Positions 1 through 37,828 of a stretch of 37,828 bases of DNA are shown piece after piece. The translations under genes and the position numbers were made by a program. Position 1 is the first letter of the stretch. Every line of letters starts with the position of its first letter. The stretch covers positions 1 to 37,828 of the forward strand of contig MNWN01000013.1 in the NCBI GenBank assembly GCA_001872545.1, in the 5' to 3' direction. The notes beneath the pieces are model-generated. The model saw only the letters and a list, made by a program, of their open reading frames with translations, was not told the DNA's origin and did no database searches. The stretch is from Parcubacteria group bacterium CG1_02_58_44 (GTDB lineage Bacteria > Patescibacteriota > Patescibacteriia > SG8-24).

Positions 1-119
1 GTAAGCGAGACGTTCCGGAGGACGCCGCGAACGCAAGGCCGAAGGCCGCGTCGGAGCGGCGAGTCGAGCGCCGCCCGCGGCAACCCCGGCAAGCGCAGGT
101 AGGGCGGGCGGTTTCTTCC

Positions 120-151
120 CTCCACTTCTTTGACAAGACAAAGAAGTGGAG
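120..151. repeat. Perfect 13-bp-stem hairpin (CTCCACTTCTTTG / CAAAGAAGTGGAG)
   Basis: Inverted repeat read directly; first of three hairpins in 120-229. Confidence 0.85.
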
Positions 152-204
152 CCGGGGGTCTGGGGGAGAGGATCTTCCCCAGTTGAAGAGAATTAATCAG
201 GGTT

Positions 205-229
205 CCTAGGGGGATGGAATCCCCCTAGG
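205..229. repeat. Perfect 10-bp-stem hairpin (CCTAGGGGGA / TCCCCCTAGG)
   Basis: Inverted repeat read directly. Confidence 0.85.
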
Positions 230-242
230 TTATAGAGAAAGG

Positions 243-276
243 AGTCTGGGTCCCAGCTCTCCGCCCGGGACGACAT
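243..276. repeat. Partial copy of dispersed palindromic repeat (TCTGGGTCCC...CCCGGGACGAC)
   Basis: Resembles the right half of the element at 34455-34533 (CTTCTGGGTCCCGGATCAGGTCCGGGACGAC). Confidence 0.5.
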
Positions 277-366
277 ATTTGGAAAAGCTGTCAGAGACCC
301 ATTACACCGGCTTGACATCACCTCCCGATGATCTAAGCTTAGCCCTCAGCTAAAGACTTTTCCTTT

Positions 367-924
367 ATGGATACACAACTCGTATTTCGACTGATCGAAC
401 TAGTGAGGAAGACCGGCGACCGGCTGATTCTGGCCGACCCGTCGAGCGATAGTGCAGTGGTGGTCATGGACCTAGCCGCCTATGAGCGACTACTGAACCA
501 GGCCAGCGAGCAGCCGGCGAACTCCCGATCAGAGACTGTTTCAGCTACCGAACAACCGATCCCCACACCGCCGCGCAAAGACATTGTTCGTTCGGTCGCC
601 GAGGTCGAATCAATTCCAGTCGAACCGCCACCGGTGGCACGTCCGATCGGGCAATTTCAGCCTCAATCTCAGGAGTTCAACCAAGCAGGGTTAGAACGCT
701 TGACAGTGTCCGGAACCAGGGCTAACATAAACCGCGAAATCGGTCTCCAGTCAACCGTGAAGAGCGTCATCGAGTCGATGGTCAAGTCGTCGCCCCGGGA
801 CGAGTCACGGATTCAGAACCAATCCGCTGTTCAGCAGCCCGCGTCGCTACCGACCGAACCGTCGGTTGGACAACCGGACGAGCCGGCAGAGGAGGAGCGG
901 TTCTATCTGGAGCCGATTGAATAG
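367..924 (+). CDS. Conserved hypothetical protein; N-terminal Phd/antitoxin-like segment (GDRLILADPSSDSAVVVMDLAAYERLL) and a low-complexity tail
   Basis: ORF; the N-terminal motif resembles prevent-host-death-like proteins, remainder looks disordered. Confidence 0.6.
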   Translation: MDTQLVFRLIELVRKTGDRLILADPSSDSAVVVMDLAAYERLLNQASEQPANSRSETVSATEQPIPTPPRKDIVRSVAEVESIPVEPPPVARPIGQFQPQSQEFNQAGLERLTVSGTRANINREIGLQSTVKSVIESMVKSSPRDESRIQNQSAVQQPASLPTEPSVGQPDEPAEEERFYLEPIE

Positions 925-1068
925 GGCCGTCAGTTGAGCGGAAAAAGCGTTTCCGGTCCTCCCGCCTAAGCTCATTTCGTCATAAGCAGAGGGGAAATGA
1001 GAATTTGGCAGGAGACGGAGGGCAAAATTGGGCCGTAAAGGACGGTTCGGAGCGCATCAGCCGACCCC

Positions 1069-1098
1069 TTGCCAATTTTTTTCTTTTTAGTGTATACT
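1069..1098 (+). promoter_or_regulatory. Sigma70-type promoter upstream of tuf (TTGCCA-N18-TATACT)
   Basis: -35 at 1069-1074 and -10 at 1093-1098, upstream of tuf. Confidence 0.6.
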
Positions 1099-1235
1099 GC
1101 GCTCTGCTTTCCAGGTGGGTACCGAACAAAAAATCCGCCCGGACCGCCGGACAGTCTACCATCTTATAAATATCAAGCCCGAGGACGTTCCGGCAGGTTC
1201 GATCCTCAGGGGAAATAATCGCGTAAGCAAGCCAT

Positions 1236-2423
1236 ATGGCGGAGAAATTCGATCGCAGCAAGCCGCACGTGAATGTGGGCACCATCGGTCATGTCGACCA
1301 CGGTAAGACCACCCTCACGGCCGCTATTCTGCAGGTATTGAAGACTACCGGCGGTGTCGCTCAGGACAAGAGCGTCGACGACCTGGACAAGGCTCCGGAG
1401 TCAAAGGCTCGCGGTATCACTATCGCTACCGCCCACTGCGAGTACGAGACTGCCAAGCGTCACTACGCGCATGTTGACTGCCCCGGCCACGCCGACTACA
1501 TCAAGAACATGATCACCGGTGCCGCTCAGATGGACGGTGCCATCCTGGTCGTCTCGGCTGCCGACGGTCCCATGCCACAGACTCGTGAGCATATCCTGCT
1601 GGCGCATCAGGTCGGTGTTCCCCACATCGTCGTCTTCCTGAACAAGGTTGACCAAGTGGAGGATCCGGAACTCATTGACTTGGTCGAGGAAGAGATCCGC
1701 GATCTGCTCAAGAAGTACGAGTTTCCGGGAGATACCACTCCAATCGTGCGTGGTTCGGCACTCAAGGCCTTGAACAATCCGACCGGCGACGATGCCAAAC
1801 CGGTCTTGGAGCTCTTGGACAAGCTCGACGAGTTCATTCCGGAACCGGTTCGTGATATCGACAAGCCGTTCCTGATGCCGATCGAGGATGTGTTCAGCAT
1901 CGAGGGTCGCGGTACGGTGGTCACCGGTCGTATCGAGCGCGGAATCATCAAGGTCGGCGAAGAGGTTGAGATTGTCGGTCTGGGAGATACCAGGAAGACG
2001 ACCGTGACAGGTATCGAGATGTTCAATAAGCAGCTCGACGAGGGTCGCGCCGGAGACAATGCCGGTGTCCTGCTGCGCGGTACCAAGAAGGACGAGGTGG
2101 AGCGCGGCATGGTCTTGGCCAAGACAGGTTCGGTCAAGCCGCACACCGAGTTCGAGGCCCAGGTCTACGCCCTGACCAAGGAAGAGGGTGGTCGTCACAA
2201 GCCGTTCTTCAAGGGCTACAAGCCGCAGTTCTACATTCGGACTACAGACGTGACCGGTGAAGTCGTGCTGTTGGAGGGTACCGAGATGGTCATGCCTGGC
2301 GACACAGTCAACTGTACCGTCAAGCTGATTTCGGTCGTAGCGCTCGAGGAGAAGATGAGGTTCGCCATCCGTGAGGGCGGTCGGACCGTCGGAGCCGGTA
2401 CAGTCACCAAGATTCTGAAGTAA
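1236..2423 (+). CDS. tuf: Elongation factor Tu
   Basis: [43 protein letters not shown]; 395 aa. Confidence 0.99.
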
Positions 2424-2471
2424 CGGTAGACCCTTGACTCGACACGGTCTTTACCACTAAACTCTACGGCG

Positions 2472-2819
2472 ATGGACGTTGAGAAGAAGACAACGAAGAA
2501 GGCCGACGATGAGGCAAGGCAGAGGATCCGCATTAGGATCCGAGCCTATGACCACAAGATCATCGACCAGACCACCCGCACGATCATCGAGACGGCGGAA
2601 CGGACTGGGGCGGTGGTTAGGGGTCCGGTGCCACTTCCGACGGAAAAGAGGAGGTACACGGTCAACCGTTCTACGTTCGTGCACAAGGATTCTCGCGATC
2701 AGTACGAGATGCGCGTGCACAAGCGTCTGGTCGACCTTTACGACCCGACCCCCAAGACCGTCGAGGCATTGACGAACTTGAACTTGCCGGCTGGTGTCGA
2801 CGTAGAGATCAAAATGTAA
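2472..2819 (+). CDS. rpsJ: 30S ribosomal protein S10
   Basis: [28 protein letters not shown], gene order. Confidence 0.97.
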
Positions 2820-2851
2820 AATGTCGTGATCTCCGTAATTGGCGCGTTGTA

Positions 2852-2921
2852 CCGATCTTCAAAAACTACTCGCTCACCGTACACTTCAGTACGATTCACG
2901 ACGTAGTTTTCTCCAGATCGG
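2852..2921. repeat. 70-nt nested inverted repeat (CCGATCT..AAAACTAC..GTAC/GTAC..GTAGTTTT..AGATCGG)
   Basis: Three nested complementary arms read directly in the S10-L3 gap. Confidence 0.75.
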
Positions 2922-3575
2922 CCATCGCATCCAATTATGGACATCACTGCGGCTTCCAGACAGGCACAGCTCATCCAATCCTGAAAGCCGTAGTAGAGAT
3001 AGAGAAACGAATAGACCAAGTCTGTCGGGAGAGACGGAGAAAGACCTTCACATCTTATCGTTCGTAGGGCGGCGCAGACGCGTCGTTCAAGAAACCAGCC
3101 CTTGGAATGAGGAAGTATCCGGGTAGGCGCTGAGTGGAAACGAAAACGCAATGTGCATTCGTACGAACGGAAGGTGTAGAGGAAACCTTCGCCATCTCCC
3201 GGTAGGCCATGGAGAATTACAGCCTTCGATCAATCAAACCGCCGGAGCTTCCGCATGGACGGAACGTTCCGAAGAAAAACAAGCCAAGGTTTCGCTGAAT
3301 CGGCAGGACGGCCAGCAAGGGTCGCGATCCTGAACCGGACGGCTGGAAAGTTCATCATGAAGGTGGACTCTCGAGCTGTCCGGTATACGATTCCCGACGG
3401 ACTACGGCTGGAAGCTTCTCTGACAAGAGGGTTCCGGCTTTTCGTTTATAAGGGGTTTATCGAGGCGATCGGCATTCGAACCGACTGGGACGGATAAAGA
3501 TTGCCTTCGGATAAGTGCTCCGCTGGAGTCGGCTTCGGTTTAGGAGTCAAACTTTCATGAGCATAATGGAACAGT

Positions 3576-4214
3576 ATGAAGTTCATCATCGCTAAGAAAC
3601 TGGAAATGACGCAGCGGTTTCGTGAAGACGGTACCGTTGTTCCGGTTACGCTGCTTCAGGTCGATCCCTGCATTGTCACGCAGGTCAAGACGTCCGAGAG
3701 TGACGGTTACGAGGCTGTCCAGCTCGGTTGCGGCGAAGTTCGTCAGAAGGTCGTGGCCAAGCCGCAGCAGGGTCACATGAAGGCCAGCGGTCGGCTTTCT
3801 AGGGAGCTTAGTGAGTTTCGAGTCGAATCCGCATCCGAGTTTAAGGTCGGCGACACCATTGAAGTTTCGCAGTTCAATCCGGGTGAGTTCGTCCACGTTA
3901 CCGCCACATCGAAGGGGAAGGGTTTCCAGGGTGTGGTCAGGCGTCACGGCTTCCGAGGAGGTCCGGCCTCCCATGGCCACAAGGACAATCTGCGCATGCC
4001 GGGTTCGATCGGTTCCGGCGGCATCCAGCGTGTCTTCAAGGGTATGCGCATGGCCGGGCGTATGGGAACCGACCGTGTCACCGTAAAGAATCTGGAAATC
4101 ATTGACGTCGACGCCAAGAGCGGCGTTTTGGCTGTTAAGGGGGCAGTGCCTGGCTCTCGCGGGGCGTCGGTGCTGGTTTCCGGTGGTTTCGATAAGCGTC
4201 AATCCTGGAACTGA
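3576..4214 (+). CDS. rplC: 50S ribosomal protein L3
   Basis: KGKGFQGVVRRHGFRGGPASHGHK motif. Confidence 0.97.
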   Translation: MKFIIAKKLEMTQRFREDGTVVPVTLLQVDPCIVTQVKTSESDGYEAVQLGCGEVRQKVVAKPQQGHMKASGRLSRELSEFRVESASEFKVGDTIEVSQFNPGEFVHVTATSKGKGFQGVVRRHGFRGGPASHGHKDNLRMPGSIGSGGIQRVFKGMRMAGRMGTDRVTVKNLEIIDVDAKSGVLAVKGAVPGSRGASVLVSGGFDKRQSWN

Positions 4215-4221
4215 TAAGCAT

Positions 4222-4866
4222 ATGCCGAAGGTCAAGATCTACAATACTGAAGGCAAACAGGTCGGGGAGAAGGATCTCCGCGACGACGTTTTCGGAGTCA
4301 GTGTGAAGCCAGAAGTCGTACACGAGGTCATGCTGAGCATGATGGCCAATACCCACGGATCGTATGCCCATACCAAGACCCGGGGCGACGTCTCCGGCGG
4401 CGGAAAGAAGCCATGGAAGCAGAAGGGGACCGGTCGTGCCCGTCACGGTTCGTCTCGTTCACCGATTTGGGTCGGCGGAGGCGTGACTTTCGGTCCGCGT
4501 AGCGACCGGGACTACTCGGTGAAGGTCAACCGAAAGACGCAACGTCGGGCCATGATGATGACCCTGTCCGACATGGTCAGCAATGACCGCCTGATTTTGA
4601 TGGAGTCGTTTGGGGTGAAGGACGGCAAGACAAGGGAGTTCGCCGCCACGATCGGTAAGTTGCCCATCGCCACCAAGAAGAGGCTATTGGCCGTTTCCGA
4701 CAAGTCTGATGCCATGCTGCGCCGCAGTGCCGGCAATATCCAGAGCGTGACTCTGCGCAATGTCGGGGATCTCGGCTTTCTCGACGTATTGAGCAGCGAG
4801 TATCTGATCATGACTCCGGAAGCTGCCGATGGGATTGAGCAGAAGTTCACTGCCGACAAGGCTTAA
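4222..4866 (+). CDS. rplD: 50S ribosomal protein L4
   Basis: KTRGDVSGGGKKPWKQKGTGRARHGSSRSPIWVGGGVTFGP; ATG at 4222 preferred over the longer ORF start at 4102. Confidence 0.96.
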   Translation: MPKVKIYNTEGKQVGEKDLRDDVFGVSVKPEVVHEVMLSMMANTHGSYAHTKTRGDVSGGGKKPWKQKGTGRARHGSSRSPIWVGGGVTFGPRSDRDYSVKVNRKTQRRAMMMTLSDMVSNDRLILMESFGVKDGKTREFAATIGKLPIATKKRLLAVSDKSDAMLRRSAGNIQSVTLRNVGDLGFLDVLSSEYLIMTPEAADGIEQKFTADKA

Positions 4867-4876
4867 GCTGACTGAT

Positions 4877-5317
4877 ATGGGAATTCTGAAGAAAGTATCA
4901 AGCCAGAAGAAGTCAGATCAGACGGTTGGCAAACAGTCCGAGGACAGCATCACGAAGTCTGATTCTAAGGCAGTCGGAGATGGTTCCGTTCAGTCTAATG
5001 AGACCGAGAAGAGGGAGGTCCGTCCCGAGGATGGCTTTGCCTATCGCATCATCTGCGGTCCGGTTCTGACCGAGAAGGGGGAGCATCTGAAGATGAAGGG
5101 CAAGTACGCATTCTTCGTCGACGGCGACACCAATAAGGTCGAGGTTGCACGGGCCATTCGGGTGATCTACAAGGTCAATCCGGTCTCGGTTCAGATGCTC
5201 AACGTTAAGGGCAAGGCCGTTCGCCGTGGTCGTCAGCAGGGCCGACGCAAGGATCGGAAGAAGGCCATTGTTACTCTGAAGGCGGGCGATTCGATCAGCC
5301 TGGCGGAAAGCGCATAA
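4877..5317 (+). CDS. rplW: 50S ribosomal protein L23 with charged N-terminal extension
   Basis: GPVLTEKG...[32 protein letters not shown] at 4877. Confidence 0.95.
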
Positions 5318-5321
5318 AATT

Positions 5322-6167
5322 ATGCCAATCAAGAAGTACAATCCGACGACGAGCGGACGGCGCATCTCCAGTGTTGACGCCTTTTCCGACATCACCAAGA
5401 CCGAGCCGGAAAAGAAGTTGACCGTCTTCAGGAAGAGCGTCGCTGGTCGCAATGCCCACGGAAGGATTACCGTCCGTCATCGTGGCGGCGGCGCCCGACG
5501 TTACGTCCGTGTGGTGGACTACAAGCAGGACAAGTTCGACGTTCCGGCCAAGGTCGCGGCCATCGAGTATGACCCGAATCGCGGTGCCCGTTTGGCTTTG
5601 CTGTACTATCGCGACGGGGAGAAGAGATATGTCGTCGCCACTCAGGGACTGAAGGTCGGTGACGTCATCGTCTCCTCGATGAGTCGGGTGGAGATCAAGC
5701 CGGGCAACCGTATGCCGCTTGAGCAGATTCCGGTCGGCATCACGGTCCACAGCATCGAATTGGTCCCCGGCAACGGCGGTCAGCTGGTGCGCGGCGCCGG
5801 ACTGTCGGCTCGGTACATGGCACTCGAGGGCAAGTATGCCCAGCTCAAGTTGCCGTCAGGCGAGATTCGTCTGATCTCCCGCCTGTCCATGGCCACTGTC
5901 GGTGTGGTGAGCAATCCGGATCACCGTCTGATTCGTTGGGGTAAGGCCGGTCGTTCGCGGCATCTGGGCATCCGCCCGACTGTTCGCGGTAAGGCCATGA
6001 ATCCGGTTGATCATCCGCACGGTGGAGGTGAGGGTCGTCATCCGATCGGCCTCAAGCATCCTAAGACCCCGTGGGGTAAGCCGGCTTTGGGAGTTAAGAC
6101 CCGTCGGACCAAGCTCGCTTCGGACAAGCTTATTGTTCAGCGACGCAACAAGAAGCGGAAGAAGTAA
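5322..6167 (+). CDS. rplB: 50S ribosomal protein L2
   Basis: [47 protein letters not shown]. Confidence 0.98.
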
Positions 6168-6179
6168 GCGGACAAACTT

Positions 6180-6506
6180 ATGCCACGCAGTTTAAAGAAA
6201 GGACCAATCGTAGACGAGAAGCTAGTTCTTAGGCTCTCGAAGATCGAGCCGGGCAAGGTGGTCAAGACCTGGTCGCGCTGGTCGCACGTCACGCCGGTCA
6301 TGGTGGGTCACACCATCGGCGTGCATAACGGCAAGGAGCATGTGCCGGTCAAGATCGTGGAGAACATGGTCGGACACAAGCTGGGCGAGTTCGCCTCGAC
6401 GCGGAAGTTCATCCGGCATGGCGGCAAGATGCAGAAGGAACTCGAACAGAAGCGACAGGAGGCCGAGAGGACTGCCAACAAGGCAGCCTCCACAACCAAG
6501 AAGTAA
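6180..6506 (+). CDS. rpsS: 30S ribosomal protein S19
   Basis: [45 protein letters not shown]. Confidence 0.97.
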
Positions 6507-6511
6507 GGCAT

Positions 6512-7051
6512 ATGGAGGTGATAGCAAAAGCCAGGTTTATCAGGATCTCGCCGAAGAAGGTGCGTTTGGTCGCGGACTTGGTTCGCGGTCTGGATGTTTC
6601 GTCGGCCGAAGCCCAGCTGAAGTTCATTCGGAAGGCCGCCGCCCTTCCGGTGCTTAAGGTCGTCATGTCGGCCAAGGCCAACGCCGTCCATAACTTCAAG
6701 TTGGAAGGTGAGGGTCTGTTCATTAAGTCCATTACGGTCGACGGCGGACCGGTTCTCCATCGCTGGATGCCGCGTGCCTTCGGTCGTGCCACCCCTCTCC
6801 GCAAGCGATCTTCCCACATTACGGTCATCATCGACGAGAGGTCAGCCGAGGTCGTACCTCAGGCAGTCGCCAAGGCGGTAGTGGCCAAGAAGGCAGTTAA
6901 GGTAGTCGAGAGCGAAGTGGTGCGGACCGAGAAGGGACAGTCGACCGAAGACAAGACAGCACAGGTTCAGGAAGAGAAGACCGGCTCTGATACCGCACAG
7001 TCCGGGTCGGTTCAGCAGTCAGAAACTAAGAAGGGCGAAAGCGAAGCGTAA
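6512..7051 (+). CDS. rplV: 50S ribosomal protein L22 with ~60-aa acidic/basic C-terminal tail
   Basis: RISPKKVRLVADLVRG, core plus low-complexity extension. Confidence 0.96.
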   Translation: MEVIAKARFIRISPKKVRLVADLVRGLDVSSAEAQLKFIRKAAALPVLKVVMSAKANAVHNFKLEGEGLFIKSITVDGGPVLHRWMPRAFGRATPLRKRSSHITVIIDERSAEVVPQAVAKAVVAKKAVKVVESEVVRTEKGQSTEDKTAQVQEEKTGSDTAQSGSVQQSETKKGESEA

Positions 7052-7052
7052 T

Positions 7053-7778
7053 ATGGGCCAAAAGATTCATCCAAAGATTTTCCGGATCGGCGTAATCTAT
7101 TCCTGGGGGTCGAAGTGGTTCGGCACCAGGCGGACCATGCCCGATTTGCTTCGCGAGGATTTTCAGCTTCGGTCCTTCTTGGAGAAGAAACTGAAGGAGT
7201 CGTCGGTCGACCGGATCGAGATCGAGCGGACTCCCCGTGCGGTGACGGTCACCATCCATACCGCCAAACCGGGCTTCATCATCGGACGGGGCGGAACCGG
7301 CGTCGAGTCGCTGAAGCTCGACCTGAAGAAGATGATCAGTCGGGGTCGGCCGGACGGCCAGCAGCGCAACCTGAACCTCAACATCATCGAGGTGACTCGG
7401 CCATCGCTGTCGGCCAACATAGTTCTGCAGTCGATGATCGCCGACGTCGAGCGTCGCGTGCGGTTTCGTCGCGTGCTGAAGCTGAACTTGGATCGGGTCC
7501 AGAAGGCCGGTGCCAAGGGCGTCAAACTGATGATCAAGGGACGACTGAACGGCGCCGAGATTGCTCGGGAGGAAAAGCTTTCTTGGGGAAGCATTCCGCT
7601 GCATAACCTTAGGGCCGATGTCGATTTTGCCCAGGGTACGGCCCGGACCATTTTCGGTGCGATCGGCATCAAGGTCTGGATCTACCGCGGTGAGGTCTTC
7701 ATCGGCAAGAACGGCGACGCCACCGGACAGGAGCGGCTCGGCGAGGTCGTATCGAAAACGGGAAAAATCCGAAATTGA
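7053..7778 (+). CDS. rpsC: 30S ribosomal protein S3
   Basis: MGQKIHPKIFRIG, KPGFIIGRGGTGVESL. Confidence 0.97.
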   Translation: MGQKIHPKIFRIGVIYSWGSKWFGTRRTMPDLLREDFQLRSFLEKKLKESSVDRIEIERTPRAVTVTIHTAKPGFIIGRGGTGVESLKLDLKKMISRGRPDGQQRNLNLNIIEVTRPSLSANIVLQSMIADVERRVRFRRVLKLNLDRVQKAGAKGVKLMIKGRLNGAEIAREEKLSWGSIPLHNLRADVDFAQGTARTIFGAIGIKVWIYRGEVFIGKNGDATGQERLGEVVSKTGKIRN

Positions 7779-7784
7779 GTCCTT

Positions 7785-8195
7785 ATGTTGCTGCCAGCCA
7801 AGGTTAAATATAGGAAGATGCACAAGGGTCGCGGGCGCAATAAGCGCAAAGCCACGACCAAGCTTGACGTCAGCTTCGGCGGCTATGGCCTCAAGGCCAT
7901 GGACGGGGCTTGGGTTACCTCTAGACAGATAGAGGCTGCCCGTCGGGCCATGACGCGCTACATCAAGCGCGGTGGCAAGATTTGGATTCGCATCTTCCCC
8001 GACAAGCCGATCACTTTTCACGGCAACGAGAACACGATGGGTAGCGGAAAGGGTGCAGTCGACCATTATGTGGCCGTCATCCGTCCGGGAACCGTCATGT
8101 TCGAGATGGACGGGATTCCTGAGGAGACGGCCCGGGAAGCCATGCGACTGGCCGGCCACAAGCTGCCGATGCGCACCAAGTTCATCGTCAAATAA
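7785..8195 (+). CDS. rplP: 50S ribosomal protein L16
   Basis: [40 protein letters not shown]-like core. Confidence 0.97.
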
Positions 8196-8206
8196 CGGTA
8201 CGGCTT

Positions 8207-8422
8207 ATGAAGATGAACGAAATGAAGGAAAAGTCCGACGTCGAACTTGGTCGTCTGTTGGCCGAGCTGCAGAGTCAGATGCAGGACCGCAGGTTTGCCG
8301 CTGTCGGTCGGAGGCTCACTCGGGTCCGGGAACTGCGCACGATCCGTAAGGACATTGCGCGCATCCTGTCGATTAGACACGAGCGGACCCTGTCCGGTAA
8401 TGGCGAAGCGGCCGTTAGCTAG
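8207..8422 (+). CDS. rpmC: 50S ribosomal protein L29
   Basis: Position between L16 and S17; short helical protein ending RTIRKDIARILSIRHER. Confidence 0.9.
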   Translation: MKMNEMKEKSDVELGRLLAELQSQMQDRRFAAVGRRLTRVRELRTIRKDIARILSIRHERTLSGNGEAAVS

Positions 8423-8448
8423 CGCGTCGGTGCGTAAGCCAAAATGAT

Positions 8449-8709
8449 ATGGAAGAGAACAACAAGCAGACAAACAAGAGGGTTTTCCAGGGTGTGGTAG
8501 TGTCGGACCGCATGGAAAAGACCGTGGTCGTACGGGTTGACCGGACGAAGGTCCATCCCAAGTACGGCAAGCGTCTTATCCGGTCGAATCGGTTCAAGGT
8601 CCACGACGAGAAGGGCGAATGCAAGGTCGGAGAGACTGTCAGGTTTGAAGAAACCAGGCCGATGTCCAGGGACAAGAGGTGGAGAATCATCGGTAAGGTA
8701 AGCGCGTAG
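8449..8709 (+). CDS. rpsQ: 30S ribosomal protein S17
   Basis: [30 protein letters not shown]. Confidence 0.96.
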
Positions 8710-8713
8710 GCAT

Positions 8714-9085
8714 ATGGTGCAGCATCGTTCAATGTTGGCGGTCGCCGACAACTCCGGCGCGAAGAAACTCCAGGTCATCCGTGTTCTGGGAGGTTACCAG
8801 AAGCATTATGCTGGCCTGGGTGATGTCGTGACCGTGGTTATCAAGGTTGCCGTACCGCACAGCGGAGTGAAGAAGAGTCAGGTGGCCCATGCGGTCATCG
8901 TTCGCACGAAGAAGGAGACCCGACGGGCCGACGGTTCGTACGTCAGGTTCGACGAGAACGCCGCGGTCATCATAGACCGCAAGAACAAGGAGCCGAAGGG
9001 TACCCGCATCTTTGGGCCGATCGCTCGTGAACTGCGCGCCAAGGGATTCACCAAGATCATTTCCCTGGCCCCGGAAGTCGTCTAA
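8714..9085 (+). CDS. rplN: 50S ribosomal protein L14
   Basis: [40 protein letters not shown]. Confidence 0.98.
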
Positions 9086-9100
9086 CCCGCCGAGAAAGAT

Positions 9101-9421
9101 ATGAGAATAAGGAAAGGGGACAACGTAAAGGTCACGGCGGGGAAGGATCGGGGCAAGACCGGCAAGGTCATGCAGGCGTTTCCGGCTCTGGGCAAGGTGG
9201 TCGTCGAGGGTGCCAACACGCTGACCAAGCACATGAAGGTCCACAAGCAGGGCGAAAAGGGCCAGAAGATCTCCTACAACGCCCCGTTCAATGCCACCAA
9301 CGTGCAGCTGATCTGTCCGAAATGCGCCCAGCCGACTCGAATCGGCATGCAGACGTTGGAGAACGAAGGGAAGACCAAGAAGGTTCGGACCTGCAGGAAA
9401 TGCAAGGAAGCAATCGAGTGA
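9101..9421 (+). CDS. rplX: 50S ribosomal protein L24
   Basis: MRIRKGDNVKVTAGKDRGKTGKV; C-terminal CPKC/CRKC zinc-like motif. Confidence 0.96.
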   Translation: MRIRKGDNVKVTAGKDRGKTGKVMQAFPALGKVVVEGANTLTKHMKVHKQGEKGQKISYNAPFNATNVQLICPKCAQPTRIGMQTLENEGKTKKVRTCRKCKEAIE

Positions 9422-9425
9422 ACAT

Positions 9426-9980
9426 ATGCAGAAAACACGAATGCAGGAAAAATACGAAAAGGAGATCGTTCCGGCGCTGAAGAAGGAGCTGGGCGAGACC
9501 AACGTCAACGCGGTGCCCAAGTTCGTGAAGGCGACCATTAATGTCGGCCTCAAGCACGGAATCAAGGACCCGAAGTTTGTCGATGCCGTGGAGCGTACGC
9601 TGACCAAGATCAGCGGCCAGAAGCCGGTCAAGACGCTGGCACGCAAGTCGATCGCCGGCTTCAAGATCCGCGAGGGCAATACGGTCGGAATGGCCGTCAC
9701 CCTTCGTGGCAGGCGGATGTACGACTTCATCGACAAGCTGATCAACCTGACCATGCCCCGAATGCGTGACTTCCGTGGCCTGCCGACCAAGTCGGTCGAC
9801 GCGCACGGCAGCATGTCCATCGGTTTTCGCGAATTCGTCGCCTTTCCGGAGATCAATCCGGAGGACGCCGACATGACGCATGGCCTTGAGATCACCATCG
9901 TTACCGACGCTGGAACCCGAGAGAGGGGATTGGCCTTACTAAAGACGGCCGGTTTCCCGTTCCGGTCAACTCAAAAATAG
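9426..9980 (+). CDS. rplE: 50S ribosomal protein L5
   Basis: ISGQKPVKTLARKSIAGFKIREG, VTLRGRRMYDFIDKL. Confidence 0.97.
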   Translation: MQKTRMQEKYEKEIVPALKKELGETNVNAVPKFVKATINVGLKHGIKDPKFVDAVERTLTKISGQKPVKTLARKSIAGFKIREGNTVGMAVTLRGRRMYDFIDKLINLTMPRMRDFRGLPTKSVDAHGSMSIGFREFVAFPEINPEDADMTHGLEITIVTDAGTRERGLALLKTAGFPFRSTQK

Positions 9981-9989
9981 CAGCGAGCT

Positions 9990-10175
9990 ATGGCTACAAC
10001 AGCGCAAATCGTAAAGTCAAACAAGGAGCCCAAGTTCTCGACTCGGCTGGTCAGACGCTGCTGGAAATGCGGCCGTAAGCACGGCTACATGAGGGACTTC
10101 AAGCTCTGTCGAATCTGCTTTCGCGAGATGGCCAGGAAAGGGGAGATTCCGGGCATCAGGAAGGCATCTTGGTAA
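9990..10175 (+). CDS. rpsN: 30S ribosomal protein S14, zinc-binding type
   Basis: CWKCGRKHGYMRDFKLCRICFREMARKGEIPGIRKASW. Confidence 0.97.
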   Translation: MATTAQIVKSNKEPKFSTRLVRRCWKCGRKHGYMRDFKLCRICFREMARKGEIPGIRKASW

Positions 10176-10192
10176 GAAATGGAGGCAAGATT

Positions 10193-10582
10193 ATGATCAC
10201 AGACCCAATCTCAGACATGCTTACGAGGATACGTAACGCCTACATGGTCAAGAAGGCCAAGGTATGCATTCCGTACTCGAACATGAAATACGCTATCGCC
10301 AAGATCCTCGCGACGGAAGGATACGTTTCGGGCATCGAAAAGTTGGACGTCGGATTCGGTGAGATATGCCTTTCCCTCAGGTACGACCGGGACGGTTCGG
10401 CCATCACCAACATCCGGCGGATCTCTCGACCGGGTCGGAGGTCCTATTCCGGGTATAGGTTCCTGCCGCGGGTCAGGTCGGACCACGGCATCGCCATCGT
10501 ATCTACCTCACAGGGCATCATGACCAACCGGGAAGCCAGGAAGCGGAAGCTCGGCGGTGAGGTGCTGTGCGAGATCTTCTAA
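10193..10582 (+). CDS. rpsH: 30S ribosomal protein S8
   Basis: DPISDMLTRIRNAYMVKK, ISTSQGIMTNREARK-like end; ATG at 10193. Confidence 0.96.
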   Translation: MITDPISDMLTRIRNAYMVKKAKVCIPYSNMKYAIAKILATEGYVSGIEKLDVGFGEICLSLRYDRDGSAITNIRRISRPGRRSYSGYRFLPRVRSDHGIAIVSTSQGIMTNREARKRKLGGEVLCEIF

Positions 10583-10610
10583 GGAACCGAGCAGCAGTGA
10601 CGAAAAGCTT

Positions 10611-11150
10611 ATGTCCAGAATCGGCAAAAAACCAATCTCGGTTCCCTCCGGCGTAGAGGTCAAGCTCGAAGGCCGGAAGGTGACCGTCAAGGGCCCGAAG
10701 GGTACGCTTGACTTCGATATCCATCCTCATGTGGAGGTGTCTTTGGTCGACAGCATGGTCATCGTGAAGGTACAGGATGAGACTAACGTCAGCGACCGGG
10801 CGCTATGGGGCCTGTTTGTCCGTCTCATCAGCAACATGATCACCGGCGTGACCCAAGGCTTCGAGAGAAAGCTGGAGGTCAATGGCGTCGGCTACAAGGT
10901 CGCGCTTCAGGGCAAGACGTTGAAGCTGGAAGTCGGCTTCTCCCACGAGGTGAATTTTCCCGTTCCGGACGGCATTGACATGTCGGTGGAGAAGAACGTC
11001 ATTACCGTCACCGGTATCGACAAGCAGTTCGTCGGCGAGACCGCGGCGCAGATACGCCGTGTCAGGAAGCCGGAGCCGTACAAGGGCAAGGGCATCAAGT
11101 ATCTCGAGGAGACGATCCAGCGCAAGGCCGGCAAGACCTCGAAATCCTAG
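10611..11150 (+). CDS. rplF: 50S ribosomal protein L6
   Basis: MSRIGKKPISVPSGVEV, RKPEPYKGKGIKY; ATG at 10611. Confidence 0.97.
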   Translation: MSRIGKKPISVPSGVEVKLEGRKVTVKGPKGTLDFDIHPHVEVSLVDSMVIVKVQDETNVSDRALWGLFVRLISNMITGVTQGFERKLEVNGVGYKVALQGKTLKLEVGFSHEVNFPVPDGIDMSVEKNVITVTGIDKQFVGETAAQIRRVRKPEPYKGKGIKYLEETIQRKAGKTSKS

Positions 11151-11168
11151 CTAAGGAGCTGAAGACAT

Positions 11169-11552
11169 ATGGCAGACATTAAAGCAGCGAAGAAGAGACA
11201 GGCCCGCATCAGCCGTCACCGTCGTGTCCGGGCCAGAGTTTCTGGTACGTCCGAGCGGCCTCGATTGGCGGTCTTCAGGAGCCTCAAGCACATTTATGCC
11301 CAGCTGATCGATGACGTGTCTGGTCGCACCTTGGTTTCTGCGGACGAGCAGGGGGTCGACGTCAAGGCCGTCAAGGACGATGAGGGCCGTAAAGGTAAGA
11401 CGGCCGTGGCCTACGCGATTGGCAAGCTGCTGGCGGAAAGGGCGACGAAGGCCGGAATCAAGTCGGTCGTGTTTGATCGTGGTGGATTTTCCTTCGCCGG
11501 CAGGGTCGCAGCTCTGGCGCAGGGCGCTCGGGATAACGGCCTCTCGTTTTAA
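11169..11552 (+). CDS. rplR: 50S ribosomal protein L18
   Basis: [34 protein letters not shown]. Confidence 0.97.
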
Positions 11553-11563
11553 CGTTGGACATT

Positions 11564-12202
11564 ATGGATAATAGTAAGCAGAACAGCGCACCGAACGGCG
11601 GTCAACAGAAGCCGGGCAGCCTTGCTGGACGTGGAGGCAGACCTGGTGGAGGCCGTTCGCCGCGCGGCCGCCGGCCGGAGGAGAAGGGCGAGTTTGATTC
11701 CCGTATCTTGGAACTGGCCCGCGTGACCCGCGTCACCAAGGGCGGTAAGCGCATGCGCTTTCGGGCCTGCGTCGTACTGGGCGACCGCAAGGGGCGTGTC
11801 GGATATGGCGTGGCGAAGGGTTTGGACGTGCAGCAGGCCGTCGGTAAGGCGACCAACAAGGCCAAGAAGGTGATGATAACCGTACCGTTCGTCAACAGGA
11901 CGGTACCGTACGAGATTCATCGTAAGTTCGCGGCCGCCAAGGTGATAATCAAGCCGGCTCCGGAAGGTACTGGCGTCAAGGCCGGCGGTGCGGTCCGTGT
12001 AGTGCTGGAGCTGGCCGGAGTGCCGAACGTAGTGGCCAAGATCCTCGGTTCGAACAATAAGATCAACAACGCCAAGGCGACCATGGCCGCCTTAAGCAGC
12101 TTTAAGACCGTTAAGGAGCGCCCGAACTCGGTGAAGAGGTCCAAATCGGAGGAAGAGGAAGTTCCGACCGTCGAGAGTCAGACTGAGGAGGCCAAGCAAT
12201 AG
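11564..12202 (+). CDS. rpsE: 30S ribosomal protein S5
   Basis: RVTRVTKGGKRMRFRACVVLGDRKGRVGYGVAKG; ATG at 11564. Confidence 0.97.
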   Translation: MDNSKQNSAPNGGQQKPGSLAGRGGRPGGGRSPRGRRPEEKGEFDSRILELARVTRVTKGGKRMRFRACVVLGDRKGRVGYGVAKGLDVQQAVGKATNKAKKVMITVPFVNRTVPYEIHRKFAAAKVIIKPAPEGTGVKAGGAVRVVLELAGVPNVVAKILGSNNKINNAKATMAALSSFKTVKERPNSVKRSKSEEEEVPTVESQTEEAKQ

Positions 12203-12222
12203 GCTGAGTAAATAAAGAATAT

Positions 12223-12663
12223 ATGGCACTCGAGATGCACAATCTGAAGCCCGCCGTCGGTTCGCGGACCAAGTCCAAGCGGGTCGGTCGCGGCAACGCC
12301 TCCGGCAAGGGTACGACCGCCGGACGCGGCACCAAGGGTCAGGCCGCCCGCACTGGCGGACGCAACCGCCGCAAGCTGCGCGGTTTCCGTCAGATCATGC
12401 TGGCTACCCCGAAGCTGCGCGGCTTCAAGAGCCTGAAGGCGAAGCCCGCCTGCGTCAAGTTAGGTGACCTGGCCAAGGCCTTTGCGACCGGGGAGCTCGT
12501 GACTCCTGCTTCCGTGGCAAAGAAGGGACTGGTCTCCAGCTACCGAAACGGCGTGAAGATAGTCGGCGGCGGCGATATCAGGAAGAAAGTCCATATTTCG
12601 GGCTGTCTGCTTACTGCCAGTGTCCGGAAGGCTATCGAGGAGGCCGGCGGAAAGATCGAGTAG
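12223..12663 (+). CDS. rplO: 50S ribosomal protein L15
   Basis: LKPAVGSRTKSKRVGRGNASGKGTTAGRGTKGQ. Confidence 0.97.
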   Translation: MALEMHNLKPAVGSRTKSKRVGRGNASGKGTTAGRGTKGQAARTGGRNRRKLRGFRQIMLATPKLRGFKSLKAKPACVKLGDLAKAFATGELVTPASVAKKGLVSSYRNGVKIVGGGDIRKKVHISGCLLTASVRKAIEEAGGKIE

Positions 12664-12788
12664 ACTCAAGTCTTCCTATTCGCCACTTGCGGATACGACC
12701 GCATGCTATCATGCTGGCTGTCACCGACATTCGGCCTGCAGCGCGGGCTTGAGTCGGGAACAGCGGTAAGTCAATTTGTAACCACCGT

Positions 12789-14066
12789 ATGCTGAAGATT
12801 TTGCGGCAGATATGGAAGACGACAGACCTGCGCTATAGCGTCCTGTTCGTCCTCTTGATGCTGGTCATATTTAGGATCGCGGCCCATATTCCGATACCCG
12901 GAGTTGATACGGTCGCACTGAAGGACTTTTTTGACCAGAATCAGGTTCTCGGCATGTTCAACGTCTTTTCCGGCGGCACCATGGAGTCGTTCTCTGTTGT
13001 CGCCTTGGGAGTCGGACCCTACATCACCGCCTCGATCATCTTTCAGCTGCTGGCGATGATCGTTCCGCGCCTCGAGGAGATGCAGAAGGAAGGACAGGCC
13101 GGGCAGGAGAGGATCAACCAGTATACTCGTCTGTTGACCGTTCCGTTGGCGCTGCTGCAGGGCTATGCCATGATTTCGCTCCTGCGACAGACTGGCAACG
13201 GTATCATCGCCCCGAACGTGACCCTGTTCCAGATGGTTATGATGGCCGTTACCATGACTACCGGTACAGTATTCATGATGTGGATCGGCGAGCTCATTTC
13301 GGAACGTAAGATCGGAAACGGCATCTCCATAATGATTTTTGCCGGCATCATCTCCGGCATGCCCACCACCCTTCAGCAGGCACTAGTCACCTACGACTCG
13401 TCTCAGATAGTGGTTTGGGTGGCCTACGTCGCCATTGCCCTAGCGACCATTGCCGGCGTGGTCCTGATTTCCGAGGGACAGAGGAATATTCCGGTCGTCT
13501 ACGCCAAGAGGATGCGCGGCAACCGGTCCTACGGCGGTGCAGAGACCTTCCTGCCGCTTCGGGTGAATATGGCCGGAGTCATCCCGATCATCTTCGCCAT
13601 TTCGATCATCCTGCTGCCCCCGATGATCGGTCAGTTTTTCGTGCATGCCAAGACCCAATGGTTGGCGTCGGCTGCCCAGAAGACCATTGAGCTGTTTCAG
13701 AACCAGCTGATCTACGGCATTCTCTATTTTGTCTTCGTCTTCGGCTTCACCTATTTTTACACGGCGGTTATTTTTCATCCCGATCAGGTGGCGGAGAATC
13801 TGCAGAAGCAGGGCGGTTATGTCCCAGGGATCCGTCCGGGACGTCCGACGGCCGAATTCATTCAGCGCACCATCAATCGGATTATGCCGGCCGGCGCGTT
13901 CTTTCTGGCGGCTATCGCCATCCTTCCGCTCGTCATGCAGCAGTCGCTCGGCACTCGGGCCATGGTAATCGGCGGTACCAGCCTGCTGATCGTCGTGTCC
14001 GTGGTGATCGAGATCGTCAACCAGGTCAACTCTCAGCTGACCATGCGGGAATACGAGTCGCTGTAG
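12789..14066 (+). CDS. secY: Preprotein translocase subunit SecY
   Basis: GVGPYITASIIFQLL, GMPTTLQQALVTY, multiple TM helices, follows L15. Confidence 0.97.
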   Translation: MLKILRQIWKTTDLRYSVLFVLLMLVIFRIAAHIPIPGVDTVALKDFFDQNQVLGMFNVFSGGTMESFSVVALGVGPYITASIIFQLLAMIVPRLEEMQKEGQAGQERINQYTRLLTVPLALLQGYAMISLLRQTGNGIIAPNVTLFQMVMMAVTMTTGTVFMMWIGELISERKIGNGISIMIFAGIISGMPTTLQQALVTYDSSQIVVWVAYVAIALATIAGVVLISEGQRNIPVVYAKRMRGNRSYGGAETFLPLRVNMAGVIPIIFAISIILLPPMIGQFFVHAKTQWLASAAQKTIELFQNQLIYGILYFVFVFGFTYFYTAVIFHPDQVAENLQKQGGYVPGIRPGRPTAEFIQRTINRIMPAGAFFLAAIAILPLVMQQSLGTRAMVIGGTSLLIVVSVVIEIVNQVNSQLTMREYESL

Positions 14067-14105
14067 TTCAGCAACAGCATCTTTATAGCCGTCCGAAGAA
14101 CGCGA

Positions 14106-14133
14106 GGTGCCGTCTGACCAGGCGGCACTTTTG
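14106..14133 (+). terminator. Rho-independent terminator after secY
   Basis: GTGCCG...CGGCAC followed by TTTTGT. Confidence 0.7.
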
Positions 14134-14219
14134 TCTCTCGTTGTCTTTCGTTCGTGCCCTTGATAGGGTTTTCGTGTTCGGCTGACGTTTGTCGGCGAAC
14201 GACTTGAATTGCTTTCGGC

Positions 14220-15092
14220 ATGCCTGAGGATAGTTCGATCGAGAAAAATTTCGTCGTTCCGGTTGACAATCCGACTGGAGATACGGTTTTTTGGCAGTCC
14301 TTGGCCTGCCTGCTGGTCATGATGCTAATGGCCAGCGTCGAGGCTGCAGCCTCTAAGTCCGGAGGACCGCTCGTCGGGACGCTAGTGTCGTTTGAGCCTT
14401 CAAACTGGAAGGTTCTGACGACATTGGCCGGAGTCCTAGTTCTGGTTTTTCTGACTCTGAGATCAGTCCGGGACACCAGACTGCTGGACACGGTCATGTC
14501 CCTGGCGACCATCTTCGGTCTGACCTTCGGGGTCGATGCGCTCCTTGGCCCGACTGCGGGTACGATCGCTTTCTGTCTGGTCGTGGTCGTCTACTACTCC
14601 GATCCTTGGGTGGTGATTTATGATTTGCTGCTCTGTCTAGGGCTGGCCGGCATCAGCTCTTCTGTCGGACCGGTTTTTCAGCCCGGAGCGCTACTGCTGG
14701 TCCTGGTCCTATTCGCGATCTATGATGTGACGGCGGTACACCTCTCCGAAAGGTCGGTCCTGTTCGGACATCGGCTGCCGCGACGCCGGGCATTCTTCTC
14801 TTTCGTCCTTCCTTTCAGCTGGAGTGGCCTGCGGACCGGGATAGGGAAGGTCTCCGGTAATGTCGGCGGTTTTGGCTTTCGGGGAATCGGCGACCTGCTG
14901 CTGCCGACAATGTTCGTCATTTCGGTTCTGTGGCATCATGGTCTGGCCGCGGCCGGATCGGTGATGCTGGGAGCCGTACTTTTCTCGGTACTTAGCCACA
15001 TGTCCTTTCCGCGGTCACTTTCGTCGCAGGTGTTGCCCCCTCTTGCCTTGGGTTCGGTCATCGGATACCTAACTTTTTTCCTCGTCGTCTAG
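14220..15092 (+). CDS. Presenilin/signal-peptide-peptidase-like (A22 / COG3389-like) intramembrane aspartyl protease candidate
   Basis: ~9 hydrophobic segments; AIYD (D169) and GIGD (D225) catalytic-type motifs and a PPLALG segment in the PAL-motif position. Confidence 0.75.
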   Translation: MPEDSSIEKNFVVPVDNPTGDTVFWQSLACLLVMMLMASVEAAASKSGGPLVGTLVSFEPSNWKVLTTLAGVLVLVFLTLRSVRDTRLLDTVMSLATIFGLTFGVDALLGPTAGTIAFCLVVVVYYSDPWVVIYDLLLCLGLAGISSSVGPVFQPGALLLVLVLFAIYDVTAVHLSERSVLFGHRLPRRRAFFSFVLPFSWSGLRTGIGKVSGNVGGFGFRGIGDLLLPTMFVISVLWHHGLAAAGSVMLGAVLFSVLSHMSFPRSLSSQVLPPLALGSVIGYLTFFLVV

Positions 15093-15099
15093 GTGCCTT

Positions 15100-15756
15100 A
15101 TGAGAAACATAGTGATGCTCGGAGTTCAGGGATCCGGAAAGGGAACACAGGCCGAAATGCTGGCCGAGAAATTTTCCGTATCGACCGTCTCCACAGGTCG
15201 GCTCTTTCGTTCAAGGATAGAAGAAGGTACGGAACTCGGTCGCGAGATTGCTCCTTACGTTGAACGCGGAGATCTGGTGCCCAAGGACATAGTCTGTCGG
15301 GTCGTCGCAGACTGGATGGACGCGCCGTCCGCTCGCAAGGGATTCATTCTGGACGGGTTTCCGCGCAATGTGGCTCAGGCCGAGGCTTTGACCGAAATGC
15401 TGGCCGAAAACGGACGGACGTTGAGCGATGTGGTCTACATCCGTCTTTCGGACGAGGAGGCCATGCGACGGCTTTCGGGGCGGCGAGTCTGCGCCAACCG
15501 CGATTGCGAGACCAAGTTTCATGTAGACCTGCATCCGTCAAAACGTGATCCGAACAGGTGCGACCGGTGCGGCTCGGAACTGGTTCATAGGTCAGACGAC
15601 AGGTCCGAGGCGATCAGTCGGCGGCTGGCCATCTATGGCAGCGAGACTAAACCGCTTGTCGAGTACTACCGCGAGCGTGGCCTGCTGCGCGAGGTCGACG
15701 GGGAGCAGTCGATCGCGGAGGTGTTCAAGTCCATAATGGAGAAATTTCGGGAATAG
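15100..15756 (+). CDS. adk: Adenylate kinase with Cys4-type lid
   Basis: GVQGSGKGTQAEMLAEKF, DGFPRNVAQAEAL, CANRDC...CDRC. Confidence 0.95.
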   Translation: MRNIVMLGVQGSGKGTQAEMLAEKFSVSTVSTGRLFRSRIEEGTELGREIAPYVERGDLVPKDIVCRVVADWMDAPSARKGFILDGFPRNVAQAEALTEMLAENGRTLSDVVYIRLSDEEAMRRLSGRRVCANRDCETKFHVDLHPSKRDPNRCDRCGSELVHRSDDRSEAISRRLAIYGSETKPLVEYYRERGLLREVDGEQSIAEVFKSIMEKFRE

Positions 15757-15884
15757 CGTCCGTATGTCGGCCTGAGTTTCGTTGCGGTGACAGCTGTTCG
15801 GTTCATTGTTTTTAGACGTTTCCTCACATTTCGGTCGTAGCGAATTGGCTTGTTCTATGTCGTTTTCTTCCCTAAACTGACCGT

Positions 15885-16670
15885 ATGATCACGCTCAAGG
15901 ATACGAAGGAAATTGAGATTTTGCGCGGGGGAGGGGCCGTGCTTTCACGGGTCCTCGAGCAGGTGGTGGGTGAAGTGCGTCCGGGAGCCGACACCGGTGA
16001 GCTAGACGAGCTGGCGGAAAGGCTGATGCGTCAGGCCGGAGGCAGTCCGTCCTTCAAGGGCTATCGGGGTGAAGGCGACGATCGTGCCTTCCCATCGACG
16101 ATGTGCACCTGCATAAATCATGAGGTGGTCCATGCGCCGGCCGTTCCGGGACGTCGGGTGCGCGCCGGAGACATTCTGAAGCTGGATATCGGCATGTGGT
16201 ATGGAGGACTGTGTACCGACATGGCCGTTACCGTTCCGGTCGGCGACGTCAGCGACAGTCTGCGGCAGCTGGCGGTCGCCACCCGCAAGTCCCTGCTGAT
16301 CGGACTGGAAAAGGCCGTGGCCGGCAACTGGATCAGCGACATAGGCAAGGCGGTAGACCGTCACGTGCGGCGCAGCGGTTTCAGTACGGTGAAGGACCTG
16401 GTCGGTCACGGCGTCGGGCACGAGGTTCACGAGGAACCCAGGATACCTAACTACTTCGATCCGTCCCTGCGTCCGGTCAGGATCCGTCCCGGCATGGTCC
16501 TGGCCATCGAACCGATGGTCAACGCCGGCAGTGACGATGTGCGTCTTATGCCGGACGAATGGACGATCGTGACTGCAGACGGCCTGCCGTCGGCCCACTT
16601 CGAGGTGACCCTAGCGGTCACCAAGGACGGCGTGGAGGTGCTCACTCCGCTGCCCGACGTCGGGCTTTGA
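15885..16670 (+). CDS. map: Type I methionine aminopeptidase
   Basis: CTCINHEVVHAPA, GHGVGHEVHEEPRIPNY, GMVLAIEPM. Confidence 0.96.
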   Translation: MITLKDTKEIEILRGGGAVLSRVLEQVVGEVRPGADTGELDELAERLMRQAGGSPSFKGYRGEGDDRAFPSTMCTCINHEVVHAPAVPGRRVRAGDILKLDIGMWYGGLCTDMAVTVPVGDVSDSLRQLAVATRKSLLIGLEKAVAGNWISDIGKAVDRHVRRSGFSTVKDLVGHGVGHEVHEEPRIPNYFDPSLRPVRIRPGMVLAIEPMVNAGSDDVRLMPDEWTIVTADGLPSAHFEVTLAVTKDGVEVLTPLPDVGL

Positions 16671-16684
16671 CCGTGTAATTTTCT

Positions 16685-17140
16685 ATGCGCCTGTTGGGAG
16701 TCGACTTCGGATCGAAACGGACAGGACTGGCCATCGGCGACACGTCGCCGTTTTTTGTCGAACCGCTGAAGACCATCGCAACCGAGGACATGGCCTCGGT
16801 CGTCAGGGCAGTGACGGCGGAGATCGAGATTGAGGCGGTCGAGGGTGTGGTCGTCGGACTGCCCACCAGCCTGCGGGGCCATGAAGGAGGTGACACCCTG
16901 GAACAGGTAACGGATTTCGTCCGCCGTCTGTCGTTGACGGCCGGGGTTCCGGTCAGTACCGAGGACGAGCGTTTTACCTCGGTTCTCGCCGAGCGAATGC
17001 GACGCGAATACGGCGTCAGCAGCAGCCGGAAGTTCGACCTCGATGCCGTCGCCGCTGCCCTGATCCTGGAGACTTACATTGAGAGAATATCGTTGGCCGC
17101 TGGTCGGGCGCCGGACCGGCCTGAGGAAACCGAATCCTGA
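16685..17140 (+). CDS. ruvX: Holliday junction resolvase-like RuvX/YqgF
   Basis: LLGVDFGSKRTGLAIGD, VVGLPTSLRG, STEDERFTSV. Confidence 0.93.
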   Translation: MRLLGVDFGSKRTGLAIGDTSPFFVEPLKTIATEDMASVVRAVTAEIEIEAVEGVVVGLPTSLRGHEGGDTLEQVTDFVRRLSLTAGVPVSTEDERFTSVLAERMRREYGVSSSRKFDLDAVAAALILETYIERISLAAGRAPDRPEETES

Positions 17141-17889
17141 TGGCTACCTATCGCGACATGGGCATAGTCCTGAAGGCGCGTGGTCTTAGGGGTGATGATC
17201 GTCAGTACGTCGTCTTCACCGAATCGCACGGTAAGGTTTCCCTTCTGGCCAAGGGTACGCGCAAGATCGGAAGTAAGATGTCGCCTCATATGGGTGCCTT
17301 CGGCGTGGTCGACCTGATGGTGGCCAGAGGTCGGCAGATGGACCGTCTGGCCGGGGCCAACTTGAGCCTGTCGTTCCGTCGCGTGGCAGCTTCCCTGGAA
17401 CGGACCTCCACCGTCCAGTCGCTGCTGCTGGCGGTTGACTCCCTGACCCGTTGGGAATTGCCGGAGCCACGGATCTTTGAGCTGCTGCTGGAGTTCATGA
17501 CGGCCATGGACAGAGAGGGAACCGTTATCGACCGACGTCCAGTCTTCAATGCGGCCATGATCAAACTGTTTGACGTGCTGGGCTTCGGACTGGAGATCGA
17601 CGTCTGCGTCGGCTGCCGACAGTCCGTTGACTTCTACGGCAATGCCCTGAACGTACTGCGCGGCGGGATAGAATGTCGAAACTGCCGGTCGGGTACGGCG
17701 CTCGGAGTCATGGGTGACACCGTCAAGGTCCTGCGATTCCTGCGCCGTGAGAGACTTTCTCAGGCCGGACTGCTGCGTCTGACCGATCAGGTCAGGGATC
17801 AGGTTGCCTTCATCGTCGACGTGCTGGTCACCTCCAACTTGGAGGCGCGATTTGACCCGTTGCGGTACATGATTTCGGTCAACGCCTGA
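17140..17889 (+). CDS. recO: DNA repair protein RecO
   Basis: GIVLKARGLRGDDRQYVVFTESHGKVSLLAKGTRK; CVGC..CRNC zinc motif. Confidence 0.9.
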   Translation: MATYRDMGIVLKARGLRGDDRQYVVFTESHGKVSLLAKGTRKIGSKMSPHMGAFGVVDLMVARGRQMDRLAGANLSLSFRRVAASLERTSTVQSLLLAVDSLTRWELPEPRIFELLLEFMTAMDREGTVIDRRPVFNAAMIKLFDVLGFGLEIDVCVGCRQSVDFYGNALNVLRGGIECRNCRSGTALGVMGDTVKVLRFLRRERLSQAGLLRLTDQVRDQVAFIVDVLVTSNLEARFDPLRYMISVNA

Positions 17890-17940
17890 CCGCAGCTCCT
17901 CATCTCGGGCAGGTCTACGTTGACGGCGGTTAGGACTCGA

Positions 17941-17974
17941 GACCAAACCGATTCGGTATTCGTTTGGTCTTTTT
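17941..17974 (+). terminator. Rho-independent terminator after recO
   Basis: GACCAAAC...GTTTGGTC TTTTTG. Confidence 0.75.
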
Positions 17975-18025
17975 GCTTTTTTTGGCTTATTTCGGCACAA
18001 TTGAACGGTAACTCGAACCGAAAGT

Positions 18026-19318
18026 ATGGTAACTGCAATATCAGAAATTTCCGCTAAGGAGAGCCAAAAAGTAGAGATAAGGGGTTGGTGCCATAATTTG
18101 CGTTCCTCGGGCAGGATCGCCTTCCTGCAGCTACGAGACGGAACCGGCAGGATCCAGGGTGTGGCGGTTCGCGATCAGCTTGGCGATGAGGCCTGGGAAT
18201 CCATCCAGCGCCTGACGATAGAGTCTTCGGTCGTCGTTCGCGGAACCGTTCGGTCGGACGAACGCGCACCGAGCGGTTTCGAGCTGTCGGTCGAGGAGGT
18301 GGAGCCGGTGCAGATCGCGCAGGAATATCCGATCGGCAAGAAGGATCACGGTCCGGACTTCCTGCTCAACTACCGCCATCTCTGGATTCGTTCCGAACGG
18401 CAGTCCTCCATTTTGCGTGTCCGCGACACGATCGAGTTCGCCATGCGTGACTTCATGAGACGTGAGGGTTTCGTGCTGGCCGACTCGCCGATCTTCACTC
18501 CCAGCGCCTGCGAGGGAACGACCGACCTGTTCGAAGTGAAGTATTTCGACGATCAGGCCTATCTTTCGCAGTCTGGACAGCTCTATCAGGAGGCGACGTC
18601 AGCCGCCTTAGGGAAGACCTACTGCTTCGGTCCGACCTTCCGTTCCGAGAAGTCGAAGACCAGACGTCACCTGACCGAGTTTTGGATGCTCGAGGCCGAA
18701 GCGTCGTTCATGGACTGGCGCGGCAACATGGATCTGCAGGAACGTCTCGTCTCCTTCGTCGCCGGACGCGTGCTGGAGGAGCGGAATCGCGAACTGAAGG
18801 AGCTGGGCCGCAGTGTCGAGACTCTCGAGCGGACGGCTGAGGGCAGTTTTCCGCGCATCGACTACGACGAGGCGATCTCACGTCTTCAGAAGGCCGGTTC
18901 GGACATCAAATCTGGCGACGACTTCGGCGGAGACGACGAGACGACGCTGACCAGGGAGTTCGACCGGCCGGTTTTCGTCCGTCATTATCCGTCCTCGATC
19001 AAGGCCTTCTACATGGAACCGGATCCGGAACGTCCCGACCGGACGCTTTGCGACGACCTGTTGGCTTCGGAAGGCTACGGGGAGATCATCGGCGGTTCGC
19101 AGCGCATTCATGATCTCTCACTGCTGGAAAGGCGCATTGTCGAACACGACCTGCCGATTGAGACCTTCGGCTGGTATATGGACCTGCGGCGCTATGGTTC
19201 GGTACCACATTCCGGTTTCGGCATCGGTCTGGAGCGTACCGTCGCCTGGCTTTGCGGTCTTGAGCACGTGCGCGAGACCGTACCGTTCCCGCGCCTGTTG
19301 AACAGACTTCAGCCCTAG
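18026..19318 (+). CDS. asnS: Asparaginyl-tRNA synthetase
   Basis: RGWCHNLRSSGRIAFLQLRDGTG, ACEGTTDLFEVKYFDDQAYLSQSGQLYQE, class II motif 3 GFGIGLERTVAWLCGL. Confidence 0.92.
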   Translation: MVTAISEISAKESQKVEIRGWCHNLRSSGRIAFLQLRDGTGRIQGVAVRDQLGDEAWESIQRLTIESSVVVRGTVRSDERAPSGFELSVEEVEPVQIAQEYPIGKKDHGPDFLLNYRHLWIRSERQSSILRVRDTIEFAMRDFMRREGFVLADSPIFTPSACEGTTDLFEVKYFDDQAYLSQSGQLYQEATSAALGKTYCFGPTFRSEKSKTRRHLTEFWMLEAEASFMDWRGNMDLQERLVSFVAGRVLEERNRELKELGRSVETLERTAEGSFPRIDYDEAISRLQKAGSDIKSGDDFGGDDETTLTREFDRPVFVRHYPSSIKAFYMEPDPERPDRTLCDDLLASEGYGEIIGGSQRIHDLSLLERRIVEHDLPIETFGWYMDLRRYGSVPHSGFGIGLERTVAWLCGLEHVRETVPFPRLLNRLQP

Positions 19319-19351
19319 CCGATTCAGGGACCCAAGTCATCGCCATTTTGT

Positions 19352-20551
19352 ATGTTTGTAAAGAAAGTAGGCGACTCGCCGGTCAGGACAGCCTACATCA
19401 AGGCCGGAATGATTTTGACCGTATCGTTGACCGTACTGACCATGGTTTTGAGTTGGCGTATCGCCTACATCATCAATCCGACCCAAGTCGGTGCGGTTCC
19501 GGGCAGTTCGATGTCAGCCGCCGTTCCCAGCTACCTGATCTATCGAAGTTATCGGGTCGTTTCACGCGGCGACAGCAACGCCGCCAGCGACGACACTGTT
19601 TCCTACGAGTTTTTTCGCTACCCGCTCGACGGATCGTCTCTGCGCAGCGAGAGCATGCTGCGGATAGTTCAGGACGGCGGAATGAACGAACGGGGAGAGC
19701 CGTGGATGGGTTCGGTTTCGGACGACACCCTGCTCTTCGCCCGGCATAACGAGATCGACGACGTCACCTGGATAGATGCCTCAGGCAACGAGTTTCGTCC
19801 GAGCTTCGGCTGGGGAGGTCTGGGTCTCAAGTACGGCGGCCGTCCGTCGGCCGACCATGGCCGGACGGTCCATTACGACAACGCCCGCGGTCAGGTCGTC
19901 CTGGGGGCCGCCTCGGGTCCGTTGAAGTCCTTTTCGGTGTCGGAGCCGGTCAAACCGATCGCCTGGGACGGGAATCTGGTCTATCTGGTGTCGGTACCCG
20001 AAGTCGGCGGTCAGCCGCTGGGGGCCTATCGGCTGGACGTCGATGCCGGCAGTCTGACCGAAATCGATCTGGTCAGAAGAATGGGCTTCGGTCAGATGGA
20101 TCTGAATCCGGCCTCCGGAAAAGTGGTGGGAATAGTGACGACCGGCGAAGATTCTGGTCTGGGGGGTACGGTCGGATTCTCCTCAGTCGTCATGTTGGAC
20201 CTGATTTCCGGCGAGATGGTCGAGCTGGCCGGCGAGAGCGAGGATTATCGGACGTTCGGCCAGCCAAAGATATCGTCGGACGGCTCCAAGGTCGCCTTTA
20301 CAGCCATCGGAGCCCAATCCGACGTCTTGGTCAGTGACCTGCATTTAGGTGGGCATGAACGTCGGCTGATTTCGGGGACGGTACTCGGTTGGACGCCGGA
20401 CAGTCAGTCGCTGGCGGTGGACCGGGACAACGAACTGCAGCTGGTTTCGGTCAGGGACGGCACTGTCGTATCGGTGGCTCGGCGTTCCGGACGGTATCCG
20501 GATCCCGATTTTCACGGAGTCGACTATGTCGGCATGGTCTCCAAGAGGTAG
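19352..20551 (+). CDS. Membrane-anchored TolB/WD40-like beta-propeller protein of unknown function
   Basis: One N-terminal TM segment, then repeated propeller-like segments (PKISSDGSKVAFTA, LGWTPDSQSLAVD). Confidence 0.6.
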   Translation: MFVKKVGDSPVRTAYIKAGMILTVSLTVLTMVLSWRIAYIINPTQVGAVPGSSMSAAVPSYLIYRSYRVVSRGDSNAASDDTVSYEFFRYPLDGSSLRSESMLRIVQDGGMNERGEPWMGSVSDDTLLFARHNEIDDVTWIDASGNEFRPSFGWGGLGLKYGGRPSADHGRTVHYDNARGQVVLGAASGPLKSFSVSEPVKPIAWDGNLVYLVSVPEVGGQPLGAYRLDVDAGSLTEIDLVRRMGFGQMDLNPASGKVVGIVTTGEDSGLGGTVGFSSVVMLDLISGEMVELAGESEDYRTFGQPKISSDGSKVAFTAIGAQSDVLVSDLHLGGHERRLISGTVLGWTPDSQSLAVDRDNELQLVSVRDGTVVSVARRSGRYPDPDFHGVDYVGMVSKR

Positions 20552-20592
20552 ACTAACGAAAGCTTCAAGCGTTTCCGATTCAAGACAATCTT

Positions 20593-21975
20593 ATGAAGAA
20601 ATACATAGCGGAAATTCCGAAACTGGTGGGGGAGAGTGTCGAGGTGGCCGGCTGGATCCACGCCCGTCGCGATATGGGCAAGATAGTTTTTGTCGATCTG
20701 CGTGACAGCACCGGACTGCTGCAGGTGGTTTTCGTTCCCGGCAATCAGGAGCTGCTGGCTCAGGCCATGAGCCTACGGCCGGAGTTCTGCGTTCGGATCA
20801 GAGGTACGGTCAACGAACGGCCGGAGAAGATGCGCAATCCGAATTTGATCACCGGTTCGGTCGAGATGCTGGCTGAAAGTCTGGAGATCCTGAACGAGGC
20901 CAAGACTCCGCCCTTTGAGGTCGACAAAGATACTATGCCGGTCAACGAGGAGTTGCGCCTTAAATACCGATATCTGGATCTGCGTTCCGAGCGGATGGCA
21001 CGGAATCTCAGACTGCGCGATCAGGTCGTCAGCTTCTTCCGCAGTTGGCTGCGGAACGAGGGATTCATTGAGATCGAAACGCCGATGCTGACCAAGGGTA
21101 CGCCCGAGGGGGCAGGGGAGTACATTGTTCCGTCACGGATGCATCCGGGAAAGTTTTACGTACTGCCGCAGGCACCGCAGCAGTTCAAGCAGCTTCTTAT
21201 GGTCGCTGGCGTGGAGCGCTACTTTCAGATTGCCCGTTGTCTGCGTGATGAGGATCCGCGCGGCGACCGGCAGTTCGAGTTTACGCAGCTGGACCTCGAA
21301 ATGTCCTTCGTAACTCAGGACGACGTGCTGGCGCTCAACGAGCGCATGATGATCGACCTGATCAAAGAGGTCATGCCCGACAAGCGCATCGCTGAGACGC
21401 CGTTCCCTCGCCTGACCTACGCGGAGTCAATGGAGAAGTACGGAATCGACAAGCCCGACCTCCGCAAGAGCAAGGACGATCCGAACGAATTGGCTTTCTG
21501 CTGGGTCGTTGATTTTCCCCTGTTTGAGTCGGGTGACGACGGTAAGCTGCAGGCCATGCATCACCCTTTTTGCATGCCTAATCTAGAGGATATCCATCTG
21601 CTCGACTCCGACCCGCTCAAGGTCCGCGGCTGGACTTACGATCTGGTCCTTAACGGGACCGAACTGTCGTCCGGGTCGATTCGTATTCACAACCGTGATC
21701 TGCAGAATAGGATTTTTGAACTGCTGGGCATGGATAGTGAGGAGATAGAGAAGAAATTCGGTCATCTTCTGGAGGCCTTCGAGTACGGAGCTCCGCCGCA
21801 TGGCGGTATGGCGCCGGGGATCGACCGTCTGGTCATGCTGTTGGCCGACGAACCGAACATTCGTGAGGTCATTCCCTTCCCCAAGACCGGTGATGCCCGC
21901 GATCCGATGATGGGCGCACCTTCCATTCTCGCTCCGAGTCAGCTCAAGGACGTTCACATTAGATCCGACGTCTGA
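20593..21975 (+). CDS. aspS: Aspartyl-tRNA synthetase, apparently without the GAD insertion domain
   Basis: GWIHARRDMGKIVFVDLRDSTGLLQVVF, QSPQ-like APQQFKQLLM, PFPKTGDARDPMMGAPS; 460 aa. Confidence 0.94.
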   Translation: MKKYIAEIPKLVGESVEVAGWIHARRDMGKIVFVDLRDSTGLLQVVFVPGNQELLAQAMSLRPEFCVRIRGTVNERPEKMRNPNLITGSVEMLAESLEILNEAKTPPFEVDKDTMPVNEELRLKYRYLDLRSERMARNLRLRDQVVSFFRSWLRNEGFIEIETPMLTKGTPEGAGEYIVPSRMHPGKFYVLPQAPQQFKQLLMVAGVERYFQIARCLRDEDPRGDRQFEFTQLDLEMSFVTQDDVLALNERMMIDLIKEVMPDKRIAETPFPRLTYAESMEKYGIDKPDLRKSKDDPNELAFCWVVDFPLFESGDDGKLQAMHHPFCMPNLEDIHLLDSDPLKVRGWTYDLVLNGTELSSGSIRIHNRDLQNRIFELLGMDSEEIEKKFGHLLEAFEYGAPPHGGMAPGIDRLVMLLADEPNIREVIPFPKTGDARDPMMGAPSILAPSQLKDVHIRSDV

Positions 21976-22017
21976 ACGTCGGTCCGGTCCGTTTTCGCGG
22001 ACCTTTAGGAAAAGGAT

Positions 22018-22746
22018 ATGCCCAAGACCAAGACTAAGCCAAAAGTCAAGCCGGCCTCCAAGCAAATAATCAGCTTCTTGAAGAAAAGCGGCATCGATTT
22101 TGATGTCATCTCCCACCGTAAGGTCTACACCGCCTACGACTTGGCTCAGACTGCCGGAGCCAAGCTGGAAGAGATCGCCAAGACTCTCCTGCTGCGGGTC
22201 GAACTGCCGATGCTCAAGAAGAAGGGAGCGTACTTTGTGGTCGTCTTGCCGGCTTCCTGCAATGTAGATTTGCAGAAGGTCAAGCGGGCACTGAAGGCCA
22301 CTAAGGTCGAGATCGCGCCGGAGGGGGTGTTCAAGAAGCTGGGATTGGAGCCCGGTGCGGTGTCGCCGTTTGGGTCCCTGCACAAGTTTGGTGTCCTGAT
22401 TGACCAGAGTGTGCTCAAGACCAAGCAGATATTGGTCGGTGCCGAGTCGTTCACTGAATCTCTTAGGCTGAAGGCCAAGGATTTGGTCGAGCTAGAGCAG
22501 GCGATAGTTGCGATCGTCGGCAAGAAAAATAATCTGAAGGTCCAGAGAGGGTCGTCGGCCAAAAAGACCGTCAAGAAGACTGTCAAACCCAAGTCTAAAT
22601 CCAAGGTTAAGCCGCTGAAGCGCGGGCCGGTCGGGACGCAGACCAAGAAGACAGTGAAGAAAGCCGCGAAGGCGGCATCGCATCGACCGGCCAAGAAGAA
22701 GTCGACCGGAAGAGGGCCGATTCGCAGAAGGTTACCGTCCGTTTAG
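22018..22746 (+). CDS. YbaK/ProX-type aminoacyl-tRNA deacylase domain protein with Lys-rich tail
   Basis: FDVISHRKVYTAYDLAQTAGAKLEEIAKTLLLR...YFVVVLPAS; tail KKTVKKTVKPKSKSK...HRPAKKKS. Confidence 0.8.
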   Translation: MPKTKTKPKVKPASKQIISFLKKSGIDFDVISHRKVYTAYDLAQTAGAKLEEIAKTLLLRVELPMLKKKGAYFVVVLPASCNVDLQKVKRALKATKVEIAPEGVFKKLGLEPGAVSPFGSLHKFGVLIDQSVLKTKQILVGAESFTESLRLKAKDLVELEQAIVAIVGKKNNLKVQRGSSAKKTVKKTVKPKSKSKVKPLKRGPVGTQTKKTVKKAAKAASHRPAKKKSTGRGPIRRRLPSV

Positions 22747-22749
22747 GCT

Positions 22750-23478
22750 ATGCCCTTCACCGTCAGACTCGATCAGTATGAAGGTCCACTGGACCTGCTG
22801 CTTCAGCTCATCGAGGCGGAAAAGCTGGACATCTCCGAGATCTCGCTGGCACAGGTCACGGACGACTACCTAAAGATGGTGGAGGAGAATCCGGACCTGC
22901 CTCCCGAGGAGTTGGCCGACTTCCTGGTCGTGGCCTCTAGGCTGCTGCTGATCAAGTCGAGACTGCTGCTGCCGTATCTTCAGGCGGCGGACGACGGCGA
23001 CGGCGAGCTCGACCTGGAGGATCAGCTGCGCATCTACAAGGCCTATCTCGACGCCTCGAAGGTCATCGAGCAGCTGGTGGGGAAGCGCCGCTTCATGTAT
23101 GTGCATGACAAGTTACCGCAGACCGAGATCGGCTTCTTCCCGCCGAAAAAGCTCAAGCCGGGGCAGATGCGTGAGCTGTTCGCTGCCGTATCCAAACGGC
23201 TAGAGCCGATCGTGAAGGTCCAGAGACAGACGCTCGAGCGCATCGTCTCCATCCATGACAAGATTCGGCAGATCAAGGAGTTCATCGCACACACGAAACG
23301 GACCAGCTTCAGGTCGCTGATCCTGTCATCGACCTCCCGGCTGGAGGTGATCGTCAGCTTCTTGGCCTTGCTAGAGATGGTCAAGCAACGCGCCGTTTCC
23401 GTAACGCAGTCCGAACGATTCGACGACATCAGTATCACGCGACTGGATGCGGCAACGGTTGCGCAATCAAGAAAGTAA
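22750..23478 (+). CDS. scpA: Segregation and condensation protein A
   Basis: FTVRLDQYEGPLDLLLQLIEAEKLDISEISLAQVTDDYL. Confidence 0.96.
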   Translation: MPFTVRLDQYEGPLDLLLQLIEAEKLDISEISLAQVTDDYLKMVEENPDLPPEELADFLVVASRLLLIKSRLLLPYLQAADDGDGELDLEDQLRIYKAYLDASKVIEQLVGKRRFMYVHDKLPQTEIGFFPPKKLKPGQMRELFAAVSKRLEPIVKVQRQTLERIVSIHDKIRQIKEFIAHTKRTSFRSLILSSTSRLEVIVSFLALLEMVKQRAVSVTQSERFDDISITRLDAATVAQSRK

Positions 23479-23484
23479 TCTCGG

Positions 23485-24084
23485 ATGACCATCAATATGC
23501 TGAGAGCAAAAGTAGAAAGTATCCTCTTCGTCGTGAACCGGCCTCTGACCGTGGCTAAGCTGGCCGAGGTCTGCGGTGCGAAGAAGGCCGAGGTCGCGGA
23601 GGCGGTCAGTGAGCTGGCGGAGGCATACTCGGACGGCAAGTCCGGATTGAGGCTGCTGCGGCACGGCGACAGCGTACAGATGTCGACTTCCCAAGATACG
23701 TCCGAGTTGGTGGGTACTTTCCTCAAGGACGAGACTACCGGCGAGATGACCAGGCCGTCGCTCGAGACCTTGACCATCGTCGCCTATCGGGGGCCGTTGA
23801 CCAAGCCGGAACTGGAGCAGGTCAGGGGAGTCAACTGCTCACTGATTCTGCGTAACCTGATGATGCGCGGTCTGGTCGAGTCGTTGGGGGACTCCTCGCA
23901 TCCGCTGACTCAGTTTCGGGTGACTATGGACTTTCTCCGTTTCCTGGGGGTCGCCTCGGTCGAGGAACTGCCGGACTACGATCTGCTGCGCTCTGACGAG
24001 AACGTCACCAGGGCCATGGAGAACGCCGTCGGTCCGTCGATCGGCAGCGACGTCAATGACTCAAAAGAAGAAGGCAAAGAATAG
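23485..24084 (+). CDS. scpB: Segregation and condensation protein B
   Basis: SILFVVNRPLTVAKLAEV, LETLTIVAYRGPLTKPELEQVRGVN. Confidence 0.95.
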   Translation: MTINMLRAKVESILFVVNRPLTVAKLAEVCGAKKAEVAEAVSELAEAYSDGKSGLRLLRHGDSVQMSTSQDTSELVGTFLKDETTGEMTRPSLETLTIVAYRGPLTKPELEQVRGVNCSLILRNLMMRGLVESLGDSSHPLTQFRVTMDFLRFLGVASVEELPDYDLLRSDENVTRAMENAVGPSIGSDVNDSKEEGKE

Positions 24085-24089
24085 TTTTT

Positions 24090-25034
24090 ATGTTCACGCT
24101 CCTTTTGGCCCTGACAATCTATGTCGCTACGGCTCAGGCCCATCCGGCGATGATGCCGGCGGATTTGAGTACGCAGTTTCGTTCGTTCCTGCCGGTTTCT
24201 GCCGACGTCGAGCGTCAGATCGCCAGCGTCGTGCGGGTGCCGGTCAAGAAGGACTCCGCTCGTATCGGGGTCGAGACTTCGTCTCGCGCCGCCTACATCA
24301 TGGACTGGAAGACTGGTCAGACGTTGATGAAGAAGAACATCGATACAGCCTATCCGATCGCCTCGATCACTAAGCTGATGACCGCACTCGTGGTCATGGA
24401 CGTCGGCACTCCGCTGGACGGCACGGTCGAGGTTCTGCCTCAGGACATGCGTCCGGGCGGCATCCAGTACGTCGCCCCGGGGGAGGTGATTCGGGTCGGT
24501 GACCTGCTGCACGCTTCGCTGATCGCCTCGGCCAACGGCGCTACGGTCGTCCTGTCGCGCTCGACCGGACTTTCGGAAGATGATTTCGTCGCTCGGATGA
24601 ACTCGTTGGCCTCCGATTTGGGGATGACCGAGACCAGGTTCGTCGAACCGACCGGTTTGGATCCCGGTAACGTCGCCAGTGCGAGGGATGTAGCCCTGCT
24701 GCTTCGGCGCAGCCTTCAGGACGACGTCATTCATGGCATTGTGGTGATGAGGGAGTACTCATTTGAAGCGGCAAGCGGATTTCGTCACCGTCTCCAGAGC
24801 ACCGACGAGCTGCTTGGGGGTTGGGTCTCCAGACCGCCGCTGTCTTTCCTGGGAGGCAAGACCGGATATTTGGAGGAGGCCGGATACTGTTTCGCCGCCG
24901 CCGCTGAGGATCAGGATGGGAACCGGATCGTGACCGTCGTCCTAGGCGCACCGACCAAGCAAATCAGGTTCGATGACGTCGGAGCCATGATTTTTTGGGC
25001 CTTCGATGCCTTTGGCTGGTCCGCAGGAAGCTGA
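24090..25034 (+). CDS. D-alanyl-D-alanine carboxypeptidase (serine peptidase S11)
   Basis: Signal peptide; YPIASITKLMTALV (SxxK), SAN, GGKTGYLEEAGYC (KTG). Confidence 0.92.
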   Translation: MFTLLLALTIYVATAQAHPAMMPADLSTQFRSFLPVSADVERQIASVVRVPVKKDSARIGVETSSRAAYIMDWKTGQTLMKKNIDTAYPIASITKLMTALVVMDVGTPLDGTVEVLPQDMRPGGIQYVAPGEVIRVGDLLHASLIASANGATVVLSRSTGLSEDDFVARMNSLASDLGMTETRFVEPTGLDPGNVASARDVALLLRRSLQDDVIHGIVVMREYSFEAASGFRHRLQSTDELLGGWVSRPPLSFLGGKTGYLEEAGYCFAAAAEDQDGNRIVTVVLGAPTKQIRFDDVGAMIFWAFDAFGWSAGS

Positions 25035-25039
25035 CTCCC

Positions 25040-25537
25040 ATGTACGGAATAACGGACAGTCTGCTGGTCGTCGGCATAGCCGCGACACCGGTCATCGAGC
25101 TTCGCGGCTCGATTCCCTTTGCCGTCGGCGTGCTGGGCATGCCGGTCCTCAAGTCTGTCGTCTTGTCCCTGTTCGGCAACATGCTGCTGTTTTTTGCTGT
25201 CTATCTGGTCGGCGGGTGGTGGATCAGGCTCATGGATTCGCGTCGCGGTTTCTTTAGCCGCATTACTGACGTCGTGCTGCGTCGTTCCAGGCGCGTATTG
25301 GGGAACGGTCGGTACGATCGGTTAGGCCTGTTGGCCCTGACGGTCTTTGTCGCCGTGCCGCTGCCCATGACCGGAGTGCTGACCGGATCGGTGGCGGCGT
25401 TCCTGTTCGGAGTGCCGTGGCGTCGGGCCTGCCTCTACGTGTTTTTGGGGATGTGTCTAGCAGCTCTGGCGGTGACGCTCATAACGACCGGAGTGTTGTC
25501 GTTTCTGGATTTTCTGCTGAAACAGCCGACTATCTGA
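25040..25537 (+). CDS. COG2426-like small multidrug export-type membrane protein
   Basis: TPVIELRGSIPFAVGVLGMP, VAVPLPMTGVLTGSVAAFLFG. Confidence 0.75.
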   Translation: MYGITDSLLVVGIAATPVIELRGSIPFAVGVLGMPVLKSVVLSLFGNMLLFFAVYLVGGWWIRLMDSRRGFFSRITDVVLRRSRRVLGNGRYDRLGLLALTVFVAVPLPMTGVLTGSVAAFLFGVPWRRACLYVFLGMCLAALAVTLITTGVLSFLDFLLKQPTI

Positions 25538-25558
25538 CATGATGTGGTGTTGTCGTCC

Positions 25559-25587
25559 TTGACGGTAATCTAAGCCCGGTCTATACT
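25559..25587 (+). promoter_or_regulatory. Sigma70-type promoter for the fMet tRNA region (TTGACG-N17-TATACT)
   Basis: Near-consensus hexamers with 17-nt spacing. Confidence 0.75.
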
Positions 25588-25615
25588 CTCAACCGGTGAT
25601 TGATTTTCACTTTAC

Positions 25616-25655
25616 GTAGCGGGGTGGAGAAGTGGCATCTCGCGAGGCCCATAAC
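25616..25655 (+). pseudogene. Truncated duplicate of tRNA-fMet 5' half (ends at the anticodon arm)
   Basis: 40-nt identity to 25747-25786; lacks T-arm and 3' acceptor strand. Confidence 0.85.
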
Positions 25656-25657
25656 TT

Positions 25658-25725
25658 AGCTGAAGTCCGAGCGAAGTGAGAAACTTCAGCTTATCCCGGA
25701 AGTCCGTGACTATCCGGGACCTAGG
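25658..25725. repeat. Two tandem palindromes inserted between the fMet half and the intact fMet
   Basis: AGCTGAAGT...ACTTCAGCT and TCCCGGA...TCCGGGA; second resembles the 33.3/34.5 kb repeat family. Confidence 0.7.
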
Positions 25726-25748
25726 AACAGTCAAAGATTGAATTATGT

Positions 25749-25823
25749 AGCGGGGTGGAGAAGTGGCATCTCGCGAGGCCCATAACCTCGAGATCCCGGG
25801 TTCGAATCCTGGCCCCGCCACCA
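25749..25823 (+). tRNA. Initiator tRNA-fMet (CAT)
   Basis: Full cloverleaf, A1-C72 mismatch, CCCATAA anticodon loop, GTTCGAA T-loop, encoded CCA. Confidence 0.92.
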
Positions 25824-25824
25824 A

Positions 25825-25860
25825 CAAAAGCGCCCGAGTTAGTCTCGGGCATTTTTGTTG
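25825..25860 (+). terminator. Terminator after tRNA-fMet
   Basis: GCCCGAG-TTAGT-CTCGGGC ATTTTTG. Confidence 0.8.
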
Positions 25861-25940
25861 CCTGCAAAACTCCGGGCCAAGCCCCGGGGAGCGTCATTTG
25901 CGTTGGATATCAGTCCTAGAGTACGTCTCGTAGCGCAATG

Positions 25941-25968
25941 AAAAGGCGCCTCCCGAAGGAGACGCCCT
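25941..25968 (-). terminator. Terminator downstream of the tRNA-Met region
   Basis: Minus strand GGCGTCTCC TTCG GGAGGCGCC TTTT. Confidence 0.8.
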
Positions 25969-25971
25969 CTC

Positions 25972-26014
25972 TGGTAGCGAGGGTGGGAATTGAACCCACG
26001 ACCTAGGGCTTATG
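25972..26014 (-). pseudogene. Duplicate of tRNA-Met 3' half (anticodon CAT to CCA)
   Basis: 43-nt identity to 26141-26183; no matching 5' half. Confidence 0.85.
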
Positions 26015-26140
26015 CGGGCGTCGCGGAGCGACGGATGTGGAGAGGTCTTGCCGCCGGGTGCGGCATGGTTCATTTCGCACAAGCCCTAGGGTCCGCTTCT
26101 CTCTACATGACAAAAGCCCCCATTCAGGGGCCTTTCGTCA

Positions 26141-26217
26141 TGGTAGCGAGGGTGGGAATTGAACCCACGACCTAGGGCTTATGAGTCCCTCGCTCTAACC
26201 AACTGAGCTACCTCGCC
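26141..26217 (-). tRNA. tRNA-Met (CAT; a tRNA-Ile2 CAT assignment is not excluded)
   Basis: GGCGAGG acceptor, GCTC/GAGC D-stem, CTCATAA loop, GTGGG TTCAATT CCCAC T-arm, CCA. Confidence 0.9.
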
Positions 26218-26328
26218 GTGGACGTTTCTTTCCGGCGCGACCAATGGTACCAGACTCGGCCGGGATGGCAAGTCCGGCTGAGGGGGCCGGACTTAATTCT
26301 TTCCGCAGTCTCATCCGCTCTCTCGCCG

Positions 26329-26589
26329 TCAGGCGGCGGAAATCGCCGGACTCTTCTTGCGTGTCTTGGTCTCGGCGACGCGCGGATTGTCGATGACTAT
26401 CTTCTTGATGAGAGTACCGAATCCGGCCTTGGAACATTCACTGCAGACGACCATTCGAAGAGGTCTTCCGCCGTCCCAATCGACTGCAACCAAAAAGCAG
26501 GTCTCGCCGGTCTTGAACTCATAGAGGCACTTGTGAAGCCTCGACTGGCAGAATCTGATCTCGTCCGAATTATGCTTCTTTTTCCTCAT
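26329..26589 (-). CDS. Small conserved-looking hypothetical protein (86 aa)
   Basis: ORF with ATG; CSEC motif, basic C-terminus. Confidence 0.5.
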   Translation of the reverse strand: MRKKKHNSDEIRFCQSRLHKCLYEFKTGETCFLVAVDWDGGRPLRMVVCSECSKAGFGTLIKKIVIDNPRVAETKTRKKSPAISAA

Positions 26590-26775
26590 ATTTTTGCCGA
26601 GAATACTGTTTCATCAGTTACCGGAAATGACCATAGCATACCCTGCCGTTCTTTTCAAGGATTAAGCCTAAAGTCAGCAGTTTGGGATTTGCTTCCGGCA
26701 GAAACCAAGGAAATTTCCACATTCAGTCGGTTGTCTAACCATTTCCCACACTCTTCAAGTCTGGTATCTTAATTC

Positions 26776-27273
26776 ATGTTTATGTTTTTGGCGGTCCATG
26801 CGACAGTTGGCGCTCTGTTGGGTAACGTGGTGGTCGATCCGGCCGCCTCTTTCTCTTTGAGCTTCGCTTCGCATTTTTTGTTGGACATGATTCCGCATGG
26901 GGATCAGTATCTTTACGATCAGTACAAGCGCGGCGATGACGTGAATCAGGCGGTCGTTCGCGTGCTGGTGGATGCCCTGATAACGGCTGTCCTGGTTTTC
27001 TTCTTGCTCAGTAACGTCACTTTTGTTTCGGAGGCTGGGGTCATCGCCGGAATAATCGGTGGCCTGTTGCCGGATCTGCTGGTCGGTCTTTTTGAGATGC
27101 TCAAGCCCAAGGGGAGAGGATGGACCGGACGTCAGCTGCTGAAGTTCAACGACCTGCATATGCGCAATCATGTTTTTCTGATCAGGCGTTTTTTTCGTGG
27201 TGACATATCGTCGAAGTTCGGTCTGGTGGTTCAGGTGCTGGTCCTCGGGCTGGTCGTACGTTGGCTGCTCTAA
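26776..27273 (+). CDS. Membrane protein, metal-dependent-hydrolase/YdjM-like
   Basis: HATVGALLG, SHFLLDMIPHGD, GGLLPDLLVG; hydrophobic segments. Confidence 0.55.
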   Translation: MFMFLAVHATVGALLGNVVVDPAASFSLSFASHFLLDMIPHGDQYLYDQYKRGDDVNQAVVRVLVDALITAVLVFFLLSNVTFVSEAGVIAGIIGGLLPDLLVGLFEMLKPKGRGWTGRQLLKFNDLHMRNHVFLIRRFFRGDISSKFGLVVQVLVLGLVVRWLL

Positions 27274-27448
27274 ATCTTGTTTTGATGCCTGTTCGAGTTG
27301 AGGGCATTTTTTGTTTGGGCAAGTAAACGACAAGACCCGACGCCCCGTTTTATATGGGACTTCGGGTCTGGTACTGCAGGAGGAAACCTCTCTTTATTTG
27401 TTGTCTGCCCTACCACTCCCGACAAATCCAACCTGAATTTGCCAGGAG

Positions 27449-27535
27449 TGGTGCCGCGGGAGGGAATTGAACCCTCATGGGGTTTCCCCCGCACGATTTT
27501 GAGTCGTGTGCGTCTGCCAATTCCGCCACCGCGGC
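27449..27535 (-). tRNA. tRNA-Leu (CAA)
   Basis: GCCGCGG/CCGCGGC acceptor, CACGA-CTCAAAA-TCGTG anticodon arm, long variable arm, CCA. Confidence 0.95.
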
Positions 27536-27621
27536 CGATTCCTGTTTCGTTTATGGATCATTTTAACCATCTAAAAAGCGTGTTGTCAAAGAGGGGACCT
27601 TCCTGTACAGTATATGGCGTT

Positions 27622-28392
27622 ATGGCCTGCATAATCGCCGTCGTCAACCAGAAGGGAGGGGTAGGCAAGACGACAACCGCAATTAATTTGGGGTCATATT
27701 TGGCGTCGAACGGGAAGTTCGTCCTGCTTGTGGATTTGGATCCGCAGTCTAACGCCACTTCCGGATTGGGCATCGACTCGCGCGATCTGGAGGTGGGGAC
27801 TTACGAGACACTGCTGGGAGAGAAGAGCCTTCGTGACGTAATCATTCCGACGCAGGTCGAAGGTCTGAAGTTGGTGCCGTCGACGCAGGCTCTGGCCGGA
27901 GCGGCTGTCGACCTGGTGGATATGGACAGACGAGAGCATCGGTTGGCCGATGCCCTGCTGGAGGTTCGCAATGATTTCGACTACATCATCGTCGATTGCC
28001 CTCCCTCGCTCGGCCCGCTGACCATCAACGGTTTGGTTGCAGTGGACAAGGTGCTCATTCCGGTTCAGGCCGAGTACTATGCCTTGGAGGGACTGAGTCA
28101 GCTGCTTAGGACCATCGGCATGGTTCGTCAGGCCCTCAAACCGGAACTGGAAATTTTGGGCGCCGTCCTGACCATGTTTGACGGCAGGAACCGCCTTTCG
28201 GCCGATGTCATGGCCGAACTGCATCGTTTCTTTCCCGATCGGGTCTTCAAGTCCGTCATTCCCAGGAACGTCAGGTTGGCGGAGGCTCCAAGTTTCGGTC
28301 GTCCGATAATGGAGTACGACCCCTGGTCCAAGGGAGCCAAGGCGTATGAGCGCCTGGCCAAGGAGATACTCGACCTTGAACATTCTTTTTGA
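27622..28392 (+). CDS. parA: Chromosome partitioning ATPase ParA/Soj
   Basis: VVNQKGGVGKTTTAINLG, VDLDPQSNATSGLGI; ATG at 27622, not the longer ORF start. Confidence 0.95.
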   Translation: MACIIAVVNQKGGVGKTTTAINLGSYLASNGKFVLLVDLDPQSNATSGLGIDSRDLEVGTYETLLGEKSLRDVIIPTQVEGLKLVPSTQALAGAAVDLVDMDRREHRLADALLEVRNDFDYIIVDCPPSLGPLTINGLVAVDKVLIPVQAEYYALEGLSQLLRTIGMVRQALKPELEILGAVLTMFDGRNRLSADVMAELHRFFPDRVFKSVIPRNVRLAEAPSFGRPIMEYDPWSKGAKAYERLAKEILDLEHSF

Positions 28393-28394
28393 CT

Positions 28395-29285
28395 ATGGCG
28401 ATCAGAAAAAAAACCGGATTAGGTCGCGGCCTCAGTTCGCTGATTCCGCAGACCGACGAGCCCACAAAGACAGTGGCCATTGGAGTGGCCCAGAAGGTTA
28501 CTCCAACCAGTATTGATACTGAGACGCCAGGCGTAGCCGAAATCAGCTTGAGCAAGATAGCGGCAAACCCGGATCAGCCGCGGACTTCGTTCGGTCATCA
28601 TGGCATGGAGGAACTGGCCGCATCGATCAGGGAGCATGGGGTCATACAGCCTCTAGTTTTGTCGTCAAAGTCCGACGGAAGCTACGAGATCATCGCCGGT
28701 GAGCGGAGATTTCGGGCGGCACAGCTGGCCGGGCTGAAGAGCGTACCCGCGGTCATTCGTAAGGCCGACAGTCGGGACAAGCTGGTGCTGGCCCTGATAG
28801 AGAACATACAAAGGGAGGACCTGAATCCGATCGAGGAGGCCAAGGCCTACCGTCGGCTGATTGACGAGTTCGGACTGACGCAGGAATCGGTGTCCAAGCA
28901 GGTCGGCAAGGCCCGATCGACAGTCGCCAACACGTTGCGCCTGTTGGATCTCTCGGATGAGATGATCGAGGCAGTGACGACCGGGAGGATTTCGGCCGGT
29001 GGAGCCAGGGCACTGTTGGCAATAGTGAATCCGGGTGCGCGGTTGAGGCTGTTCCGTCAGATGACGACCGGACCCGGCTTGACCGTTCGTGAAGCCGAAG
29101 AGGGTGCCAGACGGGATTCGACCAGGACCAGAAAGCTTCCGCAGATCATGGCGGCAGAGGAGGAGCTGCGGGGCAAGTTTGGGACCAGAGTCACGATTAC
29201 CGAACGTGTGGGCAAGGGAAAGGTAACGCTGCAGTTTTTCTCTGAGGAGGAATATAACGACCTGCTCGAGAAGTTGCTGGCCTAG
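28395..29285 (+). CDS. parB: Chromosome partitioning protein ParB
   Basis: GLGRGLSSLIP, NPDQPRTSF, IIAGERRFRAAQLAGL, ENIQREDLNPIEEA. Confidence 0.96.
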   Translation: MAIRKKTGLGRGLSSLIPQTDEPTKTVAIGVAQKVTPTSIDTETPGVAEISLSKIAANPDQPRTSFGHHGMEELAASIREHGVIQPLVLSSKSDGSYEIIAGERRFRAAQLAGLKSVPAVIRKADSRDKLVLALIENIQREDLNPIEEAKAYRRLIDEFGLTQESVSKQVGKARSTVANTLRLLDLSDEMIEAVTTGRISAGGARALLAIVNPGARLRLFRQMTTGPGLTVREAEEGARRDSTRTRKLPQIMAAEEELRGKFGTRVTITERVGKGKVTLQFFSEEEYNDLLEKLLA

Positions 29286-29415
29286 AGTACGCTAAAATTC
29301 TACCCTAGAATCGATTCGTGCAGCGCATTGGCCTCTGACGTCTTCGTCAGGAACGTGGTCCGAACGTTCTCGGAAGGCAGATTGTGCAGACAGGCTCTTA
29401 GACATTAGGCAGTTA

Positions 29416-29445
29416 AACCGCCGTCTAGCGACGGCGGTTTTTTGT
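29416..29445 (+). terminator. Rho-independent terminator after parB
   Basis: AACCGCCGTC TAGC GACGGCGGTT TTTT. Confidence 0.85.
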
Positions 29446-29615
29446 CTGTTTGAAAACGTAGACGGAAAAAATGGCGTGAGTCGATCGATTGCAGGGATGA
29501 ATGTGTCGGAGTTTCCGTACTATCTATTTGTGTCAGAGAGGGAATTTCGGATTCCGGTTCGAGAAGGGTCTTATTTTTTAAGGCCTTGTTGAATTCATGA
29601 ATATTACGGCGGCAG

Positions 29616-29644
29616 TTGCCAATAGGTTAGAAAAATGGTAGAAT
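29616..29644 (+). promoter_or_regulatory. Sigma70-type promoter (TTGCCA-N17-TAGAAT)
   Basis: Hexamers with 17-nt spacing in AT-rich leader, ~40 nt before ATG at 29687. Confidence 0.65.
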
Positions 29645-29718
29645 TAGGCTAGAAATAGAAGAAAAATTGTAGATATTTTCAAGATTATGAAGACAGGTTT
29701 TTTGGGCGATTAGGTTTT

Positions 29719-30924
29719 TTGTTCGGACTGCTGCTGTTGGTCGGACCGACGGCAGCCTCGGCTGAGGGTTCGGAACGGGCCTCTTTCGTTTGGTCAGAAG
29801 GCTCTTGGGCTCGTTTGGAGGACATCATCACGTTGCCGCCGATAATGGCCGACCTGGATGGCGATGGGCTGGTCGACACGCTGACCTCTGCACCTTACGG
29901 ACAGGCTCCGGTCGTAACTGTGACTTGGGGCGACGGGTATGATGCGACAGAGCTGTTGGCCTTCGATCCGGGCATGCTGAAAGGATTTGATTTGGTGGCG
30001 GCCGACCTGGACGGCGACGGTACGGCCGAGTTGGCCGTGGCTGCCGGACCGGAAACCAACGGTCATGTTCGGCTGATCGGCACTGACGGCCTGCCGAGGA
30101 TTTTTCCGGACGGGATCTTTCCGTACGGAACCGACAGCAAATCCGGTTCGTTCCTGACCGCGGGCGATGTCGACGGTGATGGCGCGATGGAACTGCTGAT
30201 CGGCTCCGGTCCGGGCAGGGAATCTAACGTTCAGGTTTGGGGCCTGGATGGGCGCGGCCTCCTGGGGGATTTTTCACCGTTCGGCGACACGACATACGGC
30301 GTACGCCTGACGACCGGTGACTTCGACGGCGACGGACGTAACGAGATCGCAGTTGCCACCGCTTTTGGCGGTGGGGAGATCGGTCTGTTCGACGGCCTGA
30401 CCTTCAGCCGACTGTCGTCCTTCCGCCCGTTCGGCGACGACTACGACGGAGGTGTCGAGCTTTCGACGGATTCTCGGTCGAACGTCGGCGACGGAACGGA
30501 CCGTTTGCTGGTCAGTCAGGTCGGTAGCTCATACGACACTCGTCCCTGGCTGCCCCAGTACGTCAGGGTGGACATCTCCGAACAGCGCCTTTATGCCTAT
30601 GAGTTCGGTCAGCTGGCCAGCACTTTTCTGGTGTCGACCGGTCTGTACGGTCATTCCACGTCGCTTGGCGAGTTCGATGCGTTGGCCAAGCCGGAGTATG
30701 TGCACTACCTGTGGTTCTATGGTGAAGGCGATCCGAACAACTACGACTTGGGTGTGATCAGGTGGAACATTCGTTTCCTGCCGCATTTCTACATTCATTA
30801 CGCGCCCTGGCACAACAATTTCGGTCGACGAATGAGCCACGGCTGCATCAACGTTAACCGCGCCAACGCCGAGTGGATCTATGGTTGGTTGAACGTCGGC
30901 ACGCCGATAACCGTAATCGAGTAA
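29719..30924 (+). CDS. FG-GAP repeat protein fused to C-terminal YkuD L,D-transpeptidase domain
   Basis: Repeated DLDGDGxxD / DVDGDGAMELLIG / DFDGDGRNEIAVAT; HYAPWHNNFGRRMSHGCINV catalytic motif; start uncertain (see finding). Confidence 0.88.
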   Translation: MFGLLLLVGPTAASAEGSERASFVWSEGSWARLEDIITLPPIMADLDGDGLVDTLTSAPYGQAPVVTVTWGDGYDATELLAFDPGMLKGFDLVAADLDGDGTAELAVAAGPETNGHVRLIGTDGLPRIFPDGIFPYGTDSKSGSFLTAGDVDGDGAMELLIGSGPGRESNVQVWGLDGRGLLGDFSPFGDTTYGVRLTTGDFDGDGRNEIAVATAFGGGEIGLFDGLTFSRLSSFRPFGDDYDGGVELSTDSRSNVGDGTDRLLVSQVGSSYDTRPWLPQYVRVDISEQRLYAYEFGQLASTFLVSTGLYGHSTSLGEFDALAKPEYVHYLWFYGEGDPNNYDLGVIRWNIRFLPHFYIHYAPWHNNFGRRMSHGCINVNRANAEWIYGWLNVGTPITVIE

Positions 30925-30928
30925 CGTT

Positions 30929-31279
30929 ATGGCTCGACAGGAGACACATCATTTAGCCGAGCAGGAGCGGTCCGACAGCCGACCTGATTTCGGCTCCGCC
31001 GAGAACGAGGGGCGTGAGTATGCACTGGAGTCTTTCGGTCACGAACTAGAAAGTCTGGCCCAAACGGAGCTGACGGCAGCCACGGAAAAGTTCGGTCCGG
31101 GTACCGTGTTGTCCCTCGCGGCGGATGAGTCGACTGACGGACTGGAGGAGCTGCCCGGACTGTGTAGTCGATTGGCCGGCTTGAGCGATGCCGAGGCGGT
31201 CGGCAATGCGCATCGTCTGAGGGAGGCTGCGGCGCGTATCAATGTCGGTCTGGATGGCGGGCCTGAAAGTGAGGACTGA
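30929..31279 (+). CDS. Hypothetical protein (116 aa, acidic)
   Basis: ORF directly after the L,D-transpeptidase gene. Confidence 0.5.
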   Translation: MARQETHHLAEQERSDSRPDFGSAENEGREYALESFGHELESLAQTELTAATEKFGPGTVLSLAADESTDGLEELPGLCSRLAGLSDAEAVGNAHRLREAAARINVGLDGGPESED

Positions 31280-31283
31280 CCAT

Positions 31284-31703
31284 ATGTCCAAGGACAAGCG
31301 AAAGAAGTTCATCGCCCTGGTCGACCGTTCCGCCCTGCAGACGCCGGAGAAGGACGAACTCAAGTGTCTGGCCGAGGCCGGCATTACGCCCGAACTCTGG
31401 CATCGGTTTGACGAACTGCTGGTGGCCGCGTTCGAGGCACGACAGGAGGCCCTCGGCGAGTACCGCCGTCTGCTCGACGACGAGGTCATCAGGTACACGA
31501 GCTCGTACGAGAGGAAAAAGCGGGCCATGGACCAGAAGATGCGCGTGGAGCTGGCACGGCTCGGCGACGGCGACCGGGACGGACACGACCGCCTGTGGGA
31601 CGAGTACCACGACAGGATACGCAAACTGCAAAAAAATCTGCTGGCGGAAATGAAGGAGACTTCGCGGACCACGCTGCTTCAGTCCGTATCGGCCATTCCG
31701 TAG
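31284..31703 (+). CDS. Hypothetical helical, highly charged protein (139 aa)
   Basis: ORF; ATG at 31284. Confidence 0.55.
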   Translation: MSKDKRKKFIALVDRSALQTPEKDELKCLAEAGITPELWHRFDELLVAAFEARQEALGEYRRLLDDEVIRYTSSYERKKRAMDQKMRVELARLGDGDRDGHDRLWDEYHDRIRKLQKNLLAEMKETSRTTLLQSVSAIP

Positions 31704-31760
31704 CGTGTTCTGGCGTGGTAACCTTGGGGTAACGCGAATAATTTTTCTTAGTCACATGTT

Positions 31761-32504
31761 ATGCAGAAAGTAGCTTCCATCCTGAAGTCGATCGGTCTGC
31801 AGGGGAGCGAGATCAGCACCTACATCGCCGCCCTGGAGTGCGGACCGAGCACCGTCATCGACCTGTCCAAGCAGTCGAAGCTGTCGCGTCAGGCGACCTA
31901 TATGGCAATCCAGTTGCTAGAGGAACGCGGGTTGATGTCGAGCGTCATGCGTGGCAAGAGACGTTTCTTTACGGCCGAATCGCCGGATAAGCTGCTGTCG
32001 TACGCCAAGCGCAAGGACGTCGAGTTGCACGACCGGGTGAGCGAGTTGGAACGAATCCTGCCGGACCTGCAGCTGCGGGTCGGCGGCGAGCGGCCGGTGG
32101 TTCGGGTATTCGAGGGCAAGGAGGCGATCAAGGCCATTATCCAGGACATGCTGCAGTCTCCGGAGAAGGAATCCTACGAGATCACCGACCTCGACGCCAT
32201 GTACCAGGTGCTGACGCCGGATGACCTGAAGGAACTGCGCGGGACCGTGCGCCGCACAGGACTCAAGATCTACGCTTTCCTTTCGGGCACTCCCGGCGAA
32301 GGAGACAGGGTCATCAGCGATCAGCATGTCTTTTTGCATGACGAAGGCGACAAGAACTTCGGCTGCAATATCGGCATCTACGGAAACCGGCTGGTCGGCG
32401 TGACCTTCCAGGGCAAGATGTATTCGGTCTCGATCGACAGCGAACCGTTGGTCAGGGCCATGCGGATACTTTTCAGGCACGCCCTCAAGGGCATGAAGAA
32501 GTAG
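31761..32504 (+). CDS. TrmB-family-like transcriptional regulator
   Basis: LKSIGLQGSEISTYIAALECGPSTVIDLSKQSKLSRQATYMAIQLLEERGLM winged-helix N-terminus plus TrmB-like effector region. Confidence 0.8.
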   Translation: MQKVASILKSIGLQGSEISTYIAALECGPSTVIDLSKQSKLSRQATYMAIQLLEERGLMSSVMRGKRRFFTAESPDKLLSYAKRKDVELHDRVSELERILPDLQLRVGGERPVVRVFEGKEAIKAIIQDMLQSPEKESYEITDLDAMYQVLTPDDLKELRGTVRRTGLKIYAFLSGTPGEGDRVISDQHVFLHDEGDKNFGCNIGIYGNRLVGVTFQGKMYSVSIDSEPLVRAMRILFRHALKGMKK

Positions 32505-32534
32505 GTTGGAAGGCGGAAATTTGATGGTCATCAG

Positions 32535-32569
32535 AAGGCTCGGCCGTATTGTGGTCGGGCCTTTTTTGC
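32535..32569 (+). terminator. Terminator after TrmB-like gene
   Basis: AAGGCTCGGCC...GGTCGGGCCTT TTTT. Confidence 0.75.
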
Positions 32570-32902
32570 TGTTGTGGCGAAACTTGAGTCCGCTGTCGTG
32601 TCGTCATTGTCGTACGCGGGATAAAAGATCATGCGTCTGATCCGCTCCCCGAAAGCACAAGTGCCCTTTCCATGCATGCCGTTTCCTTTTTCACAGGGCT
32701 TTTCGTTGTGCGTCAGGGATTCTAGAGGCTTCCCATGACGCACCTCCTTTCCGTGGAAAGTTTTTTGGCCTGCCACGGACTTTATTATGGCATAAAAGAG
32801 CCTTGGACTGAAGTCGGCCGTACGTTATTTCGTTTGCGAAATTTCTGATGTCGGTTCGAGTCGGTAGGTCGGTTCTGCTTTTTGCCTTTCGTGTCGAGAC
32901 GC

Positions 32903-33208
32903 CTAGCCATCCGTCGACAGGCGGATGACGGCTTCCGGGTCGTCGTTCGGCGAGGTGCGGTTTAGGCGTTCGTGGCCGCAGCTGACGCAGCGGTGCAGGA
33001 TGGTCGTCTCGCCGCCGTTCCTGATCTCCAGTCCGACCGGCTCCATCAGTCCGCCGCAGTCGGCCAGCCGGTCGCCGGGATTGACGTCCACATGTCGGCT
33101 CCAGAGACAGCTCGGGCAGTGATTGGTGTAGCCGTTGCCCTGCACGAAGATTCCGCATCGGGTGCAGGTGAAGTCCTCCTTGGTTCGCTGGAATTTCTTG
33201 GTCGGCAT
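32903..33208 (-). CDS. RNHCP-domain protein
   Basis: FTCTRCGIFVQGNGYTNHCPSCLWSRHVDVNPGDRLADCGGLMEP...RCVSCGHERLNRTSPNDDP. Confidence 0.85.
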   Translation of the reverse strand: MPTKKFQRTKEDFTCTRCGIFVQGNGYTNHCPSCLWSRHVDVNPGDRLADCGGLMEPVGLEIRNGGETTILHRCVSCGHERLNRTSPNDDPEAVIRLSTDG

Positions 33209-33341
33209 GGGTGTCGGGCTAGATCGTGTCGTTGGCCTGATTGTGCCGGAACGCTCGGATGATGTCGATCCGGGATCCAGAAAAAACATGTCACTGTCCA
33301 TTCAAAGAATGTCATCCCGGAACCAAGACTCTTCTTATTAT

Positions 33342-33434
33342 GTCATCCCGGAATTGCGAGCGCAGTGAGCAATATCCGGGATCCAGGGATCCGAGCTTTT
33401 CTGCTTCTGGGTTCCGGATCAGGTCCGGGGCGAC
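33342..33434. repeat. Dispersed palindromic repeat, full-length copy, with truncated pieces at ~33266-33282 and 33311-33322
   Basis: GTCATCCCGGAATTGCGAGCGCAGTGAGCAATATCCGGGATCC...CTTCTGGGTTCCGGATCAGGTCCGGGGCGAC. Confidence 0.85.
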
Positions 33435-33466
33435 AAAGGTGTTTAATGACGACTTTTACGCAAATT

Positions 33467-33500
33467 CAAAAAGCACCGGCCGAACGGCTAGTGCTTTTGA
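33467..33500. terminator. Bidirectional terminator-like hairpin
   Basis: CAAAAAGCACCGGCC GAAC GGCTAGTGCTTTTG. Confidence 0.7.
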
Positions 33501-33608
33501 AAGTGGGGAGTGTGGTGGGCCCTCCCCGGATTATCCTGCCGAACTTTGCGTCCGGCAGGATTGTTTGGGTTGCCCGGGGTCGCTACTCCCGGGGTGGGGG
33601 GGCGGCGT

Positions 33609-34175
33609 CTAGGCGGCGCGGCGGAAGCCGCCGCGGCCTTGACGACCCTTCTTCAGAAGGGTCGTCTCCTCGCGGTCGAGGAGGGCGAGTCCCCCCCAGC
33701 CGACGATACGAGCCGCGTCGCCCCGCCCGAGCGGGGAGGCGGCGATTCGCCGCTCCTCCTCGGCCTCCCTCTCCGAGGCCGCCTCGGCCTCGGAGAGGGA
33801 GCGGTTGGCAACCTTCTCGGCCGCGCGGGCCGCACGGGCCGCGCGGTGGGCCGACGAGAAGGCGGCCGACCAGATAGCGGGGAGACCTTCTGCCTGCTTG
33901 GCGCGGTTCCCGGCTTTGTTGGCGGCCTTGGCCGCCTTGAAGGCCTCCTCGGCCGCCCGGCGGGCGACCTTCCGGTCGGCCTCGGCCCCGATGGCCTCGG
34001 CCTCCTCGGCCGCCTTGCCGGCGGCGATGGCCGCCTCGACCGCCGCCGCGAGGGCGGCGATGCCGGTCAGCGGTGCCGCCGGCTTGGGGGCCGGCGGCTG
34101 GGCGGTCGCGCCCAGGTCCCCCTTGTTGTGGTCCAGGGCGGCGGTGCGGGGGGCGGTGGCGGTGGTGGCGGTCAT
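33609..34175 (-). CDS. Ala-rich helical protein of unknown function (~188 aa)
   Basis: ORF with GGAGGAG Shine-Dalgarno upstream of ATG at 34175; AAEEAFKAAKAANKAGNRAKQ-type heptad-like sequence. Confidence 0.55.
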   Translation of the reverse strand: MTATTATAPRTAALDHNKGDLGATAQPPAPKPAAPLTGIAALAAAVEAAIAAGKAAEEAEAIGAEADRKVARRAAEEAFKAAKAANKAGNRAKQAEGLPAIWSAAFSSAHRAARAARAAEKVANRSLSEAEAASEREAEEERRIAASPLGRGDAARIVGWGGLALLDREETTLLKKGRQGRGGFRRAA

Positions 34176-34454
34176 GTCAAACTCCTCCGGGGCCATGCTC
34201 TCTCGAGCCGAAGCCCCTGCAAAAAACCTCACAATTTCCGCGCTAACGGGCGCGGCACCATGCGTCTCCCGGATGGGATACACATTCGCTGGGACGACAC
34301 TGCGTCTCACGTTTCCCAGCTAGCCTTAGCCCTTTGGGGGCAGGTTTAGGCCTTACCTTTTGAGCCGGAGGTATTTCCCCCGGCGCTATATCTTCAAACC
34401 CGTCCTTTCAGACAGGCAGCAGAATGAATCCAATAATCCGTATCCTTCTTCTTT

Positions 34455-34533
34455 GTCATCCCGGAAATCGCGTCAGCAATGATCCAGCGATCGATCTTTT
34501 TGCTTCTGGGTCCCGGATCAGGTCCGGGACGAC
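34455..34533. repeat. Dispersed palindromic repeat, second full copy
   Basis: GTCATCCCGGAAATCGCGTCAGCAATGATCC...CTTCTGGGTCCCGGATCAGGTCCGGGACGAC. Confidence 0.85.
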
Positions 34534-34773
34534 AGGACAACAGTCTATAGATTGGATACCTATTTGATTCACTCCGCTGCCCGCCTTGCGACGGGCAACA
34601 TTCAAGGTGCAGCCTTCATACGTCCGGCCTCTCGACCGGGCGACGGAGGTCAATTTCCGCCGGCGTCGCCTTGGCGACATCTTCGGAAACCGGCCCCCCT
34701 CTCGTTCGTTGGTTCTTCAGCCTGACGGGTCACTATAGCACGTCCGGACGAGTTTGTCAAGAGTGGCAGTACA

Positions 34774-35660
34774 GGGCTCTTGTCAACGACTTGGAACAGC
34801 GGCTAGACAGGTTTGCAGATAGGTTAGCGGGGAATCGAACAGTTCAGGTGCGTTGAACCGGGCCTCGAATTCGCGCAGGAAGGTCGGCAGCCAGTGACGA
34901 TTCCGGAAGTGATGCCAGGTCCGGCGGATGAACCGCTTCAGCATGGACCAGATGCACTCGGCTAGGTTAGTCGGTCCGAAGTGGAACTCCGAATGATTGC
35001 ACGTCACGTGCTGGTAGCCGAAGAACGAGTCGATACCCTCGTAGAACTGGGCTCCGTCAGTGCAGACGATTGACCCCCGGACGACGTGCTCCAGCAGGAA
35101 GCGGTCGGTGGTCTCCTGCATGCGGTTAGGTATGCGGCGGACCACGATCTTGCGGGTGTCGCGACACCAGGCACCGATGGCAATCCGCTGGTTGCCGGTC
35201 TTCCGGCGTCCGAGAAAACTCTCGTCAACCTCCACGGTTCCGCTGAGTTGTGGGCTCTCGTAGACGAGATTGTACCTAAACCTGCGGTACCAGCGGCGCA
35301 CGGTGACGTGGCTGAGGCCGGACACCTCGACCGCCACGCCGAACGGGTAGCGGCGCTGCCAGCACAACAGAAGCGTCCAGAGTTGGCGGTACGTCACCTT
35401 CATGCACGACAGCCACGACGCGCTCGTCGCGCTGAACGGGCGCCGGCACCTGGGGCAGCGGTACCTGCCCTCGGACCTCCTGACGCGCGACGATCCGCAT
35501 CTCGGGCAGTGCGGCCGCGTGCCGAACGCGGCGCGCCTGACAAGGGTGCGGCACCTTGACTCCGACGGGATCTGATTTAGCATGGACATGGGACAGTCTG
35601 GTTAGGTTGCTTGGTCACACAAACATTCTAGCCGCTGTTCCATTTTGATTCTAAGAGCCC
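34774..35660. mobile_element. IS1595-family (ISXO2-like) insertion sequence
   Basis: TIR pattern GGGCTCTT-N11-GGAACAGCGGCTAGA at both ends flanking the transposase. Confidence 0.85.
34783..35589 (-). CDS. IS1595/ISXO2-like transposase
   Basis: CPRCGSSRVRRSEGRYRCPRC zinc ribbon, GTVEVDESFLGRRKTGNQ, TNLAECIWSMLKRFIRRTWH. Confidence 0.9.
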   Translation of the reverse strand: MSMLNQIPSESRCRTLVRRAAFGTRPHCPRCGSSRVRRSEGRYRCPRCRRPFSATSASWLSCMKVTYRQLWTLLLCWQRRYPFGVAVEVSGLSHVTVRRWYRRFRYNLVYESPQLSGTVEVDESFLGRRKTGNQRIAIGAWCRDTRKIVVRRIPNRMQETTDRFLLEHVVRGSIVCTDGAQFYEGIDSFFGYQHVTCNHSEFHFGPTNLAECIWSMLKRFIRRTWHHFRNRHWLPTFLREFEARFNAPELFDSPLTYLQTCLAAVPSR

Positions 35661-36188
35661 AGTATACAGCATGACTCTAAACCGTTGCAGTTTAAGGCTA
35701 AAAGCCTTGTTACTTACTCTACTCATAGGCTTGACAAAACAGCCAAAACATGATAGTTTATTTTGTTCGGCAGCTGTTGCCGACAGGGAAGGTCGCCGCA
35801 AGTAATCGCGACACAATAACACGACCGAAAGCAAAGGGATGACGTCGTTTAGCAGTAAACTATGTCCCTTGCGGTGCACCGGCTGCCGTTCCCGTTGGGG
35901 AGAAAGCCGAATTCGATACAGGTCGATTGGTCATCGGCCCAGCACTATATGACCGCCGTTGCGAGGTTGACGGCGCGGGTGCGGTCGGCGAACAGCCGTC
36001 CGTGACTCGTCGAAACCCGCCGCCATTCCGGGAGAAGGCATGAACCCGGATAGTCGCCGGACGATAAACGGACTTTCTTAAAAGCGCTGGCCTAAGGTCG
36101 GCGTTTTTTTTTGCCAAAAAAGTGTCCTGAGTGAAGGTCACTGGACCGTACATGGGCTTGACAAGGACAGTATTTTCTGGCTTAATGG

Positions 36189-37267
36189 GAGCTAAGTGAC
36201 ATTTCGTGTTGGTTTTTTCAGCCTGAAATGGAGGTACCACGACACCAGCGCCAGACGCTGGTGTTTTGATATCCCACGATGCGAGCGCAGCAGCTCCTTG
36301 ATCCGGCTGTTGAGTCCGCCCTCCACGTGATTCGACGTCCTGGGAACCGAGGGGTCGTCGACGTAGCGGAACAGGTCCGGCGCGGCGTTCCTGAGCGGCG
36401 ACCTGACGGCCCGCAGCCTCCGGTGCGTGTGCCACCAGCCGCGCTCGCCGTACGTGCGCTCCTTCAGGAAGTCGCCGTACCCCAGTTCCCACTCGCGCAG
36501 CGACCGGAGCCAGGCGTCCCGCTGCCGCGGCATGCGGATTCAACAGCAGCGCTGAGACGAGCTGACGGAGCTCTCGGCCGGCGTCGGTCTTGGGGTTCCG
36601 CGTCAGCCAGGCCATGGCCTGCCGGTGCACGTGCACGACGCAGCGCTGCACCTTCGCGCGGGGAAAGACCTCCCGGACCGCCTTGAGGAGCCCCTTCTGG
36701 CCGTCGCCGACCACGCAGCAGGGGTTCGCCCCACGCCCCTCCTGAGGCTCAGGAAAAACTCCCTCCAGGCCCAGCAGCGTTCCCTGTCCGCGAAAGCCCA
36801 GCCGACGGGGCTCGACGTCGCGGGGTCGCCCGCCAGCAGCGCCACCGACTCCATCTTCACGACGGACACCCCGTCGACGACCAGCGTCCGCGAACGTACG
36901 CGGAAGGACGGCCGCGGCGGACTCGACCAGAACGGCTCGAACCACCGGATGACGGTGCGCCGGGTCACGCCGGCCGAAGATGCGGCCTCCGATGCCGTGG
37001 ACTTGCCGGTCAGCCAACGCTCGAACAGGCGCATCCTCTTCGCCTCGACGAGGTCATCCCTGGCACGGATGCCCGTCCCGGAGCATTCGCCGCATCGGTA
37101 TCGCCGGCTTCCCTTGGCGGTTTTGCCCCACCTGACCATGGCGTGCCCGCATTCGGGACACCTCTTTTTTTTGAAGATTAATCCCCATCGGGATTAATTG
37201 TTTGCCGTTTACTGCCGTATTTAGACAAAAAAAAGACATTTCACCAACACGAAATGTCACTTAGCTC
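36189..37267. mobile_element. Insertion sequence with perfect 25-bp terminal inverted repeats (GAGCTAAGTGACATTTCGTGTTGGT)
   Basis: 36189-36213 and 37243-37267 are exact reverse complements. Confidence 0.9.
36192..37167 (-). pseudogene. Mutator/IS256-IS1249-like transposase split over three reading frames
   Basis: CPECGHAMVRWGKTAKGSRRYRCGEC, VDGVSVVKMES, CVVGDGQKGLLKAVREVFPRAKVQRCVVHVHR, TSNHVEGGLNSRIKELLRSHRGIS in different frames. Confidence 0.8.
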
Positions 37268-37351
37268 GCCGAGACAGATTGCGGAGGCAGGAGGCTCGGA
37301 GCTTCTTCGCTCAACCAACCAAAAAATCGGCCTTGTAGCCGATCTCTTGGA

Positions 37352-37428
37352 TGGTGGGCGGCAGAGGAGTCGAACCTCTGACCTTCACAATGTCAATGTG
37401 ACGCTCTAACCAACTGAGCTAGCCGCCC
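37352..37428 (-). tRNA. tRNA-Val (GAC)
   Basis: GGGCGGC/GCCGCCC acceptor, TCACA-TTGACAT-TGTGA anticodon arm, CCA. Confidence 0.94.
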
Positions 37429-37656
37429 GATAATCGATGCGTTCTCGATGTTCGACGATTGCCAATATACAGACCGGCGACGGATTTGGCAAGTCCCGTC
37501 GGACTCGGATGTGGGGCGACTTCTGGCGGTTGTTTTGGGTCAGTTTCACCTTTTCCGTTTGGAATTGTTTTTTCTTCCGGTGAGCCATGTACAGTACACC
37601 TCCGGGGGTGACACTCGGGTACGCCAAGGGTTACGAAGGTGTACCGTGTCACCCGT

Positions 37657-37828
37657 ATGCCAGGATCAACATTGTCAGCCCCAAAGGAGATGCGTTTCCG
37701 CTGGTACCGTCAGGTGGAGACGGAGAGGAGAACCGTAGTCGAGACCTGCCGGATATTCGGCATCAGCCGCAAGACGTACCACAAGTGGTGCCGCCGGGAC
37801 CACGGCTGGGAGCCCGGGGTGCGACACC
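37657..37828 (+). CDS. Transposase N-terminus (IS3/IS481-like HTH), truncated by window end
   Basis: EMRFRWYRQVETERRTVVETCRIFGISRKTYHKWCRRD. Confidence 0.75.
   Translation, partial: MPGSTLSAPKEMRFRWYRQVETERRTVVETCRIFGISRKTYHKWCRRDHGWEPGVRH

Follow-up and report, generated by a model that had tools for sequence, protein, structure and literature searches.

A half copy of an initiator tRNA gene beside a REP-like palindrome in a Patescibacteria genome, and partial tRNA copies across its lineage

Introduction

The described systems closest to the locus reported here are the REP and REPIN repeats with their Y1 (RAYT-type) transposases, islands integrated at tRNA genes, the Rickettsia palindromic elements (RPE) and the rtT repeats of Escherichia coli tyrT. 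The anticodon and T loops of tRNAs are the classical crossover sites of tyrosine integrases. To our knowledge, no 40-nt duplication has been described for REPs moved by Y1 transposases, and the rtT repeats of tyrT have been an oddity unexplained for decades. Members of the IS200/IS605 family make no larger target site duplications (PMC2817692).

Here we describe an initiator tRNA (tRNA-fMet) locus of Parcubacteria group bacterium CG1_02_58_44, a 1.06-Mb draft genome of 51 contigs (G000). The window, that is, the whole stretch of DNA analysed, is its 37,828-nt contig C42 (MNWN01000013.1). As a single locus this is a modest insertion-duplication; its value is as an entry to a lineage-wide pattern of tRNA-adjacent structured elements with the layout of rtT.

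Results

The first part of the tRNA-fMet gene, from nucleotide -2 to 38, is present twice on the plus strand of the window (25616-25655 and 25747-25786), with 40/40 identity and a spacing of 131 nt. The full direct repeat (25612-25655 and 25743-25786) is 43/44 identical, its 40/40 core being 2 nt of flank and tRNA nucleotides 1-38, and the upstream copy breaks off at the first base of the 3' strand of the anticodon stem. Repeats of at least 12 nt occurred in 55 of 997 random windows of the same loci; the fMet repeat measures 44 nt. Two plus-strand hairpins separate the copies. Hairpin 1 (25658-25691) has a 9-bp stem, AGCTGAAGT/ACTTCAGCT, and the loop CCGAGCGAAGTGAG, and is paired in the computed fold, while hairpin 2 (25694-25719; 7-bp stem, TCCCGGA...TCCGGGA) continues into a tail, CCTAGGAACAGTCAAAGATTGAATTA, that reaches 25745. 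The intact initiator tRNA-Met gene (CAU) follows at 25749-25823 on the plus strand (53.7 bits in the tRNA scan), with an encoded CCA and an acceptor stem that ends in a mismatch, and behind it a predicted intrinsic terminator at 25832-25855 (plus strand), which is also kept in the sister species. An exact half-tRNA repeat enclosing two palindromes had been claimed in an earlier, sequence-only reading of the window, and is borne out here at both the repeat and the hairpins; the covariance-type scan of the interval that it had proposed calls a single intact tRNA-fMet and gives the half copy no tRNA score. The working tRNA is, on the best reading, the intact downstream gene.

The same reading had placed a near-consensus promoter 5' of the broken copy, and a sigma-70-type promoter, TTGACG-N17-TATACT, is indeed found there by promoter scan (25559-25587, plus strand); its hexamers and spacing are identical in the sister. 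The scan found no plus-strand promoter within the insert. The sister keeps the TTGACG-N17-TATACT promoter, which lies ahead of the half copy; the two copies are therefore likely to be co-transcribed, with transcription presumably running through the half into the intact gene.

The sister species, Candidatus Uhrbacteria RIFOXYC2_FULL_47_19 (G001), belongs to the same genus, and in the alignment its fMet locus differs by one 131-nt gap, which is the empty site. When its 62 nt 5' of fMet are compared with the two upstream regions in the window, 47/62 positions agree ahead of the half copy and 23/62 ahead of the intact copy. Matches to the fMet locus were obtained in 66 of 95 genomes, and the only one that spans the half copy is the window's own; this, together with the empty site, is why we regard the insertion as derived. 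The search of relatives for the half tRNA with its insert, suggested from the letters of the window, thus returned the window alone. Neither did the junction match any of the viral contigs searched, and a search of the plasmid collection gave ordinary tRNA matches only.

These comparisons bear on two further readings of the repeat. An unusual intron or split tRNA would have the first half spliced to the 3' half over a 131-nt intron. The break does adjoin the canonical 37/38 site, as had been pointed out before, and in the predicted fold the outer half is able to pair with the 3' half; as a sign of an intron, however, the position loses its force among the other cases in this lineage, which break in the D-loop and T-loop. 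With a complete, uninterrupted gene at 25749-25823, no intron family matched and a sister genome that does without the insert, we consider splicing highly improbable. The genome is a draft in 51 contigs, which would leave room for an assembly artefact, but the two copies are distinguished by one flanking base and separated by a REP, and many independent assemblies contain analogous structures. An error of this kind is therefore very unlikely.

Hairpin 2 fits a high-copy palindrome pattern, TCCCGGAN{4,30}TCCGGGA, with 103 copies in the host genome compared with 1 for the reversed pattern, and 97 copies in the sister, controls being 0-1 throughout. In four other genera of the family the same pattern gave 12 (G003), 6, 0 and 0 copies (the last two in G005 and G007). 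The tail ACCTAGGAACAGTCAAAGATTGAATTATG resembles those of other members, for example ACCCAGAAGCAAAAGATTGAATCATGG beside Gly-GCC of the sister. The sister also has a copy related to hairpin 2 with its tail, at G001:C26:23981-24038. The family's conserved head, TGTCRT, is missing from the fMet copy, which reads AGCTTAT instead, and hairpin 2 is for this reason not counted among the typical members. Judged by their sequence, hairpin 2 and its tail are a divergent member of the REP-like family of the genus. Hairpin 1 is not a clear REP, its loop resembling the inner part of the REPs of this genome.

Matches to the Y1 transposase domain (PF01797) comprise five partial ones in the host, three of them at contig ends, and two full-length ones in the sister. 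The partial domains at contig ends are those of C46, C28 and C33, which suggests that repeated transposase genes broke the assembly there. By analogy with the RAYT literature (PMC2817692), these Y1 transposases may be what moves the REP of the genus. The 40-nt duplication would in that case need an extra step, because IS200/IS605 transposases make no larger target duplications.

We favour, with somewhat better than even confidence, the explanation that the fMet locus is a REP-containing insertion-duplication in which the intact gene works and the half copy is likely inert, and that it is one case of a process acting across the lineage. A REP-like palindrome of the genus, accompanied by another hairpin related to REPs, would have inserted at the tRNA-fMet gene, and the event would have doubled the gene's first 38-40 nt, giving a copy that breaks off at the anticodon arm and an intact one. 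The duplication step may have been, for example, template switching at the hairpins or a prior tandem duplication. From then on the intact gene would be transcribed from its old promoter, behind the half copy and the hairpins, and RNase P, which normally cleaves at the tRNA 5' end and here at that of the intact fMet, would be expected to cut off the half-copy leader. That a small palindromic element inserted and the tRNA half was duplicated had been the simplest inference from the window, and it is now supported by the sister's empty site and by the assignment of hairpin 2 to the REP-like family.

Alternatively, the whole fMet gene might have been duplicated in tandem, the 3' half of the first copy then decaying or being deleted and the REP arriving later and independently. 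Gly-CCC of the host, where an element follows a second tRNA copy that is degenerate but almost full-length (33.1 bits), would be a stage of this kind, and Val-TAC of the sister also looks like a degenerate copy. At fMet, however, the identity ends sharply, with 40/40 positions giving way to no resemblance to the 3' half, and the junction falls in the anticodon arm in a lineage where junctions in tRNA loops are the rule. We therefore regard tandem decay as rather unlikely.

The half copy is probably inert, and is taken as such because relatives do not conserve it, although its inertness is not assured, because its acceptor strand outcompetes that of the intact copy in equilibrium folding. In the fold of 25596-25823, pairing between the acceptor strand of the half copy and the 3' strand of the intact gene reaches 0.98, which leaves 0.02 for the intact acceptor helix, compared with at least 0.99 for this helix once the half copy is removed; the program also folds the T-arm of the isolated tRNA poorly. 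A functional leader could thus base-pair with the intact tRNA's 3' portion and so control the folding or processing of that tRNA, or give rise to a stable half-tRNA RNA. The predicted capture of the 3' acceptor strand would agree with such a role, as would a fold z-score of -3.7 and the precedent of E. coli RttR, an annotated RNA ending at the CCA of a duplicated tRNA 3' end. Against this, any sequence repeat gives rise to such pairing, co-transcriptional folding and RNase P could act before it forms, and neither the sister species nor any other genome examined has the half copy. A functional half had been the more speculative suggestion of the sequence-only reading; the predicted capture speaks for it, its absence in relatives leaves it out of favour, and we consider it distinctly unlikely.

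A second tRNA-Met gene (CAU), intact by tRNA scan, lies about 300 nt from fMet in convergent orientation (26141-26217, minus strand). It too is accompanied by a partial copy, missed by the sequence-only reading: its 3' half, from the anticodon to CCA, is duplicated at 25972-26014 (minus strand; 43/43 identical) and is likewise broken at the anticodon. At 26076-26090 (minus strand) the sequence of the Met anticodon stem recurs in inverted orientation (CCTAGGGCTTGTGCG) and forms an inverted pair (93% complementary) with the start of the duplicated 3' half. The same tRNA-Met gene has a different, T-loop-type element in the sister (L150) and an anticodon-type one in G010 (L232). A motif near GCCCCGC precedes the duplicated half in the anticodon-type 3' elements of Arg-TCT in G001 (L149), of Met in G010 (L232) and of Met in the window, and these anticodon-type elements are perhaps a second element family.

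Partial copies were surveyed by seeking, for each tRNA, copies 14 nt or longer and no more than 450 nt away. Adjacent copies accompany 15 of 41 tRNA genes in the host and 10 of the 29 sampled in the sister, and 2 of the 30 sampled in G010, a genome of the same order. They break mostly in the D, anticodon or T loop. D-loop breaks lie at 17 in Ser-GCT, 18 in Gln-TTG and 16 in Glu-TTC; those in the anticodon arm at 38 in fMet, 31 and 39 in Phe, 35 in Met and 36 in Asp; and those in the T loop at 57 in Ala and Lys, 58 in Asp, 55 in Gly and 60 in Ile. The closest analogue of fMet is a 5' copy of tRNA-Trp in G049 that holds a palindrome inside its anticodon loop, and 5' copies of tRNA-Thr in G044 have palindromes in the D-loop. 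The fMet locus exemplifies a process at work across the lineage, by which tRNA genes gather partial copies of themselves joined to structured elements; it is the rarer 5' version, the 3' type being the commonest.

Other arrangements were also seen. Both the host and the sister contain a tRNA-Phe within a tRNA-Phe, in the order 5' half, insert, intact gene, insert and 3' half, with flanking inverted repeats (L085, 3390-3620; L147). Tandem units of tRNA 3' ends are found for Asp (152 nt; L119, G003), Glu (166 nt; L117, G007) and fMet (three units of 68 nt; L050, G061).

In the common 3'-type element, the tRNA and its terminator are followed by an arm and by a core near GGGCGGCGAGAGGACnnnGAGCTGGCGnnnGTCCGGTGCGCAGCCGCCCCGGTACCCGAGTCGGAGCGAGGGG, after which the 3' end of the tRNA appears again, starting at about position 57 and in many cases including the terminator. 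The arm is an inverted copy of the T-loop and T-stem of its own tRNA: arms fit their own tRNA with a mean score of 7.0, compared with 4.8 for other tRNAs (0 of 20000 permutations), among 23 elements of which one is E. coli tyrT and several taken singly fail to fit their own tRNA better. Both partners vary in seven base pairs of the core, compared with 2.5 in shuffled alignments (0 of 500) and no more than 3 in slid versions, a count made on alignment A2 with a structure drawn from the same sequences, which favours it somewhat. RNAalifold gave few pairs on a hand-anchored alignment of the elements.

A 19-base piece of the core, which contains no tRNA sequence, occurs at 17 places in 264 billion bases. 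Twelve of these are in Patescibacteria or unnamed MAGs, all 12 beside a tRNA with a 3'-end copy; the other five are in other taxa with no tRNA near, which is about chance level (estimate 8). Of 381 genomes sampled from the class, 35 have matches to the covariance model R1; a tRNA with a partial copy is present at 28 of the 30 loci fetched. A phylum-wide sample gave matches in 12 of 380 genomes, eight of them outside the class, with a tRNA and partial copy at six of the seven newly fetched loci. The viral contigs gave no match to the 3'-type core.

Another reading takes the fMet copies as halves of an attachment site, left by an integrase-bearing element that has since been deleted. The loops concerned are the classical crossover sites of tyrosine integrases, and a relict integrase does adjoin another tRNA, about 200 nt from tRNA-Glu on C23 (fragment at G000:C23:54132-54227; tRNA-Glu-CTC at C23:53836). 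That relict, however, is the sole integrase match in the genome, with none at the fMet locus, and the junction is in no viral contig. The inserts are moreover short at many tRNAs and related in their core from one tRNA to the next, each with its own tRNA's sequence duplicated. An integration remnant is accordingly very unlikely.

Comparison with E. coli was made in both directions. The Ala element of the host matches RtT (RF00391) over the full model at 26.3 bits (E 0.0036 in 301 bases); the gathering score is 45 bits, which none of the 3'-type elements reached, this being the best. Run over 95 relatives, the RtT model found nothing at E 0.01. In the reverse search, R1 scored 10 bits in E. coli (E 0.77), yet at the right places. 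The tyrT-tyrV region has its parts in the same order as the 3' type, the annotated RttR ending at the CCA of the tRNA fragment, and the 3'-type elements show the RtT architecture: an arm complementary to the tRNA 3' end, a structured core and a fragment from T-loop to CCA. The fMet insert itself was considered as an RtT RNA (RF00391) and rejected, the duplicated part being the 5' half and not a 3' end with CCA after a core.

In E. coli K-12, partial copies are present at 6 of 29 tRNAs, all but one from lysV and argVYZQ, in a non-random sample of five 50-kb pieces picked for their tRNAs. Elements resembling rtT, with duplicated tRNA 3' ends, follow lysV (L235, 11254-11600) and occupy the argVYZQ spacers (L238, 27785-28650).

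Discussion

Structured elements and broken tRNA copies next to tRNA genes are widespread and largely unexplained in these bacteria. No description of them was found in a search of the literature outside subscription journals on CPR tRNA introns, rtT and tRNA repeats. A practical lesson of the fMet locus is that a half-tRNA sequence met in a genome of this kind is not necessarily a gene or an intron. Elements with the rtT layout recur at many different tRNA genes of these reduced genomes, with an arm that matches each tRNA, and so provide many natural replicates, sister empty sites included, which allow their origin as mobile elements, by template switching or as functional RNAs to be tested. 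More tentatively, and as a conjecture we would not yet rely on, Patescibacteria and a few E. coli tRNA operons might harbour a superfamily of small structured elements whose points of entry are the D, anticodon and T loops of tRNA genes, with an arm complementary to the target guiding entry and the gene kept whole by duplication of a part; the fMet half would then be the trace of a 5' mode.

Set beside the described systems, the fMet insert is closest to REP/REPIN with Y1 transposases in carrying a short GC-rich palindrome present at about 100 copies per genome and confined to related genomes, and in the presence of Y1 transposase domains, partial in the host and full-length in the sister, that may act on it. 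It differs from them in adjoining a duplicated tRNA half, in its head, which is not TGTCRT, and in its 40-nt target duplication. As in tRNA-integrated islands with attL and attR, a partial tRNA copy borders the insert and the break is in a tRNA loop; unlike them, the insert is about 90 nt, the duplicated part is 5' and the locus has no integrase. The Rickettsia palindromic elements, compared by description only, are alike in being palindromes inserted into genes (PMC3733652). For the 3' type, the likeness is to RtT/rttR of tyrT: the tRNA 3' end from T-loop to CCA follows a structured core, the left arm of the core is an inverted copy of the tRNA T-stem, GATGAGAA stands at the end of the arm and tandem repeats occur. 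The scores, by contrast, are below gathering, and the 3'-type elements are spread over many tRNA genes. Because the RtT model found nothing in the relatives, we claim kinship for the architecture only: this is shared between the 3'-type elements and E. coli rtT, and we make no claim of homology.
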